Below, piece after piece: positions 1-64,000 of a stretch of DNA of 64,000 bases. The position numbers and the translations under genes were made by a program. Under the pieces are notes generated by a model. The model ran no database searches. It was not told the origin of the DNA and saw only the letters and a list, made by a program, of their open reading frames with translations. Numbering within the stretch: the first letter of the stretch is position 1; every line of letters begins with the position of its first letter. This DNA is from an uncultured delta proteobacterium (GTDB lineage Bacteria > Myxococcota > Myxococcia > Myxococcales > 40CM-4-68-19): positions 62,001 through 126,000 of the forward strand of contig CAIWCD010000030.1 in the NCBI GenBank assembly GCA_903911145.1, in the 5' to 3' direction.

Positions 1-2
1 TG

Positions 3-1856
3 GCGGGCTGGCTGCTCGCGCTGGGTCCGGGCATTCATAGCTTCGTCCTGGCCAACTCTGCGCTTCCTCATTGGCGCACTGGCCTGATGATTTCAATCGT
101 GGCCTCCGCGTTCACGATGGCTGGCCTCGGCCTGCTTCGCTGGTATTTCCCGCAGCGCGATCTCACCGTATTTCAGCGCGCGGCGGTGCGATTGTCGCCG
201 CTCGCGTGCGCGGCGTTTCTACCCCTCATCTTCAATTGGACTCTCTGGACAGGCCACGAGGCGGCCGCGCTCTGCTTGATCGCGCTGGCGGGTCTCGCCG
301 CTGAATTCACGGTGCGCAAGAGTCTGGAGGCGGGGCCGGTGCTGCTCCCGATCGCGCTCCGGGAGCGGCTGCAGAACTTCAAGTCTCGTCTCGCGTTGGC
401 AACCTGGATTGCGCCGCTGCTGGTCGGTGCCGGGATTGCCTACTATGCCGTCGTCTTTTCGCTCGCGACGGTGCGCAACGAATATCGACTGGTCACCAAG
501 GATTTCGATCTCGGCATCGAGAACAACCTGATCTGGAATGCGATCCATTGGGGTCCGCTGTTCAAATCATCTCCGCTCGGTGGACCCGATTCCGTTCATA
601 CCGGAATGCACCAGACCTTCTTCGCCTATATCATCGGCATTCCCTATCGGCTCTATCCGCACCCCGAGTTTCTTCTCGTCTTCCAGACCTTGCTGGTGGC
701 CTTCGCGGCCGTTCCGCTCTTCCTCTGGGCGCGCACGAAGATCGGGCCGTGGGCCGCGGCGCTGCTTGCGCTGGCATATCTCTTCTATCCGCCTGTTCAC
801 GGCGCAAACCTGTATGACTTCCATTACCAACCGCTCGCGCCGTTCTTCGTCTGGACCGCGCTCCTGCTCTACGAGCGCGGGAAGTTTGGCTGGGCCGCAT
901 TCGTCACGCTGCTCGCGTTTTCCCTCCGCGAGGATATGTCGCTGATGATGGTCTTCATCGCGGGATATCTCTATTTCTCGCGGCAACGGCGAGTGGCCGG
1001 GCTCGCTCTGGGCGCGGTCTCCATGCTTGTCTTCATCGTCCAGAAGGGCATCATCATGCCGCGCTTCCTGAATGGTGAAGAGGCGTTCATCCATCAATAT
1101 GCGCAGATGGTCGCGCCCGGCGAAAAGGGCTTCTCCAGCGTGGTGAAGACCTTCCTCTTCAATCCTGCATTCACACTCGACAAGCTGCTCGACAAGAATA
1201 AAGGCATCTTTGCGCTGCAGATCTTCGCGCCGCTGATCTTCATTCCGTTTCGCAGCTGGATCGGCGTGCTGCTGCTCCTTCCGATCTTCTTCTTCAACTT
1301 CCTCTCGACCGATTACTGGCCGCTGACGCAGATATCATTTCAATACACAGTCTATGCCTCGATGTTCGTCTTCATCGCGATCGGTCATCTCTGGTGGCGT
1401 TCGCAGGATTTGGTGAAGACGCGCGCGATGCAGGCCGGGCTTCTGCTTGCGATGGCCAGCGCGTCGGTCTGCTTTGGCGGGCTCGTGCAGCACACGACAG
1501 CCAAGGGCGGCTGGGAGGCGATGCAGCTCAAGCTCACCGATCGGGATCGCCAGCGCCATGAGGAGTTCTACACGCTGGTGAACGAGATCCCTGCGTTGGT
1601 GCCGGTGGCGGCTGCTTCCTGGCTCGGCCCGCATCTCTCGTCGCGCCCGAACTGCTACACGCTTCGCCAGTGGCTGTCGGACACGGAATTCATCGTGTAC
1701 GAGCAGGGCTGGCTGCGCGACAACGAGCGCGAGACGATTCGGCGATATCTCGAGGGAGGAGCCTTTGGCCTCGAGGAGAAGCGCGGCTCCTTCTATCTGC
1801 TCAAGCGGGGCGCCGACCCGAGCAGAAACGGGGACGTGCTGGCGAGTCTGCGCTGA
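3..1856 (+). CDS. DUF2079 family integral membrane protein (5' end outside window)
   Basis: The frame is open from base 3, so the gene begins upstream of the window; an internal ATG at 87 is unlikely to be the true start because the residues before it read as a continuing membrane segment (GWLLALGPG...). The protein has about ten hydrophobic segments. A FDLGIENNLIW motif is followed by HTGMHQTFFAYI and HGANLYDFHYQPLAP blocks, and the tail is soluble (SWLGPHLSSRPNCY...). This layout matches DUF2079, predicted multi-pass proteins resembling GT-C glycosyltransferases. By that resemblance it may transfer sugars from a lipid donor outside the membrane, but no substrate is visible. The downstream gene is a large surface protein. 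Confidence 0.8.
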   Translation, partial: AGWLLALGPGIHSFVLANSALPHWRTGLMISIVASAFTMAGLGLLRWYFPQRDLTVFQRAAVRLSPLACAAFLPLIFNWTLWTGHEAAALCLIALAGLAAEFTVRKSLEAGPVLLPIALRERLQNFKSRLALATWIAPLLVGAGIAYYAVVFSLATVRNEYRLVTKDFDLGIENNLIWNAIHWGPLFKSSPLGGPDSVHTGMHQTFFAYIIGIPYRLYPHPEFLLVFQTLLVAFAAVPLFLWARTKIGPWAAALLALAYLFYPPVHGANLYDFHYQPLAPFFVWTALLLYERGKFGWAAFVTLLAFSLREDMSLMMVFIAGYLYFSRQRRVAGLALGAVSMLVFIVQKGIIMPRFLNGEEAFIHQYAQMVAPGEKGFSSVVKTFLFNPAFTLDKLLDKNKGIFALQIFAPLIFIPFRSWIGVLLLLPIFFFNFLSTDYWPLTQISFQYTVYASMFVFIAIGHLWWRSQDLVKTRAMQAGLLLAMASASVCFGGLVQHTTAKGGWEAMQLKLTDRDRQRHEEFYTLVNEIPALVPVAAASWLGPHLSSRPNCYTLRQWLSDTEFIVYEQGWLRDNERETIRRYLEGGAFGLEEKRGSFYLLKRGADPSRNGDVLASLR

Positions 1857-1960
1857 TGCGCGCATGTGATCCAATGGTCGCCATATGTAGTTATAGATGA
1901 GTATTCAGCGCCATTGAATCAATGTTTGGTCATCAAATCGATCGATGCAACAGTGTCGGC

Positions 1961-4900
1961 ATGCGAATGCCCCACCTCGCGGCGATGCTGGTTCTTGGCG
2001 TGATGCGCACTTGCAGCGCATGCAATCCGAGCAATGCTCCAACATCCAATCCCACCAGCACGGAGCCGACCGACGGTGGCCCGATCAACGGCGGCGGGGC
2101 TTTCGTCGATGCCGGTCCGGACGCCCACTTTGCGGCTGTTCTGATCGATCACGAGCCGGATGATACCGACAGCGCGCCGCTGGGCGCGGGTACCTTATTC
2201 ACCGACGTCGCGTTTACCAGCGCTCCGGCCTGCTCACGACGCACATATGCAAGCGTGAATGATTGCTATAACGAACTGAATCCGCCCGCGCCGTCGATTA
2301 CCCGCTCGCTGGTGCGTCCGTCGGAGAGCGTGGCTCCTGATACCCTTCCATATGACAAGCAGGTCCCGGACGATGGCAGCGTCAATAACAACGGGAAGAT
2401 TCAAGGCCTCTCCGCCGCGCGAACGACTGTCGACGGTCGCCTGATGGCCGCGGGCGGATGCGATGGCTGCGAGTCGCTCCAGTTCCGCATCTTCCGGCCC
2501 GAGAACGTCGGTCACGACATTACCGTTGCCGATTCAACCCGACTGGTCACCGATCTGCGGCCCGATCTCTACAATTGGATTGGCTCGAACCAGCATCGAT
2601 TGATCGCGTGGGATCCCGTGAAGAGCGCGCTGCGCGCTGAGGCGACCGATTCGAGCGGGAATCTCCATCTCCCCGACGTCCTGCAAAACACCATTTGCGA
2701 GGATTCGAGCGATCGCATCTCGTCAGGGCTTTCCGGGACCGTGGCGATTGCCGAGGATGCGCCGTCGATTCCCCGCACCTGCAATGCCCGCTGGGGCGAA
2801 ACCGACGCGATTGAATCGGGCGATTGCTACGATATCTCGTTGATGACGTCGGCCCATTCGACGGCGAGCGGGACCTCGCGCTGGGAGTTCCGCAGCACGG
2901 CCCTGACCGTCTTCGTGCGCAATCCGAAGCGCGGCAATACCGGCCAATCGAGCGCGGCCGAAGGGGCATCCAATTTCCTCTTCGCCTATCCGCGCAATCC
3001 AACCGGCGCGACAATGGCCGCAGGGGTTCAGACGCTCCCCCCATATATCCGGTTCGAATTTGCCCACGCATTTTCGTCGATCAATAACGTCAAGGAGATC
3101 TCCTGCCCTGACGCGAATGGAAACGACCTGACGGGAGTGAACTGGTGGCAATGTTTCGGGGGAAGTTCCTATCCGAACACCGCGAAGTTCATCGCGCAGT
3201 TGCAGGGTGTGAATGGCGCTTGCTACGACGCTTCGGGAAACCAGCAGGCGAATCACCCCGGGTATTGCGAATACTTCTTTCAACAGCACCAGGCGGCGTC
3301 GTTCAGCGTCGATGATGACGGCGATTCAACGCTGGGCAATGGCAAAGCGTGGAGCGGCAAGGCGAACAACTGCGGAAGCAACGAGGCCGGCTGCCAGAAC
3401 AACTGGGCGATGTTCGAGCCGATGACGACGGGCGATGGACGCCTGCTGCTGATGAATATCAAGGGACTCTACTATTCCTACAATGCGACCGGCGCCTGCC
3501 GCGCGGATGGCTTCACGAACTTCGAGCCGATCTCCTGGATGCCGGGGGATCCTGCGGTCAATACCCGCTACGATATTGCGCGCAGCACTGGCGGTAGGCC
3601 CTTCCGCGATTCACTCGGAAACGATATCCCATACGGCACGACCAATCCGGGTGCATATGCCTGGATCGATCGGCGCGGGCGCAATCTCTTCTATGCCGCG
3701 CAGAACGCGGGCCGCGATGGATACTTCGCGACGCAGGCGCGGACGTTCGATTACGGCGGTGCACCGACCGGCGTGAAGAATATCGCGGGCACCCAGCCGA
3801 CTGCGGCGGAGCGGCCGCTGCTCAATCCCGATCGCGGACCGGGAACGCAATATGCCGTGATGGGCTCCTGGACGCAGGGCAAAGCGGTGATGATTGACGA
3901 GATCAACGCAGCCGACTTCGGCGGCGGTGATTCCGACTCCAATGCTCCGGCCAATACAGTGGGACCGAAGACCGGATATTCGCTCTCGCTCTATTCGGGG
4001 ATGTCGTCGCCGTTCAACTATCATTCGAAAGGCGTGCAGGGGTTCAACTCCTTCGAGAACGCGCTGGGCAATTTCGATGCGATGCAACCGACGCTGCCGT
4101 TCGACGTGGTCTGGCGGGGATTCACCGATATCCAGCGCAACATGGAGATCGCGTTCGATCCCTATCTGAATTCACAGGCCGTGGTGATTGCGCATATGAA
4201 CGCGCCGCTGCAGATGAGCGTGGCCCCGCGCGACTCGAGTGGCAATCCCACCGCGCAATCGTTCGTGCGCGATGGCTTCGTCGCGCATGGAAATGTCGGC
4301 GCGTCGGTTCGATATGGTGGGACCGCCGACTTCCGCTTCACGAAGTCGCCCGAATTGCAGAATGCCGCGACGGCCGACCTGCGCCGCAATCCCGCGGCGG
4401 TGCTGACCGCGACGTCGCTGCTGGTTCGTGGCGGAGCGCGCATCGAGCCCGTGGGAATGGGCGGCGTGATCGGCAAGGGCCTCTATCTCGACGGTTTCAA
4501 TGACTATGTGCAGATGACCATTCCGGCGCAGGCGGGGCTGCGCGATTGGTATCTCGGGCTCTGGATCGATCTGCGCGATGAGGCCCTGGGCGTGCGTCCG
4601 CGCACCATCGTCTATTTCCCGGATGACTCCTGGGTGGGTCTGCGCAGTGCATCGCCGGGAGAGATGGAGCTGGTCTTCTTTAATCCCGTGGATAATTCGC
4701 TGCGCGCGATGCCTGTGACCGGCCTGATCCAGGTTGGCCAGTATGCACATATCGGTCTGATGGCCTGGGGCGCAGCGGCGTCGCGGCACATGCGGGTATT
4801 GGTCAATGGAACGCCTCTCGGTGACCTGGCCTTTGGAACGCCGCGGCCTGGCATGCTCGGATTCAATCTCGTGACGCAGACATCGGGAGCCTCGTCGACG

Positions 4901-5605
4901 CTGTTTATCGGCGACCCGGGTCCGGCCTATCTCGGAGAGATCGGCAGCAAGCGGCGCAGCTTCATGGGCTGGATTGATGAGCTGCGGATCTATGCGGTGA
5001 GCGCGGCGCAGCTGCAGAGCGGAATGTTCGGCGAGCTGGCTTGCAATGAAGCGCTTGGAACACTTGTCGATATCATGCCGCATACCAACGAGACGGCGCA
5101 CCCGTCGCTGACGGCGCTGCGGCAGAAGCAGTCGCTCTATCCCGAAGGTCCGTCGGTGATGTGCGAGCAGATCGTGCTCGAGCCGACGGCGAGCGAGAGT
5201 CTGCAGAGCGCGATGCTGCCCAAGCAGCACGAGTTGCGCCTCTGCGCGGATCGCGTGCATCACGCCAAGCGTCCGCAGGCGGATCTCGCGGCCCGCTGTC
5301 TGCGCGGGTCGCTCCTGCAGCCGCATCCGCTCGTCTGGAACCAGCCGCGGCCGGACGAGAGCGCGAATAGCTTCTGCCTGACCTGCCACAACAACAGCGC
5401 GAGCGTGCAGGGGTTGACGCTTGGCGCACTGCCGGCGATTCCGAGCATCCAGCGCTGGCAGGATCCGCGGCGGCAGCCGATGAATGTCTCGGCCCGTTTC
5501 GGCGGGCGGCTCTCCGATACGCTCTCGACGGCGGGGATGCAGGCGACCGATCCGAACGACAAGTATTTCGATCTGCAGCCGCTGCTCGCGCCGCTCTCGC
5601 AGTAG
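1961..5605 (+). CDS. Large secreted protein with LamG/concanavalin-A-like domain and a C-terminal CxxCH motif
   Basis: The product is about 1214 residues. ATG 1961 gives a hydrophobic N-terminus (MRMPHLAAMLVLGVM) followed by Cys and a Thr/Pro/Asp/Gly-rich spacer, so export is likely; the cysteines do not form a canonical lipobox. An in-frame ATG at 1922 would add 13 polar residues. The central ~800 residues are rich in Asn, Gly and aromatics, match no family I recognise, and read like an extracellular beta-rich domain. Residues ~835-1025 carry a LamG-type jelly-roll signature (GKGLYLDGFNDYVQMT, then WIDELRIYAV). Near residue 1140 there is a single CLTCH heme-c-type motif. It could bind carbohydrate at the surface and perhaps one haem. 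Function unknown. Confidence 0.7.
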   Translation: MRMPHLAAMLVLGVMRTCSACNPSNAPTSNPTSTEPTDGGPINGGGAFVDAGPDAHFAAVLIDHEPDDTDSAPLGAGTLFTDVAFTSAPACSRRTYASVNDCYNELNPPAPSITRSLVRPSESVAPDTLPYDKQVPDDGSVNNNGKIQGLSAARTTVDGRLMAAGGCDGCESLQFRIFRPENVGHDITVADSTRLVTDLRPDLYNWIGSNQHRLIAWDPVKSALRAEATDSSGNLHLPDVLQNTICEDSSDRISSGLSGTVAIAEDAPSIPRTCNARWGETDAIESGDCYDISLMTSAHSTASGTSRWEFRSTALTVFVRNPKRGNTGQSSAAEGASNFLFAYPRNPTGATMAAGVQTLPPYIRFEFAHAFSSINNVKEISCPDANGNDLTGVNWWQCFGGSSYPNTAKFIAQLQGVNGACYDASGNQQANHPGYCEYFFQQHQAASFSVDDDGDSTLGNGKAWSGKANNCGSNEAGCQNNWAMFEPMTTGDGRLLLMNIKGLYYSYNATGACRADGFTNFEPISWMPGDPAVNTRYDIARSTGGRPFRDSLGNDIPYGTTNPGAYAWIDRRGRNLFYAAQNAGRDGYFATQARTFDYGGAPTGVKNIAGTQPTAAERPLLNPDRGPGTQYAVMGSWTQGKAVMIDEINAADFGGGDSDSNAPANTVGPKTGYSLSLYSGMSSPFNYHSKGVQGFNSFENALGNFDAMQPTLPFDVVWRGFTDIQRNMEIAFDPYLNSQAVVIAHMNAPLQMSVAPRDSSGNPTAQSFVRDGFVAHGNVGASVRYGGTADFRFTKSPELQNAATADLRRNPAAVLTATSLLVRGGARIEPVGMGGVIGKGLYLDGFNDYVQMTIPAQAGLRDWYLGLWIDLRDEALGVRPRTIVYFPDDSWVGLRSASPGEMELVFFNPVDNSLRAMPVTGLIQVGQYAHIGLMAWGAAASRHMRVLVNGTPLGDLAFGTPRPGMLGFNLVTQTSGASSTLFIGDPGPAYLGEIGSKRRSFMGWIDELRIYAVSAAQLQSGMFGELACNEALGTLVDIMPHTNETAHPSLTALRQKQSLYPEGPSVMCEQIVLEPTASESLQSAMLPKQHELRLCADRVHHAKRPQADLAARCLRGSLLQPHPLVWNQPRPDESANSFCLTCHNNSASVQGLTLGALPAIPSIQRWQDPRRQPMNVSARFGGRLSDTLSTAGMQATDPNDKYFDLQPLLAPLSQ

Positions 5606-5614
5606 AAACGGCGC

Positions 5615-6775
5615 GTGCTCGATCCGGCTCTTCCTGTTCGCGCAGTCTGCCGTCGCTGCCGCAGGCCCGAGGCGGTCTGCTACTGCGCGCGTCTGCCGAG
5701 CCTCGACACACGCGCGCGCATCGTCTTTCTCCAGCATCCGCGAGAGAGCCGCGTGCCGATCGGCACGGCGCGCATGGCGCATCTTTCGCTCTCGAACTCC
5801 GAGCTGCACACCGGCGTTGTTTTCGACGACAACGCGCGTGTGCAGGCGGTCCGCGCGGAGCCGGGCACGATGCTTCTCTTTCCGGGAGAGGGCGCGATCG
5901 AGCCGAGCGAGCTGAACAGCGAGCAGCTGCGGCATCTGATTGTGATCGACGGAACGTGGGCGCAGGCGCGCAAGGTGCTCAAGCTCAATCCCGCTCTGCG
6001 CGAGCTGCCGCGCGTCGGGCTGCGCCCCGAGCAGCCGGGGAACTATCGCATTCGCAAGGAGCCGTCGGCGGAGTGTCTGGCGACCATCGAAGCGGTCGCG
6101 GGCTTGCTGGGCGTGCTCGAGCGCGATCCCGAGAAATTTGCTTCGATGCTGCGCGCCTTCACGTTCATGGTCGATCAGCAGATCGAGAAAATGGAGCGCA
6201 CGCCCAATCGCCGCATCAAGCGCATCCGGCATCGTGCGCAGAGCGCGGAGGAGCAGCTCTTCGCGCAGCGGGCGAGGCTGCTCTTCGTGCACGCCGAAGT
6301 GAATGCGCACGCGCGAGAGATGATGGTGCCGGGCGAGCCGGAGCTGTTGCATCTGGTCGCGGAGCGCACGAGCGGCGAGCGATTCGAATCGATCCTCGCG
6401 CCGCGTCGGCCGCTGGCGGTCAACGCGACCAACCACCTCGGCCTGCGCGAGGCCACTGTGCGTGCGGGCGAGACGATCGAAGCGTGCAGTGCGCGCTGGA
6501 AGGAGTTTCTGCGCGGCGATGACCTGCTCGTCGGCTGGGGTTCGTTTACACGCGCGCAGCTTGCGAAAGAGCAGCTCACCGAGCAGGAGTATCTCGATCT
6601 GCGGCTCGTCGTCGCGAGGCGGCTCCAGTCGCGGCCGGGCGCACCCGAGGAGGCGGTCGTGCGGCTCGGCGGCGCGCTGCACGCGAGCGGCAAGGAGGAT
6701 CGTGCAGGCCGCGTTGTCGGGGCGCTTGCACAGGTGATCGATGCGCTCGCGTCTCGACCTGCTAATGCCGGATGA
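5615..6775 (+). CDS. DTW-domain protein, probable tRNA-uridine aminocarboxypropyltransferase, with extra C-terminal domain
   Basis: It starts at GTG 5615, nine bases after the previous stop. Residues ~10-205 are a DTW domain: a Cys-rich N-terminal motif (CRRCRRPEAVCYC), LQHPRES, and the signature DGTWAQARK. DTW proteins such as E. coli TapT transfer the 3-amino-3-carboxypropyl group of S-adenosylmethionine to uridine 47 of tRNA, giving acp3U. The gene is longer than a typical DTW protein. The extra ~170 residues (LLFVHAEVNAHARE... to RAGRVVGALAQVIDAL) recall the spacing of a DEDD-exonuclease fold, but the usual D-x-E start reads H-A-E, so it would be inactive if real. Its 3' end overlaps the convergent lipoprotein gene by 14 bases. 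Confidence 0.82.
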   Translation: MLDPALPVRAVCRRCRRPEAVCYCARLPSLDTRARIVFLQHPRESRVPIGTARMAHLSLSNSELHTGVVFDDNARVQAVRAEPGTMLLFPGEGAIEPSELNSEQLRHLIVIDGTWAQARKVLKLNPALRELPRVGLRPEQPGNYRIRKEPSAECLATIEAVAGLLGVLERDPEKFASMLRAFTFMVDQQIEKMERTPNRRIKRIRHRAQSAEEQLFAQRARLLFVHAEVNAHAREMMVPGEPELLHLVAERTSGERFESILAPRRPLAVNATNHLGLREATVRAGETIEACSARWKEFLRGDDLLVGWGSFTRAQLAKEQLTEQEYLDLRLVVARRLQSRPGAPEEAVVRLGGALHASGKEDRAGRVVGALAQVIDALASRPANAG

Positions 6776-8237
6776 AGACGCGGTTGGTGGAGAAGTTGAA
6801 GTAGCTCGAGTAGGCCGCCGCCGCGAGGCACCTGTTGAGACCGACATCTGCGCCGTTCTTGTCCTTGCAGCCGTCGACCGCCTTCGTCGTGTTGTTCGAA
6901 GCGGCGAGCGTGTAGGGCGCGCCCGCTCCGGCGGCCGGTGCATCGGGATCTGACTGGTCAGGCTGCGTCGCGGTGATCAAACTCCCGAGTTGCGTGCCGC
7001 AGCCGCCCACGAGCAGATCGAGCAGGGAATTGTTGGTGGTGTAGTTCTGGTTGGTGCAGACCGTGATGAGACCGGCGGGCAGCTTCAGTTGCGCGAGCGA
7101 GCTGGCGGACATGTTTCCGCAGAGCGTGCCGGTGGTGTTCGCAGGGCCGCCCCCACCGCCGTTGCCCGTGCCGGTGGACGCAAACGTCTTCAGATTCGGA
7201 TCGATGTGCTCGCTCGGGAGATGGCCCGGAGGCAGTCCGTTGGTGGTCACCTTCGGCTTGGTCAGCGTGCCGATCGGCGCGACGAGCGTCGTGTTCGAGA
7301 GGTCGATCGACGCGCCGCCGTTGCCCAGCGAGAGGTTCATCGAGAGCGCGCCGGGGCCGAGCGTCAGCGTGTGATTCGTGATGTCGCCCAGCAGCTGCGT
7401 CAGCGGCGCGCCCGCGTCGGTGACCGAGTTGGTATCGGGCGCGTACCACCAGTCGGTATCCGCGCTGCCGTTGTAGGTGGGCGATCCCTGCGGCTGCTCA
7501 GGCGAGCCGGCGAGCACCCCGATGTGGATGTTGCTCTGGTGCACACCGGTCGGATTGGGATCGATCAGCTCGAGCATCAGCGAGATCGCGCCGTTCCTGA
7601 CCTGGCCGTTGATCACCGTCTGCAACGTTCCCTGCGCAAACTGCGAGATCGATCCGCCGATCGCATTGTTGGCGCAGACCGAGTCGGTATCGAACTTCAG
7701 CTGCAATGAGTTGATGCGCTGGCTCTGCTCGAAGTGGCAGGTCGAGCTGCAGCCGTCGAAGCTCGCGAGGTTTCCGTCGTCGCACTCCTCGCCGGTATCG
7801 AGGATGCCGTCGCCGCAGCCTCCATCGGTGGCCGGTCCCGCGTCGCTGCCCGGCCCTGCGTCGTTGCCCGGTCCCGCATCGCTGCCCGGCCCCGCGTCGT
7901 TGCCCGGTCCCGCGTCGCTGCCCGGCCCCGCGTCGTTGCCCGGCCCCGCGTCGTTGCCCGGCCCCGCGTCGTTGCCCGGTCCCGCGTCGTTGCCCGGCCC
8001 CGCGTCGTTGCCCGGCCCCGCGTCGTTGCCCGGCCCCGCGTCGTTGCCCGGTCCCGCGTCGTTGCCCGGCCCCGCGTCGTTGCCCGGCCCCGCGTCGTTG
8101 CCCGGCCCCGCATCGCTGCCCGGCCCAGCGTCGCTGCCGCCGTCTTCGTTCAGCTCGAAGATCGAGCGCGAGCCGCAGCCAAAGAGCAGCAGCGAGGCGA
8201 GGCAGATCGGGAGCAGTCGCAGATCAGATGGGCGCAC
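6762..8237 (-). CDS. Lipoprotein with (S/N)DAGPG repeats and a DUF4215-type cysteine module
   Basis: GTG 8237 is chosen because AGGAG lies six bases upstream and it gives a clean lipoprotein signal (LRLLPICLASLLLFGC, lipobox LFGC at residue 21). After the lipid-anchor Cys come about 17 tandem six-residue units (S/N)DAGPG. Next is one CGDGILDTGEECDDGN...DGCSSTC module, the myxobacterial DUF4215/disulfide repeat. The remaining ~340 residues form an unrecognised domain with paired cysteines, Asn/Gly-rich and probably beta-rich. The product should be anchored in the outer membrane, with the repeats acting as a flexible stalk. Function unknown. It is divergent from the SEL1-type gene at 8453. Confidence 0.75.
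   Translation of the reverse strand: MRPSDLRLLPICLASLLLFGCGSRSIFELNEDGGSDAGPGSDAGPGNDAGPGNDAGPGNDAGPGNDAGPGNDAGPGNDAGPGNDAGPGNDAGPGNDAGPGNDAGPGSDAGPGNDAGPGSDAGPGNDAGPGSDAGPATDGGCGDGILDTGEECDDGNLASFDGCSSTCHFEQSQRINSLQLKFDTDSVCANNAIGGSISQFAQGTLQTVINGQVRNGAISLMLELIDPNPTGVHQSNIHIGVLAGSPEQPQGSPTYNGSADTDWWYAPDTNSVTDAGAPLTQLLGDITNHTLTLGPGALSMNLSLGNGGASIDLSNTTLVAPIGTLTKPKVTTNGLPPGHLPSEHIDPNLKTFASTGTGNGGGGGPANTTGTLCGNMSASSLAQLKLPAGLITVCTNQNYTTNNSLLDLLVGGCGTQLGSLITATQPDQSDPDAPAAGAGAPYTLAASNNTTKAVDGCKDKNGADVGLNRCLAAAAYSSYFNFSTNRVFIRH
7832..8142. repeat. 18-bp coding tandem repeat, about 17 units
   Basis: On the + strand an 18-bp unit of the form gcccggccccgcgtcgtt is repeated about 17 times with few substitutions (ggccc/ggtcc, tcgtt/tcgct). 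It encodes the (S/N)DAGPG stalk of the minus-strand lipoprotein. The unit is a multiple of three, so gain or loss of copies keeps the frame. Near identity at silent positions suggests recent expansion by slippage or recombination. Confidence 0.95.
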
Positions 8238-8452
8238 GGGCAACTCCTGAAAGGGCGCAAAGCCTAGCATCACCATTGGGTCGCACAGACCCGTCATCTG
8301 GCCATGAGCGCGTGCGGCGCTCGGATCGCATGTCGTTCCTCGATGGCCAGCCGGCGGATCGTGCTGGCCTGCGCATCGCTGCTCATCGAAGATGCGGCAG
8401 CTGATCGATGCTGCAGTGACTGGCCGATGCGCCAAGGCAGGGGCAATTCGAT

Positions 8453-9769
8453 ATGGGGCGGCTCGTGATCTCGATGACGCGGCGAAATCTCTGTGCACTT
8501 CTCGTGTCCGGCGCGACCAGTCTCGCGCCGCTCTCGTCGCTGGCCGCAGGCGCAGAGCCGCGCCCAGCGCAGGCGAGCGCACCGTCGGCCAACCAGGCGC
8601 TGCTCGACAAGGGCAAGCTGTTGCAGGACTCGATGGAGTTCACGGCCGCCTACCGCGTCTATCAGGAGGCGTCGCGATCGACGTCGCTGTCGATCAAGGC
8701 CGAGGCCGAATACCGCCGCGCGCGACTTGCACGCATGGGCAATGCGGTCTTCATGCACAACGATGACGGGATGAGCAGCTACAACGAGATCAACGAGCTC
8801 TTCGCGCAGGCGCGCAAGGACGGTTACGGCAGCACTGCAGGTGTCGCCGGGCAGGCCGATGCCGACGCCGCGGCGAAACTCGAGAAGGCGGGAGATATTC
8901 CCGCCGCGCTGGTCCTCTACCAGCGCGCCGCCGAGGCCGGGAATCCTGGAGCCAATCGCGTGCTCGGCTATGACTGGTCACACGCGGAGGGTGTCCCGAA
9001 GGATCCGGTCAAGGCCCGCGCCTACTACCTGCGCTCGGCCGAGCTTGGCGATGCGATCGGCCAGAACAATCTCGCCACGATGCTCAAGACCGACGCTGGC
9101 GGTCCGATCGATCTGGCCGGCTCGCTTCTCTGGCGGCAGCGCGCGGCACTGCAGGGAAATGCGAAGGCGGAGTTCGTGCTCGGTCGCCTCTATCTGCACG
9201 GCGAGGGAGTGCCGCAGGATTACGCGCGCGCGGCCGGGCTGCTGCTCGATGCTGCTCGCCAGCAGTACCAACCCGCTGCGGATGAGCTGGTCGAACTCGC
9301 CAATGCCGACGGGCCCGGCACGGGCGAGATCGCCTATGCGCTCGGCGCGTTCCTGTACGAGCTCGGCTATGTGAAATACTTCGATCAGATCGTCGCCGCG
9401 TTTCGCCTCTCGATGGCACATGGATATGCACCCGCCGAATATATGGTCGGCACGCTGGTGAATGACGACGATCGGCATATGCATATCGCCACGGCAGCGG
9501 CGGCGGGCGACGAGCGGGCGATCGCGCGGCTTCGCGAACTCGATCACGACGCGGTCGTCGAAGCGGCGGAAGCAAAGGCCGAGGCCGAGTCGACGGCGCG
9601 CCGCACGCAGGCGTATCGGGAGAACATGGCGAGAACGTCACCGGCCGCCAGCAGTCCGAGCAGCCCCACCCACGAGAAGGGGATGCTCGAGGATGAGATC
9701 AAGGATCAGAAGGCGCGTGGCGATGCTCTTCAGCGGGAGCTGCATACCGGGCAGTATTCCGGGAAGTAA
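8453..9769 (+). CDS. Exported SEL1-like repeat / TPR protein
   Basis: The product has 438 residues. ATG 8453 has AGGGG about nine bases upstream; a second ATG at 8474 would also leave a signal peptide (TRRNLCALLVSG...AAGA), so the protein is exported. Residues ~115-290 contain SEL1-like units (AAEAGNPGANRVLGY, SAELGDAIGQNNLATML, LQGNAKAEFVLGRLYLHGEG), helical repeats that usually mediate protein-protein contacts in the periplasm. The C-terminal ~90 residues are Ala/Glu-rich and probably coiled-coil. No catalytic motif is visible. The partner cannot be deduced from neighbours: it is divergent from a lipoprotein and followed by a repeat-rich intergenic region. Confidence 0.8.
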   Translation: MGRLVISMTRRNLCALLVSGATSLAPLSSLAAGAEPRPAQASAPSANQALLDKGKLLQDSMEFTAAYRVYQEASRSTSLSIKAEAEYRRARLARMGNAVFMHNDDGMSSYNEINELFAQARKDGYGSTAGVAGQADADAAAKLEKAGDIPAALVLYQRAAEAGNPGANRVLGYDWSHAEGVPKDPVKARAYYLRSAELGDAIGQNNLATMLKTDAGGPIDLAGSLLWRQRAALQGNAKAEFVLGRLYLHGEGVPQDYARAAGLLLDAARQQYQPAADELVELANADGPGTGEIAYALGAFLYELGYVKYFDQIVAAFRLSMAHGYAPAEYMVGTLVNDDDRHMHIATAAAAGDERAIARLRELDHDAVVEAAEAKAEAESTARRTQAYRENMARTSPAASSPSSPTHEKGMLEDEIKDQKARGDALQRELHTGQYSGK

Positions 9770-9782
9770 TCGGCATATGCGG

Positions 9783-9815
9783 TCGATATGAACTCGATAT
9801 CAACGCGATATGAAC
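9783..9815. repeat. Three tandem 11-bp units
   Basis: Just after the SEL1-type gene, three adjacent 11-mers occur: TCGATATGAAC, TCGATATCAAC and GCGATATGAAC. Only three positions vary between them. One helical turn between centres would suit a protein-binding array, but no regulator or promoter here supports that. Confidence 0.6.
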
Positions 9816-9886
9816 GCGACGGTCACCAGAGTCGCTCTGGCCGTGCGCTTGAACATCGGCTCGGTCGGCGAGCTTCGATTCCCAGC

Positions 9887-10004
9887 TAGAGCACATCTCA
9901 TAACCTCGGACCGAGCCATTTCGGCGGGCGAGGGCCAAGCAACGCCGCGATGCGCCCTGCCATCGCCCTGCCGGGCGACGGGAGAGGTTATGAGATGTGC
10001 TCTA
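9887..10004. mobile_element. MITE-like palindromic element with TA flanks
   Basis: Perfect 19-bp terminal inverted repeats (GAGCACATCTCATAACCTC at 9889-9907 and its complement at 9984-10002) enclose 76 bp without coding potential. Each end is flanked by TA (9887-9888 and 10003-10004), as expected for a TA target duplication of the kind made by IS630/Tc1-type or some IS5-group transposases. No transposase lies inside. The inner part can itself fold through GC-rich segments. The right end abuts the SDR gene, whose TAG stop is read from the terminal bases. Confidence 0.65.
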
Positions 10005-10865
10005 AGCGGGCGGGCCAAGTCCGGTGAGCTTGAGGCTTACGTCCCAGAGCCTCTTCGCCACGGCCTCGTCGCGCGCGAGTCGGCTCGTCCGCGCCGGCTT
10101 GCACTGGACGTAATAGCCGCCGCTCTGCCCCTCGATTTCGGGCGACGCTGCCAGATACGTGATCGTCTCGGCGCCCTGCGCTGGCGTGACGAAGAAGAGC
10201 TTCGCGATGGCGAGAAACGGCTGTGCCCAGAAGGACGCATGCGACCAGATGTTCGTCGCCACCACGCCGGGATGGAGGCAATTGACGAGCACGTTCTTGC
10301 CCTCGAGGCGGCGCGCGAGTTCGCTCGTGAAGAGCACGTTGGCGAGCTTCGAGCGGCCATAGGCCTTGAGCGTCGAGTAGCCGCGTTCGAAGTTGAGATC
10401 GTCGAAATCCATCGTCCCCTGGTGGTGGCCGGTCGACGCGACATTCACGATCCGCGATGGGGCGCTCGCGACGATTCTCTCGAGGAGCAGGTTGGTGAGC
10501 AGGAAATATCCGAGGTGATTGACTGCGAAGGTCTTCTCGATTCCCTCGGTGGTCAGCTCTCGCTGCGCATAGACGGTGCCGGCGTTGTTCACGAGGATAT
10601 GCAGGGCCGGATAGTTCGCGAGCACTTGAGAAGCGAGCTTGCGGGTCGACTCCTGCGAGGTGAAATCGCAGAGCAGGAGATCGACGCGCGCCGCGCCGCT
10701 GCGCCCCTTGATCTCCTCGACGCACTTGCGGCCCTTTGCTTCATCGCGCGCGGTGATTGCAACGAGTGCGCCCGCCTTCGCGAGATTGACCGCCGTCTCG
10801 AGCCCGATGCCCGAGGTCGCACCAGTCACGAGGCAGATCTTTCCAGTCAGGGCAGGAAGGTCCAT
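10002..10865 (-). CDS. Short-chain dehydrogenase/reductase, retinol-dehydrogenase-like
   Basis: It starts at ATG 10865 with CGGAG upstream; 287 residues. It is a classical SDR: cofactor motif TGATSGIG at residues ~14-21, CDFT then NNAG (~88), catalytic Ser in NVASTGHH (~140) and YGRSK (Y-x-x-x-K, ~172). The pattern (VNHLGYFLLTNLLLERI, LHPGVVATNIW) fits the RDH/WWOX-like branch that oxidises or reduces lipophilic alcohols and ketones with NADP(H). The real substrate is unknown. The stop codon TAG is contributed by the end of the adjacent MITE-like element, so the last residues may have been altered by insertion. It is divergent from the lipoprotein at 10988. Confidence 0.88.
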   Translation of the reverse strand: MDLPALTGKICLVTGATSGIGLETAVNLAKAGALVAITARDEAKGRKCVEEIKGRSGAARVDLLLCDFTSQESTRKLASQVLANYPALHILVNNAGTVYAQRELTTEGIEKTFAVNHLGYFLLTNLLLERIVASAPSRIVNVASTGHHQGTMDFDDLNFERGYSTLKAYGRSKLANVLFTSELARRLEGKNVLVNCLHPGVVATNIWSHASFWAQPFLAIAKLFFVTPAQGAETITYLAASPEIEGQSGGYYVQCKPARTSRLARDEAVAKRLWDVSLKLTGLGPPA

Positions 10866-10987
10866 GGGCAGCTCCGGCGAATCGCGTGCGGGGAAGGTGA
10901 AGCGCGGCAAACTATGCGGACGGCGCCTGCGCGTCGAGCCAACGTCGGCGGTTGCCTGCTCTCGAGCGCCCGTGTCACTCTCGCCCC

Positions 10988-12049
10988 ATGAACGCACCTG
11001 CACTCTCGCGCAGCACACTTCGCTGTGCTGCGCTTCTCGCTCTCTGCTCGTCCATGACGGTTGGCTGCATCGTCGCGCCCCACAGCGTCGACACGACGCT
11101 CGAGTTCGGCACTGACAAGGTCGATATCGACGTTCGCTTGAATGATATCCGCGCCTATGCCGGCGATGACTTGAGCCAGCTACGGACCTTCTCCGAGTAC
11201 GTGCAGTGGAAGGCGGCGTGGGTCGAGGAGCTGCCGTGGGCGCCGACTCCGGATCGCTACGAATTCACCGTCGACGCCGGCAAGCTCAATCTGCAGATGC
11301 ACGGCACGATGACGAGGCTGCAGTTCGATCGCTGCGTGCGCCCCGGCAGCGGCGATGGCGGCGTGCGGCCGTGTCCGAACTTCCCGTTCGAGATGACGGG
11401 CACGGGCTACGCGGTCTCAACCGAGGTGAAGCAGTACAAGGCGATCGTCCTCGATCCCGCGTCGCCGCTGGCCTGGCCGTTCGACAACAAGCGGATCGCG
11501 GTGCGGTTCACCGTCGCGAAGGACGAAGCGGAGTTCGCCGAGAACGGCCCGAGCCTCGCGCGCGGATATGAGCTCTTCGTGCCGACGCCGCTGAAGGCCG
11601 CAGAGGCGCTCCGGCAGATCGAGGCGAACGAGGCGCTCTTCGTGCGCGGCACCAGTGCGGCCTGGAGCGCGCAGCTTGCGGAACTTGCGACCTGCACCGA
11701 GCAGCCCTGGTGCGATCTGCGCATCGAGGCGGCGCGTCGCGAAGAGGCCCATCTCGTCTTCGAGTATCTGCGCTCGAGTCCCGAGGCGGGCGCGCGCGTG
11801 AAGGCGCCCGTCGAGATGGGCTTCGATTTTCGCGGCCGCACCTACGTCACGCGGCTGCCGAAGGACCGCCTCACGAACATCGATGAGCTGCGCCTGCGAA
11901 TCCTCTACGACATGCAGCTCGATGCGTTTCGCGAGCAGGGAAAGTTCCCCGCGCAGAGCTGGGATTCGGTCTGCCGACCCGATTCGATGAAGAAGCCGAG
12001 CCTGAAGGACTTCTGTCTGCTCATTGGATCGAAGCCGCCGCGCAAGTAG
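10988..12049 (+). CDS. Lipoprotein of unknown function
   Basis: The product has 353 residues from ATG 10988. The N-terminus is a lipoprotein signal (LRCAALLALCSSMTVGC, lipobox TVGC near residue 25). The body is a mixed alpha/beta soluble domain with several cysteines (CVRPGSGDGGVRPCP, CTEQPWC, C...DFC) that could form disulfides. No catalytic motif or family is recognisable. It is convergent with the sedolisin gene, with a strong hairpin between them. Confidence 0.7.
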   Translation: MNAPALSRSTLRCAALLALCSSMTVGCIVAPHSVDTTLEFGTDKVDIDVRLNDIRAYAGDDLSQLRTFSEYVQWKAAWVEELPWAPTPDRYEFTVDAGKLNLQMHGTMTRLQFDRCVRPGSGDGGVRPCPNFPFEMTGTGYAVSTEVKQYKAIVLDPASPLAWPFDNKRIAVRFTVAKDEAEFAENGPSLARGYELFVPTPLKAAEALRQIEANEALFVRGTSAAWSAQLAELATCTEQPWCDLRIEAARREEAHLVFEYLRSSPEAGARVKAPVEMGFDFRGRTYVTRLPKDRLTNIDELRLRILYDMQLDAFREQGKFPAQSWDSVCRPDSMKKPSLKDFCLLIGSKPPRK

Positions 12050-12063
12050 ACGGCGCTTCTGTG

Positions 12064-12093
12064 CCGTGCGCGCGGCCGAGGGCGCGCGCACGG
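12064..12093. terminator. GC hairpin between convergent genes
   Basis: CCGTGCGCGCG (12064-12074) pairs perfectly with CGCGCGCACGG (12083-12093) across an 8-nt loop. It lies between the stops of two convergent genes, so it could end transcription from both sides. There is no clear T-run, so intrinsic termination is uncertain. Confidence 0.5.
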
Positions 12094-12115
12094 TCTTGCT
12101 CGACTCCCAATCCGA

Positions 12116-13402
12116 TCATTCGAGTGGCGCAACGTCCGTCTGCGAGACGGCGGTTGCGTGTTGTAGCAACAGGCCGTTCGGTGAACCCAATCCGCTCGGT
12201 CCGTCGTAGCCGGCGTGCGCCGCGCAGAGATAGGACGCGCTTGATGGGCAGCTTCCGTTTCGTCCTGCGCGAATGTCGTGGAACGCGCTCGCGTTTGCAT
12301 AGGCGACACTCGGGCTGGCTCCTGCGAGGCCTGTGGCCGCGAAGATCCCGGCGATGAGGGGAGACGCGACGCTGGTGCCCCCGAGGACGTGCCAGCCTGG
12401 CTTGCCATTGACCGTCGCGTAGGCGGCGACGCCCGTCGCGGGATCGGCGACTGCCGAGACGTCCGCGACGGTGCGCATTGAGCAGGCTGCATCGCGCTGC
12501 CACGACGGCTTCTTCTCTGTGCTGCTGCAACCGCTCCCCGCGTCGCTCCACACGATCTCGCTCCAGCCGCGCGACGCTGCCGACTTCGCGAGCTTGGTGC
12601 CGCCGACTGCGACCACCCACGTCGAGGAAGCGGGATATTCGACGCCATAGCCGCTGTCGCCGCTCGAGGCCGTGATCAGCACGCCCGCGTGGTGGAAGTA
12701 GCTCGCGTCGTAGCTCGCGCTGTCATTTGTCTCCGCGCCGCCCCAGCTGTTGGAGATGATCTTCGCGCCCAGCTTGACCGCGCTGTTCTCCGCGGCGCCG
12801 AGATCGGACATCGACTGTGAACTCGCCTCGACGAGCAGCAGCCTGCAGCTCGGGCAGGCGGCGCTCGCCATCTCGAGATCCAGCGCGATCTCCACGGCCC
12901 AGTCGGGATCCGCTGCGGGCAGCGAGCTCTTGCCGGTCTGGCCGACCTTCTTGAAACAGCCGTTCGCGCTGGTGCAGGGCGCGAGACCGAACTGCTTGCG
13001 ATAGGCGGCGAGATCTGATTCGGCGTTCGGTGCATCGAAGGCGTCGACGATGGCGATGGTGACTTGCGCACTGCGCGCGTCGACCGCGCTGCTGGCCGCC
13101 GGGAGCTCGTAGGCGCTGGCGAGATCTGCGGGAGTCAGGCCCGAAGGCTTTCCCGTGGCCGCGTCGAACTCCGGGCCGCTGGTGCGGATGAGCGCGTGGC
13201 AGTTCGCGAATCCCGGCTGCCCGACGGCGCAGAGTGAGCGACTCGGCTGCGGCGGGATGCTCGCGAGCGCGGCGGCGTCGAGTGCGTCGTCGACCTCGCC
13301 GGGCGCGCCACCGCAAGCCGCTGCGAGTGAGCAGGCGAGAGAAAGCAAGAGCGCCGACGGGAGTGAACGAGAGAGAGCGCGACGGTGAGCAGGCTGGTTC
13401 AT
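12116..13402 (-). CDS. Sedolisin-type (S53) serine-carboxyl peptidase, lipoprotein-like export signal
   Basis: It starts at ATG 13402, with GGAGA upstream; 428 residues. The signal LLLSLACSLAAAC resembles a lipobox. A short pro-region is followed by the peptidase domain. Sedolisin catalytic features are all present: ExxxD in VEIALDLE (Glu and Asp), the oxyanion Asp in SSGDSGYG and the nucleophile in GGTSVASP. The tail FHDIRAGRNGSC...GYDGPSGLGSP fits the S53 calcium site. S53 enzymes cut proteins at acidic pH. The pro-region (~80 residues) is much shorter than the ~180-200 of classical members, so activation may differ. It is probably a surface or secreted protease. Confidence 0.85.
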   Translation of the reverse strand: MNQPAHRRALSRSLPSALLLSLACSLAAACGGAPGEVDDALDAAALASIPPQPSRSLCAVGQPGFANCHALIRTSGPEFDAATGKPSGLTPADLASAYELPAASSAVDARSAQVTIAIVDAFDAPNAESDLAAYRKQFGLAPCTSANGCFKKVGQTGKSSLPAADPDWAVEIALDLEMASAACPSCRLLLVEASSQSMSDLGAAENSAVKLGAKIISNSWGGAETNDSASYDASYFHHAGVLITASSGDSGYGVEYPASSTWVVAVGGTKLAKSAASRGWSEIVWSDAGSGCSSTEKKPSWQRDAACSMRTVADVSAVADPATGVAAYATVNGKPGWHVLGGTSVASPLIAGIFAATGLAGASPSVAYANASAFHDIRAGRNGSCPSSASYLCAAHAGYDGPSGLGSPNGLLLQHATAVSQTDVAPLE

Positions 13403-13500
13403 GGCGAATCTCCGTGGCCCGAAAATGGGCGGGATTCGTCGCCAGTGCAGGCGCGCTGCCAACCAGCGTTCACTCTCCGGAGGCGCAAACCAGGGGTCTC

Positions 13501-13560
13501 AATCTGGACCCAAAGCGACTCGAACTGGACCACCGGCGACTCGAAATGGACCGCTAACCC
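13501..13560. repeat. 21-22-bp tandem repeats resembling IS21-family ends
   Basis: Three units run in tandem: AATCTGGACCCAAAGCGACTCG, then one starting AACTGGACCACC and ending GCGACTCG, then AAATGGACCGC. The motif (C/A)TGGACC...CGACTCG repeats every 21-22 bp. IS21-type elements carry such multiple end repeats (transposase sites). No istA/istB is present, so this is at most a remnant. The last unit overlaps the alkB-like stop codon. Confidence 0.45.
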
Positions 13561-14435
13561 TTGCCTGGCGCGGTCGCCAGCTCTCGCGCAAAGAATGGCG
13601 CGTACCGTGCAAGCGTCTCCATATAGCCGCGCACATCGCTGGCCGACTTTGCATTCAGCTGCGCGAAGGGGACGACATGCTGGTCGGGCACATAGCGCAG
13701 CGTCAGGTTGATCCGGCGCGTTTCGAAATCGCCGAGGTGCATGGGAAAGCGATGCGTCCCTTTTCGCTCGACCCGTTGCACGCGGTGGAAGAGCTGATCC
13801 TTGAAGCGCGGGCCGCCGAAGATCTGCAGCGAAGCATCCTCGAGCCACTGCTGCAGCACCACCTCGTCGCGCTCGCCCGGCCGCTGGCTGCGCACGAACT
13901 GGATCAGCGCCCGCTCACCGAGAGAGAGCGACGCGACGGGCCCGGGCTCGAAATCCTTGTGCTCGCCGACGCGCGCGACATCGACGCGCCGCTCGCCCTC
14001 GAGACGGTCGCCATAGAAATTCACCAGACAGGTATTGAGGTGCCAGCCTTTCGGGATATCGGCGTCGCGCAGCTCGAGCTTCGTGAGCGCCTCGATTGCG
14101 CGCACCAACTCTGCGAGCACCGCGGGAAACGGCTCGGCGCGCACGCAGCGATCGCGGGTGCCGTGCGGTGGCCGATAGTAATCGAGGCAGGCGAACTGCC
14201 AGTTGCCGAGCCAATAGACCGGACGCAAAAGGCCGCGCTGCTTCTGCCCGGGCGGCGGCGGATGATTCTCCGAGAAGCGATCTTCCCAGATCGGATGGAG
14301 CGTCGCGAGCCACTGCACGAGCTCTGCGCGCTGGCCGGGCGTGAGGAAATCCCGCTCGTAGAGATGGCCGGAGGAGGGCGCCTGCGGCACACGGGGACCG
14401 CCGCGGATTCTCCAGCGTTGTGCGCGAGGGGGCAT
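13554..14435 (-). CDS. AlkB-like 2-oxoglutarate/Fe(II) dioxygenase
   Basis: It starts at ATG 14435 (MPPRAQRWRIRGG); 293 residues. Visible AlkB features are CLVNFYGDR (the Asn-x-Tyr that holds 2-oxoglutarate), the iron ligands H-x-D in GEHKDFEPGP, and RRINLTLRYVP with the two arginines that bind the cosubstrate and substrate. A third His ligand probably lies in FHRVQRV. This family oxidatively demethylates alkylated DNA or RNA bases, or proteins. The sequence does not tell which; the WHLN lead-in resembles eukaryotic ALKBH-type groups. It is divergent from the AI-2E gene. Confidence 0.8.
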   Translation of the reverse strand: MPPRAQRWRIRGGPRVPQAPSSGHLYERDFLTPGQRAELVQWLATLHPIWEDRFSENHPPPPGQKQRGLLRPVYWLGNWQFACLDYYRPPHGTRDRCVRAEPFPAVLAELVRAIEALTKLELRDADIPKGWHLNTCLVNFYGDRLEGERRVDVARVGEHKDFEPGPVASLSLGERALIQFVRSQRPGERDEVVLQQWLEDASLQIFGGPRFKDQLFHRVQRVERKGTHRFPMHLGDFETRRINLTLRYVPDQHVVPFAQLNAKSASDVRGYMETLARYAPFFARELATAPGKG

Positions 14436-14508
14436 CCATCTATTCGCGCGCGTCCCGCACAGCAATCGAATTGGGTGTACGGTCGCGGCCGCCCGAGGTT
14501 CAACCGCG

Positions 14509-15582
14509 ATGCACGCCTTCGATCAAGGGAAGCTCCAGCGGTGGACATTTCTCGTGCTCTTCGTGGGCATCGGATGGCTGTTCTGGCTCGTCGCCAGGCC
14601 GCTCTGGGTGCCGATCTTCCTCGGTGCGCTCATCGCGATCGGGACCAATCCGCTGCACAAGAAGTTGATCGGGCACATGCGCGGCAAGCGTCGCGAAGCG
14701 ATCTCCGCGGCGCTGATCACGGGCGTCGTTCTGGTCGTCGGGCTCGTGCTGACGGTGCTGCTCTCGATCGTCATGCTGCGGCAGGTGCTCGGGATGGCCC
14801 GCAGCTTCTCCGCGCGCACGCTTCTCGAGACGCCGAATCAGATGCTCGGGCCGCGGCTCTCCGCGCTGCTGGCCTCGGTGGGCGAGAATCCGGCGCGGCT
14901 GCAGCAGCACCTCACGACCGCATCCAGCGCGCTCGCGGAGCGACTCGCCGAGAGCGCGACCGCCGTTCTGGCGGCCTCGGCGGAGGCGCTGCTCATCATC
15001 ATCTTCACCGGGATCACCAGCTACTATCTGTTGCGCAACGGCTCGCGCTTCGCCGCCTGGTTCGTCTCGCTCCTGCCGCTCCCCGACGGCGAGGGCTGGG
15101 AGCTGGTGCTCAATTTCCGCGACGTCGCGCGCGTGATGCTCCTCGGCACGGGAGTGACCGCGCTCTTCCAGGCCGTGAGTTCGTGCATCGGCTATTGGGG
15201 CGCGGGAGTGCCGAATCCTCTTGTGTGGGGCGTCGCGACCGGCTGCGCGTCGATCCTTCCGGCGATCGGCAGCACGCTCATCTGGCTCCCGGTGGTGATC
15301 TGGCTCTTCGCGACCGATCACGTCGGCATGAGCATCGCGGTCTTCATCTGGAGCAACGCCATCACCGTCGGGATCGCCGATTACGTGATCAGGCCGCGCC
15401 TGCTCGGCAAGAAGGTGAAGATGAACGAGCTGCTGGTGTTCATCGCGCTCTTCGGCGGCATCGAGGCGTTCGGGCTGCTCGGCACCATCCTCGGGCCGAT
15501 CATCGCCGCGCTCCTGATGGCGATGATCCACATCTACCAGCGCGATTACCGGCCGCACGCGCAGATACCGCCGCCGTCGTAA
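14509..15582 (+). CDS. AI-2E family transporter (PerM/UPF0118)
   Basis: The product has 357 residues. It has two N-terminal membrane segments (LVLFVGIGWLFWLVARPLW, PIFLGALIAIGTNPLHKKL), a third after the basic GKRR, and a central amphipathic region. At the C-terminus a set of helices contains the family blocks SILPAIGSTLIWLPVV, IADYVIRPRLLGKK, and FGGIEAFGLLGTILGPIIAAL. Members export signalling molecules such as AI-2 or act as Na+/H+ antiporters; the substrate here cannot be told. No quorum-sensing gene is nearby. Confidence 0.9.
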   Translation: MHAFDQGKLQRWTFLVLFVGIGWLFWLVARPLWVPIFLGALIAIGTNPLHKKLIGHMRGKRREAISAALITGVVLVVGLVLTVLLSIVMLRQVLGMARSFSARTLLETPNQMLGPRLSALLASVGENPARLQQHLTTASSALAERLAESATAVLAASAEALLIIIFTGITSYYLLRNGSRFAAWFVSLLPLPDGEGWELVLNFRDVARVMLLGTGVTALFQAVSSCIGYWGAGVPNPLVWGVATGCASILPAIGSTLIWLPVVIWLFATDHVGMSIAVFIWSNAITVGIADYVIRPRLLGKKVKMNELLVFIALFGGIEAFGLLGTILGPIIAALLMAMIHIYQRDYRPHAQIPPPS

Positions 15583-15640
15583 TCGCGCGTTGCGAGCTGC
15601 GCGCTCGCGTACCGCGAGCTTCGGGCGCTCGACGAAACCC

Positions 15641-16105
15641 TTAAGGCTTCGGCGCCGTCTGGCGGCTCGCCTGGTAACGCGCGATCAGCTGATCGAAGGC
15701 GAGGCCAGCCGCTTCGTTCATCAGCGGCGTCGCTTCCGACGTATCGCCGAACCCCATCGTCTCGCGCAGACCGTCGTGCGCGGGCTCGCCGGGGACGCGA
15801 TAGTCGATCCAGATCGGATCCTCGCTCGTGCGGTCGTAGAGCCGGAAGGTCACGCGCGCCATCGGATAGCGCACGAGCGAACCGAACCCGCCGATGGTGA
15901 CGCCGTCGGTCTTGCCCGTCTCGAAGGTGATCTCGACGCTGGCGAGGGCATCGACGCCGAGCGCATCGAACAGCTCCTTGCGCGTCTCTGCCTTCCCGAG
16001 ATTGATGCGCCGGCCGTGGAGAACGAACGTGCCCGGATCGTGCGCTGCATCGTCGGTGTCCGCGATCTTCGCGAAGGCCGCGCCGAACTTCGGGGCCGAG
16101 GCCAC
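15641..16105 (-). CDS. Protein of unknown function, 5' end possibly frameshifted
   Basis: The only start available in frame is GTG 16105, giving 154 residues. Codon use is GC3-rich and clearly coding. The sequence (FVLHGRRINLGKAETRKELFDALGVDALASVEITFE) resembles no family I know; the tail has a YRVPGEPAHDGLRETMGF block. Just upstream, bases 16110-16165 keep strong GC3 bias in another frame (AKLGTIGFTASTR), so the true N-terminus may have been shifted out of frame. It follows the steroid-reductase-like gene on the same strand with a ~60-bp gap, suggesting one transcript. Confidence 0.6.
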   Translation of the reverse strand: MASAPKFGAAFAKIADTDDAAHDPGTFVLHGRRINLGKAETRKELFDALGVDALASVEITFETGKTDGVTIGGFGSLVRYPMARVTFRLYDRTSEDPIWIDYRVPGEPAHDGLRETMGFGDTSEATPLMNEAAGLAFDQLIARYQASRQTAPKP

Positions 16106-16165
16106 TGCCGCGCGCGTGCTGGCGGTGAAGCCGATCGTGCCGAGCTTTGCTGCGAGCGCTGCCGA

Positions 16166-16921
16166 TTACCAGATGCCGGGGATCAACGCCTTTCTTTCGG
16201 CCGGGTAATCAGCGAATTTCTCCCGATACCAGCGGTGGTGCGTGCGCGCGCGCGGTCCGAGATTGGCGGCCGTCCAGACGACGAACGTGAGCGCAGGCAG
16301 CGACCAGGCGGCGACCGCGAAGCCTGTCCACTCGAGGAGTTCGCCGAAATAGTTCGGGCAGGAGAGCCAGCGATAGAGGCCGCCGGAGGGGATCTTGTAA
16401 CCGGTCTCGCCGGGCTTGCGCAGATTGGCGAGGACGCGATCGGAGCGGTAGTTGATTAAGAATCCTCCCACGAAAAGGGCAACCCCAAGGAGATAACGGG
16501 GATTAAAAACATCGAGTTCTAATGACGAAAGCGCGTAGAGCCAGCGGCCGTTGAGGTAGGCGTTTCCGCAATTAAAGATGAAGCCCATCGCGGCGATTAA
16601 AAGAGGCGTCGGGTGGCCGGCCATCTTCATGCGGAAGGGAAAGATGAATGTGCGGTGGAGGTAATGGGCAAGCCAGAGCGCGCCGAGCAGACCGCTCGCG
16701 GGAGTGATGGGCCGCGTTGCGAGCAGCATGCAGGCGGCGAAGACGAAGACCGACGGGCACTCCATCAATACCCAGGCGAGGCGGGTGTTGATGGTCGGGC
16801 CCCAGCCCGCGCGCGTATAGCGGCCATAGGCGGCGGGGATAAAGAGCAGCGCAATGAAGACGAGCGCTGCGAGCGCGAGATAGGCGAGGCAGAGCTCGCG
16901 ATGAAAGAGAAGTTCGCTCAT
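16166..16921 (-). CDS. Steroid 5-alpha-reductase / DUF1295-like membrane enzyme
   Basis: It starts at ATG 16921; 251 residues with about six membrane segments. The C-terminal signature (GLYRWLSCPNYFGELLEWTGFAVAAWS, shown here in parts: CPNYFGELLEW and RTHHRWYREKF) is the NADPH-binding region of the 3-oxo-5-alpha-steroid 4-dehydrogenase family, also found in DUF1295 proteins. The family reduces a C=C bond in a steroid or polyprenoid. IPSGGLY and HHRWY...FADYP support it. It is divergent from the START protein (75-bp gap) and upstream of the unknown gene at 15641. The segment 16441-16620 is locally AT-rich with TTA codons, unlike neighbours. Confidence 0.82.
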   Translation of the reverse strand: MSELLFHRELCLAYLALAALVFIALLFIPAAYGRYTRAGWGPTINTRLAWVLMECPSVFVFAACMLLATRPITPASGLLGALWLAHYLHRTFIFPFRMKMAGHPTPLLIAAMGFIFNCGNAYLNGRWLYALSSLELDVFNPRYLLGVALFVGGFLINYRSDRVLANLRKPGETGYKIPSGGLYRWLSCPNYFGELLEWTGFAVAAWSLPALTFVVWTAANLGPRARTHHRWYREKFADYPAERKALIPGIW

Positions 16922-16995
16922 GAAAGTTGGTTCATCGCAGGCCTGACGATACCTTGAACTCTCCGCCGCGAATGCAGGTTCAAGAAGGGGAAAGC

Positions 16996-17595
16996 TTGAA
17001 GAGTGCGCATTGGATTGAGCTGCTCGTGTCCGTCCTGCTGCTGCTTGCGCCGATGGCTCGCGCCGCCGGGGCCGATGAGCCTTCGCGCGATGCACGAATC
17101 GCGGGCGGCGAAGTGCTGGTGACGCAGATCGCGATCGAAGGGGTCTCGATTCCCGAACTGCTCATCGAGGGCGTGTTCGATGCGCCACCCGAGAAGGTCT
17201 GGGCGCTCGTCGATGCGTGCGGCGGCTATCGCGAGATCATGCCGATGGTGAGCGAATCGCGCGAGACCGAGCGCGTGGGCGAAGAGAGCCAGTGCAGCTG
17301 GACCGTGCAGATGCCGTTTCCTCTCGCGAACATCAAAACGCTGGTGGCGGCGACGAGCGTCGCGCGCGATGGCAAGTGGCGACGCGAATACAAACAGGTG
17401 AGCGGAGGGTTTCTGCGCAACCAGGGTTCGTGGGAGCTCTTTGCGTTCGGCGACGACGGAAAGCGCACTCGCTTCGCCTATCGCTACCTCGCCGTCATCG
17501 ACACGATCTTTCCCGACACGTTCGTCAAAAGCGGGCAGCTCAAGGCCGCGCGCCAGATGGTCGCCACGATCCGCGAACGGCTCGCCCGACATTAA
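16996..17595 (+). CDS. Exported START/SRPBCC-domain protein
   Basis: TTG 16996 is preferred: AAGAAGGGG ends five bases before it and the protein then opens with an ideal signal peptide (LKSAHWIELLVSVLLLLAPMARA). An ATG at 16972 has no Shine-Dalgarno and adds charged residues. The mature 170 residues form a START/polyketide-cyclase-like fold (VFDAPPEKVWALVDACGGYREIMP, then QMPFPLANIKTLV, C-terminal long helix). Such domains hold lipids or other hydrophobic ligands. Being exported and next to a steroid-reductase-like gene, a lipid-carrying role is plausible but unproven. Confidence 0.78.
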   Translation: MKSAHWIELLVSVLLLLAPMARAAGADEPSRDARIAGGEVLVTQIAIEGVSIPELLIEGVFDAPPEKVWALVDACGGYREIMPMVSESRETERVGEESQCSWTVQMPFPLANIKTLVAATSVARDGKWRREYKQVSGGFLRNQGSWELFAFGDDGKRTRFAYRYLAVIDTIFPDTFVKSGQLKAARQMVATIRERLARH

Positions 17596-17637
17596 ACTGC
17601 TTGCCGGCGATGCCTCCGCTCGCGCAGGTTGCGCCGC

Positions 17638-19662
17638 GTGACCCTCCTTCGCGCAGCAGACCTGCATCTGGCATTCGGCGTCCGTGTCCTCTTCGAGAAG
17701 CTCGAGTTCGTCATCGAGGAGAATGAGCGGGTGGGCCTGATCGGCGTGAACGGCTCGGGCAAGTCGACGCTGATGAAGATCCTCGCGGGCGCGATGAAGC
17801 CGGACTCTGGCGAGATCCAGATCCAGCGCGGCGCGACCGTGACGTACCTGCCGCAGGAGCCGCATTTTCCCGCGGGCGCGACAGTGGCCTCGGAGCTGTC
17901 GGTCGCGAATCTCAAGCTGCGCGCGGCCGTCAGCGCACATGAGGCGCTCTCCAAGAGGCTCGAGACGTTTCAGGGCACGCCTGACGAGCACGACAAGCTG
18001 CTCCTGCAGATGGGCAAGCTCGCCGAGGACGTCGACGCGCACGGCGGCTGGGACACCGAGCACGAGGCGAAGACGCTGCTCGACAAGCTCGGCGTGCACG
18101 AGTGGGAGCGGCAGATCGGAGAGCTCTCGGGCGGTTTGCGCAAGCGGGTGGCGGTCGCGCGCGCGCTGCTGTCGCGGCCGGATCTGCTGCTGCTCGACGA
18201 GCCGACGAACCATCTCGACGCCGATACGACCGACTGGCTCGAGGGCGAGCTCGATGATCTCCCGGGCGCGCTGCTGCTCGTCACGCACGATCGCTACTTC
18301 CTCGACGATCTCGTCGATCGGATCGTCGAGGTGCAGCCGGGCGGCGCGCTCACGAGCTATCCGGGCAACTACGAGGCCTATCTCTTCCAGAAGGCGATCG
18401 AGGCGGAGCAGCGCGCGATTGGCCAGCACAAGCGCGAGCGCTGGATCGACCAGGAGGTCGCGTGGCTGCGGCGCGGGCCGCAGGCGAGGCGCACAAAGAG
18501 CAAGGCGCGCATCCAGCGGGCGCGCGCGCTGATGGAGGAGCAGGGTTACGTCGCGCCGAAGGAGGCCGCGCTGCAGATCGCGTCGGCGCCGCGGCTGTCG
18601 GGGACGGTGCTCGAGTGCGAGAACGTCTTCAAGTCGTACGGCGAGCGGAGCGTCCTGCGCGATGTGAGCCTGATTGTGCAGAAGGGCGATCGGCTCGGCG
18701 TCGTGGGGAAGAATGGCGTGGGCAAGACGACGCTCCTGCGCACGCTGCTCGGCGAGATGCCGCCTGATTCGGGCAAGGTCGTCGTCGGCAAAGGCACGCG
18801 CGTCGCCTATTACGACCAGCAGCGCGCGCAGCTCGATCCGGAGGAGACCGTCTACGAATCGGCCTCGGGCGAGGAGTTCGTCGACATCGGCGGCCGTCGC
18901 ATGGCGCTGCGCGAATACCTCGAGGATCTGCTCTTTCCCGTCCCGATGCAGCGGATGAAAGTGGGCGCGCTCTCGGGCGGCGAGCGCAATCGCCTGCTGC
19001 TCGCACGGCTCTTTCTGCAGAAGGCCAATCTGCTCGTGCTCGACGAGCCCACGAACGATCTCGATCTCGTCACGCTCAATGTGCTCGAGCGGTTGCTGAT
19101 GGAGTTTCAGGGCGCGGTGCTGCTCGTGACGCACGATCGATACTTCCTCGACAAGGTCGCGACCGCGATTCTCGCGCTCGAGGGAGATGGCAGCGCGATT
19201 CGATATCCGGGCAATTACGATTCCTATCGAACGCTCAAGGCGCAGAGCGAAAAGGCCGCCAAAGACGTGCGCAACGAGGCCGCGCGCGTGCAGAAGGCCG
19301 ACGCGAAAGAGGCAGCGCGGATCGACGCGGGCGGCTCTCCGCGATCGCTCCCGACCGCGCCAGGAGCGGGACAGCGCATTCCGGGGCAAGGCAGCGGTGC
19401 GAACAAGCCGGCACCGAAACCGGTGAAGCTCTCCTTCAAGCAGCAGAAGGAGTTGGAAGGAATGGAGGCGCTGATCGAGCAGGCCGAAGAGCGGCGCGTG
19501 GCGGCCGAAGCGGCGCTGGTGGATCCGGCGAATCTCTCCGGGCCGCGCGTGGCGCAGCTTCCCGCGCTGCAGGCGGCGCATGATGCGATTGCGAGTGAGA
19601 TCGAGAAGCTCTATGCGCGGTGGCAGGAACTTCAAGATCTGGCTGCGGGGAAGAGCGCGTAG
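17638..19662 (+). CDS. uup: ABC-F family ATPase, Uup-type
   Basis: GTG 17638 is the likely start (TTG 17629 also possible). About 674 residues contain two ABC domains: Walker A GVNGSGKST (~40), signature ELSGGLRKR, Walker B LLLLDEPTNHLD; then GKNGVGKTT, ALSGGERNR, LLVLDEPTNDLD, each followed by LVTHDRYFLD. There is no membrane domain. A charged inter-domain linker (RRGPQARRTKSKARIQRA) and a C-terminal coiled coil (residues ~560-674, KQQKELEGMEALIEQAEERR) are features of Uup. ABC-F proteins act on the ribosome; Uup affects ribosome assembly, translation and transposon excision, and its coiled coil binds DNA. Confidence 0.88.
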   Translation: MTLLRAADLHLAFGVRVLFEKLEFVIEENERVGLIGVNGSGKSTLMKILAGAMKPDSGEIQIQRGATVTYLPQEPHFPAGATVASELSVANLKLRAAVSAHEALSKRLETFQGTPDEHDKLLLQMGKLAEDVDAHGGWDTEHEAKTLLDKLGVHEWERQIGELSGGLRKRVAVARALLSRPDLLLLDEPTNHLDADTTDWLEGELDDLPGALLLVTHDRYFLDDLVDRIVEVQPGGALTSYPGNYEAYLFQKAIEAEQRAIGQHKRERWIDQEVAWLRRGPQARRTKSKARIQRARALMEEQGYVAPKEAALQIASAPRLSGTVLECENVFKSYGERSVLRDVSLIVQKGDRLGVVGKNGVGKTTLLRTLLGEMPPDSGKVVVGKGTRVAYYDQQRAQLDPEETVYESASGEEFVDIGGRRMALREYLEDLLFPVPMQRMKVGALSGGERNRLLLARLFLQKANLLVLDEPTNDLDLVTLNVLERLLMEFQGAVLLVTHDRYFLDKVATAILALEGDGSAIRYPGNYDSYRTLKAQSEKAAKDVRNEAARVQKADAKEAARIDAGGSPRSLPTAPGAGQRIPGQGSGANKPAPKPVKLSFKQQKELEGMEALIEQAEERRVAAEAALVDPANLSGPRVAQLPALQAAHDAIASEIEKLYARWQELQDLAAGKSA

Positions 19663-19685
19663 GGGAAGTGCGGCGCGTGATGGGC

Positions 19686-19931
19686 GGCGGCCTGAAGTGC
19701 AGGCGCGCGGTCCGGCGACACGCACCTGGATGTCTCGGGCGCGGCGAGTGAGCGCGAGCGTGAATCAGCGCGGCGAGAGTGTCTCCGAACGAAATGCCAT
19801 CGCGCTGACGTGCGCGCTTCGCCGTCCCGGACGGCGGCGCTTGCGAGGCGAGTGCGCGTGCCAGGCGAAACTCGATCGTGATGGTCGGGGCGAAATGTCG
19901 CCGGACCGCGCGCCTGCCACTTCAGGCCGCC
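19686..19931. mobile_element. 246-bp palindromic element with ~35-bp inverted ends (MITE-like)
   Basis: The 329-bp gap 19663-19991 holds no gene. Within it, 19686-19720 and 19896-19931 are inverted copies differing by a single inserted C (GGCGGCCTGAAGTGCAGGCG... against ...CTGCCACTTCAGGCCGCC). The 175-bp interior has no credible ORF. The structure suits a non-autonomous transposable element or a long hairpin RNA; no obvious target duplication is seen. It lies between the convergent uup and tetR genes. Confidence 0.6.
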
Positions 19932-19991
19932 TCGAGAGCATCTGCGCGGCGAACTCCCCGAGGTGGGGACCGATCAAGAGAGTCGCGAGAT

Positions 19992-20552
19992 TCAATTTGT
20001 CGAGAGTGCGCGGAGGAGCTTCTTCGCTCCCGGCGCGGCGAAGCCTGCGGCCTTGCGCGGCGCAAACGCGCCGAAGACGAACGAGCCGACGATGTACGCG
20101 AGCACGGCGCTGGCATTGCGCGTGGTGAGGCGGCCCTTCGCGCGGCGCTCGAGCGAAAGCACTTCCGCGTCGAGCAGGCGGCGCATCTTCTCGAAGAGCA
20201 GCGGGTCGGAGAGCGCTTCGGCGAAGACGGCCATCCAGGCGCGGGCGGCGATCGTGTCGCTCGATTCATCGAGAGCGAGCGCGGCATCGGCGTAGGCCTC
20301 GAGTGGATCTTCCTTGCGCGTCGTGGCGCGGGCATCGATGCGATGTCGAAAGCCCGCGATGAGCTGTTCGAGCAGCGCGCTGTAGAGATCCTGCTTGTCG
20401 GCAAAGTTGTGATGGACGAGGCCCGGAGCGACGCCGGCCTCCTCGGCGATGGCCGCGATCGTTGCGCCGGCTTGCCCGTGGCGGGCGAGCACGCGCGCGA
20501 AGGCGACGGTGATCTCGTGGCGGCGGAGGGTGCGCAGGCTGGGACGGGACAT
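19992..20552 (-). CDS. TetR-family transcriptional repressor
   Basis: It starts at ATG 20552 (MSRPSLRTLRRHEI); 186 residues. Residues ~10-55 are a TetR HTH (ITVAFARVLARHGQAGATI, AIAEEAGVAPGLVHHNFADKQDLYSALL), with the helix-3 pattern of the BetI-like group. The rest is the all-helical ligand/dimer domain. A 44-bp palindrome covers its own start codon, so autorepression is likely. The same core palindrome occurs upstream of the gene at 22264. The divergent VOC gene at 20636 is the obvious first target. Ligand unknown. Confidence 0.9.
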   Translation of the reverse strand: MSRPSLRTLRRHEITVAFARVLARHGQAGATIAAIAEEAGVAPGLVHHNFADKQDLYSALLEQLIAGFRHRIDARATTRKEDPLEAYADAALALDESSDTIAARAWMAVFAEALSDPLLFEKMRRLLDAEVLSLERRAKGRLTTRNASAVLAYIVGSFVFGAFAPRKAAGFAAPGAKKLLRALSTN

Positions 20553-20585
20553 AGATTGGTTGTACACCCAATCTATGTCCCGTCC
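20542..20585. promoter_or_regulatory. 44-bp palindromic operator, probable TetR site
   Basis: Two perfect 18-bp arms (GGACGGGACATAGATTGG at 20542-20559 and its complement at 20568-20585) surround TTGTACAC. The core ATAGATTGG-8 bp-CCAATCTAT overlaps the tetR start codon and lies about 50 bp before the divergent VOC gene, the classic position for a TetR operator controlling both. Confidence 0.75.
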
Positions 20586-20635
20586 TGTTCGCGTCTACTG
20601 CTTGTTCCGCGCGGTGGCAGGCGATACGAAGAGGA

Positions 20636-21541
20636 ATGACCGTCCCGCCAATCTCCCTCTGCCTCTGGTTTGATCAGAACGCCGCCGAGGGCGTGCGCCT
20701 CTACACACAGGTGCTGCCCGACGTGCGACCCCTCGGGACGTCGCACTATCCTGACGCGCAGGGCAACGCCAGTGGCGTCGCGGCTGGCGCTGAGCTCACG
20801 GTGGCCTTCGACGCGGGCGGCCGCTCGTTCACGACGATCAACGGCGGGCCGATGTTCAAGCCCAACGAGACCACCTCGTTCTTCGTCGAGGTCGCAAGCA
20901 GTGACGCAGTGGATCGCATGGCGGAGCAGCTGCTCGTCGGGGGCAAGGCGCTGATGCCCGTCGGCGCGTACCCGTGGAGCCAACGCTACGGTTGGGTGTG
21001 CGATCGCTTTGGATTCAACTGGCAGCTGATGCTCGCTCGTCGCCCGCTCGAGCGCGCGGAGATCGCGCCCTGCCTGATGTTCACGGGCGCGCAGCATGGC
21101 CGCGCCGAGGAGGCGCTGCGCGCGTATGCCGAGATCTTCCCCGCGAGCGAGATGATCTCGCTCGACCGCTATGCGGCAGGCCAGGGTCCGACAGGCACGG
21201 TCAAGCACGGACGCGTGTCGCTCGCCGGCCAGACCTTCATCGCGATGGACAGCCACGTCTCGCACGGCGTCGCCTTCAGCGAGGCGGTGTCGTTCCAGGT
21301 GATGTGCCGCGATCAAGCCGAGGTCGATCGCTACTACGCGGCGCTCTCGCTGGGCGGCACCGAGAGCCGCTGCGGCTGGGTGAAGGATCGCTTCGGCGTC
21401 TCGTGGCAGATCGTTCCCACCGAGATGTCGCGCTGGATGAGCGGAGGCGATGCGGCCGCGCGCGCGCGCGCGTTTCAGGCGATGTTGACGATGAAGAAGC
21501 TCGACATCGCGGCGATGGAGAAGGCGTTCCGCGGCGAGTGA
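20636..21541 (+). CDS. Tandem PhnB-like VOC (glyoxalase-fold) protein
   Basis: The product has 301 residues with two PhnB/3-dmu-9_3-mt type VOC modules, residues ~4-135 (ISLCLWFDQNAAEGVRLYTQVL ... GWVCDRFGFNWQLM) and ~145-275 (APCLMFTGAQHGRAEEALRAY ... GWVKDRFGVSWQIVP). Both end in the family's DRFG(F/V)xWQ signature. VOC proteins are metal enzymes or antibiotic/small-molecule binding proteins; this subgroup has no settled function. It is divergent from tetR and shares its palindromic operator, so it is probably repressed by it. The short stretch between its stop and the YdeI-like gene suggests co-transcription. Confidence 0.85.
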   Translation: MTVPPISLCLWFDQNAAEGVRLYTQVLPDVRPLGTSHYPDAQGNASGVAAGAELTVAFDAGGRSFTTINGGPMFKPNETTSFFVEVASSDAVDRMAEQLLVGGKALMPVGAYPWSQRYGWVCDRFGFNWQLMLARRPLERAEIAPCLMFTGAQHGRAEEALRAYAEIFPASEMISLDRYAAGQGPTGTVKHGRVSLAGQTFIAMDSHVSHGVAFSEAVSFQVMCRDQAEVDRYYAALSLGGTESRCGWVKDRFGVSWQIVPTEMSRWMSGGDAAARARAFQAMLTMKKLDIAAMEKAFRGE

Positions 21542-21597
21542 CGATGCGGCCCAGCAGCGCTGCGCATCACCCCGATTCGTACGAAGGAGATCGGCCG

Positions 21598-22179
21598 ATG
21601 AAGAGCCCGCAGGTGGACGCGTTTCTCAAGCGACAGGATTCGTGGCGCGCTGAGTTCGAGAAGCTGCGCGAGATCCTCGCGAGCACCGGGCTCACCGAGG
21701 AGCTCAAGTGGGGCCAGCCCTGCTACTCGCTCGCGGGGAAGAACGTCGTGCTGATGCATGGCTTCAAGGAGTACTGCGCTGTCCTCTTTCACAAGGGCGC
21801 GCTGCTCAAGGATCCCAAGGGCGTCCTCATCCAGCAGACCAAGAACGTGCAGGCGGCGAGGCAGATCCGGTTCACCAGTGTGGAAGAGGTGACTGCGCGC
21901 GAGAAGACGCTGAAGGCCTATCTACGCGAGGCGATTGAGAACGAGCGCGCGGGAATGAAAGTGGCCTTCAAGAAAACCGAAGAATTCGAGCTGCCCGTGG
22001 AGTTCGAAGCCGCGCTCGAGGCGAATCCCCGCTTGCAGGAGGCCTTCGCTGCGCTCACGCCAGGGCGGCAGCGGCAGTACATCTTCGAGATCTCCGGGGC
22101 CAAGCTCTCGGCGACGCGGACGGCGCGGGTTGCGAAGCACGCGCCGAGAATCCTCGCGGGGCTTGGACTCGACGACTGA
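21598..22179 (+). CDS. YdeI-like protein (DUF1801 plus OmdA-type C-terminal domain)
   Basis: It starts at ATG 21598 with AAGGAG nine bases upstream; 193 residues. Residues ~5-115 match DUF1801/YdhG-like (LREILASTGLTEELKWGQPCYSLAGKNV, FKEYCAVLFHKGALLKDP). Residues ~125-190 match the bacteriocin-protection YdeI/OmpD-associated domain (FELPVEFEAALEANPRL, FAALTPGRQRQYIFEISGAK). The family is linked to envelope stress and peptide resistance in enterobacteria, mechanism unclear. It lies 56 bp after the VOC gene, apparently in the same TetR-controlled unit. Confidence 0.85.
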   Translation: MKSPQVDAFLKRQDSWRAEFEKLREILASTGLTEELKWGQPCYSLAGKNVVLMHGFKEYCAVLFHKGALLKDPKGVLIQQTKNVQAARQIRFTSVEEVTAREKTLKAYLREAIENERAGMKVAFKKTEEFELPVEFEAALEANPRLQEAFAALTPGRQRQYIFEISGAKLSATRTARVAKHAPRILAGLGLDD

Positions 22180-22219
22180 CGGCGCGCGTGCGGAACAGCC
22201 GTATCCGCAAGCGAACAGG

Positions 22220-22245
22220 ATAGATTGGTTGTAGAGCCAATCTAT
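22220..22245. promoter_or_regulatory. Second copy of the TetR-type operator core
   Basis: ATAGATTGG, eight bases (TTGTAGAG), CCAATCTAT: the same arms and spacing as the core at 20551-20576, with 23 of 26 positions identical. It ends 18 bases before the ATG at 22264, so it should control the downstream membrane-protein gene from the same repressor. Confidence 0.7.
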
Positions 22246-22263
22246 TGCTCGCATCGTCTGGGC

Positions 22264-22975
22264 ATGGACAAGCTCAAGACTTCCGAAGCGCAGATCGATG
22301 CCGACGTCGCCCTCCCGTTCGTCGCCACCGGGTGGAACAGCGCGTGGACGAAAGCCTCGCTCGCCATCGGCGCGCCGCTCTCCTTCATCGCAGGCTGGTT
22401 CTGCACATTCGCCCTGCTCGATATCGCAGTTCGAGAGCACATCGTCGCAGCGACCGTATGCATGCCGTTCAGCCTCCTGGTCGGCACGTTGGCACCGTTG
22501 ATCATGCTCGCCTGCCAGGCGACGCGATATCGCCTCGTCATCGACGCTGGGGGAATCGCATACACGCAGTTGTCATTTCTCGGGCTGCCTCTGAAAACGC
22601 GCCGCTTTCATCTCGATGCGAAGCTCGAGGAGTACGAACCGTGGGAGTGCGACGAGCCGGAAGGTCGGCGAGGTGTCAACGGGGCTGCGCTGCGAACTCC
22701 TCGAAGGCCAGCACGCGGCGCTCGATCTCACGAGGGCCGCGCGCAGTGAGTTCGGGCGCATCGTCGAGGTTGAGACGGTCGCGCCTCTCCGTATCAAAGG
22801 CGTGGAGCTCGCGGCGATCACGGGAGCTGCTCCTGGCCCCGTCGTTCTCGACGGCTTCACGTTTGAGCCGGCCTACTTCCCGATTCCACTGAAGGCGAAC
22901 GGCGAACTGGATACCGGTCGTCGCATGCGCAAGCTTCGCGAGCTGACCCGGAGCACGAGGAGTGCCGCTTGTTAG
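22264..22975 (+). pseudogene. Two-segment membrane protein, frameshifted near 22660-22680
   Basis: The first part (22264 to ~22665) encodes two membrane segments (ASLAIGAPLSFIAGWFCTFALL, VCMPFSLLVGTLAPLIMLAC) and a PH-like start (YRLVIDAGGIAYTQLSFLGLPL). Its frame then reads into poor sequence (GRRGVNGAALRT) and stops at 22749. From about 22655 a +1 frame continues with coherent coding sequence to 22975 (VGEVSTGLRCELLEGQHAAL ... GFTFEPAYFPIPLKANGEL). One missing or extra base therefore splits the gene: a recent mutation or an assembly error. It is preceded by a TetR-type operator. Confidence 0.65.
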
Positions 22976-23031
22976 AACCTGCCCGACCAAGCGCGCTCCG
23001 TTTGTGACGCCCCTGCTAGGGTGTCTCGCAA

Positions 23032-24255
23032 ATGTCACTCCTCTCCACTCTTCGCGAGCTCGATTCCACCCAGCGCAAGACCGTCTTCGCCAGCTTCCTC
23101 GGCTGGACGCTCGACGCGTTCGACTACTTCCTTCTCGTCTTCGTCATTCCCCAGATCGCGACGGAGTTTCACGTCGGTGTGAAGGAAGTCTCCTTTTCTC
23201 TGATGCTGACGCTCGCCTTCCGCCCGCTCGGCGCGCTGATCTTCGGCCGCCTCGCGGACCGATATGGGCGTCGCCCGATATTAATGCTCGATATCATCCT
23301 GTTCGCGTTGCTCGAGGCGGCGTCGGCCTTCGCGCCGTCATTAACCGTCTTGTTGATTACCCGCGCGCTCTTCGGCATCGCCATGGGCGGCGAGTGGGGA
23401 TTGGGCGCCAGCCTTGCGCTCGAGAGCATTCCCGCCAAGGCGCGCGGCGTCGTCTCCGGCTTATTACAAGAGGGATATGCCGCGGGATATCTCCTCGGTG
23501 CGCTCGCCTATTGGCTCCTCTTCGACCGAATCCATTGGCGCGGCATGTTCCTCCTCGGCGCGCTGCCCGCACTGCTGGTGCTCTTCATCCGCCGCCACGT
23601 CCCGGAATCGCCTGCATGGGAAGCGTCGGGAGGTGCGAAGGCAATTCGCCCGAGCTTCCTGAAATCGATGCAGGGCCATTGGCCGCGCTTCGCTTATCTC
23701 GTCGTCTTGATGATGGCGTTCAACCTCTTCAGCCACGGGTCGCAGGATCTCTATCCAACGTTTCTCAAGGAGCAGCTGAAGTTCAATACCGCGCAGGTGT
23801 CGACGCTGACGATTCTGCTCAACTGCGGCGCGATCTGCGGCGGCCTCTTCTTCGGCCACTGGTCGCAGCGCGTGGGCCGGCGTCGCGCCATCGCCACTGC
23901 CGCGCTGTTGGCGATTCCAATGATTCCGCTCTGGGCGTTCGGCAGCACGCCGCTCCTGCTCGGTCTCGGTGTCTTCGGAATCCAGGCGATGATCCAGGGC
24001 GCGTGGGGCGTGGTCCCCGCGCATCTGAATGAACTCTCTCCCGCCGAGGTGCGGGGCACGCTGCCTGGCTTTGCCTATCAAGGTGGAAATCTCCTTGCGT
24101 CATTCAGCGGGCCGCTGCTGGCGTCGCTCGCCGCATCCCACGGCGGCAACTACGCGCTGGTGATCTCCTGCTTCATCGCTCTGGTGGCCGTGCTGCTTGC
24201 GACCGTGAGCTGGTTCGGTCCCGAGGCCCGCTCGACTTCGTTTGATAAAATCTGA
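23032..24255 (+). CDS. Major facilitator superfamily carrier, sialate/lactate-type
   Basis: The product has 407 residues and 12 predicted membrane segments. The MFS A-motif GRLADRYGRRP sits between segments 2 and 3, and RALFGIAMGGEWGLGASLALESIPAKARG (quoted in parts: GIAMGGEWGLGASLALE) between 4 and 5 is typical of the SHS/NanT-Jen1-like branch that imports organic anions such as lactate or sialic acid with protons. The second half has GRRRAIATAALLAIP and ELSPAEVRGTLPGFAYQGG. The substrate cannot be fixed. A few TTA/ATT-rich codon runs (23275-23475) contrast with the GC-rich background. Confidence 0.87.
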   Translation: MSLLSTLRELDSTQRKTVFASFLGWTLDAFDYFLLVFVIPQIATEFHVGVKEVSFSLMLTLAFRPLGALIFGRLADRYGRRPILMLDIILFALLEAASAFAPSLTVLLITRALFGIAMGGEWGLGASLALESIPAKARGVVSGLLQEGYAAGYLLGALAYWLLFDRIHWRGMFLLGALPALLVLFIRRHVPESPAWEASGGAKAIRPSFLKSMQGHWPRFAYLVVLMMAFNLFSHGSQDLYPTFLKEQLKFNTAQVSTLTILLNCGAICGGLFFGHWSQRVGRRRAIATAALLAIPMIPLWAFGSTPLLLGLGVFGIQAMIQGAWGVVPAHLNELSPAEVRGTLPGFAYQGGNLLASFSGPLLASLAASHGGNYALVISCFIALVAVLLATVSWFGPEARSTSFDKI

Positions 24256-24276
24256 GGAATCGCCATTGTGCGGTCT

Positions 24277-24304
24277 CGCCGCCTGACGACGAGTAGAGGC
24301 GGCG
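24277..24304. terminator. Hairpin after the MFS gene
   Basis: CGCCGCCT (24277-24284) can pair with AGGCGGCG (24297-24304) over a 12-nt loop, in the short gap between the carrier gene and the giant gene at 24315. There is no T-run, so it could be a terminator or a leader structure. Confidence 0.35.
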
Positions 24305-24314
24305 TCCATCGGAG

Positions 24315-27300
24315 ATGAAGATGCATGCTGGACTGGGCAGCGATCGTCTGAAGAGGGCCGGCGTTCTGGCTCTGGTTGCGCTCGTGGTGGTCTCGTCGGC
24401 AGCCGCGGTCGCGCAGCAGGCGACCATTACTCGCGTCGATATCAACGGATACCAGCGCAGCAGCGTCGTCTGCTCGATCACCGATCCATCGAAGACCGTC
24501 TGCAATCCGGTTGGCGTCGATGGCGGAATCTCGCCCATCGTCTATGAGGGCACGCAGGTCACCGCAGACGTCTATTACAGCGTCAGCGGATTGCAGGACG
24601 GCCGGAAGTTCAGCGTCGCGGTTGATTTCAGCGCTCCCGCCTTCAATTCATTGCCGGGCGGTTCAACGACGCTCCCCGGCACCGACGGATATGGAGAATC
24701 AGCGCAGCGTGGATATGAGACGCCGGTGACCTACCGCTCCGACGCGGGCGCGGCGGTGACAGGTTCGGTCATCAGCATTCCGCTCAATTCGGTGACCAAC
24801 TTCGTTCCGCCGATCGAGTGCAACGGAAACAAGCCTGTCGTGCTGCATCTGCCACTGGAGATCGATCTCTGCGGCGCCGACGCGGGTGCCCGTTGCACCT
24901 CCCCGACGACGATCCCCTCTGGCCCCGGCAGCATTGCCTCCGTCGATCTCAACGAGATCACCGTCGCACCTTCCATCTATAACGCCATTACCACCGAGTC
25001 AGCCTCCGTCGCTGGCGATGGCAGCTATGACATCACCTTCGTGGTCGAGAGCGATACCCAGTGGTGCTATGGCGACTGGGGCTGCGCATATATCCCGGGC
25101 GATATCGCTTCAACGCTGGTCAGCACCTATACGACGCAGCTGCCGGACGGTGGATTGATCAACGGCGGAAGCGGGACCTTGAGCAACGTGCAGTGGGCCC
25201 ATACCGTGGACGCTACGACCTATCCGCTGACCTTCGGCCCTGCCACGCTCGATGGATATACCGCGCCGACGACATTGGTCGACGGTGTCCAGTGGCAGAC
25301 GCTTCCGCTGCTCACGAGCGCGCAGGCGAATACGCAGGTTGGAGGCAGCACGCCCTATCTGACCTGGTCTGCGGGGGGCTCTTCCGTGGTGTTCGCCGCG
25401 CATCACCTGGTGTGGGATTACGATGTGCATAACGAGCTCTACTTCGCGACGTTTCACTATCCGGCCACTGCTGCCACCGTCAGCGTGAATGAGACGACAA
25501 TCTTTTCGGCAGATGCGACCTGCTCAACGGCCACAGTCAGCGCGCCCGCGCGGACGACGACGCTGAACCTCGAGCGGACCACGCTCACCGCGAAGAAGGT
25601 CCATGCCGTCTCGCTTGCAGATGCAGGAACAAATGGGAATACACGCTCCTATGACAATCCGGACGCCGGCGCGCTCTATGCCCCGGGGTATTCAACGGCG
25701 CCGTTGCAGGCCATCAGCAGCGGCCTCTCGTTCACGCCGCAGGCAAGTGCCAGCGTGGTCAATCCAATCATCAACGATCTATTGCCGTCTGGCGTCGAAC
25801 TCGCCTTCTATTCGGGGGCCTATCCGGCTGCCTATTACTGTGTCGCGCCGGGTTTTCTCGGCAATACCAGCTGCGATACCGCCTCCTCGTGGACGGTGAT
25901 GGCGTATACCAAAGGGTATATTGCCAACGTAATCGAACCAGCGGGCACGGTGCCGGAAATCGTCTGCGGCGCTTCCTCGGCGAACGACGCAAATCCCGAT
26001 CCGGGAACGTTGATTCAACGCGGATTTCAAGCATCGCCCACGCAGCATTTCGCCTGCCTTGCCGTGAGCTATCCGGGCGTCTGGGTGCAGGGTGCGCTTG
26101 GCTTCGGTCTTGGCATGCGCCTGCAGGATCCGAACTCTGTGCTGGCGGCGGGAACGAAGTACCAGGCGACCAACCAGATGCAGATCCAGATCGGGAATCT
26201 CTCGGACGCCGGGCTCGCGGCCGCCAATGTACAGGCGGGGGCGCTCGCGATGATTGCCGATACCTTCGTCTGGGAAGACCGCGAGGGCGTGCAGCCGGGG
26301 TGCACGCCATATCCACCGAATCTGCACGCCTATTATGGATATGGCGCGACGATTCCGGCCAACGACACGACGCTGGGTTCATTCACCATCGACGTGCTGC
26401 GCTCGAACGAATCGTCGTTTCTCGCCAACTCGTTCTTCAGCGGATTCACCGATCCGACCGTGCGCATCTCGGTTCCGCCGCAGTTGCGCATCCACACCGT
26501 GCCGCATTTGGTCGGCGCTGACTCGAACGGAAATGCGATTGCCCAGCCCTGCGTCAATCTCGGTGGCTCGCCGAATACCACCTATGATTGCAGCATCGAT
26601 GCGGGCGTTCATTTCAATGCGCCGGCAGTCATGGATGGCGGACCCTCGCCGCTCCAGGTGCAGTTCACGGTATCGGCCATTGCGGGCGCGAATGCGCAGG
26701 TATTGCAGATTCCGATCACCGCCTGGAGCCAGCCATATGCTGCTCTCGGTCTTGCTCCGTACTATTCGCAGGCCAACCCGTTCAGCGGCGCCACCGACCT
26801 CTCGCCGAACCAGAGCGGCAGCAGTTGCCCGGTCACGGTCAGCGGAACCGAGCAGATCGTGCTGCAGAAGAAGGCCAACGTCGACGCAGGGACAACTCTC
26901 GTGAGCGGTGCTCCCTATTCATATGACGTGACTCTTGCATCCGGAACATTGGCGCAGGTGGGCACAGAGGGAACCACGATCGTCGATATGTTCGGATTGA
27001 ATCCCAATGGCGGCGCGCTCATTGGAATCGATGGCGGATGCAGTGACGCGGGATTGGTCCTGACCGGATATGGGTTTATCGCGCAGGCCGATGGCGGTTC
27101 GCTGCAGGGAGATATCTATTTCTCGCTCGATGGCGGCAGCGCGCTGGTGAGCGCTGCAGACGGCGGACCGTGGATTCCTGCGGCACAGGTCGCTGACCTC
27201 TCGCAGGTCAAAGGCGTGGAGGTGATTGTCCGCTCGTCGCTCACGGGCGTATCGGGCGAGCTCAGCCCGCTTGATCCGGCGCTCGATCTCCACCTGCAGA

Positions 27301-30300
27301 TGGCCGTGCCTCCGCTCTCCCGCGCAGGCCAGCTCTGCAATGTCGCGGGAGTCGTGACCAACGACAGCGCGGGCGTGTTCTCCACGACGGGAGCCACGGC
27401 GGTCGCCGGAAAGCCGCTGCTGGCGCTGACGAACCCGTGTCCCGCTCCGGCCTCGAGTGCGGCGATTGCTCCGGCCTGCTCGGTTGCAGAGACGGCTTCA
27501 ATCAATCTCTCGCTGGTTGGGTCTGACTCTGTGCCGGGCAGCGATCAGTTCACGTATCACTGCGCGAATCTTCCCAGCGGTGCCTTGCTGAATGCGAGCA
27601 GCGGACAGATCAGCTGGACCCCGCCTGTTCGCGCAGGCCTCGCGTCGCCCTATACTGCGCACTGCTGGATCACTGACCAGGGCGGCCTCCACGACGACGA
27701 TGGGACGGACCAGGCCGGCGATCACTGCAGTGGTGATGGGACTGCGGATGTCGATGATTCAAGCGGCCACTGCGGCCAGGATGTCGTCATCGCCGTCGTG
27801 CGCACCGACCTGCGCCCGGTCTTCGCAGGGGTCGCCGATCAATCGATCGGCGAGCACCAGTCTCTCTCGTTTCAGGCCAGCGTCACGGATCCCAATTGCG
27901 ACTCATTCACATTCACCAATGGATATCTCCCTCCCGGCATGAGTTGCACACTCGACGGCGGATCGGCCGCCTGCGGTGCAATCACCGCAAGCTGCAATTG
28001 GACGCCCGATTACACGCAGGCCGGGCTCTGGACCGCCAATTTCACGGCGACCGAGGCCGCAGGCACCGATGGCGGGCCGCTGGCTTCGTCGCTCGCAGTG
28101 AAGATCAGCGTGTCCAATGTCGATCGCGCTCCTACGCTCGCAACCGTTCCGGATCAGGTGGGCATCGAGGAGACTGCGCTGCAGTTCAGCCTCGATGGCG
28201 GCGATCCCGATATTCCATTGACCGGCTATCACGGGCTGAACGGTACGAGCGCATATGCTGATTCAATCAGCTATGCCGCAACCAGCGCTCTGCCCTCGGG
28301 CGCGACGTTCGATGCCGGCACCGAGTCATTCAATTGGACTCCGGCGCTTGGGCAATGGGGCGACGATATCGTCACCTTCCTGGTTGTCGATCACGACGGG
28401 CCGCTCGATGCGGGTCAATCCGTTCATATCCACGTCAAGTATCTCAACGAGGCGCCGGTGATCACGCAGGACCCGGGGGAGACTGGCAGCGAGGGCGCGC
28501 TCCTCCTCTTCAATACCCAGGTCAGCGATCCGCGTGGCAATGACGATCAATGCACGATGACGAATCTTCCGGTGGGCGCTCTGTATGATTCGTCGACCCG
28601 CGGATTCTCCTGGACCCCGATCGCCGGTGCGGCAAACGGCAGTCCCTATACCGTGACAACGACCTGCTGCACGGTGCCGCCGCAGGCCGCCGACCCGGTT
28701 CCGGCCCAGGCCTGCGCGTCGAGCGACACGCAGATCTCACTCTCGCGAACCGACACCGCGCCGACGTTCGCTGCTGGTTCGACACTGCAGATCCCCGAGG
28801 CCCAGAACCTCTCCTTCGTGGTCCATGCGAGCGATATCAATTGCGATACCTTCTCGCTGGCTGCGACCGGCCTGCCGCCGGGAATGAGCTGCGTCGCTCC
28901 CTCGATCCGGCCCCGGGATACCAGCGGTTGCAATACCGCGCAGTCGCTGGGTTGCAGTTGGACGCCGGATTACACGCAGGCGGGAAACTGGACGATGACG
29001 GTGACCGCGCAGGAGGCGGACGGGACGATCGGCGGGCCGCTCTCGAGCACGCAAGTCGTGCAGATCACGGTGAGCAATGTCGATCGCGCTCCGGTGCTGT
29101 CGACCATCGCCGATCAGGTCACGATCGAGGACTCTGCGCTGTTCTTCGCGGTCGACGGCGGCGACGCCGATATGCCATTGACCGGATATGCCGCGCTCAA
29201 TGGCGTCAATCCTGTTTCGGATTCGATCTCCTTCAGCGCGCTCTCCTTGCCTGCGGGCGCGCAGTTCGACGCGCAGTCGCTCTCGTTCTCGTGGTCCCCG
29301 GCATTTGGCCAATGGGGTGAGGTGGTTGTTCCCATCGACGTCGTCGACCACGACGGGCCGCTCGACGCTGGCCAGAACGTGCATATCCACGTTCAATATC
29401 TGAATCTCGCGCCGGATATCACCGCCGAGCCGAAGGCAAGCGGGCGAGAGGGAAATTGGGTGACCTTCTATACGCAGGTCACCGACCCGCGCGGCAATGA
29501 CGACAGCTGCACGATGGATCATCTGCCGGACGGTGCGAACTATGACCCGTCGGCCCAGAAGTTCAGCTGGAAACCGGGGCCGGGCGCCGCGAATCTGAGT
29601 CCATATACGGTGACGACAACCTGCTGTACGAATCCTCCGGGCGGCGCGGATCCGGTCCCGGCGCAGGCCTGTTCGTCGAGCGATACCGAGATCGATCTCA
29701 CGCGCGTGGATACCGCGCCTGCGTTTGCGGCGATTGGCCCGCAGGAGATCCCGGAGCATCAACCGCTCGAGGTCACGGTCAGCGCGAGCGATATCAATTG
29801 TGATGCGTTTACGTTGAGTGCGACCGCTCTTCCTCCCGGAATGCTCTGCGCGCCCTCTGCGCTCGTGCGGCAACTGCACACGGACGCTGTTTGCGCCGCG
29901 ACGACGCGGAGCCTGCTCTGCACCTGGACTCCCGACTACACGCAGGCGGGAACCTGGACGATGAGCGTCGCGGCCCAGGAAGCGCCAGGCACTCTGGGCG
30001 GTCCGCTCGCGAGTGCGCAGACCGTGCAGATCGTGGTGAGCAACGTCGATCGCTCGCCTGTGCTCGCGGTGATTGCTGCGCAGGTCACGACTGAAGAGAC
30101 GCCGCTGTCGTTCGGTCTGGACGGCGGCGATGTTGATATCCCGCTGACTGGATATAACGGAGTGAATGGGACGCAGAGCGTGAGTGACTCGATCAATTAC
30201 TTCGCGCTCAATCTGCCGAGCGGCGCGCGGTTTAATGCCTCGACGCACAGCTTCAACTGGACGCCTGCGCGCGGCCAGTGGGGCGATATCGATGTGCCCT

Positions 30301-31082
30301 TCGAGGTCATCGATCACGACGGGCCGCTCTCTGACGAGCAGAGCGCGCATATCCACGTTCGCTATAGGAACCTCGCGCCGCTGCTCTCGCAGAATCCGGT
30401 GGAGCAGGGGACTGAAGGGCAGGCGATGGCGTTTGCGACGCCCGTCCTCGACCCGCGGGGGAATCTCGATAGCTGCTCGGCAAGCGGGCTGCCCAGCGGC
30501 GCGGCATATGATCCGGTGTCGCGACGATTCAGTTGGAGTCCCGGTCTGGGCGCAGCCAATGGCGGCCCATATCTGGTGACCGTGACCTGCTGCACGATCC
30601 CTCCATCCGGCGCTGATCCGGTGCCCGCACAGGCCTGCGCGTCGAGTGATACGCAGATTGAAATCGGGACCTGGATTCATCTGCAGCCAGAGGGGCCGTT
30701 CACGGTGACGGCGGGCACACCGGTCACGTTCCCTGTGCAGGCGAGCGCCGCGAGCGGGGGCGCGGTGACGTGCACGGTCGCGCCATTGCCGACCGGCGCG
30801 AGCTATGACGCGGCGACCAATACCTTCTCGTGGACGCCGGCCGCGAATCAGACCGGGACCCATTCGGTGATCGCCAGCTGCAGCGACGGAGAGCGCGAGG
30901 CGAGCGAGCCGGTGAGCATTACAGTGGTTGCCGGCACGTCGGATCGCGTCGGCGGAGGGCTCGCGACCATGGGCTGCACGCAACTGCCCGCAAGAGAAAG
31001 TCTTGCCGCACTGCCGTTACTCGCGATGCTGGCGCTCTTGCGTCGGCGGCGCTGCACGACGATGAAGAACGGGCGCGATTAG
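24315..31082 (+). CDS. Giant secreted Ig-like repeat protein with MYXO-CTERM-like anchor
   Basis: The product has 2255 residues. ATG 24321 has GGAG at a better distance than ATG 24315. A signal peptide (LKRAGVLALVALVVVSSAAA) is followed by ~1100 residues of unrecognised beta-rich sequence. Then come three ~320-residue units (residues ~1162-1478, 1478-1797, 1797-2117), each with LPPGM, WTPDYTQAG, SNVDR(A/S)P, (V/I)DHDGPL and AADPVPAQAC-type blocks. They resemble He_PIG/cadherin-like Ig modules, and each unit has conserved Cys pairs. One more Ig-like module follows. The tail is GC, a hydrophobic stretch (LAALPLLAMLALL) and RRRRC, the tripartite MYXO-CTERM pattern for cleavage and anchoring by myxosortase. 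It is probably an adhesin or surface scaffold. Confidence 0.82.
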   Translation: MKMHAGLGSDRLKRAGVLALVALVVVSSAAAVAQQATITRVDINGYQRSSVVCSITDPSKTVCNPVGVDGGISPIVYEGTQVTADVYYSVSGLQDGRKFSVAVDFSAPAFNSLPGGSTTLPGTDGYGESAQRGYETPVTYRSDAGAAVTGSVISIPLNSVTNFVPPIECNGNKPVVLHLPLEIDLCGADAGARCTSPTTIPSGPGSIASVDLNEITVAPSIYNAITTESASVAGDGSYDITFVVESDTQWCYGDWGCAYIPGDIASTLVSTYTTQLPDGGLINGGSGTLSNVQWAHTVDATTYPLTFGPATLDGYTAPTTLVDGVQWQTLPLLTSAQANTQVGGSTPYLTWSAGGSSVVFAAHHLVWDYDVHNELYFATFHYPATAATVSVNETTIFSADATCSTATVSAPARTTTLNLERTTLTAKKVHAVSLADAGTNGNTRSYDNPDAGALYAPGYSTAPLQAISSGLSFTPQASASVVNPIINDLLPSGVELAFYSGAYPAAYYCVAPGFLGNTSCDTASSWTVMAYTKGYIANVIEPAGTVPEIVCGASSANDANPDPGTLIQRGFQASPTQHFACLAVSYPGVWVQGALGFGLGMRLQDPNSVLAAGTKYQATNQMQIQIGNLSDAGLAAANVQAGALAMIADTFVWEDREGVQPGCTPYPPNLHAYYGYGATIPANDTTLGSFTIDVLRSNESSFLANSFFSGFTDPTVRISVPPQLRIHTVPHLVGADSNGNAIAQPCVNLGGSPNTTYDCSIDAGVHFNAPAVMDGGPSPLQVQFTVSAIAGANAQVLQIPITAWSQPYAALGLAPYYSQANPFSGATDLSPNQSGSSCPVTVSGTEQIVLQKKANVDAGTTLVSGAPYSYDVTLASGTLAQVGTEGTTIVDMFGLNPNGGALIGIDGGCSDAGLVLTGYGFIAQADGGSLQGDIYFSLDGGSALVSAADGGPWIPAAQVADLSQVKGVEVIVRSSLTGVSGELSPLDPALDLHLQMAVPPLSRAGQLCNVAGVVTNDSAGVFSTTGATAVAGKPLLALTNPCPAPASSAAIAPACSVAETASINLSLVGSDSVPGSDQFTYHCANLPSGALLNASSGQISWTPPVRAGLASPYTAHCWITDQGGLHDDDGTDQAGDHCSGDGTADVDDSSGHCGQDVVIAVVRTDLRPVFAGVADQSIGEHQSLSFQASVTDPNCDSFTFTNGYLPPGMSCTLDGGSAACGAITASCNWTPDYTQAGLWTANFTATEAAGTDGGPLASSLAVKISVSNVDRAPTLATVPDQVGIEETALQFSLDGGDPDIPLTGYHGLNGTSAYADSISYAATSALPSGATFDAGTESFNWTPALGQWGDDIVTFLVVDHDGPLDAGQSVHIHVKYLNEAPVITQDPGETGSEGALLLFNTQVSDPRGNDDQCTMTNLPVGALYDSSTRGFSWTPIAGAANGSPYTVTTTCCTVPPQAADPVPAQACASSDTQISLSRTDTAPTFAAGSTLQIPEAQNLSFVVHASDINCDTFSLAATGLPPGMSCVAPSIRPRDTSGCNTAQSLGCSWTPDYTQAGNWTMTVTAQEADGTIGGPLSSTQVVQITVSNVDRAPVLSTIADQVTIEDSALFFAVDGGDADMPLTGYAALNGVNPVSDSISFSALSLPAGAQFDAQSLSFSWSPAFGQWGEVVVPIDVVDHDGPLDAGQNVHIHVQYLNLAPDITAEPKASGREGNWVTFYTQVTDPRGNDDSCTMDHLPDGANYDPSAQKFSWKPGPGAANLSPYTVTTTCCTNPPGGADPVPAQACSSSDTEIDLTRVDTAPAFAAIGPQEIPEHQPLEVTVSASDINCDAFTLSATALPPGMLCAPSALVRQLHTDAVCAATTRSLLCTWTPDYTQAGTWTMSVAAQEAPGTLGGPLASAQTVQIVVSNVDRSPVLAVIAAQVTTEETPLSFGLDGGDVDIPLTGYNGVNGTQSVSDSINYFALNLPSGARFNASTHSFNWTPARGQWGDIDVPFEVIDHDGPLSDEQSAHIHVRYRNLAPLLSQNPVEQGTEGQAMAFATPVLDPRGNLDSCSASGLPSGAAYDPVSRRFSWSPGLGAANGGPYLVTVTCCTIPPSGADPVPAQACASSDTQIEIGTWIHLQPEGPFTVTAGTPVTFPVQASAASGGAVTCTVAPLPTGASYDAATNTFSWTPAANQTGTHSVIASCSDGEREASEPVSITVVAGTSDRVGGGLATMGCTQLPARESLAALPLLAMLALLRRRRCTTMKNGRD

Positions 31083-31711
31083 CGAACGGTCAGCTCGACA
31101 AAGAGCGCCTCGAGGCGCTCGCGGACATCCTTGGGAAACGGGCCGCGAGTCGCAATCGCTGGCTCGCAAACGCCCGCGACGGCGTTGACCAATGCGAGCG
31201 GCTCAGCGGAGTCGGTCGCGATCGGCGCGAAGGTGATGAGGCCGCTTGCGTGCAGTGCAGCGATGGCCGTCGAGGCAACCGCCGGGCGGTCGAGAGGCGG
31301 GGTGATGAGCCGCTCGCCCGTCCAGACAATCACGCTGGCGGTGCAACTCTCGAACAGCTCCGTGCCATCGGCTGAGGTCAGCAGCGTGGCGACTCCGCGA
31401 ATCCGTACGTCGTCATATCGGGATGGAGGGAGCGGCTTGGCATAGCAACCAACGCGATCGAGATATGGAGAACTCAATAATCGCGTTGATATCCCGTCGA
31501 CGAGGGCGCTCGGTCCGCGCGGAGTGACCTCCAATCCATCACGCTGTGCGCGAATCGAATAGACGCCCCGAGCCGCGCTGGCAGCGAACCTCCGGAACGC
31601 GAGCACGCATTCACTCCCCGCGGGCGCCAGGCGCGCGCAGTGCTGCTCAAACAGGACGACGCCTCGTTCATTGACCGAAATGGAAGTATATGCGCCGGAC
31701 GGCTGGTTCAC
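31079..31711 (-). CDS. pabC: Class IV aminotransferase-fold protein, probable aminodeoxychorismate lyase
   Basis: GTG 31711 overlaps the pabB stop by four bases (GTGA), implying coupled translation; 210 residues. The fold-type IV pattern is recognisable: VVLFEQHCARL, a candidate PLP lysine in CYAKPLPPSRYDDVR, DGTELFESCTASVIVW and LITPPLDR. PabC removes pyruvate from 4-amino-4-deoxychorismate to give p-aminobenzoate for folate. It is shorter than typical PabC (~270), lacking some N-terminal residues. Its place directly behind pabA-pabB argues for this role over a branched-chain aminotransferase. The 3' end overlaps the giant gene's stop by four bases. Confidence 0.78.
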   Translation of the reverse strand: MNQPSGAYTSISVNERGVVLFEQHCARLAPAGSECVLAFRRFAASAARGVYSIRAQRDGLEVTPRGPSALVDGISTRLLSSPYLDRVGCYAKPLPPSRYDDVRIRGVATLLTSADGTELFESCTASVIVWTGERLITPPLDRPAVASTAIAALHASGLITFAPIATDSAEPLALVNAVAGVCEPAIATRGPFPKDVRERLEALFVELTVR

Positions 31712-32706
31712 TTGAGCGCGCCGAGCTTCAAATGAATCTCGTGCAGCTCCAGCGCGGCATTTGATTGCCAGACGATGCCGCCGCCGACGCCATAGACCCA
31801 ACCCGATTCATTGCGCTGCGCGGTGCGGATGAGAATGCTGAAGCGCGCCCTGTCTCCTTCGATGATTCCCAGCGAGCCGCAATAGGCGCCGCGCGGCGTG
31901 GTCTCGAGGCGGGCGATGGTCTGCATCGCGGCGCGCTTGGGGGCGCCGGTAATCGAGCCACCGGGATGAAGCGCGGCGAGAACGTCGAGCGGACCAATGC
32001 CCGCCTGCAGCACCCCTTCGATGTCGCTGACGGCCTGGATCACATAGGGCAGGTGAATCAGACGCCGCTCGCAGGTGACGTAGACCGTGCCGGGCGCGCA
32101 GATCGGAATCAGATCGTTGCGCATCAGATCGGTGATCATCGAGAGCTCGGCGCGATCCTTCTCGCTGCCTTCGAGCCACGCCTCGTGCGTGGGTGCGGCG
32201 GTGCCTTTCATCGGCGCGCACTGAACGCGGCTGCCGTCGACGGAGAAGAACATCTCCGGTGAGGCGGAGACGAACTCGTCTCCTTCGGGAAAGCGAACCC
32301 AGGCGAACCATTCCGGGACGCCGCGGCGGCAGAGCAGGGCCGCGAGGGCTGCGCCCGAGATGCGCGGGAGCTGGGCGCGCACCGTGTAATTGACCTGGTA
32401 GACATCGCCGGCCGCGATTGAGTCGCGGATATTGGCGATGGCTTCCCGATATCCCCGATCATCGACCGGAATATCGAATTGAGGCGCAGTCGATTCGACC
32501 GACTCCAGCGTGCAGGGCGCGCAGCTGCCGGAATAGATCCGGGGCTGCGCGCCAATCGACTCGTATGAGGCAAAGACGAGCTGGGCCGCGCCAGGAGCGG
32601 CCGCGCGCGATGGCGCCAACGAAGAGATCAAACCCAGCTGCCCGTCTCCATATCCCGGCCCGAGCAGCGCGAAGGAGGCGCTCGCATCGAGCTCTTCGAG
32701 CTTCAT
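31708..32706 (-). CDS. pabB: Aminodeoxychorismate synthase component I
   Basis: The product has 332 residues, shorter than E. coli PabB (~450) because the N-terminal subdomain is reduced. The chorismate-binding core is complete: YREAIANIRDSIAAGDVYQVNYT, FVSASPEMFF, the catalytic-lysine motif PMKGT, DRAELSMITDLMRNDL, HPGGSITGAPKRAAM, and the terminal GVGGGIVW. It aminates chorismate with ammonia supplied by PabA. ATG 32706 overlaps the pabA stop (ATGA). PabB rather than TrpE is favoured by PMKGT and by the pabC partner downstream. Confidence 0.88.
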   Translation of the reverse strand: MKLEELDASASFALLGPGYGDGQLGLISSLAPSRAAAPGAAQLVFASYESIGAQPRIYSGSCAPCTLESVESTAPQFDIPVDDRGYREAIANIRDSIAAGDVYQVNYTVRAQLPRISGAALAALLCRRGVPEWFAWVRFPEGDEFVSASPEMFFSVDGSRVQCAPMKGTAAPTHEAWLEGSEKDRAELSMITDLMRNDLIPICAPGTVYVTCERRLIHLPYVIQAVSDIEGVLQAGIGPLDVLAALHPGGSITGAPKRAAMQTIARLETTPRGAYCGSLGIIEGDRARFSILIRTAQRNESGWVYGVGGGIVWQSNAALELHEIHLKLGALK

Positions 32707-33266
32707 CGCGCCACCCGCAGGAATGCGGCGACCATCTCCTGGCCGCGCGGAGTGGCGAACGAATCAGGGTGGAACTGCATCCCCGCGATCGGCAGTGATT
32801 CGTGCTCGAGCGCCATCACGATGCCGTCGTGCGTCTCTGCGGTCGCGCGCAGCGGGCTGCGCAGATTGGTGAGCGCGAGCGAGTGGTAGCGCATCACAGG
32901 GGTATCGAGCGTGAATGAATGGAGGAAGCGCGAGCCGTGAAAGCGGATCGTGGAGCGCACGCCATGCGCGGGTTCGCTGCGGATCAGGCTTGCGCCGAAG
33001 GCCAGGCCAATCGCCTGGTGGCCGAGGCAGATGCCGAGCAGCGGGAGTCGCGCGGCGATGGCGTCCTGCACCGTGTTCACGAGGCCGGCGCGAATGGGAT
33101 CGAGCGGGCCGGGGCCGACGACCACCGCGTCGACTTCGCGCAGACCGGCGCGCACCTCTTCGCTCGCGCGGCCGGAGACGAGCTTCACCTCGGCGCCGCA
33201 GCGGCGGAGGCAGTCGACGACGTTCCAGGAATAGGAGTCGTCATTCTCGAGAAAGAGCACGCGCAC
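32703..33266 (-). CDS. pabA: Aminodeoxychorismate synthase component II (glutamine amidotransferase)
   Basis: The product has 187 residues. It is a class I amidotransferase with LENDDSYSWNVVD at the N-terminus, VVVGPGP, the nucleophile motif GICLGHQ (Cys ~79) and MRYHSL. It provides ammonia from glutamine to PabB. The usual catalytic HPES reads HPDS here, replacing Glu with Asp in the Cys-His-Glu triad, which might lower activity. It is the first gene of the pabA-pabB-pabC operon; the two junctions are 4-bp overlaps. The DUF255 gene lies 75 bp upstream on the same strand. Confidence 0.85.
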   Translation of the reverse strand: MRVLFLENDDSYSWNVVDCLRRCGAEVKLVSGRASEEVRAGLREVDAVVVGPGPLDPIRAGLVNTVQDAIAARLPLLGICLGHQAIGLAFGASLIRSEPAHGVRSTIRFHGSRFLHSFTLDTPVMRYHSLALTNLRSPLRATAETHDGIVMALEHESLPIAGMQFHPDSFATPRGQEMVAAFLRVAR

Positions 33267-33341
33267 GGGCGTGGAACATAGCAGTCAACGCTTGCCGGCC
33301 ACCTCGGCATTTCGAGCGACAGCGATGCGCGTGCGCAGAGA

Positions 33342-35630
33342 TCAGGCGACCCCGCGATCGCCGCGAAGCTGCGCCAGGAGAGCCTGCGCGGACGTGGTGG
33401 GAACTCCGCACGCGCCGCTGCGGCACAGATAGGCCGTCGGATCGCCGCGTGGTGCGCCGCGCTCGCGGACGAGAGCGCTCAGCTTGGCGATCTCGTCGTG
33501 GGCGCTCCCCTCCTCGGCGCGAAGGAGCGCGGCGTGCGGCAGGAACAGTCGTCTCAGCGGCGCGAGCAGCTCGGCATCGCTCGTTCCCTGCGCGCGCACG
33601 ACCACGATCTCGTTCGTCTCCGCGTGGGCCAGATCGAGCGCGAGCAGCATCTCGCCGAGCGCGAGAGGAGAAGACGTGAGCCTTTCGCCAAATGCGCAGA
33701 GCAGCTTGCGCGCGCGAACTCCATGCTGCGCGTCACCCGTGAGCAGCTCGAGCCGCAGCAGCGTCAACGCCGCCACGGAATTTCCCGTCGGCTCCGCGCC
33801 GTCGTAGGCCGGCTTTTCGCGCGCGAGCAGCGCCTCGTGGCCGGTCGGCGTGCGGAAATATCCACCGTCCGGATCGGCAAACTTCTCCTCGAGGATCGCG
33901 TGCAGGGCGCATGCCTCGCGAAGCCAGCGCGCATCTCCCGTCGCAGAGAAGAGATCGGCCAGGCCCGCAGCGAGAAACGCGTGATCCTCGAGGAGGCCCG
34001 CGTGGCGTGGCGTTCCGGCGAGCGAGCTGCGCAAGAGCGTCCCGCCTGTGCGATGTGTGCGGAGGAGAAACTCCGCAGCGCGCGCCGCCCGCTCGACGAG
34101 ATCGTCGCGGCCGAACGCGAATCCCGCGCGCGCGAAGGCCGAGATCGCCAGCCCGTTCCACGCTGTCAGCACCTTGCGATCCGTCAGCGGCGCAGGCCTC
34201 GCTGCCCTCTGCGCGAGGAGCTTCCCGCACGTTCGATCAAGCAGCGCCTGCTCCTGCGCATCCGGCACGCGCGTGAGCGAGAGCACGTTCTTTCCCTCGA
34301 AGTTTCCCTCGAGCGAGACGTCGAACAGCTGCGCAAGCTCCTCTGCATCCGCGGCGCCGAGCACGGCGTCGAGTTCGTGTCGTTTCCACACGAAGTACGT
34401 CCCCTCTTCGCCCTCGCTGTCCGCGTCGGTGGCCGAGTAGAAGCCGCCGCGCTCATCGCTCATCTCACGATCCATCCACGAGAGAGTCCGCTCTGCGACG
34501 CGCTTGAAGAACGCCGCTTTCGCGCGCCACGGCATGCCATCCGGCGCGTCGCCATCGAGCTCATTGAGCGCCTGCCACGCCTCGACATACGCGCTCGCGA
34601 GAAGCGCATTGTCGTAGAGCATCTTCTCGAAGTGCGGCACCAGCCACTGGCCGTCGGTCGAGTAGCGATGAAAGCCACCGCCGAGCTGATCGAAGAGCCC
34701 GCCGAGCGCCATCTTCTCGAGAGTCAGCCACGCCATCGTCAGCGCCTGCCTCGCGATGAGCTTGCCTCCGCTCGCATCCGCGCGCTGCCAGCGGCGCAGG
34801 AGAAAGCGCGTGTTCATCGACGAGGGAAATTTCGGCGCGCGCCGCATGCCGCCATCGCGCGGATCGAACTGCTCCGCGTAATCGGCGAGCGCTTTCTCGA
34901 GCGCGGCCGGCGCGGGCAGTGCGCTCACGGTCGGCGGCGCGAGCGTGCGCTGCACGGCAGCTGCGAGATCGCGCGAGGCCTCGTCCGCGCGCGGCCGCTC
35001 CTCTTTGAAGATCCGCGACAGCTCGACGATGAGCGTCTCGAGGCCGTGCCGTCCTCCGCGCATTCCATCGCGCGGCGGAAAATATGTCCCGGCGAAAAAC
35101 GGCCGCCGCTCGTGATCGAGAAAGACGGTCATCGGCCAGCCGCCCTGTCCCGTGAGCAGCTGCACCGCCTGCATGTAGACCGCGTCGACGTCGGGCCGCT
35201 CCTCGCGATCGATCTTGATGCAGACGAACTTCTCGTTGAGCAGGCGCGCGATCGCCTCGTCCTCGAACGACTCCTCCTCCATCACGTGGCACCAGTGGCA
35301 GGTCGCGTAGCCGATGGAGAGAAAGACCGGCACGTCGCGCGCACGCGCTTCGGCAAACGCCTCGTCTCCCCAGGGCCGCCAATCGACCGGGTTGTGCGCG
35401 TGCTGCAGCAAGTACGGGCTCTGCTCGAGTGCGAGACGGTTCGTGTACTTTGCACACGAAGGGGTCACGAGATGCCGCGTCCGTGGCGGCTCTGCGCGCC
35501 GCTGGACGGCCGCGAGGAGTTGCGCGGTCAGCTCGGGAGAAAACGGCTGCGCGCCGGGGCCGGGCAGAATCTGTGCGCTGGAATTGTCCATCACGCATGC
35601 ATATCGCGCATCTTCAATCGCGCGGGGCAT
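33342..35630 (-). CDS. DUF255 / YyaL-type thioredoxin-domain protein
   Basis: The product has 762 residues from ATG 35630 (an alternative ATG is 35591). Residues ~65-225 form a thioredoxin-like domain ([59 protein letters not shown]), with the CHWC redox or metal pair. The rest is an (alpha/alpha)6-barrel as in N-acylglucosamine epimerases ([40 protein letters not shown]-like). It is the bacterial homologue of SPATA20/YyaL. Biochemical role unsettled. About 100 residues at the start are unusual and may include an early start error. It probably lies in one transcript with the gene at 35655. Confidence 0.88.
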
Positions 35631-35654
35631 GAGCGAAGCGATCGCTCGTCCGCG

Positions 35655-36392
35655 TCAATGCCTGCGCATCCACAGCGGAAGGAGCAGAGAGACGCCCATG
35701 CAGGCGATGACGAATAGCCAGAAGAGTATTCGACGCGAGCCAGTGAGCGCGCCGGCGGGAGTCGCGAGCGCGAGGGCAAGAGTGCGCCAGATCGAGTGCC
35801 GCTCCCAATCTTCGCGATAGGCCGGATTGAACGTGACTTGATAGCAGCCCGTTTCCTTGCGGACCTCAAGCAGGGTCACAAACGTCGGCTTTCGGCTCGT
35901 GGGTGGCGGACGGAATAGCAGCGCGTGCCCCTCGTCGGTGCGCTCGAGACCAACAAAGAAAGGCGACGCGATTCGCTCGATGGTGGTCTCCGCAGGCACC
36001 AAGGGAGCGGGCAGCCGAAACTGCATGCGCTGGATGTGCTCGAGGAAACCCGCTGGTGGTTTGACTTGGTGAGCATCGAGGTAGTGGCGAAAATCCGCTG
36101 GCCAGACCCAAACACCGTCCGTCACCCAGTCCGCTCTCCCGTCGCGCTTTCCGCAGATGCGACAAGTGGCGCTAAACATCGCGCACTCCACCGCTGGAGA
36201 CTCGCCGAGATACGTGGAGACGCGGGCGCGCTCCTCTGACGACCAGGTGAGATCGACGAAGTCTTCAGGGACGGGGGCGTCCTGCCACGGTACGGCGTCG
36301 CCGCCCCAAAAGCCGACCTTCTTGAGTTTGGAACGCTCCAGCGGCGTGAGCTGGATCATCCACGGAGTGGTCTGCGACGCCGCGTCTGTCAT
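35655..36392 (-). CDS. Unknown protein with C-terminal membrane anchor and zinc-type cysteine pair
   Basis: It starts at ATG 36392 (MTDAASQTTPW); 245 residues. It carries a CRIC pair following CAMFSAT, then a GVWVWPADFRHYLDAHQVKPP block that looks like a partner-binding motif, and a TFVTLLEVRKETGCYQVTF segment. A single C-terminal membrane helix (RILFWLFVIACMGVSLLLPL) ends in basic residues. I do not recognise the family. The cytoplasmic part plus tail-anchor suggests a membrane-associated adaptor. It overlaps nothing and lies 24 bp upstream of the DUF255 gene. Confidence 0.6.
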   Translation of the reverse strand: MTDAASQTTPWMIQLTPLERSKLKKVGFWGGDAVPWQDAPVPEDFVDLTWSSEERARVSTYLGESPAVECAMFSATCRICGKRDGRADWVTDGVWVWPADFRHYLDAHQVKPPAGFLEHIQRMQFRLPAPLVPAETTIERIASPFFVGLERTDEGHALLFRPPPTSRKPTFVTLLEVRKETGCYQVTFNPAYREDWERHSIWRTLALALATPAGALTGSRRILFWLFVIACMGVSLLLPLWMRRH

Positions 36393-36477
36393 GGCTCTGC
36401 TTATCGCGCAGCGCAGTCGACCCGCCAAGCGACGGAACTCTGATCTCTTCGTGCAAGCGCCGATCACCCGCGTTGGA

Positions 36478-36506
36478 CTTTTCCCAAGTCCAAAGGCCAA
36501 AGCCCG
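36478..36506. repeat. CAAAGTCC-type short repeat, copy 1
   Basis: CTTTTCCCAAGTCCAAAGGC continues with CAAAGCCCG just before the phosphorylase gene. It is a diverged copy of the sequence at 43215-43245 and 43834-43866, all intergenic or at gene edges. Confidence 0.4.
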
Positions 36507-36553
36507 CTTTTCGATTTGACGTGTCCCTCCCCGTCAGCCACCCTCCGCGGCCC

Positions 36554-37918
<1,365 letters not shown>

Positions 37919-37931
37919 CTCACGTCGCTCG

Positions 37932-39575
37932 TCAGCGGCGGTAGCTCGTCGGAGATGTGAACGCGATCGGATCGCTGCAGCTTGTCGCCTGGTGCTCGAT
38001 GTTGAGCGCGGTGCCGCCGGGCATCTGCACGAGGAAGCGTCCTGGAACCAGCGCGCCGTTGCCGTAGGCATCCGGGAGGTTGTCGTAGCAGTAGATGTGG
38101 CCGTCGGCCGTCACGTCGCTCCAGTCGCGATTGCGCGTGCCGGAATGGAGCGGAGTGAACTGGGCCAGCGTGGCCGCGAAGAAGCCGCCGCCAATATCCA
38201 GAACGGCCTGCGTGGGATCGACGTTGTCGTGCGCCAGCCCGAGCTGGGAGGCGCTGTCGGTCGGCCCCAACGGAAGGCTCGCGAGGTACCAGTTCCCCTG
38301 CGCAGTGTTCGGAAGATCCTGCATCCAGGCTCCGCAGACGGGCGTCACGGTGCGGGGGTTCGCGCCGCAGCATCCTCCGAGCAGGCCCGTCAGGCTCGAG
38401 CGCACGGCCGTGGTGAAGAGGTCCGATGCGCAGCCCTTGTGCAGCTCTGAGGGCAGGTCATCTCCACTGGAGCCGTAGTAACGCAGCGGGTTGGCGAAGG
38501 GGAGCGCGGCGCCTCGCAGGTCGACGGCATGCACGTCGAATCCCGTGCTGTTGGCGCGGCCTCCTCCAACGTGCGCCAGCACTGTTCCTTGCGAGACGGG
38601 CAGCGTCGTCGAGTACCGGCACCACTCCTGGTACGAGCCGCTCGCGACATTCCCCATCGGCATGCAATCGGCGACGGAGGCGCTCGCCACGAGCTGCGTC
38701 TGCAGCGAGTCCGGAACATCCTTGATGTGCGCGAACTCGAGCCGCACGTCGTGGCACGGCGCGAGCTTGAGGGCGAAGTCTTTGGTCGTGACCACCGCGC
38801 TCACGTAGGTGGTGGTCGATTCGAAATAGAAGATGGTCGCATCCGCGGGAGCGACGATCGTGGTGTCCAACCACGGCCCGTGTGGATCCTTCAGCTCCCA
38901 ATACATGTGGTCGGTGGGAAGCGGATGACCGAACGGGTTCATGTTCCCGAGCGGTACCAGGTACGAGAGGTTCTCCACGGGCACAGGCGAGATGGGGAAC
39001 GAGAAGGTGGTCGCGCAGGAGGGCAGTCCCGCGATCGGATCAGGATCTGCAGGGACGCATTCTGTCGTGTCGCCGTACTGGCGGGCCGAAGTGCAGGTCG
39101 GCGAGAGGTAGACACACCGGCCGACGAGGCAGCTGTCGAGCGGATAGCCAGCGGCGTTCACGGAAGCGCAGTTGTTGGGCGCGACGCACTCCGGAGTGCC
39201 TGAGTCGGGAGTGCCTGAGTCGGGAGTGCCCGAGTCGGGAGTGCCTGAGTCGGGACTGCCTGAGTCGGGAGTGCCCGAGTCGGGAGTGCCCGAGTCGGGA
39301 GTGCCTGAGTCGGGACTGCCTGAATCGGGAGTGCCCGAGTCGGGAGTGCCCGAGTCGGAAGTGCCCGAGTCGGGAGTGCCCGAGTCGGAAGTGCCCGAGT
39401 CGGGAGTGCCCGAGTCGGAAGTGCCCGAGTCGGAAGTGCCCGAGTCGGAAGTGCCCGAGTCGGAAGTGCCCGAGTCGGGAGTCCCGGAATCCACTGCGCC
39501 CGTGCTCCCTGGCCCGCATGCAGCGAACCCCGAGGCTGCGAGCAGCATGGCGAAGAGGACGTGTTTTCGGCGCAT
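37932..39575 (-). CDS. Lipoprotein with DSGTP repeats and an M23-like domain
   Basis: The product has 547 residues. A lipobox GFAAC follows the signal MRRKHVLFAMLLAA. About 20 pentads DSG(T/S)(P/S) form a stalk, followed by a Cys-rich link (CVAPNNCASVNAAG ... CVPADP). The C-terminal ~370 residues contain a diverged peptidase-M23-like beta-fold (LPTDHMYWELKD, APADATIFYFES, LEFAHIKDV), but the complete zinc set is not obvious, so it may be a binding domain only. It probably sits in the outer membrane. The gene appears inserted between deoA and a copy of the deoA 3' end. Confidence 0.72.
   Translation of the reverse strand: MRRKHVLFAMLLAASGFAACGPGSTGAVDSGTPDSGTSDSGTSDSGTSDSGTSDSGTPDSGTSDSGTPDSGTSDSGTPDSGTPDSGSPDSGTPDSGTPDSGTPDSGSPDSGTPDSGTPDSGTPDSGTPECVAPNNCASVNAAGYPLDSCLVGRCVYLSPTCTSARQYGDTTECVPADPDPIAGLPSCATTFSFPISPVPVENLSYLVPLGNMNPFGHPLPTDHMYWELKDPHGPWLDTTIVAPADATIFYFESTTTYVSAVVTTKDFALKLAPCHDVRLEFAHIKDVPDSLQTQLVASASVADCMPMGNVASGSYQEWCRYSTTLPVSQGTVLAHVGGGRANSTGFDVHAVDLRGAALPFANPLRYYGSSGDDLPSELHKGCASDLFTTAVRSSLTGLLGGCCGANPRTVTPVCGAWMQDLPNTAQGNWYLASLPLGPTDSASQLGLAHDNVDPTQAVLDIGGGFFAATLAQFTPLHSGTRNRDWSDVTADGHIYCYDNLPDAYGNGALVPGRFLVQMPGGTALNIEHQATSCSDPIAFTSPTSYRR
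39190..39500. repeat. 15-bp coding tandem repeat, about 20 units
   Basis: Near-identical 15-bp units of the type GAGTCGGGAGTGCCT (+ strand) encode the DSGTP pentads of the lipoprotein at 37932. The variation is mainly cct/ccc and ggga/ggaa. The unit is a multiple of three, so copy-number change is in frame. Confidence 0.95.
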
Positions 39576-39648
39576 GTCCTGCTCGTTCGAGGGGCAGCAG
39601 CTCGTGCACCGTAGCGCGCGAGCGCGGCGTGAACAATGATCGTGCCTC

Positions 39649-39703
39649 GCAGATCGGCGAGGCGGCCATCGCGCGGAAGCCGCTCATCCTCGAGCGGATC
39701 GCC
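39649..39703 (+). pseudogene. Displaced copy of the deoA 3' end
   Basis: This 55-bp segment aligns to 37861-37915, the last codons of deoA, with about seven mismatches. Translated it reads QIGEAAIARKPLILERIA against QVGEEAIAQKPLVLERIA. It has no start, runs on without a stop at the same place, and ends beside exbD. It is likely a remnant of a second copy or of the original 3' end. Confidence 0.65.
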
Positions 39704-39718
39704 CCGACCGCAAGGCAG

Positions 39719-40174
39719 CTAAGGACTGTCTGTCGCGATCGCCATCCGCGTCAGGCCGACCGCGCGCGCCGCTTCCATCACGTCAACGACGCGTCCGTGG
39801 TGTGCGTTCACGTCCGCTTGAATGATGATCTGCGTGTCGGGATCGCTCTTGGCGAGCTCGCCGAGGCGGGCCTTGAGCGCATCGACATCGATCGATTTTC
39901 CCTCGACGGCGATCTGCCCCTCGGCCGTGATCGTGATCGGGAAATCCTTCGCGACGCGCGCGATCTCCTGCGCTGCGCCCTTGGGCAGATCGACGCGCAC
40001 GCCCGCTCCTGCGCCGCTCTGGCCCTGCTCGACGAGTGCGGTGCTCGTCACCATGAAGATGATCAGCAGCACGAGAAAAATGTCGGTGAGCGGCGTGATG
40101 TTGATCTCGCCGAACACCGCCGGTTCGTCGTCGTCGCCCTGGTGATGCGACTTGCTCGGTCCGCCGATCGCCAT
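39719..40174 (-). CDS. exbD: ExbD/TolR-type biopolymer transport protein
   Basis: The product has 151 residues. One N-terminal membrane helix (NITPLTDIFLVLLIIFMVTST) carries the conserved Asp used for proton flow (PLTDI), followed by a periplasmic domain (VRVDLPKGAAQE, ITITAEGQIAVEG, QADVNAHHGRVVDVMEAAR). It pairs with ExbB to drive energy to an outer-membrane partner, TonB- or Tol-like. It starts eight bases after the exbB stop in the same transcript. No TonB or TolA is in view. Confidence 0.9.
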   Translation of the reverse strand: MAIGGPSKSHHQGDDDEPAVFGEINITPLTDIFLVLLIIFMVTSTALVEQGQSGAGAGVRVDLPKGAAQEIARVAKDFPITITAEGQIAVEGKSIDVDALKARLGELAKSDPDTQIIIQADVNAHHGRVVDVMEAARAVGLTRMAIATDSP

Positions 40175-40182
40175 CGTGCGTC

Positions 40183-40878
40183 CTAATTGTGCGACGGAGG
40201 AACGGAAGCGGAAGGCGGTGGAATGCTCGCGGAGCCGCTGTGGGAGCGGATTTGCGCGTGCAACGCCGCCTCCTGCGCGACTTCAGAGAGCTCATCGCAG
40301 CGAAGCCCGAGGCTGAAGGCTGCGCGCGAGACGAGCGTCTGGAAGATGTTGTAGAGCACCACCGCTTCGACGGCGACGATGATGCCCGCGGCCGTCGTGA
40401 TCAGCGCTTCGGAGATGCCGCTGGCGACGACGCCGAAGCCGCCCGTGCCCGCGGTGGCCATGCTGCGGAAGCTGCGCAGAATTCCCACGACGGTGCCGAA
40501 GAGGCCGATGAACGGAAGCACCGCGCCCATCGTCGCGAGCATCCAGAGCGGCCCGCGCATCGCCTGCACCACTTCGCGGCGCGCGCGATCGATCCCGTCC
40601 GCGATGCGCTCGGGCTTGCCGATGCGATCGAGCGCGGCGCGATAGATCGTCGCGACCATCACCTGCGCGCGGTTGCTCTCGGAGAGCGCCTGCGCTGTGT
40701 CGCCGCGCAAGAGCGGCTTCAAGACAGTCTCGTGCAGCTCCTGTGCGCGCGCCGTGAAGCCGCGAAGAAAGAGCGCGCGCTCGATGCCGATCACCAGCGC
40801 TGCCACCGAGCAGCCGAGGATGATGGCCATCGTCACGCCGCCCTGCTTGACCAGCTCGAAAAGCTCCGTCCAATTCAT
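40183..40878 (-). CDS. exbB: MotA/TolQ/ExbB proton-channel protein
   Basis: It starts at ATG 40878 (MNWTELFELVKQGG); 231 residues. Three membrane segments are seen: VTMAIILGCSVAALVIGIE, LATMGAVLPFIGLFGTVVGIL and EALITTAAGIIVAVEAVVLYN. The central family motif GLFGTVVGI and the GISEALITTAAGI motif are intact. With exbD it forms an inner-membrane channel that converts proton flow into work on a periplasmic partner. A Ser/Pro-rich tail (SASIPPPSASVPPSHN) is atypical. Confidence 0.92.
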   Translation of the reverse strand: MNWTELFELVKQGGVTMAIILGCSVAALVIGIERALFLRGFTARAQELHETVLKPLLRGDTAQALSESNRAQVMVATIYRAALDRIGKPERIADGIDRARREVVQAMRGPLWMLATMGAVLPFIGLFGTVVGILRSFRSMATAGTGGFGVVASGISEALITTAAGIIVAVEAVVLYNIFQTLVSRAAFSLGLRCDELSEVAQEAALHAQIRSHSGSASIPPPSASVPPSHN

Positions 40879-40995
40879 TGCGCTCAAATAACACGGAGGA
40901 GCACGCACGGCCGCTCGGGCGCATTGCTCGCAATCTTTCTCGTGCTATGGCAGCGAGCCGATTTCCCTTGAGCAGCACTGATTTCCGGAGGCCCC

Positions 40996-41859
40996 GTGGC
41001 GACCTGGACCGAACGCGCACTCGATTGCGCCCGCGCAGCCCGCACAGCTCTCGCGCTGCCCACAGGCGTTTCGCCGATCGCCATCGTGCTCGGCAGCGGC
41101 CTCGGTGCATTCGCGGATGCGCTCGCAGATTCGCGCGGCGTGCCGTTCTCCGCGCTGCCTGGCTTCCCGACCGCGACGGTGCAGGGACACAAGGGTCGCC
41201 TCGTCTACGGAACGTCGGGAGGCATTCCGGTGCTCGCGCTGCAAGGGCGTCTGCACGGCTACGAAGGCCACGATGCAGCGACCGTCGCCTTCCCCGCGCG
41301 CGTGCTCTCCGTCCTCGGCGCGCGTGCGCTCGTCGTGACCAACGCGGCCGGTGGATGCAACCCCGATTTCGTGCCGGGTGATCTGATGCGCATCACCGAT
41401 CATCTCAACTTCACCGGCAAGAATCCGCTCACTGGACCGAATGAAGAGGCGCTCGGTCCGCGCTTTCCCGATCTCTCGACTGCGTATGACGCACGTCTCG
41501 CGACCGCGCTGGATGCGGCCGCGCGCGATTCGGGCACGCCGCTCAAGAGCGGCATCTATGCGCAGATGAACGGCCCGAGCTACGAGACGCCCGCCGAGGT
41601 TCGCATGGCCCGCCTCTGCGGCGCCGACGCGGTCGGCATGAGCACCGTGCCCGAGGTGATCGCGGCAGCGCACATGGGCCTGCCCTGCGCGGGGATCTCC
41701 TGCATCACGAATCTCGCCGCGGGAATTTCCAAGCAGGCGCTCAGCCACCAGGAAGTGATGGAGGTCGCGTCGGCCGTGGAGCAGCGCTTCCTCGCGCTCC
41801 TCGGCGCGCTCTGCGCACGCGCGTATGCGGCGGTGCCGGAGCGCAAGTCGCTCGCGTAG
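40996..41859 (+). CDS. punA: Purine-nucleoside phosphorylase (trimeric PNP type)
   Basis: It starts at GTG 40996; 287 residues. Family motifs: IVLGSGLGAFAD, GFPTATVQGHKG, LQGRLHGYEGH, VVTNAAGGCNPDF, GIYAQMNGPSYETPAE and VGMSTVPEVIAA, with the substrate-binding CITNLAAGIS. It cleaves inosine or guanosine with phosphate into base and ribose-1-phosphate. It fits the human-like trimeric family rather than hexameric DeoD. Together with deoA it suggests recycling of nucleosides, perhaps from lysed prey or host cells. It is followed at nine bases by a small membrane protein. Confidence 0.92.
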   Translation: MATWTERALDCARAARTALALPTGVSPIAIVLGSGLGAFADALADSRGVPFSALPGFPTATVQGHKGRLVYGTSGGIPVLALQGRLHGYEGHDAATVAFPARVLSVLGARALVVTNAAGGCNPDFVPGDLMRITDHLNFTGKNPLTGPNEEALGPRFPDLSTAYDARLATALDAAARDSGTPLKSGIYAQMNGPSYETPAEVRMARLCGADAVGMSTVPEVIAAAHMGLPCAGISCITNLAAGISKQALSHQEVMEVASAVEQRFLALLGALCARAYAAVPERKSLA

Positions 41860-41868
41860 GGTTTCTCG

Positions 41869-42150
41869 ATGCGCGATTCCGGTGCAGCCGCGCCCGAGAG
41901 CGAAAAATCTCTCGCGCTCTACGCGCTGCTCAACTTCGTCCTGCCCGGCGCGGGTGAGATCTATCTCGGCCCGGCCACGCGGCGTCAGGGCCTCTTGACC
42001 TTCGCGCTGCTCGCGCTCTGCATTCCGCTGATCTTCGCGTTCGGCCTCGGCCTGTTCCTCGCGGCGTTCGTCTGGTTCACCACGCAGACGCGCACGGTCT
42101 CGACGCTCGTGCGGATGCACCGCGCGCGCACGACGACTCCCGACGCGTAG
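41869..42150 (+). CDS. Small TM2-like membrane protein
   Basis: The product has 93 residues and two membrane segments: ALYALLNFVLPGAGEIYLG then LTFALLALCIPLIFAFGLGL. The first has the PGAGxxYLG block of TM2-type proteins. It starts nine bases after punA, so is likely co-transcribed. No function known. Confidence 0.65.
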   Translation: MRDSGAAAPESEKSLALYALLNFVLPGAGEIYLGPATRRQGLLTFALLALCIPLIFAFGLGLFLAAFVWFTTQTRTVSTLVRMHRARTTTPDA

Positions 42151-42156
42151 GTCGCT

Positions 42157-43161
42157 CTACAGCCGCTTGAGCACCGAGGCCGTGAAGGCCTTGCAGGTCG
42201 CGCTCCCGCCGAGATCTCCCGTCAGCGCCTCGCGCGAGCCGATCGCCTCGCGGATCGCCGTCGCGAGTTTCGTCGCCGCGGCCTTCTCTCCCATGTGCTC
42301 GAGCATCATCGCGCCCGCGAGCATCACCGCCGTCGGGTTCGCGATCCCCTTGCCCGCGATGTCCGGCGCCGTCCCGTGCACGGCCTCGAAGATCGCCGCG
42401 CTGTAACCGATGTTCGCGCCCGCGGTGAGGCCGAGCCCGCCGACGAGACCCGACGTCAGATCGCTCAGGATGTCGCCGAAGAGGTTGGTCGTGACGATGA
42501 TGTCGAACTGGCCCGGGTTCTTCACCAGCTGCATGGCGCAGTTGTCGACGATCATCTCCTTGAACGCGATCTCGGGATGCTTCTTCGCGACATCGCGCCC
42601 CGCCTCGAGGAAGAGGCCGCTCGTGCACTTCAAGATGTTCGCCTTGTGCACCAGCGTGATCTGCTTGCGGCCGTGTGCCTTGGCGTAGAGGAACGCGTGC
42701 TCGACGACGCGCTCCGAGCCCTTGCGCGTGATGATCGAGATCGACTCCGCGGCCGAATGCTCCTCGTCGACGAAATGCTCGACGCCCGAGTACATCCCTT
42801 GCGTGTTCTCGCGGATGACGACGAGGTTCACGTCGTTGTAGCGGGTCTGCACGCCGGCGAATGAGCGGGCAGGGCGCACGTTCGCGAAGAGCTCGAACTC
42901 CTTGCGCAGCGCCACATTCACCGAGCGATAGCCCTCGCCGATCGGCGTCGCGAGCGGCCCCTTGAGCGCCAGCTTGCTCTTGCGGATCGCTTCGAGCGTC
43001 TCCTGCGGAATCGGTGTGCCGTGGGTCGGGATCGCGCCCGCGCCCGCTGCGACGCGCTGCCACTCGATCTTCACGCCGGTCGCGTCGATCACCTGCACTG
43101 CTGCGTCGACGACTTCGGGACCGATGCCGTCGCCTGGAATGAGCGTCACTGGAGTGGTCAT
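42157..43161 (-). CDS. NAD-dependent isocitrate dehydrogenase-type enzyme
   Basis: The product has 334 residues and belongs to the isocitrate/isopropylmalate dehydrogenase fold: N-terminal TLIPGDGIGPEVV, substrate-binding YRSVNVALRKEF, NVVIRENTQGMYSG-type block (VVIRENTQGMYSGVEHFV), catalytic Lys in HKANILKCT, Asp in TTNLFGDILSDL, and cofactor EAVHGTAPDIAG. The SVNVALRKE pattern matches NAD-IDH rather than LeuB, so it probably makes 2-oxoglutarate and NADH in the TCA cycle. A homoisocitrate or LeuB role cannot be fully excluded. It has its own transcript, convergent with the small gene upstream. Confidence 0.87.
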   Translation of the reverse strand: MTTPVTLIPGDGIGPEVVDAAVQVIDATGVKIEWQRVAAGAGAIPTHGTPIPQETLEAIRKSKLALKGPLATPIGEGYRSVNVALRKEFELFANVRPARSFAGVQTRYNDVNLVVIRENTQGMYSGVEHFVDEEHSAAESISIITRKGSERVVEHAFLYAKAHGRKQITLVHKANILKCTSGLFLEAGRDVAKKHPEIAFKEMIVDNCAMQLVKNPGQFDIIVTTNLFGDILSDLTSGLVGGLGLTAGANIGYSAAIFEAVHGTAPDIAGKGIANPTAVMLAGAMMLEHMGEKAAATKLATAIREAIGSREALTGDLGGSATCKAFTASVLKRL

Positions 43162-43214
43162 GGCGCGCGCGATGTATCGCGGCGGCGTGCGCGCGTCCAG
43201 CGGAGGGGAGAAGA

Positions 43215-43245
43215 GGACTTTGGACTTTGGGCTTTGGGAACGGCC
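43215..43245. repeat. CAAAGTCC-type inverted repeat, left copy
   Basis: Bases 43222-43245 (GGACTTTGGGCTTTGGGAAC...) are the inverted complement of 43834-43857 with one mismatch in 24. The pair brackets the DUF4149 gene. Confidence 0.6.
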
Positions 43246-43297
43246 TCTGATGAATGAGGCAGCTCAGCGCGAGGCGGGCGAGAGATCGGCGCTGAGC

Positions 43298-43789
43298 TTA
43301 GTCGTGCTGTGCCTGTTCTTCACTCGTGGCAGAGCCGAAGAGTGCGGAGCAGATGAAGAGTGCGATCCCCGCGATCAGGAGACACGTCGAGAGCGCGTGC
43401 ATCATTCCGAATCGAGGAGAGAGCGGCTCGCCCGCGCTGGCAGCGGCCCGCATCGACTGGATCGCGGGAGTCGTGCCGACGATCGACGCGAGTGCGCAGA
43501 GGCCTGCGAGGAGCGGCGTGAGTGCGCGGCGCAGCGACGACGCGCGCCGACGCCAGAGGAGAATCGCGATGAGTACGGTCGCGCCGGAGATGACGAGCGC
43601 GGCGCTGTCGAGACGCTGGAGCATCTGACCGACCAGCTCTGCCGCGAGTTGCCGCCGCGGATGCTCGCGCGGAAGCGCTGCCACGGCTGCCGAGAAGACA
43701 ACCTGCGCGGCGACGGCGGCGAAGAAGAGCTGCGCGCCCGCCTGCGCCGCACAGAGAAAGCGAAACCAGCGATCGAGATTCTTCATCAT
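43298..43789 (-). CDS. DUF4149-like membrane protein
   Basis: ATG 43789 or the next ATG 43786 (MKNLDRWFRFLC); ~163 residues. Four hydrophobic segments: AQLFFAAVAAQVVFSAAV, DSAALVISGATVLIAILLW followed by RRR, LLAGLCALASIVGTTP and MMHALSTCLLIAGIALFI. This layout matches DUF4149 proteins, which have no known biochemical role. It lies between inverted short repeats at 43222-43245 and 43834-43857 and is divergent from the O-methyltransferase. Confidence 0.7.
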   Translation of the reverse strand: MMKNLDRWFRFLCAAQAGAQLFFAAVAAQVVFSAAVAALPREHPRRQLAAELVGQMLQRLDSAALVISGATVLIAILLWRRRASSLRRALTPLLAGLCALASIVGTTPAIQSMRAAASAGEPLSPRFGMMHALSTCLLIAGIALFICSALFGSATSEEQAQHD

Positions 43790-43833
43790 GGCTCGCACCC
43801 TATCCGAACCTTGCGCCGAGCCCGCGCTGCAGC

Positions 43834-43866
43834 GGCCGTTCCCAAAGTCCAAAGTCCAAGGCCCCA
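43834..43866. repeat. CAAAGTCC-type inverted repeat, right copy
   Basis: Contains CCCAAAGTCCAAAGTCCAAG, followed by GCCCC. Inverted partner of 43222-43245 (23 of 24 matches) and similar to 36478-36506. It lies about 30 bases upstream of the O-methyltransferase start. Confidence 0.6.
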
Positions 43867-43897
43867 AGTCCAGCCGCCCCGCGCTATCTTCCCGCGC

Positions 43898-44542
43898 ATG
43901 CACGGAGACATGGACATCGTCGACCCGCTGATCGCCGAGTTTCTCACGCAACTCGCGCCCTCGCCCGATCCTGTCGAGGCGGAGATGCGGCGGCACGCCG
44001 ATGAGCTCGAGGGCTATCCGATCGCGGGCCCGCTCGTCGGCGCGCTCCTCACGCAGCTCACTCTGATGCAGGGGGCACGCCGCGTCTTCGAGGTCGGCTC
44101 GGGCTTCGGCTACTCGGCGTTCTGGCTCGCGCGCGGACTGGGTGCGGGCGGCACGGTCAGCTTGAGCGAGGTCGATCGCGATCAACTCGAGCGCGCGCAC
44201 GACTATCTGGCCCGCGCGGGATTCTCCAATCGCTGCCTCTTCGAGCCGGCCGGCGACGGACTCGTCGCGCTCGAGCGGTGCGAGCCGGGCCTCGATCTGA
44301 TCTTTCTCGACTACGCGAAATCGGACTACCCGCGCGCGCTCGCGGTCGCGCTGCCCAAGCTGCGCCACGGCGGCATCCTCGTCGCCAACGACGTGCTCTG
44401 GGGCGGCTCGGTCGCGCGCGGAGAGCAGGACAAGGAGTCGGTGGGGTTGCGCGAATTCTTGCGCGTCATCCACGGTTCGGAGGGGCTGGTCTCGACGGTG
44501 CTGCCGCTCGGTGGCGGTGTCTCGATCACGTGGAAGCGGTAG
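43898..44542 (+). CDS. SAM-dependent O-methyltransferase (caffeoyl-CoA/COMT-like)
   Basis: It starts at ATG 43898 (MHGDMDIVDPL; ATG 43910 is possible); 214 residues. It is a class I methyltransferase with EGYPIAGPLVGALLTQL, motif I VFEVGSGFGYSAFWLARGL, SLSEVDRDQL, and motif IV DLIFLDYAKSDYPRAL, ending PLGGGVSITWKR. It resembles the small cation-dependent O-methyltransferase group, whose acceptor is a catechol or similar hydroxyl. The acceptor is unknown. Five bases after the stop begins the palindromic element at 44547. Confidence 0.87.
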   Translation: MHGDMDIVDPLIAEFLTQLAPSPDPVEAEMRRHADELEGYPIAGPLVGALLTQLTLMQGARRVFEVGSGFGYSAFWLARGLGAGGTVSLSEVDRDQLERAHDYLARAGFSNRCLFEPAGDGLVALERCEPGLDLIFLDYAKSDYPRALAVALPKLRHGGILVANDVLWGGSVARGEQDKESVGLREFLRVIHGSEGLVSTVLPLGGGVSITWKR

Positions 44543-44546
44543 TGCG

Positions 44547-44677
44547 CCGCGCGGCACCGAGGTCGCTGGCCGTGCTCAAACATGCATCCGCGGCCGGCCT
44601 GACTGCGCGCTCCGATTCGGAGTGGGGAGGGGCCGCTCCTGAACTGCGCGCGGCCAGCGACCTCGGCTGCCGCGCGG
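44547..44677 (+). repeat. Structured palindromic element, copy A (directly after a stop codon)
   Basis: It is 131 nt long with a 26-bp stem. CCGCGCGGCA (44547-44556), CCGA, and GGTCGCTGGCCG (44561-44572) pair with CGGCCAGCGACC (44651-44662), TCGG, a bulged C at 44667, and TGCCGCGCGG (44668-44677). The loop has a GCGGCC/GGCCGC inner pairing and a CTCCGATTCGGAG hairpin. Copy B (47808-47929, minus) shares the loop blocks but a different, still-paired inner stem. It could be a REP/RAYT-like palindrome or a 3' UTR RNA. Confidence 0.85.
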
Positions 44678-44741
44678 CTTATCCGGGCAACGGCGCAGCG
44701 AGATTCGGTGCGTGGTCGCAAGCGCTCTTGGGTGCGTGCTG

Positions 44742-45845
44742 ATGTCGGGCGAGCGTGCTGCGGGCCTTGATGGGAGCGGGGTTGCGCTCGATGCGGCTTT
44801 GATCAAAGCCCGCGCGCGCGAGCTTGGATTTGATCTCTGCGGGATCGCGAAGGTGCGCGCGCTCGAGCGGGCGTCGTTCGATCGTTGGTATGCCAATGAT
44901 TGGGACGCGCGGCTTGCGTATATGCGAGCGCGCATTGAAGAGCGGCTCGATCCTCGGCTGGTGCTCTCGGGTGCAGAGAGTGTGATCGTGGTGGCGGCGA
45001 GCTATGGGCCTTCGCGCGATGAAACGCTCTCGACCGCTCCCAGTGCGGGCGAGATGCTTTCGGTCGCTCGATATGCGCAGGGGCGCGACTATCACAACGT
45101 GCTGCTCAAGCGGGTGCGCAAGCTCGCGGCGTGGATGCGCGAGATGGGCGCGCGGGTCTATGCCGAGGTCGATACGGGCGCGGTCGCGGAGAAGGCGTGG
45201 GCAATGGAGTCGGGGCTGGGCTGGATCGGGAAGAACGGGCTGCTCATCCACGAGAAGTTCGGCTCGTGGCTGCTGCTCGGCGCGCTCGTCACCGATCTCG
45301 TTCTCGACGCCGATGCGCGACATCCCGATCGCTGCGGCGAGTGCAGTGCCTGCATTCCCGCCTGTCCGACGAACGCGATTCAAGAGGGGCGGCTGGTCGA
45401 TTCGAATCGCTGTCTGGCATTCCACACCATCGAGACGCGCGCGCCGATCCCGCGCGAGCTGGCCACCAGAGCGGGTGGGCGCGTCTTCGGCTGCGACGCC
45501 TGCCAGGATGCCTGCCCGTGGAATCGCCGCGCGCGAGAGGGGACGCTCGTCGAGCTTCGTGCGCGCCCGCGGCAGAAGGTGCTCGCGCTCGAGGATGTGC
45601 TGGCGTTCACGGATGCCTCGGTGCGCGCCGATTACGTGGGTACGCCGTTGATGCGCGCGCAGCGCGATGGGCTTGTGCGCGCCGCGCTCGCTGTGTGCAA
45701 GAGGCCGCTTACGGGACGCGTGCGCGAGCTGGCGACGACGCTGCTTGAAGATTCGTGCGCGGCGATTCGCGAAGAGGCGCAGCGCGCGCTGGAGGATGAT
45801 GCCGCCACCACCGGGAGCCCACCGCATGCAGCTACGAAATCATGA
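44742..45845 (+). CDS. queG: Epoxyqueuosine reductase
   Basis: It starts at ATG 44742 (MSGERAAGL); 367 residues. Features: LGFDLCGIAKV, YARGxDYH-type block (VARYAQGRDYHN), GWIGKNGLLIHEKFGSW, and two 4Fe-4S clusters from CGECSACIPACP and CDACQDACPWN plus CLAFH. QueG uses cobalamin and iron-sulfur clusters to reduce epoxyqueuosine to queuosine in tRNA anticodons. The C-terminal HEAT-like part (~300-370) is the tRNA-binding region. The start is ~65 nt downstream of copy A. Confidence 0.93.
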   Translation: MSGERAAGLDGSGVALDAALIKARARELGFDLCGIAKVRALERASFDRWYANDWDARLAYMRARIEERLDPRLVLSGAESVIVVAASYGPSRDETLSTAPSAGEMLSVARYAQGRDYHNVLLKRVRKLAAWMREMGARVYAEVDTGAVAEKAWAMESGLGWIGKNGLLIHEKFGSWLLLGALVTDLVLDADARHPDRCGECSACIPACPTNAIQEGRLVDSNRCLAFHTIETRAPIPRELATRAGGRVFGCDACQDACPWNRRAREGTLVELRARPRQKVLALEDVLAFTDASVRADYVGTPLMRAQRDGLVRAALAVCKRPLTGRVRELATTLLEDSCAAIREEAQRALEDDAATTGSPPHAATKS

Positions 45846-45885
45846 CCACCTGGTCACAAAGCGCGCAGCCCGAAGTCTCGTCTGG

Positions 45886-46134
45886 ATGCACGAGAGAGTT
45901 CTCCTCATCGCCACCGTCGCCGCGCTCTCCTCCTGCGCCGCGCTCAACACGTCATCGATGACGCCCGCGTGTCGCGAGAGCTACGATCAGTGCCTCGACG
46001 CCTGTCCTCGCGAGCCGCTGCGGGACACGCAAGCGGAGGGGCTCGAGCAGTCGCGTCACGGAATCGAACCCATGTATGTCGAGGCCGCGAGCTGCACGGA
46101 TGCCTGCAATCGCAGCGGGCGTGCGTGCCACTGA
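45886..46134 (+). CDS. Small cysteine-rich lipoprotein
   Basis: It starts at ATG 45886; 82 residues. Signal MHERVLLIATVAALSSC gives lipobox ALSSC at ~residue 17. The short mature part holds six further cysteines arranged like two paired loops (CRESYDQCLDAC ... CTDACNRSGRAC), typical of small surface lipoproteins. Function unknown. It is 41 bp downstream of queG on the same strand and convergent with the M23 peptidase gene. Confidence 0.6.
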   Translation: MHERVLLIATVAALSSCAALNTSSMTPACRESYDQCLDACPREPLRDTQAEGLEQSRHGIEPMYVEAASCTDACNRSGRACH

Positions 46135-46158
46135 CGGTGAGGCGCGCTGTCGAAGCGT

Positions 46159-46187
46159 GCGGGCGCTGTTCAAGCTCCGACGCCCGC
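46159..46187. terminator. GC hairpin between convergent genes
   Basis: GCGGGCG (46159-46165) pairs with CGCCCGC (46181-46187) over a 15-nt loop, within the 67-bp gap separating two convergent stops. It may serve as a shared terminator. No T-run. Confidence 0.4.
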
Positions 46188-46201
46188 TGTGCGGCTCATC
46201 C

Positions 46202-47182
46202 TCACGGCGTCGCGTCGGCTCCAGTCAGTTTCGTCCCCGTGATCGGCCAGCTCAATCCGGTCTTCTTCCCATCGGCGATCACGTCGTGAAACTTCGCAGG
46301 CAGCCCGTGCGAGGTCGCCATGCGCGGCGAATCGGCGAGCTGAAAATGCAGATGCGGCTCGGTCGTGCTCCCCGAGTTGCCGATGCGCGCGAGCGGCGCT
46401 CCCGCCTTCACGCGATCGCCTTTCTTCACGACCATCGAGCCGGGAATGAGATGGCAGTAGGTTGCAAATTCGCCGTTGCCTAAGTCGAGCACGACGATAT
46501 TGCCCGGCACGAAATACTGGTCCTCCTCGCCGACGCTCGTGTTCTCGGGAATCCCATCCACGACCGTGACGACGGTGCCATCCGCCGCCGCGAGAGCCTG
46601 CTGGCCATAGGCGAAATAGTCGCTGAGCGACTTGCCATCCCCTCTGTGCGTCGAGCCCTGCTCGTCGATGATCAACCAATCCACCGCGAATCGCTGCGAC
46701 GCAATCGCGTAGTGCGGATTGCTCGAACTCCGATCTGCATTGAGCGCAGTCCACGTGCCGCGAAAGGGCGGACGCAGCCGCGCTTTCGTCTCGTCGTTGT
46801 CGTGCGCCGTCTTGGAAACGACGGTGTCCGGATCAGTCGCAGGCTTGATGAACAGACCCGCGATGCGGCCCTCGTCGTCGAGCAACAACTCCAGCCGCTG
46901 CGCAGGGCCTTTCGCGAAATGCATCATGAGCGCCAGCGGGTGGGCCTTCGCGAGCAGCTCGACACTCGTGAGGGCGCCGCACTTCGCATGGACGCTGCGC
47001 ATGAGCTCCTTGACCTGTGAGAGCGAAACAGCCGCAGCCATCTGCGCATTGAAGCGCGCGGCGACAGCCTCTTCGCGCCCTTCGCCGAGGTCGTGCGCGA
47101 TCTGCAGCGCGGTCGCCTCGGGCGTCGCCGCGTGGAGTGCAGCGGGAGCGGCGAGGAGCAGTGCGAACAGGAAGGTCTTCAT
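46202..47182 (-). CDS. Periplasmic M23 (LytM-type) metallopeptidase with DUF3887-like N-domain
   Basis: The product has 326 residues. Signal peptide MKTFLFALLLAAPAALHAA, then residues ~25-120 a small alpha/beta domain resembling DUF3887 (ALQIAHDLGEGREEAVAARF). The C-terminal peptidase part has NPHYAIASQRFAVDW (zinc-ligand Asp in AVDW; His in NPHY), GNGEFATYCHLIPGS and EPHLHFQL (HLH zinc ligands). M23 enzymes cut glycine-rich peptide crosslinks of peptidoglycan. Expected in the periplasm, acting on the cell wall, possibly in predation or growth. Similar to proteins of the bacteroidete NxH...YAxD subgroup. Confidence 0.85.
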   Translation of the reverse strand: MKTFLFALLLAAPAALHAATPEATALQIAHDLGEGREEAVAARFNAQMAAAVSLSQVKELMRSVHAKCGALTSVELLAKAHPLALMMHFAKGPAQRLELLLDDEGRIAGLFIKPATDPDTVVSKTAHDNDETKARLRPPFRGTWTALNADRSSSNPHYAIASQRFAVDWLIIDEQGSTHRGDGKSLSDYFAYGQQALAAADGTVVTVVDGIPENTSVGEEDQYFVPGNIVVLDLGNGEFATYCHLIPGSMVVKKGDRVKAGAPLARIGNSGSTTEPHLHFQLADSPRMATSHGLPAKFHDVIADGKKTGLSWPITGTKLTGADATP

Positions 47183-47266
47183 CGGTTGTCCGATCTGAAA
47201 TGGTTGCCAAACACAACTAAAGAGCGACGCCGACGCTGGCGATCTGCCGGTGGATCGCGAATCGGA

Positions 47267-47314
47267 TCAGCGCCGCCACTCGCGCCACGCCAGCGTGAAG
47301 CTCTTGCGGATCAC
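47267..47314 (-). pseudogene. Short N-terminal remnant of an ABC-type permease (putative)
   Basis: Directly behind the gntR stop, a 15-codon run with perfect GC3 bias reads MIRKSFTLAWREWRR and then a stop (GTG start at 47314). This looks like the first residues of an ABC-2-type permease, the usual partner downstream of YtrA-type GntR genes. The rest of the gene is missing. Confidence 0.4.
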
Positions 47315-47340
47315 CGGGGCGGTGCGGACGTCAGAGAGAT

Positions 47341-47709
47341 TCAGACGAGCTCCTTCTGGATGAAGCGGATGAAGTCGGAGGCGGAGAGCTTCTGGCGCTT
47401 GCACTCCTGCAGCGCGACGGCGAGGACGCGGCGAAAGGCCCCCTCGCGGCGGTCTTGGGGAACTTTCTTCGCGAGCGGAAACGTCCCGCGCCCGCGCTCC
47501 GAGCGGATATGCCCCGCGCGCTCCAGCTCCCGGTAGGCGCGGATCACCGTGTTCGGATTGATGTCCAACTCCGCCGCGAGCCCGTGGATCGTCGGCAGCT
47601 GATCCTCCGGCCCGAGCTGGTTCGCTGCGAGAGCCGCGAGAATCGCCTCGTAGATCTGCCGGTAGACCGGAACGCCGGAGTCGTAGTTGAGCGTGATGTC
47701 GAGAGCCAT
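47341..47709 (-). CDS. GntR-family repressor, YtrA subfamily
   Basis: The product has 122 residues. N-terminal winged helix (GVPVYRQIYEAILAALAANQLG, QLPTIHGLAAELDINPNTVIRAYRELERAG, RGRGTF), with the short C-terminal helix tail (~45 residues) characteristic of YtrA. YtrA proteins repress their own operon, which normally includes an ABC transporter. Here only a fragment follows. An 18-bp palindrome lies 15 nt upstream of the start, the expected operator. Confidence 0.9.
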   Translation of the reverse strand: MALDITLNYDSGVPVYRQIYEAILAALAANQLGPEDQLPTIHGLAAELDINPNTVIRAYRELERAGHIRSERGRGTFPLAKKVPQDRREGAFRRVLAVALQECKRQKLSASDFIRFIQKELV

Positions 47710-47724
47710 ATTGAGGAAGCCATA

Positions 47725-47742
47725 TATCTAGTTAACTAGATA
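47725..47742. promoter_or_regulatory. Palindromic operator of the YtrA-type GntR
   Basis: Perfect 18-bp palindrome TATCTAGTTAACTAGATA, 15 bp upstream of the gntR start. The AGTTAACT core is typical of YtrA-type sites, so autorepression is expected. Confidence 0.7.
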
Positions 47743-47807
47743 ATTCAAGACGAAGAGGAGCGGACCCTCCCTCATCGAGTCTCGCCGCGCAGTTGCTCGG
47801 CTACAGA

Positions 47808-47929
47808 GCGCGGCAGCCGATGCTTCTGCCCGCGCGCAGTTCAGAAGCGGCCGCAACCATCTCCGCAGCAAGCACGAACGCCGGCCGCGGATGCATGTTT
47901 GAGCACGGGCAGAAGCATCGGTGCCGCGC
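47808..47929 (-). repeat. Structured palindromic element, copy B
   Basis: It is 122 nt on the minus strand, with a 24-bp stem and one bulge. On the plus strand, GCGCGGCA (47808-47815), CCGA (47817-47820) and TGCTTCTGCCCG (47821-47832) pair with CGGGCAGAAGCA (47906-47917), TCGG and TGCCGCGC (47922-47929). In element sense it matches copy A in both loop blocks but has five compensatory changes in the inner stem. It sits downstream of hlyIII on the same strand. Confidence 0.85.
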
Positions 47930-47938
47930 GACCCACAC

Positions 47939-47976
47939 GCATGTTTGAGCACGGGCAGAAGCACCGGTGCCGCGCG
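47939..47976 (-). repeat. Tandem half copy of the palindromic element
   Basis: These 38 bases repeat 47893-47930 with one mismatch (GCATGTTTGAGCACGGGCAG ... GCC GCGCG), i.e. the 5' arm and first loop block of the element in minus-strand sense. It starts three bases after the hlyIII stop. It probably arose by partial duplication, or is the leftover of a second element. Confidence 0.9.
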
Positions 47977-47979
47977 GCT

Positions 47980-48651
47980 CTAACGAACGATGAGCCCCGC
48001 GACCGCGACGAAGTGGCAGGTGGTCGCGGCGATCACGAGGAGATGAAAGATCTCGTGGAAGCCAAACACGCGCGTGAAGGGGTCCGGCCTGCGCGCCGCA
48101 TACACCAGCGCGCCGAGCGTGTAGAGGGCGCCGCCGCCGATCACCAGGCCCACGCCGCGCGCGCCGGCGAGTCGGTAGAGCGCGGGGACAGCCGGCAGCA
48201 CGAACCATCCGAGCGCGACGTAGAGCGCGCTTCGCGTCTTCTTCCCCACGGTGTCGGGCCTCACCACGATGAAGATCCCAAACAGTGCCCCGAGCCAGAG
48301 CGCGACAAGGGCGACACGGCCGGTGAGTTCAGCGATGGCGAGGCCAAACGGCGTGAAGGTGCCGGCGATGAGGACGAAGATCGCGGCGTGATCGATTCGG
48401 CCGAGCCAGGTGCGCTGCGGCTCGGGCCAATGGAGGCGGTGATAGAGGGTGCTGGTGGAGAAGAGGATGAGCACCGACGCGCCGTAGATCGCGCAGCCGA
48501 GGAGCGATGCGGTCGCACGCGCGGACCAGACGAGCCAGCCGACGGCGGGGAACAAGGCGAGCAGCGCAAGTTGGTGCGAGACGCCGCGCAGCAGTGGCTT
48601 CACGCGGGCTCCGAGGTCGACTCCCCCGTCGATCGAGTTCATCGCAGTCAT
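47980..48651 (-). CDS. Hemolysin III / YqfA (PAQR-type) membrane protein
   Basis: It starts at ATG 48651 (MTAMNSIDGG); 223 residues with seven membrane helices. Family motifs: STLYHRLHWPE, DHAAIFVLIAGTFTPF, and the C-terminal GFHEIFHLLVIAATTCHF. These three (SxxxH, DH, HExxH-like HEIFH) are the zinc-site residues of PAQR/hemolysin III proteins, possibly hydrolases of ceramide-like lipids; the bacterial role is unclear. It begins eight bases after the rsmB stop, forming one transcript. Confidence 0.9.
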   Translation of the reverse strand: MTAMNSIDGGVDLGARVKPLLRGVSHQLALLALFPAVGWLVWSARATASLLGCAIYGASVLILFSTSTLYHRLHWPEPQRTWLGRIDHAAIFVLIAGTFTPFGLAIAELTGRVALVALWLGALFGIFIVVRPDTVGKKTRSALYVALGWFVLPAVPALYRLAGARGVGLVIGGGALYTLGALVYAARRPDPFTRVFGFHEIFHLLVIAATTCHFVAVAGLIVR

Positions 48652-48658
48652 TGCCCCG

Positions 48659-50140
48659 CTACCCCTTGCGCCGCAGACCCGCGATGTAGAAGCCGTCTGT
48701 CCCGTGCCGCTGCGGCAACAGCTGCACATCGAGCCGCTTCTCGGCGCTCGGCTTGCGTCCACCCGACTGCGTCGCCAGATCGTTCGATGATGCTCCCGAC
48801 CGCTCTGCGCGCGGCTCCGCGCCATTCTCGACCGCCGGCTTGAAGCCGCTCTTCGGACCCTCCGGCGGAATCAGCGCCGCACTCATCAGGCCCGCGATGC
48901 GCTCTCTTCCGAGCAGTTCGTCGGGATCGATCGCCTCGAATTCGCTGTGGCCCGCGAGGAAATGCGCGCGCACCTCTTCGTTCTCGCGCTGGTTGATCGA
49001 GCAGGTCGCGTAGACGAGCCGGCCGCCGGGCCGCACGAGCGTCGCGTAGCGCTCGAGGATCTCCTTCTGCCTCGGCGGGAAGAGATCGGCCTCGGCCTCG
49101 TCGAGTCGCCAGCGCGCGTCGGGATTGCGCCGGAGCGCTCCGAGTCCGCTGCAGGGCGCATCGATCAGCACGACGTCTGCTTTGCCGACGAGATCGGAAA
49201 TTCGCGCGAGGCCATTCGCACCTTCGGCCACCGTGCGCGCCTCCCAGTTGTGCACGCCCGCGCGTCGCGCTCGCGTTTTCAGCTCGAGCAGGCGGCGCCC
49301 ATCGCGATCGCACGCGACCAGCTTTCCCTTGTTCTGCATCTGCGCCGCGAGCGCGAGCGTCTTGCCTCCCGCGCCCGCGCAGGCATCGACGACCAGCTGT
49401 CCGGGCCTTGCAGCGCAGGCCTCCGCGATCAATTGGCTCCCCTCGTCCTGCACCTCGAAGAGCCCGGCCTTGAAGGCCTTGAGCGCGAAGACGTTGGTGC
49501 GCGAGGTGAACGTGAGCGCGAGATCCGACCAGCGCGTCGCGGCCACGCGCGCATCTTCATCGGCCAGTTTTCCCTCGAGAGCAGCGCGATCAGCCTTGAG
49601 CGTATTGGTCCGGATGGTGAGCGGTGCACGCTGGTTGATCGCGGCTGCGAGCGCACGTGTCTCATCTGCTCCGAGCTGCGCGCTCCAGAGCGCCGCGAGC
49701 CAGCGCGGAAGACTCGTTTCGCTTGCAAGCGACGAGAGCGGATCGTCGCCGGTCGGCGCGAGCTTGGCCGGCGCCGCGAGCAGTTCGAGAGTCCAGGCAT
49801 GCGCGCGCACTTCGGGCCCTGCGAGATTCGCCGCGCTCTCGGCGCTCTGTTCGCCCGAGACAACGAGATAGCCCGCGTAGCGCAGGAGGTGCTGGGTCGG
49901 CGTCGCGAGAGATGTCAGCGCCTGGCCCTTGGTGGCCAGTGCCCGCCCGAGCAGATTGTCGACGCGGCCTTGCAGACGCAGCAGCCCATAGACCGCGTCG
50001 GCCACCGCGCGACGCTCCACCGAGCGCAGCTGCTTCTCCCTCCGGATCACGCGCGCCATCGCTTGATCCGCGCGCGCTCCCTCTCGCCGCACCTGCTCAT
50101 AGATCTCGAGGACGGCGCTGCGGACGAGTTCGGCTCTCAT
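48659..50140 (-). CDS. rsmB: 16S rRNA m5C967 methyltransferase (RsmB/NOP2 family)
   Basis: The product has 493 residues. N-terminal NusB-like RNA-binding domain (residues ~1-150). The catalytic domain has VVDACAGAGGKTLALAAQM, VACDRDGRRL, motif IV VVLIDAPCSGLGALRRNPD with the first Cys, and YATCSINQRENEEV with the catalytic Cys (motif VI). It methylates C5 of C967 in 16S rRNA, or a close relative. The C-terminal part has an extra ~35-residue linker (ENGAEPRAERSGASSND). It heads the rsmB-hlyIII transcript. Confidence 0.9.
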   Translation of the reverse strand: MRAELVRSAVLEIYEQVRREGARADQAMARVIRREKQLRSVERRAVADAVYGLLRLQGRVDNLLGRALATKGQALTSLATPTQHLLRYAGYLVVSGEQSAESAANLAGPEVRAHAWTLELLAAPAKLAPTGDDPLSSLASETSLPRWLAALWSAQLGADETRALAAAINQRAPLTIRTNTLKADRAALEGKLADEDARVAATRWSDLALTFTSRTNVFALKAFKAGLFEVQDEGSQLIAEACAARPGQLVVDACAGAGGKTLALAAQMQNKGKLVACDRDGRRLLELKTRARRAGVHNWEARTVAEGANGLARISDLVGKADVVLIDAPCSGLGALRRNPDARWRLDEAEADLFPPRQKEILERYATLVRPGGRLVYATCSINQRENEEVRAHFLAGHSEFEAIDPDELLGRERIAGLMSAALIPPEGPKSGFKPAVENGAEPRAERSGASSNDLATQSGGRKPSAEKRLDVQLLPQRHGTDGFYIAGLRRKG

Positions 50141-50222
50141 GGTCTCTTCTCGAACGACTTAAAGGGAGCTGCGATTGCCTGCTATGAAGGTCGTTCCTGA
50201 ATCTCTTCGGAGGAAATCACAC

Positions 50223-50666
50223 ATGGCACAGGCGCAGCGGACCATCGTCATCGACGTTTCTGCCGACAAGCTCTACGACGTGATCAACGACTTCGAGAAG
50301 TACGCCGAGTTCCTCCCCGAGGTGAAGAAGATCTCGGTGGCCGCAGGACCGGGCGATGCGAAGGACGTCACGTACACCATCGACATCAAGGCGAAGACCA
50401 TCTCGTACACGCTGCGGCACACGGGGACCAAGCCAAGCAAGGCCGCGTGGTCGTTCACCAAGGGCGAGATGATGAAGTCGAACGAAGGCCACTGGGCGCT
50501 CAAGGATCTGGGAAACGGCAAGACCGAGGCGACCTACAACATCGACCTGAAGCTCTCGGCGTTCGTGCCTGGCTTCATCGAGAAGGCGCTCGCGGAGCAG
50601 GGGCTGCCTGATCTGTTGAGCAACTTCAAGAAGCGCGCAGAGAAGCTGCACGGCGCTGGCGCGTAG
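50223..50666 (+). CDS. RatA/COQ10-like SRPBCC protein
   Basis: It starts at ATG 50223 with GGAGGA nine bases upstream; 147 residues. A START-like fold without signal peptide: IVIDVSADKLYDVINDFEKYAEFLPEVKKI, SFTKGEMMKSNEGHWAL, then a C-terminal helix (PGFIEKALAEQGLPDLLSNFKKRAEK). Members bind ubiquinone or other hydrophobic ligands (COQ10), or act as RatA toxin in some Enterobacteria; RatA's toxic role is not expected here without RatB. It is 14 bp before rnhB. Confidence 0.8.
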   Translation: MAQAQRTIVIDVSADKLYDVINDFEKYAEFLPEVKKISVAAGPGDAKDVTYTIDIKAKTISYTLRHTGTKPSKAAWSFTKGEMMKSNEGHWALKDLGNGKTEATYNIDLKLSAFVPGFIEKALAEQGLPDLLSNFKKRAEKLHGAGA

Positions 50667-50680
50667 ACGGGACCGCGCGC

Positions 50681-51544
50681 GTGGTCGACGAGAGCGGGAC
50701 ATCGAGCGAGGCGCCTGCGCGGTTCTCGCTCTCGGAGATTGCCGGACTCTCTGTGGCCGAGCTGCGCGCGCGCTTCGTCGACGTCGACGAGGAGCCTCCG
50801 CGCGGTCTGCTGCAGGCGCTCAGCGCGGATTCGCGTGCGGGCGTGCGTGCGCTCGCGGCTCGCATCGAGAAGCGGCGAGAGGCGGCGCGCGCAGAAGAGA
50901 AGCGGCTCACCGTGCTGACGAAGTTCGAGCGCGCGCTCTGGGACGACGGCGTCGAGCTGGTCGGCGGCGTCGATGAAGTGGGGATGGCTCCGCTCGCCGG
51001 ACCGGTGATCACGGCCGCTGTGATTCTCCCGCGCGGCGCGCGCTTGCGTGGCGTGAATGATTCGAAGCAGCTCACGCACGAGGAGCGCGAGGCTCTCGAG
51101 CCGCAGATTCGCGCGATGGCGGTCGCTGTGGCGATCGGCGAAGCGACGGTCGAGGAGATCGATCGGCTCAACATCTATCAAGCGGGTCTGCTTGCCTTGA
51201 AGCGCGCGGTGATGGCGCTCAAGCCGCTGCCGCAGCATCTGCTCGTCGACGCGCGCCGCATCGATGTCCCGATGCCCCAGCAGCCGATCATCCAGGGCGA
51301 CGCCAAGAGCCTGACCATCGGCGCGGCGTCGATCGTCGCCAAGGTCTTCCGCGATCGCCTCATGTCGAAGCTCGACGCGCAATATCCCGGCTATGGATTG
51401 GCGCAGCACAAGGGCTATCCGACGCCGGTGCATCTCGAGGCGCTCGAGCGTCTGGGGCCGTGCGCGATCCACCGGCGCACGTTCGGACCCGTGCAGCGCG
51501 CGCTCGGCATCGATGTTGGAGCGAAGCAGCGCGACCTGTTCTAG
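50681..51544 (+). CDS. rnhB: Ribonuclease HII with N-terminal extension and atypical GRG site
   Basis: It starts at GTG 50681; 287 residues, the catalytic domain at ~85-280. Acidic residues: DE in GGVDEVGMAPLAGP, LVDARRIDV and GDAKSLTIGAASIVAKVFRD. The usual GRG motif that reads the RNA-DNA junction is G-M-A. The N-terminal ~80 residues (FSLSEIAGLSVAELRARF, LSADSRAGVRALAARIEKRR) match the helical extension of Firmicutes-type RNase HII. Normally it nicks at single ribonucleotides in DNA; the missing Arg/Gly may change that. Confidence 0.85.
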   Translation: MVDESGTSSEAPARFSLSEIAGLSVAELRARFVDVDEEPPRGLLQALSADSRAGVRALAARIEKRREAARAEEKRLTVLTKFERALWDDGVELVGGVDEVGMAPLAGPVITAAVILPRGARLRGVNDSKQLTHEEREALEPQIRAMAVAVAIGEATVEEIDRLNIYQAGLLALKRAVMALKPLPQHLLVDARRIDVPMPQQPIIQGDAKSLTIGAASIVAKVFRDRLMSKLDAQYPGYGLAQHKGYPTPVHLEALERLGPCAIHRRTFGPVQRALGIDVGAKQRDLF

Positions 51545-51553
51545 GCCAGATGG

Positions 51554-51601
51554 TTTGAGTGCCAATTATTTGAGTGCAAATCAATTTGCTTTGTACTCAA
51601 A
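51554..51601. terminator. AT-rich repeat/hairpin after rnhB
   Basis: TTTGAGTGCAAAT (51569-51581) pairs with ATTTGC and, after a 5-nt bulge, ACTCAAA (51595-51601), in the 91-bp gap between convergent rnhB and the SprT-like gene. The region is strikingly AT-rich. Two tandem 15-bp units TTTGAGTGCCAATTA and TTTGAGTGCAAATCA start it; a related block is at 59488. Confidence 0.4.
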
Positions 51602-51635
51602 GCATCTCGCGAGCAGGCCGCGCGCGACGTTTTCT

Positions 51636-52493
51636 CTACGACGAGCGCCGCAGCAGGATGTGCAGGTGGCTCTTCTCCCAGGCGCGCGCCTGTTCGTACG
51701 CGGGAAATTTCCTCTCGGCCTCTCGGAACTCCCGGCCATGCACGCAGCGGCGCCCATCCTCGGCGCTCTTCGGCGGGATCGCCTGGTGCAGCATCTCGTG
51801 AAACGTGACGAGCTCGACAAACATGCGCGGCACGCGGACGTCGTCGAGCGCCGGATGGATGCGGATGAGCCGCTGGTCGTGCATGTACACGCCCATCTTG
51901 ATCGAGCGGCGGCGGCGATCGGGAGCGCGGCGCCCCCAGCCGATGCGCGCGTCGATCTTCCCCTCGAAGTGCAGCCCGTTGAGGTGCGTGTAGATCTCGG
52001 CGAGATCGTGCACGTCGCCGCGCGTCTGCAGCGCGTTCGCATCGGGTGCGGGAGCCGTGCGGATGAGCTGGCGGTGGGTGCGGATGAACGCGTCGATCGT
52101 CTTGCCGTGCAGCTTGCGGGCGCGTCCGCAGAAGCCTGCGATTGCGCGCACCACGTCTGCGGGCGCGGCGGCGAACATGTGGTGCAGGCGGTAGTGCAGG
52201 CGGCCCGCGATGCGCTTGTACGAAACCATCGTCCAGGCGTTGTCGGTGAACTCCACCTCGACCGCTTCGTTGATGCACTCCTCGAGCTGCTCTGCGAGCT
52301 GCTGCGCGGGAGAGAGAAACAGATCTGCGCGCGGGATGCGCACGGCAGGCGGCGTCGAGGCCTGTGCCGACACGAGGGCGCTCTCGGGCTGCCGCTGCAC
52401 CAGCGCGCGCGTCTGCGGCAGCGGGGCTTTCGCGGGCTCCGCGTGCGCGGGCTTCCTGGTTGCAGGAGTGAATGGGAAGAGCAGCTGGCTCAT
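51636..52493 (-). CDS. SprT-like zinc metalloprotease family protein
   Basis: It starts at ATG 52493 (MSQLLFPFTP); 285 residues. A Pro/Ala/Lys-rich N-terminal half is followed by a helical part (YKRIAGRLHYRLHHMF) and the SprT-like core: LNGLHFEGKIDARIGWGRR, SIKMGVYMHDQRLIRIHPALDD, and the metal motif TFHEMLHQ (HExxH). SprT-like/Wss1-related proteins cleave or process DNA-bound proteins; bacterial roles are little known. It is convergent with rnhB. Confidence 0.75.
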   Translation of the reverse strand: MSQLLFPFTPATRKPAHAEPAKAPLPQTRALVQRQPESALVSAQASTPPAVRIPRADLFLSPAQQLAEQLEECINEAVEVEFTDNAWTMVSYKRIAGRLHYRLHHMFAAAPADVVRAIAGFCGRARKLHGKTIDAFIRTHRQLIRTAPAPDANALQTRGDVHDLAEIYTHLNGLHFEGKIDARIGWGRRAPDRRRRSIKMGVYMHDQRLIRIHPALDDVRVPRMFVELVTFHEMLHQAIPPKSAEDGRRCVHGREFREAERKFPAYEQARAWEKSHLHILLRRSS

Positions 52494-52622
52494 CGGGCGG
52501 CGCATCGTATGGGGCGCGCGGGCGATGGGCAAGGATGCGAAGACGCATCGGGCGACGATCTGCTAGCTTCACGCGTTCGATTTGCGGCGCAAGCCCAAGC
52601 TTGCACGACGAGGAATGTGCTC

Positions 52623-52946
52623 ATGAAGATCAGCTGCCCCGGTTGCCATGCGGTGTTTGCGCTCGACGACAAGCTCGTCCCTGCCAACGGTCTCTCGATC
52701 AAGTGCCCGAAGTGCGCGGCGCCATTTTCGTTCCACGCTCCTCGCCCAGGCGCAGAGGGGCGGCTCGTCGCAGGCGTTGCGGTCGGGTCGGCGGCGGCTC
52801 TCAAGCGCAACTCGTCGCCGGGGATCCCGCGGGCGAATCCGCTCGACTTGGTTGAACAGGCGTCGCACGACGACAACAGCGACACCGTGGCCGAGATGCA
52901 GCCGATCTCGATGAACCCGGAGGCCGACAAGGGGAGCGCGCAATGA
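52623..52946 (+). CDS. MJ0042-type zinc-ribbon protein
   Basis: It starts at ATG 52623; 107 residues. The N-terminus MKISCPGCHAVFALDDKLVP and IKCPKC give two Cys pairs (5/8 and 28/31) of the MJ0042 zinc ribbon; the rest is disordered. It is ~70 percent identical over ~40 residues to the start of the next gene, so a tandem duplication is clear. Its stop overlaps the next ATG by four bases (ATGA). First gene of the four-gene operon. Function unknown. Confidence 0.75.
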   Translation: MKISCPGCHAVFALDDKLVPANGLSIKCPKCAAPFSFHAPRPGAEGRLVAGVAVGSAAALKRNSSPGIPRANPLDLVEQASHDDNSDTVAEMQPISMNPEADKGSAQ

Positions 52947-55900
52947 AGATTGCGTGCCCTCACTGCCGCGCGGCGTTCGCGCTCGACGACAAGCGGGTGC
53001 CGCCGGCTGGTCTCTCGATCAAGTGCCCGAAGTGCAAGCAGCCGTTCGCGGTGAATCTGCCGAGGGCGGGTGAGGAGGGAAAGGTTGTCGAGGGGCGTGC
53101 GCTCGCGGTGCCGCTTCCTGGTTCTCCGCGCGCGTCGTCGCCCGGACTCCCTGCCGCGACGACCCGCGCCCCTGATGGTGGAGCGCCGAAGTTCGGCTCG
53201 GTGTCGCCGCGTCCGCGCGCAGTGCCGCTGCCTGGCGCCGATGGCTCGCGTGGTCCTGTGCCTGTCGTCACAAAGCCGACGTCGGTCCCCGCGATGCCTT
53301 CGGCTGCTGCGTCGTTCGACAGCGGCCAGCCAGCGGACAGCCTTGTGGTTCCGCTGCCCGGTGGAGCCTCCCGTCCGCCACCAGCGCGGACCGCAGCGCT
53401 TGAGCACGATCCGTTCGCGGGCATTGATCTCGACGTGCCTGACGAGGCGAGCCCTTCAGCTCCCGCGCCCGGCATGGAGCTGTCCGCACCCGCGCCGGCC
53501 CGCTCGTCGGGCGCGCTGGCATCCTCGCTGTTCTCCGATCCCTTTGGTGACCTCCCCGCGGCGCCGTCGGGGCGGCCCACCGCGGGGCCATTTGTCGCTG
53601 CCGCTCGCGACGACGCGACGCTCGACGATCTCTTTGCGATGCCCGCGCCTGCTGCAGAGTCGACACCTTCGGCGCCTGTCTTCGCGCCACCCCTCGAGGC
53701 CTCCGCGCCTGCTGTATCCGACGCGCCTTCTGCGGTCGCTGCGCCTGCCACGCCCGCCCTGGCAGATGGCGAAGATCCGTTCGGCCTCGACCTTCCTGTC
53801 TCTTCCGCGCCTGTGCAGTCCGCGGCCGCTGCGCCCACCTCGTCGACGCCTGCAGCTCCTGCGCTGTCGTCGCCTGAAGAGGCATTCGGTCTCGACTTCG
53901 ATTTCGTCGCTCCCCCGGCCGCGGCTGCAGCCGCTCTCCCGGAGACGAAGGCTGCCGCGCCTGTCTCCGCTCCACCGCCACCAGCGCGGCCCGCCCGCGT
54001 TCCTCCTGTGATGGCCCGCGCCGAAGCTCCCGCTGCGGCCGCCCCACGCGCCGGCCTCGACGCCAACGCCGAGACGTCCGAAGAGCCGCTCTTCGCGCCC
54101 CCCGCGCCGAGCATTTCCCGGCCTCCTCCTGCTGCTGCGCCTGAACCGAAGGAGCCGCTTGGCGCGCGGGCGAAGGAAGCGCTCAAGCCTGTTGCGGAAG
54201 TGCTGGCGAGCCTGCGCCACCGCCCGAAGCTGATCGTCTCCACGCTTGTGATTCTCGCGCTGTTGTCGGTGGTGGGACTCGGCGTGCACGCGCGCAGCAG
54301 CAGCGCGGGTCTCTTCTGGATGAATCTATGGACGCCCTCCGGCAAGCAGCACAGCGCTGCTGCGCACGAAGCGCTCACGCATGGCGAAGAGCAGCTCAAC
54401 GAGGGCAGCTTTGGCGTCGCGCGCGAAGCGATGGGCACAGCGGCGCGCACGCTCGCCACGCTCCCCGATGACGAGGAAGCGCGGTCCTTCTTTGTTCTCG
54501 CCGCGAGCGAGTTGAAGATCGGTTGGGGCGCGGGAGGCGGCGATTGGGATCAGGCCGCGCATCTGGCGAACCAGTTGGACGCCAAGCAGGCAACTGCGGC
54601 GCGCGCGCAGGGTGCCTACGCGCTGGCGGCGAATGATCTCGCCCGGGCCAAGCTCCTGCTCGCGCCACTCGGCGATGCGCCGAACGCGAATCCCGAAGCG
54701 GTCTGGCTCTATGCGCAGGCGCTTTGGCGAAGCAACGAAGCGGCGCACGCGGCGCAGGTGCTCGACAACGCACTCAAGACCCATGCGTCGGTGAAGTTGC
54801 TGCTCTTGCGCGGGCTCATTGAGAGCGCTCGCGGTAAGCCGGAGGCGGGAAAGTTCTTCGAACAAGCGCTCGCGACCGCTCCCACCGCGGGCCGCGTGCT
54901 CCTTGAGTCTGCCGATGTCAAGCTCAAGGCCGGCGAACTCGAGGCCGCAAGCGCGCTGCTCGATCGCGCGCTCACGCCCGATGTCCGCCACCAACTCGAT
55001 GCGACCGAAGAGGGCCGTGCCTCGTTGCTGCGGGCTCGCCTCTTCGTCCTGCAGCACCAGGCGAAGGAGGCCGAGGCGCAGTTTGATCGCGCGGTCATCC
55101 TCGACGTCAATTCGGCCGAGATTCATGTCGCATACGCGCTCTTCCGACTGCAGCGTCGCGAGTACGACAAGGCGGCCAAGCAGTTCGACGCGGCGTTCGC
55201 GATTGGCGGGCAGAGTCCCGACACGCTCGCGTCCGCGGCGCTGGCCTACCTCGGTGCGAGTCGCTATCTCGATGCGGACAAGCGTGTTCGTGATGGTCTC
55301 TCGAAGGACGCCAACAACGCGCGTCTCCACTTCGTCGCGGGCAAAGTGGCTGAGTCAATTGGCAAGGCAGACGAAGCGAACAAGGAGTACGAGCGCGCAC
55401 TTTCGATCAAGGCCGATCTGCCTGCCGCGTTGATCGCGGTTGCGCAGGCCGCGCTGGTGGCGGGCGACATCGACAAGGCGCGCGATCGTGCGACGAAGGC
55501 GGAGAAGGCCGATGTGGCCGACAAGAGCGCGCTCGATCTCGAAGGACTCGCGGAGCTGTGGCTCTCGCTGCACGAACCGGAGAAGGCGAAGACCAGTGCA
55601 GCGGCGGCGCACGCGATCGAGCCTGAGGATCCCTACGCGCAGTTCGTCCTCGGGCGCGCGCAGGCAGCGGTCGGCGATCTCCCTGCCGCGCGTGCGCTCT
55701 ACGAGCAGGCGCTCGCGCGCATCGATTCCGATCCGGCGATGCACTACGAGCTTGGCTCGCTGCTGCGGCGCCTGCACGATCTCCCGGCCGCGCGCAAAGA
55801 GCTGGAGAAGGCGGTGGCGCTCGATGCCAAGCCGTCGAACCTCCAGTCGCGTCTAGGTGCCGTGCTGGTTGAGCAGGGGGAGGCAGCGGCGGCTGAGCCG

Positions 55901-56623
55901 CATCTGCGCCAGGCGATCCTGAGCAACGATCACAACGCCGAGGCGCTCTACTTCCTCGGGCGGGCGCTGCTGCTCGGCAAGAAGCTCTCCGAGGCGATCG
56001 ACGTGCTCAAGCGTGCGATCGAGGCCGACCCGAGCGATGCGCAGTACGATTTCCATCTCGGCCTCGCCTACGAGGGCGGCGCGCAGCTCTCGGATGCGAC
56101 GGCGGCCTTCACGCAGGCCACCAAGAAGGATCCGAAGAGCGCCGAAGCCTGGGAGCATCTGGGCCTTGCGCTGGTGGCGCAGAACGCCTTCGATGATGCG
56201 CTCGAGGCCTATCGCAAGGCGGTCGCGCTCGAGCCGACACGCGCGCGATTCTGGGCGGAGATTGGCGATGCGCAGCAGCAGTCCAACGATCCCGACGCGG
56301 CGATCGAGAGCTTCCAGAAGAGCGTCAAGCTCGACATCACGCAGGCCGCGGTCTGGACCAAGCTGGGCCAGGCTTTCCGCGACAAGGGCTGCGCGACCTG
56401 CAAGGCGCACGCGATCGAGTCGCTCGTGCGTGCAACGCAGCTCGCGCCCAGCGACCCGACGGCGTTTCACGAGCTCGGCTACGTCTACAAAGATGATCGC
56501 AAGCGGCATGAAGCGATCGCGGCGTTCAAGCGCTACATCGAGCTCAAGCCCGATGCGTCCGACGCCGAGTCTGTGAAGGACGACATCTTCTATCTGCAGG
56601 AAGAGGGAAAGCGGACTCCGTGA
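52943..56623 (+). CDS. Zinc-ribbon, Pro/Ala-rich linker, one TM helix and large TPR domain
   Basis: The product has 1226 residues. Zinc ribbon (C5, C8, C28, C31; MKIACPHCRAAFALDDKRVP). A ~390-residue Pro/Ala/Ser-rich, disordered linker follows, then one membrane helix (~428-449, PKLIVSTLVILALLSVVGLG). The C-terminal ~750 residues are TPR units: AYALAANDLARAKLLLAPLG, AEVHVAYALFRLQRREYDKA-like, LFLGRALLLGKKLSEAIDVL, FHELGYVYKDDRKRHEAIAAF. A cytoplasmic zinc ribbon joined to a long TPR array on the other side of the membrane suggests a scaffold for an envelope machine. It is overlapped by the deacetylase gene (GTGA). Confidence 0.85.
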   Translation: MKIACPHCRAAFALDDKRVPPAGLSIKCPKCKQPFAVNLPRAGEEGKVVEGRALAVPLPGSPRASSPGLPAATTRAPDGGAPKFGSVSPRPRAVPLPGADGSRGPVPVVTKPTSVPAMPSAAASFDSGQPADSLVVPLPGGASRPPPARTAALEHDPFAGIDLDVPDEASPSAPAPGMELSAPAPARSSGALASSLFSDPFGDLPAAPSGRPTAGPFVAAARDDATLDDLFAMPAPAAESTPSAPVFAPPLEASAPAVSDAPSAVAAPATPALADGEDPFGLDLPVSSAPVQSAAAAPTSSTPAAPALSSPEEAFGLDFDFVAPPAAAAAALPETKAAAPVSAPPPPARPARVPPVMARAEAPAAAAPRAGLDANAETSEEPLFAPPAPSISRPPPAAAPEPKEPLGARAKEALKPVAEVLASLRHRPKLIVSTLVILALLSVVGLGVHARSSSAGLFWMNLWTPSGKQHSAAAHEALTHGEEQLNEGSFGVAREAMGTAARTLATLPDDEEARSFFVLAASELKIGWGAGGGDWDQAAHLANQLDAKQATAARAQGAYALAANDLARAKLLLAPLGDAPNANPEAVWLYAQALWRSNEAAHAAQVLDNALKTHASVKLLLLRGLIESARGKPEAGKFFEQALATAPTAGRVLLESADVKLKAGELEAASALLDRALTPDVRHQLDATEEGRASLLRARLFVLQHQAKEAEAQFDRAVILDVNSAEIHVAYALFRLQRREYDKAAKQFDAAFAIGGQSPDTLASAALAYLGASRYLDADKRVRDGLSKDANNARLHFVAGKVAESIGKADEANKEYERALSIKADLPAALIAVAQAALVAGDIDKARDRATKAEKADVADKSALDLEGLAELWLSLHEPEKAKTSAAAAHAIEPEDPYAQFVLGRAQAAVGDLPAARALYEQALARIDSDPAMHYELGSLLRRLHDLPAARKELEKAVALDAKPSNLQSRLGAVLVEQGEAAAAEPHLRQAILSNDHNAEALYFLGRALLLGKKLSEAIDVLKRAIEADPSDAQYDFHLGLAYEGGAQLSDATAAFTQATKKDPKSAEAWEHLGLALVAQNAFDDALEAYRKAVALEPTRARFWAEIGDAQQQSNDPDAAIESFQKSVKLDITQAAVWTKLGQAFRDKGCATCKAHAIESLVRATQLAPSDPTAFHELGYVYKDDRKRHEAIAAFKRYIELKPDASDAESVKDDIFYLQEEGKRTP

Positions 56624-57585
56624 ACGACGAGGCGCTCTTCTCCGTCTCGGTCGATCTCGATGGGCTCGGCTGCTACGCGGCGATCCACGGGCTGGCGCCG
56701 GAGAGTCTCGGCGAGCGCTCTCTGCGCGCGGTGCCTGAGGTGGCGCTGCGGCGCTTGTGCGAATGTTTTGAACGACAGGGAGTGCGCGCGACGTTCTTCG
56801 CCATCGGGAACGAGCTGGTGATTCCGGGCGCCTCGTCGTCCCTGTCGCGAGCCGCGCAGGCGGGACACGAGATCGCTTCGCATTCGTTTGCGCACGACTA
56901 CGCGCTCTCCCGCCATTCACAGAGCGAGATCGAGCGGGATCTCGCGCAGGCTGAAGCGGCGATCGAAGCGGCAGTGGGCCAGAAGCCTCGAGGGTTTCGC
57001 GCGCCGGGCTATACGCTCTCACCCGCTCTGCTGGCTGCTTTGCGCGCGCGGGGCTACGCCTACGACAGCTCGCTGTTGCCGTCGCCTCCGTACTATCTCG
57101 CCAAGGCTCTCGCGATCGGGCTGCACGCGCTCACTCGCAAACCGAGCCAGAGCATCCTCGGCGGAGTCGGGCAGCTCTTTGCGCCGCGCGGGGCGCATCT
57201 GCGTTCTGGTTTGCGCGAACTCCCCGTGGGCTGCTTGCCGCTGTCGAGATTTCCCGTCATCGGCACGGTCGTCGTCGGCGTCGCCGAGCCGCTCGCGGCG
57301 TGGCTCTCTGCCCGGGCCTTCGCGCGCTCGAGGGAAGATGCTTTGCATACCAAGCATTTCAATCTGGAGCTGCACGGCATCGACGCGCTCGACGACAGCG
57401 ACGCGGGTTCGCCTGCGCTCGCGCGTCTGCAACCCGGACTTCGCGTGCCGGCGACTGTGAAACTGCGGCGGCTCGAGGCGCTCCTCGGCCGATTGCGGAC
57501 GCTCGGCGCAAGTTGCACTCTCGAGAATGCAGCGACGCGCCTGTTCTCGACGGGCGCGCCAATGGAGCAGGGGACGGCACGATGA
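56620..57585 (+). CDS. NodB-type polysaccharide deacetylase
   Basis: GTG 56620 overlaps the previous stop; 321 residues. NodB signature: FSVSVDLDGLGCY (Asp pair), HEIASHSFAHDYALSRHS (His pair, metal), GFRAPGYTLSPALL (Arg). The family removes acetyl groups from N-acetylhexosamine polymers, chitin or peptidoglycan. The closest relations are cell-wall or exopolysaccharide deacetylases without a signal peptide; a cytoplasmic location or anchoring through neighbours is therefore possible. Its stop overlaps the next ATG (ATGA). In the operon it may modify a polymer assembled with the TPR scaffold. Confidence 0.85.
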   Translation: MNDEALFSVSVDLDGLGCYAAIHGLAPESLGERSLRAVPEVALRRLCECFERQGVRATFFAIGNELVIPGASSSLSRAAQAGHEIASHSFAHDYALSRHSQSEIERDLAQAEAAIEAAVGQKPRGFRAPGYTLSPALLAALRARGYAYDSSLLPSPPYYLAKALAIGLHALTRKPSQSILGGVGQLFAPRGAHLRSGLRELPVGCLPLSRFPVIGTVVVGVAEPLAAWLSARAFARSREDALHTKHFNLELHGIDALDDSDAGSPALARLQPGLRVPATVKLRRLEALLGRLRTLGASCTLENAATRLFSTGAPMEQGTAR

Positions 57586-58505
57586 TTCGACCTGAACTGA
57601 TCGACGCGGCACCGACCTCGAATCGCGCGCGACCGCTCCTGGTGCGCATCTCCGCGATCGCGAAGATCTCGATTGCTGCGCTGCTCCTGGCGGCCGGCCC
57701 GCGGAGTGTGCGCGCGCAGGGCGTGCCGGTCGCGCCCCCGTCTCTGATCGTCGCGGCGCCTGCGCCCGTGAAGCCAGCCCCGACTCCTGCTCCCGCGACC
57801 GCAACGCCCGCGCCCGCGACGACGAGCTCTGCTGCGACGACGACTGCTCCTGCGGCGGCGACTGCGCCGGCCAGGCCTGCCGCAGTGAGCCCGGCGCCGG
57901 CACCCGTACCCTCCGAACCCGCGCAGGCAGAGTCTGGACCGGGTTGGCCGGACAGCGTCGCGTGGAGTGGTCCTTCGCGTTCATTCGAGGCCGCGTTCCG
58001 CCTCGGCGTTTCTGTCGCGACCATCCAGGTCGACGGCGCTGGAGCCACCGGCGTTCTCCTCGGCGGCTCGCTCGCGTATCGGCAAGGCTACTTCGTGGTC
58101 GGCGCGCTCTTCGACGGCGATCCCAGCTTCGATCAAGGCGGCTCGACAGGTGCGGAGACGAGGAGCGGCTGGCACCTCGGCGCATTCGTCGGGCCGTCGC
58201 TTCCTCTCTCGAGCAACGTCCGACTCGATCTCGCCGGCGAAGTCGGCGTGCACCAGTTGTCCGACTCGATCAATCTCCCGAGCTCGCTCTATTCGACGAG
58301 CGCGTCGCTGCCATACTTCGGTGTTCGTCCGTCCGTCTCCGTCCAGTTCGGCAGCGGTCGTTATGCAGGCGCGGTCGGCGCGGCGCTCTTCTGGCGCGTG
58401 GACGTCGGCCAGAAGCAGCCGAACAACCTTCCCGACGACGGCGGCCACCAACTCGGCGCCGAGCTCTTTCTCGCTCTGCGGGTCGGCATCCTGGGCGGCA
58501 AGTAA
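57582..58505 (+). CDS. Outer-membrane beta-barrel-like protein
   Basis: It starts at ATG 57582, overlapping the deacetylase stop; 307 residues. Signal peptide ISAIAKISIAALLLAAGPRSVRAQG, a Pro/Ala/Thr-rich linker (~50-110), then ~180 residues of alternating hydrophobic/polar strands (AAFRLGVSVATIQVDGAGAT, GYFVVGALFDGDPSF, LDLAGEVGVHQLSDS, ELFLALRVGILGGK) as in small OMPs. Perhaps a pore for polysaccharide or a structural OMP. It is the last gene of the operon. Confidence 0.72.
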   Translation: MIRPELIDAAPTSNRARPLLVRISAIAKISIAALLLAAGPRSVRAQGVPVAPPSLIVAAPAPVKPAPTPAPATATPAPATTSSAATTTAPAAATAPARPAAVSPAPAPVPSEPAQAESGPGWPDSVAWSGPSRSFEAAFRLGVSVATIQVDGAGATGVLLGGSLAYRQGYFVVGALFDGDPSFDQGGSTGAETRSGWHLGAFVGPSLPLSSNVRLDLAGEVGVHQLSDSINLPSSLYSTSASLPYFGVRPSVSVQFGSGRYAGAVGAALFWRVDVGQKQPNNLPDDGGHQLGAELFLALRVGILGGK

Positions 58506-58565
58506 TGGGCACGCTTGCGAGGCGTGCGGTTGCGCTTGGCGTGGCTCCGCGCTAGGTCCGGCACC

Positions 58566-59477
58566 ATGCCTCCCGCCTCTCGCGCCACTGTGGAATCGAC
58601 CGCGCTCGCCAAGTTCGACGACCGCCCGCGCGGACTCTTCGGCCGCGTGCGCGCGTCGATGGAGAAGTGGACGGTCAAGCTCGGTGGCCCCGACATGGAG
58701 GCGCGCCTCGCTCGCTTGATCGCGCCGCAGAACGAGTACGGCGTCGATCCGTTCGGGCTCGACCTCGAATTCGCCAAGGCCGCGATGGCGCCCGCGCTCT
58801 GGCTCTACAAGAACTACTTCCGCGTCGAGACGCACGGCATCGAGAAGGTTCCCGACGGCCGTGTGCTGCTCATCTCCAATCACTCCGGGCAGCTCCCGCT
58901 CGACGGCGCGATGATCGGCTGCGCGATGATCTGCGAGGCCGAGCCGCCGCGCGTGGCAAGAGCGATGCTCGAGAAGTGGGCTCCGACGCTGCCGTTCGTC
59001 GCGCCGTTTTTCGCGCGCATGGGCCAGGTGGTCGGTACTCCCGAGAACTGCCGCCGGCTGCTCGCGGCGGGCGAGACGATCACCGTCTTCCCCGAGGGCG
59101 TGCGCGGGCTCAACAAGACCTACGATAAGAGCTACCAACTCCAGGAGTTCGGTCTGGGCTTCATGCGGCTCGCGCTCGAGACGGGCACGCCGATCGTTCC
59201 CGTCGCGGTGGTCGGTGCAGAGGAGCAGTCGCCCGCGCTCGTCGATCTCAAGGCCGCCGCAAAGATGTTCGGCCTGCCCGCGCTGCCGCTGACGCCGACG
59301 CTGATCCCCTTTCCGATGCCGGTGAAGTACCACCTGCACTTCGGCGCGCCGATGCGCTTTTCCGGAAATCCCGACGACGAGGACGCGGAGCTTGAGCGCA
59401 AGGTGCGCGAGGTGAAACAGGCGATCCAGGCGATGGTCGACGCCGGCCGCGTCTCGCGCAAGAGCATCTTCTTCTAG
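58566..59477 (+). CDS. PlsC-like lysophospholipid acyltransferase
   Basis: It starts at ATG 58566; 303 residues. LPLAT features: HSGQLPLDG, whose H and D are separated by six residues rather than the standard four, then VFPEGVRGLNK (EGxR motif) and GTPIVPVAVVGAEEQSP. It transfers acyl groups to glycerol-phosphate or a related lipid. The epimerase-like gene starts 73 bases downstream; this pairing resembles M. tuberculosis Rv0501-Rv0502, but that is from memory. There is an AT-rich repeat just after the stop. Confidence 0.82.
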   Translation: MPPASRATVESTALAKFDDRPRGLFGRVRASMEKWTVKLGGPDMEARLARLIAPQNEYGVDPFGLDLEFAKAAMAPALWLYKNYFRVETHGIEKVPDGRVLLISNHSGQLPLDGAMIGCAMICEAEPPRVARAMLEKWAPTLPFVAPFFARMGQVVGTPENCRRLLAAGETITVFPEGVRGLNKTYDKSYQLQEFGLGFMRLALETGTPIVPVAVVGAEEQSPALVDLKAAAKMFGLPALPLTPTLIPFPMPVKYHLHFGAPMRFSGNPDDEDAELERKVREVKQAIQAMVDAGRVSRKSIFF

Positions 59478-59487
59478 TCGAGATCTG

Positions 59488-59532
59488 TTGAGTGCCAATT
59501 GTTGGCATAGCAATCATTGGTGTAGCAACGAT
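59488..59532. repeat. Degenerate 15-bp repeats upstream of the epimerase-like gene
   Basis: Three 15-bp units: TTGAGTGCCAATTGT, TGGCATAGCAATCAT and TGGTGTAGCAACGAT share positions T-x-G-x-x-T-[AG]-[GC]-C-A-A. They include the palindrome TGCCAATTGTTGGCA. A similar first unit begins after rnhB at 51554. An AT-rich block between co-oriented genes, possibly regulatory. Confidence 0.4.
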
Positions 59533-59550
59533 CTCTTGTGGGGCTTGAAC

Positions 59551-60483
59551 ATGGCTCGCGACGCAGTGCTGATCACCGGGATCTCCGGCAACCTCGGGCG
59601 CACGTTGGTGAAGCGGCTGCACCGCGAGGTGCGCGTGATCGGTCTCGACCGCCGTCCGTTCCCGGGCCGCCCGAAAGATGTCGAGGTGCACCAGCTCGAC
59701 ATCCGCAAGAAGAAGGTCGAGGACATCTTCCGCCGCGGTGATGTGGAGGCGCTCATCCACATGGCGATCATCCACGATCCACGCCTGCCGCAGGCTGAGC
59801 ACCACTCGTTCAACGTCCTCGGCACCAAGGCGGTCTTGAGCTTCGCGGCCAAGTACGGCGTGAAGAAGGTGATCGTTCTCTCCTCGACGAACATCTACGG
59901 ACCGTCGCCGGACAACGACAATTTTCTCACCGAGGACGCGCCGCTCCTCGGTTCGCAGCGCTTCGCCGACATCCGCGATCTGATCGAAGTCGACATGTTC
60001 GCGCAGCAGTTCATGTGGAAGCACCCCGAGGTCGACACGGTGATTCTGCGCCCCGCGCACATCGTGGGGCCGAACGTGAAGAACGCGCCGAGCAACTATC
60101 TGCGGCTGCCGCGCCCGTGGACGCTCGCCGGATTCGACCCGATGGTGCAGCTCATCCACGAGGACGATCTCGCGCTCTCGATGCAGTGCGCGCTCAAGCC
60201 GGGTGCGCGCGGCATCTACAACATCGTCGGTCCGGGCGAGCTGCCGCTTTCGTCGATTCTGCGCGAGCTCGATCGCGCGCCGATCCCGGTGCCGCACTTT
60301 CTCGCCAAGCCGCTGCTGACGCGGATGTGGACCTCGCACCTGACCGGCTTTCCGCCGCCCGAGCTCGACCACCTGCAGTTCCTCTGCACCGTCGACGGCA
60401 GCAAGGCGGAACGCGAACTCGGCTACCGCGCCGAACGCACACTGCGCGAAACGATCCGCAGCGTCCTCGGCCCAAACGCCTGA
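59551..60483 (+). CDS. Extended SDR / NAD-dependent epimerase-like protein lacking the usual YxxxK
   Basis: It starts at ATG 59551 (MARDAVLITG); 310 residues. Rossmann nucleotide motif GISGNLG at ~12. Family blocks: VHQLDIRKKKVEDIF, ALIHMAIIHDP, VLSSTNIYGPS with the Ser-Thr, and RPAHIVGPNVKN. The catalytic Tyr-x-x-x-Lys of extended SDRs is not found at the expected place; the region reads RFADIRDLIEVDMFAQQ. So it may bind NAD without epimerase chemistry, or use other residues. It follows the acyltransferase gene on the same strand and may modify the lipid head group. Confidence 0.78.
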   Translation: MARDAVLITGISGNLGRTLVKRLHREVRVIGLDRRPFPGRPKDVEVHQLDIRKKKVEDIFRRGDVEALIHMAIIHDPRLPQAEHHSFNVLGTKAVLSFAAKYGVKKVIVLSSTNIYGPSPDNDNFLTEDAPLLGSQRFADIRDLIEVDMFAQQFMWKHPEVDTVILRPAHIVGPNVKNAPSNYLRLPRPWTLAGFDPMVQLIHEDDLALSMQCALKPGARGIYNIVGPGELPLSSILRELDRAPIPVPHFLAKPLLTRMWTSHLTGFPPPELDHLQFLCTVDGSKAERELGYRAERTLRETIRSVLGPNA

Positions 60484-60544
60484 CGCTCTCGAATTGATTT
60501 TGTCCGCTGCCCCGCGGCGTCGCCTGCCTGTTAGGATCACCCGC

Positions 60545-61588
60545 GTGGCGGACTCAGCGATCATTCTCGAAGCACCCCATGTGAATCTGCGGCTCGCTGT
60601 CTGCACGGCGCGGCGCCTCTCGCAGGAGGCGGCACTGCGGCACCAGCTCGCCGATGGGAGCGCGGCGGTGTTGGCGCAGGCGCTCTCCGGGGCGCTTCTT
60701 CTGGCGGCAACCGATCGGGCTGAAGACGCACTGGGTGCGCGTGTCGATGTGCAGCTCGACTGCGAAGGGCCGCTGCGTGGGCTGCTGGTCGACGCGGATG
60801 GAAATGGTGCGGTGCGGGGCCTTGTGCGGGTGAACGGTCTCGATCGCGCAGGACAGCGTGTGGACGCGCAGAGTTCGCGCGGCGCATCGGCCGAGCGTGA
60901 AGGAGAGCCGGTGCGCGAGGGACCGTTCGCGGGGGCGAGCGCCGGCGCTGCACTGCAGTTCCAGCCGCCTCGGCCGATGGCACGTTTCGATGCGGCCGCT
61001 CTCCTCGGTGCCGCCGGAGATCGCCGCGCGGGCTCTCTCTCGGTGCTGCGCGCTGCGGTGGGTACCGAAGCGGTGCATCGCGCGCACGTCCCGTTCTCGG
61101 GTTCCGATCTTGGCGCAGGGCTCTCCGCGTTTCTGCGCACCGAGCGACGGCTCGCGGGCGCGCTCGCGCTCGAGGTGCTCTTCCTTCCGCACGAGCCGCT
61201 CGCAGCCGTCGCCGGTGTACTGCTCTTACCGACGCAGGAAGACCAGCGCGACGAGGTGGCCGCAATCGGGGAGCGTCTGCGCGCGGGGGAGCTGCACCGC
61301 CAGCTGCTCGCGGTGGAGGCCGAGGCGCCGGGGAATGCCCACGCACTCGCCAATCATCTCGCGCGCGAACTCGCGCTCGGACCGGTGCGCATCGAGAGTG
61401 AGCTGCGTCCGCGCTTCGCCTGCCGCTGCTCCAGGGAGCGCGTCGTGCGCGCGCTGCAGACGCTGGGCGTGGCCGAGTTGCGCGACATGGCCGACAAGGA
61501 TGGAGGCGCAGAGGCGACGTGCGACTTCTGCGCGGAGACGTATCGCATCGGCGCCGCCGAACTTCTCGAGATGGCGGCCGAGCAGTAG
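60545..61588 (+). CDS. hslO: Hsp33-type redox-regulated chaperone
   Basis: It starts at GTG 60545 with AGGA upstream; 347 residues. The N-terminal domain is an Hsp33 fold (ALRHQLADGSAAVLAQAL, GARVDVQLDCEGPLRGLLVDADG). The C-terminal zinc switch is complete: CRC then a 30-residue spacer and CDFC (CxC-X30-CxxC). Oxidation of these four Cys releases zinc and activates holdase function against unfolded proteins. It is longer than E. coli Hsp33 (~292) in the middle domain. It is the last gene before the Cys-rich lipoprotein. Confidence 0.9.
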   Translation: MADSAIILEAPHVNLRLAVCTARRLSQEAALRHQLADGSAAVLAQALSGALLLAATDRAEDALGARVDVQLDCEGPLRGLLVDADGNGAVRGLVRVNGLDRAGQRVDAQSSRGASAEREGEPVREGPFAGASAGAALQFQPPRPMARFDAAALLGAAGDRRAGSLSVLRAAVGTEAVHRAHVPFSGSDLGAGLSAFLRTERRLAGALALEVLFLPHEPLAAVAGVLLLPTQEDQRDEVAAIGERLRAGELHRQLLAVEAEAPGNAHALANHLARELALGPVRIESELRPRFACRCSRERVVRALQTLGVAELRDMADKDGGAEATCDFCAETYRIGAAELLEMAAEQ

Positions 61589-61634
61589 TACACGTCGCTT
61601 GCTCAAATTCTGGATCCCCGCTCAGCATGCGCTT

Positions 61635-64000
61635 ATGTCGATGCTCATGCGCACGCCGCTCGTCGCCCTCTGTCTCGCCGCGCTCTGTTGCTCCCTCGCC
61701 TGCGGCCCGAAGGGATCGCTGCAGACGTGCACGACCAGCGCCGATTGCCCGTCGCCGCAGAGCTGCGTCAGCGGCGCCTGCGTGAGCTCTTCTTGCGGAG
61801 TCGGTGCGCCCACCTGCACGAGCGACTCCCAATGCAGCATCCACCAGCACTGCGCGCAGAACTGCTGCGCCGCCGGCGATCCCGGCACATGCACCACCAG
61901 CGCCGACTGCTCGAGCGAGGTCGGCAAGACAGTCTGCAATCCGCTCAGCGGACAGTGCGTCGCCTGCGTGGCCAACCGCGATTGCGGCACCGGGCACACC
62001 TGCTCGAACAACATCTGCGTCGGCACTGGCGGCTGCTTCGCCAACACCGATTGCAAGACGACGGCGGCGCCGGTCTGCGACGTCAACACGCGCAGCTGTG
62101 TGCAGTGCATGGCTTCGAGCGACTGCACCAACGCGGCGGATCCGATCTGCAACGCGAACCACATCTGCGTCACCAGCGCTGGCTGCAGCTCGGATGCGAG
62201 CTGCGCTTCTCCGACGCCGCGCTGCGCACCGGGCGGCGCTTGCGTGCAGTGCCTCGCGACCAGCGATTGCGCGCAGGGATTGAACTGCAGCGTCTCGCAC
62301 ACCTGCGTGCAGCCGAGCGCGACGACGTGCAACCCAGGCAACGACGCGGGCGTCGACACCGACTGTGCGAGCAGTCCCAGCACGCCCCACTGCGACCCGA
62401 GCGCGCCGGGTAGCAACAGCGGCACCTGCGTCGAGTGCGTCACCACTGATCAATGTCCGCCTGCGGATCTCTGCACCGCGCGCCACACCTGCCAACCGCT
62501 GCGCTGCGCGACGAACGGTGACTGCCAGAATCCGGCCGCACCCGTCTGCAACAGCGGCGCGAATCCTCCGGGCTGCGTCGCGTGTCTGCAGAACAGCGAC
62601 TGCGCGAACGGTGGCACCTGCCGCAGCGATCACACCTGCCAGGCGCCGGTCAGCGTCTGCACCGACGACTCCGGCTGCGCGAGCAACACCGCCGATCCGC
62701 ACTGCGCGGTCATCAGCGGCGGGCAGAACAAATGCGTCGCGTGCCGCCTTGCAGGCCAGTGCGGCAATGGCGTGACCTGCCCGAACGATTGCGGAGCAGG
62801 GCAGAGCTGCGGGTCGGGCAACGTCTGCCAGAACGTCAGCTGCACAATCGACTCGCAGTGCACCGATCCGAGGCGACCGCATTGTGAGCCGGGGGCGAAC
62901 GGCCAGCCCGGCGTCTGCGTTGCGTGCATCAACTCGGCGCAGTGTCCGGCCGGCGATCGCTGCGACAGTTCCAACGCCTGCGTGCCGATCTGCACCAGCG
63001 CAACGCAGGCGCAGGACTGCCCGGTCGGTGAGCCGCGCTGCAAAGTGAGTCCCGCCGGAAACGCGTGCGTGCAGTGCCTCGGCGATGGCGACTGTTCGGG
63101 CGCGACGCCGACCTGCTCGTCGAGCAGCGTCTGCATCGCCACGCCGCCGACCGGCTGTCAGACGAACAGCGATTGCCCCGCCGGCCAACACGTCTGCGAC
63201 ACCTCGCAGAACCCGCACGCCTGCGTGCAGTGCCTCTCGAACGGCGACTGCACCAACGGAGATCTCTGCGCCAGCGCGACCCACACCTGCCAGCCACCGC
63301 CCGAGGGCGGCGAAGGCGAGGCCTGCTTCACCACCGGTTTGTGCAACACAGGCCTGCTCTGCATCGATGAAGGCGGCGCAGCGCCGGTCTGCCGCGCCCA
63401 GTGCGACCCCGCGAACGACACCGTCTGCGCGAACATCTCCGCGAGCGACGTCTGCGAGTGGCTCAACTTCGACGGCAGCGGTGTGCTCATCGGAATCTGC
63501 GAGCCGGGCAACGGACACGGGCAGACCGGCGCGGCCTGCGATCCGTCGCAGATCGATTCGTGCGAATGGAATCTGCTCTGCGCGGCCACGTCGTCGAGCG
63601 GCGGTGTCTGCTCTGCGCTGTGCACGCCCGGGTCGTCGTGCAACAGCGGTACCTGCAACGCGATCGTCGGCGCGCTCGGCACCAGCGGGCAGCCGCTCCA
63701 GATGGGCTACTGCGGCGGCGCGACTTCGAAGTGGGGCACCGCTTGCGTCACCGACACGAGCGCGTCAGGTCCGAACTGCGGCGATGCGCTGGGCGGCGCT
63801 GGGAGCGGCTCGGCGCTCTTCTGCATCCCCGCGACGCTGCCCGCCGAGTTCCCCGCGGTGAACCTCCTCTCCACCTGCCAGTATGGTCCGGCGGCGAGCA
63901 CGGCGCTCGGCGGAACCGACACCAGTTGCAGCGCGCTCTCGGGCAAAGCCTGCCGCACCGGGATCTGCCTCGCGGACGGCTCGCAGACCTGCTTCGCGGG
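61635..64000 (+). CDS. Cys-rich repeat lipoprotein (3' end outside window)
   Basis: The frame is open from ATG 61635 to the window edge, 788+ residues. Start candidates are ATG 61635, 61641 and 61647. A lipobox (SLAC) follows the signal MRTPLVALCLAALCCS. About 15 tandem ~35-45-residue units with pattern C-x-S/T-x-x-D-C ... C ... C-V-x-C (for example CVQCLATSDCAQGLNCSVSHTC, spread over two units) imply many disulfides. This resembles the myxobacterial Cys-rich surface proteins and Dickkopf-like folds. The region from ~570 residues on is more divergent (GEACFTTGLCNTGLLC, CEWLNFDGSG). Probably surface-anchored, adhesive or structural. Confidence 0.85.
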   Translation, partial: MSMLMRTPLVALCLAALCCSLACGPKGSLQTCTTSADCPSPQSCVSGACVSSSCGVGAPTCTSDSQCSIHQHCAQNCCAAGDPGTCTTSADCSSEVGKTVCNPLSGQCVACVANRDCGTGHTCSNNICVGTGGCFANTDCKTTAAPVCDVNTRSCVQCMASSDCTNAADPICNANHICVTSAGCSSDASCASPTPRCAPGGACVQCLATSDCAQGLNCSVSHTCVQPSATTCNPGNDAGVDTDCASSPSTPHCDPSAPGSNSGTCVECVTTDQCPPADLCTARHTCQPLRCATNGDCQNPAAPVCNSGANPPGCVACLQNSDCANGGTCRSDHTCQAPVSVCTDDSGCASNTADPHCAVISGGQNKCVACRLAGQCGNGVTCPNDCGAGQSCGSGNVCQNVSCTIDSQCTDPRRPHCEPGANGQPGVCVACINSAQCPAGDRCDSSNACVPICTSATQAQDCPVGEPRCKVSPAGNACVQCLGDGDCSGATPTCSSSSVCIATPPTGCQTNSDCPAGQHVCDTSQNPHACVQCLSNGDCTNGDLCASATHTCQPPPEGGEGEACFTTGLCNTGLLCIDEGGAAPVCRAQCDPANDTVCANISASDVCEWLNFDGSGVLIGICEPGNGHGQTGAACDPSQIDSCEWNLLCAATSSSGGVCSALCTPGSSCNSGTCNAIVGALGTSGQPLQMGYCGGATSKWGTACVTDTSASGPNCGDALGGAGSGSALFCIPATLPAEFPAVNLLSTCQYGPAASTALGGTDTSCSALSGKACRTGICLADGSQTCFA

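Follow-up and report, generated by a model that had tools for sequence, protein, structure and literature searches.

In the genome of an uncultured myxobacterium, a family of dispersed palindromic elements lies mostly directly behind the stop codons of mutually unrelated genes. Its copies carry an almost invariant internal loop between arms whose sequence differs from copy to copy and whose pairing is kept. The favoured explanation, which is considered somewhat probable, is that of a non-autonomous dispersed repeat that resides behind stop codons and whose arms are kept paired by copying at the DNA level. The element was met in a window of 64,000 nucleotides (contig C30, positions 62001-126000) of G000, a 5.3-Mb draft genome. 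An earlier note on this window had described two copies, A and B, that share their loop blocks and differ in five fully compensated stem pairs, and both are present as described. The dispersed palindromic family with covarying stems that it supposed is confirmed and is larger, with 33 full copies and additional fragments in the genome.

Size of the family

A nucleotide search of G000 gave 39 matches to the element. A covariance model, by which the note had proposed to collect the copies, was built from 16 of them and then run on the genome; it recovered 33 full copies and one internally deleted copy, with E-values to 1e-32. Most of its weaker matches are these palindromes again, detected on the opposite strand. 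The element is thus a dispersed multi-copy palindrome of the 100-200 bp class. Among the partial copies, L098 retains the left half and L099 the right half, and L097 has lost an internal segment between two GTGCTC repeats. Inverted dimers are found at C39:141958+/142177-, C31:97729+/97947- and C12:18766+/19045-. The copy number, the E-values of the model and the covariation measured against controls (see below) together place the element far above chance.

No Rfam family matches the element at or above its gathering threshold, and the sub-threshold miRNA matches reflect the chance similarity of long hairpins. Viral contigs contain no match with the core pattern and phages none to the element, and the one weak match, on a Sinorhizobium plasmid, lacks the core; a phage or plasmid origin was therefore rejected.

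Structure of the hairpin

Each copy forms a hairpin of about 130 bp: variable arms of about 27 bp enclose an internal loop and an inner stem, and a short tail follows. The base of the left arm, GCCGCGGGGCA, is partly conserved and its inner part is variable; the arms close with the block GTGC/GCGC, which includes a conserved T·G pair. The internal loop, CTCRRACATGCA / CTGAACT, is almost invariant across copies, as are the core strands to which it belongs (TCRRACATGCATCC on the 5' side and TCCTGAACT on the 3' side). The inner stem, GCGGC/GCCGC, carries a variable apex. Alignment of the sequence behind the hairpin in 33 copies shows that most of them also have a partly conserved tail on the 3' side (consensus CTTGGWCCGGACRAAAAG), a component absent from the earlier note. 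The features of the two window copies are listed in Table 1.

Table 1. Hairpin features of the two copies in the window (window coordinates) and hairpins of the second type elsewhere in G000 (locus coordinates)
Feature	Position	Strand	Remark
TAG stop of O-methyltransferase gene	44540..44542	+	Copy A directly behind; absent from the earlier note
Copy A, left arm: outer GCCGCGCGGCA, inner variable CCGAGGTCGCTGGCC, closing GTGC	44546..44575	+	
Copy A, 5' core strand of internal loop, TCAAACATGCATCC	44576..44589	+	Near-invariant in the alignment
Copy A, inner stem GCGGCC/GGCCGC with variable apical part	44590..44636	+	
Copy A, 3' core strand, TCCTGAACTGC	44637..44647	+	Near-invariant in the alignment
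Copy A, right arm	44648..44678	+	
Copy A, tail	44679..44700	+	Diverged form of CTTGGWCCGGACRAAAAG; tail alignment, 33 copies
Copy B, hairpin	47808..47929	-	Core strands 47889-47902 and 47838-47847
Tandem duplicate of copy B left arm and 5' core strand, 46-nt period	47939..47978 (to 47984)	-	Adjoins the stop; absent from the earlier note
TAG stop of hemolysin-III-like gene 47980-48825	47980..47982	-	Duplicated arm of copy B directly behind; absent from the earlier note
Second-type hairpins	L100 ~648 and ~988; L107 6000; L115 2004; L156 12274; L159 773; L160 1020		

A second 46-nt tandem duplication of the left arm occurs at the copy at G000:C12:18766 (about 18720-18790). Both duplications stop at one and the same core position (CATGC or CATGCA), possibly a point of breakage or processing.

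At least seven hairpins of a second, shorter type are present in the same genome. They have variable paired arms, the closing blocks CCGTGCTCG / GCTGCGCGCGG and a plain inner hairpin, and they contain no core loop; at least the one at L160 bears the main-family tail GACCGGAC. The window also holds a perfect inverted repeat of 21 bp, TAGAGCACATCTCATAACCTC, whose halves are 76 nt apart (9887-10004) and which is unrelated to the family, and a 20-bp hairpin, GGACGGGACATAGATTGGTT (20542-20585). A word similar to the latter, GGGACACATAGATT, stands in tandem beside two element copies of a related genome, G007 (L091, L093).

Position behind stop codons

A stop codon in the sense orientation marks the start of 26 of the 33 copies, for 24 of them directly, i.e., within 6 nt of the in-frame stop of a coding-like open reading frame, and for two via a duplicated left arm; one of the 24 (L014) follows a reading frame of only 60 codons that is weakly coding-like. 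A non-coding strand position satisfies this definition by chance at a rate of 3.3%, as measured in 313 kb, so that 24 such copies correspond to a p of about 1e-28. The stops ahead of the copies are TAG, TGA or TAA, with TAG enriched (20/26 versus 102/232, or 44%, of stops; p=0.0007). The upstream genes are mutually unrelated and include what we take from their translations to be rho, infA, dksA, mreB, recN and the gene for UDP-glucose dehydrogenase. Among the remaining copies, at least four have on their other side, at a distance of 36-58 nt, the end of a gene to which they are antisense, and several adjoin the 5' region of a divergent gene.

Gain in this lineage and occurrence in other genomes

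The orthologues of rho in ten relatives and of the O-methyltransferase gene in eight, members of the same genus included, terminate at the same codon or close to it, mostly with TAG, and have no element behind them. The copies at these genes were thus gained in this lineage. Moreover, since most of the element-free orthologues already end in TAG, the stop codons are older than the insertions, and the idea that the element supplies the stop was rejected. At the two orthologous sites, the intergenic DNA is too diverged to be aligned and to fix the ends of the element or a target-site duplication. The relatives are too distant to define a duplication or an exact empty site, and the element is therefore apparently mobile as judged from presence and absence.

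Three relatives contain the same core between arms of unrelated sequence, and a single further instance, likewise behind a stop, was found in a distant bacterium of low GC content. In particular, G001, of the same genus, carries a variant with constant GGGGGAGGGG arms beside the loop, and ten and seven copies were found in G007 (MAG JAIVGS01) and G011 (MAG VBLM01), respectively. The copies in the latter two genomes are often arranged as inverted pairs with conserved linkers and mostly lie 7-56 nt downstream of stop codons. Among about 85,000 species genomes searched with the exact pattern, the only other real match is that of the low-GC bacterium (L205, JAIELP010000005), whose genome holds one copy. 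This copy lies between two convergent genes, immediately after a TAA stop, and combines the core of the family with AT-rich arms and an inner T-rich hairpin that resembles a terminator. All remaining non-myxobacterial pattern matches lack flanking stems and were dismissed as chance, as was a match in G467.

Compensatory changes in the arms

In an alignment of 30 copies, 95.3% of the pairs are standard, and two-sided arm changes occupy 176 cells in 22 pairs; two-sided cells in the controls stood at 47 for shuffles and 23-43 for slid controls. The covariation score was 0.487, versus 0.131 in shuffles and less than 0.1 in slid controls. Since the variable helices show only some six or seven wobble changes confined to one side, nearly all arm changes are two-sided. 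When the two arms of each of the 33 copies were aligned with each other (about 890 pairs in total), 838 Watson-Crick pairs were obtained, along with 7 G·T and 15 A·C mismatches.

Selection on an RNA should prefer G·U over A·C. The stems of ten tRNAs of G000 have six wobble pairs and no A·C pair, and the contrast with the element arms, although based on 22 arm mismatches and these ten tRNAs only, is significant (Fisher p=0.005). As G·U is not preferred over A·C in the arms, copying of one arm at the DNA level is favoured over selection on RNA, and it is at this level that the pairing of the arms appears to be restored. Quasipalindrome correction is well established in bacteria. Template switching is a documented process that creates compensatory changes at the DNA level in one step (PMC8794818). 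The earlier note had taken the compensated pairs as the hallmark of a selected secondary structure: the compensation itself is upheld, but it counts for less as proof that an RNA is selected, because wobble pairs do not exceed A·C pairs and because template switching can give rise to such a pattern without selection (PMC8794818).

The main alternative, less probable and still to be taken seriously, is a structured 3'-untranslated RNA whose loop is bound by a protein or ribonuclease, so that the upstream mRNA is protected or processed while the stems drift under selection for pairing. It would account for the sense orientation behind stop codons, which extends to other genera and to the distant bacterium, for the near-invariance of the loop and for the very strong covariation. 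Apart from the wobble test, however, it is opposed by the near-perfection of the arms, given that so stable a hairpin should tolerate single mismatches, by the antisense copies, by the orthologous genes that manage without the element and by the lack of an Rfam match.

Other explanations

The earlier note had also raised a REP-like palindrome with an associated RAYT gene. The placement at stop codons does resemble that of REP- and YPAL-type repeats, and a REP/REPIN repeat moved by a RAYT (Y1) transposase would likewise be palindromic, dispersed, near stops and arranged in inverted dimers, as seen here in G000, G007 and G011; moreover, GTAG-type REPs often provide a TAG stop (PMC3733652). The RAYT part found no support. 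Although the carrier relatives possess Y1 genes (4 in G001, 21 in G007, 13 in G011 and 2 in G147; the G007 and G011 loci are among L228-L267), no Y1 transposase gene (Y1_Tnp, PF01797) was found in G000, the genome richest in copies, and no copy lies less than 2.2 kb from any of the 40 Y1 loci of the carriers (on shorter contigs, none lies on the contig at all), in a scan that recovers known copies as a positive control. In addition, the unit is not the short 20-40 bp of a REP but a hairpin three to four times as long with an internal loop, and it bears no GTAG or CGTC tag of its own, the TAG being already present in element-free orthologues. A RAYT-driven origin was therefore rejected as very improbable, and no mobilising gene was found.

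About equally improbable is a transcription terminator, possibly Rho-related or bidirectional. The location behind stops and between convergent genes and the T-rich inner hairpin of the L205 copy speak for it. The earlier note had considered an "unusual terminator". In G000, however, the hairpin is followed not by a T-run but by the A-rich tail GACCGGACRAAAAG, and the dksA copy (L116) is succeeded by a normal intrinsic terminator of its own; the element is thus not a standard intrinsic terminator. Few genes carry it, and termination needs no invariant internal loop.

The weakest explanation, that the core segment enters the loops of 3' hairpins already in place and the arms are host sequence, would suit one core-less hairpin with the family tail behind a stop (L116 7079-7111), but is hardly tenable, as the outer arm and tail are common to the copies, no second core-less hairpin with this arm or tail was found in 0.94 Mb and, when the whole genome was searched for the tail, none of the other close matches was of this kind, which leaves a single core-less relative detected. 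This hairpin (GCTGAGGACCACCG/CGGTGGTCCTCAGC, minus strand) lies behind a TGA stop, has the exact family tail TTGAACCGGACGAAAAG and is convergent to the dksA copy; it may have arisen by deletion or may represent a precursor.

Proposed mode of maintenance and its significance

According to the favoured explanation, that of a dispersed repeat with DNA-level copying of its arms, copies would settle directly behind stop codons and thereby provide the upstream gene with a hairpin in its 3' untranslated region, presumably transcribed with it. The invariant loop would most likely be the recognition site of a putative mobilising or binding factor, and the arms would need only to pair, their sequence being otherwise free. 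The near-perfect pairing is proposed to persist through copying of one arm onto the other, either by template switching in the hairpin or by self-primed copying during spread. Against this explanation, the strong sense orientation behind stops, in other genera too, could indicate a selected 3'-untranslated function, and neutral drift of the arms by copying still needs either selection or recent spread to account for the near-invariance of the loop.

A more far-reaching proposal, offered tentatively and judged rather unlikely, is that the family represents a wide-ranging new class of elements, in which a single loop is set between arbitrary stems, the hairpin is recognised as DNA or RNA by a putative factor, copies lie behind stop codons in unrelated bacteria, and the arms are rewritten as mutual copies at the DNA level.

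The family provides a natural test of whether compensatory changes in stems prove selection on RNA. Since one genome holds 33 copies with a common loop, differing arms and almost no wobble intermediates, DNA-level copying of arms becomes directly testable; it would caution against the discovery of RNAs from covariation alone. Should the loop serve as a handle for a mobiliser, the family would point to a mobile-element system that targets the 3' ends of genes without a RAYT.

Comparison with known systems

By description, and not by membership, the element is best compared with YPAL and ERIC, and its life style is also similar to that of REP/BIME. REP, BIME and REPIN repeats are likewise palindromes near stop codons that form inverted dimers, but REPs are 20-40 bp long, have GTAG/CGTC tags and come with a Y1 transposase (PMC3733652), whereas the present element has about 130 bp, no tag of its own and no linked Y1 gene. 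Hairpins maintained by template switching similarly acquire compensatory changes in one DNA-level step (PMC8794818); they have been described for rRNA and other RNA genes rather than for a dispersed repeat family.

ERIC (IRU) is a dispersed imperfect palindrome of 127 bp, close in these respects to the element, and is co-transcribed with its neighbours (PMC2229807). Compared by description, ERIC ends in TA and bears terminal inverted repeats of 7 bp, while the element has long variable arms and no TA ends. YPAL/RU-2, a dispersed intergenic palindrome of about 168 bp, is similar as well: its target sites lie beside or span dyad symmetries, filled and empty sites are known, and it may affect the stability of upstream transcripts (PMC2229807). 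YPAL, as known from Yersinia and Erwinia, is nevertheless described as a conserved sequence, whereas in the element, again as judged from descriptions, the arms vary with their pairing kept and only the loop is fixed.
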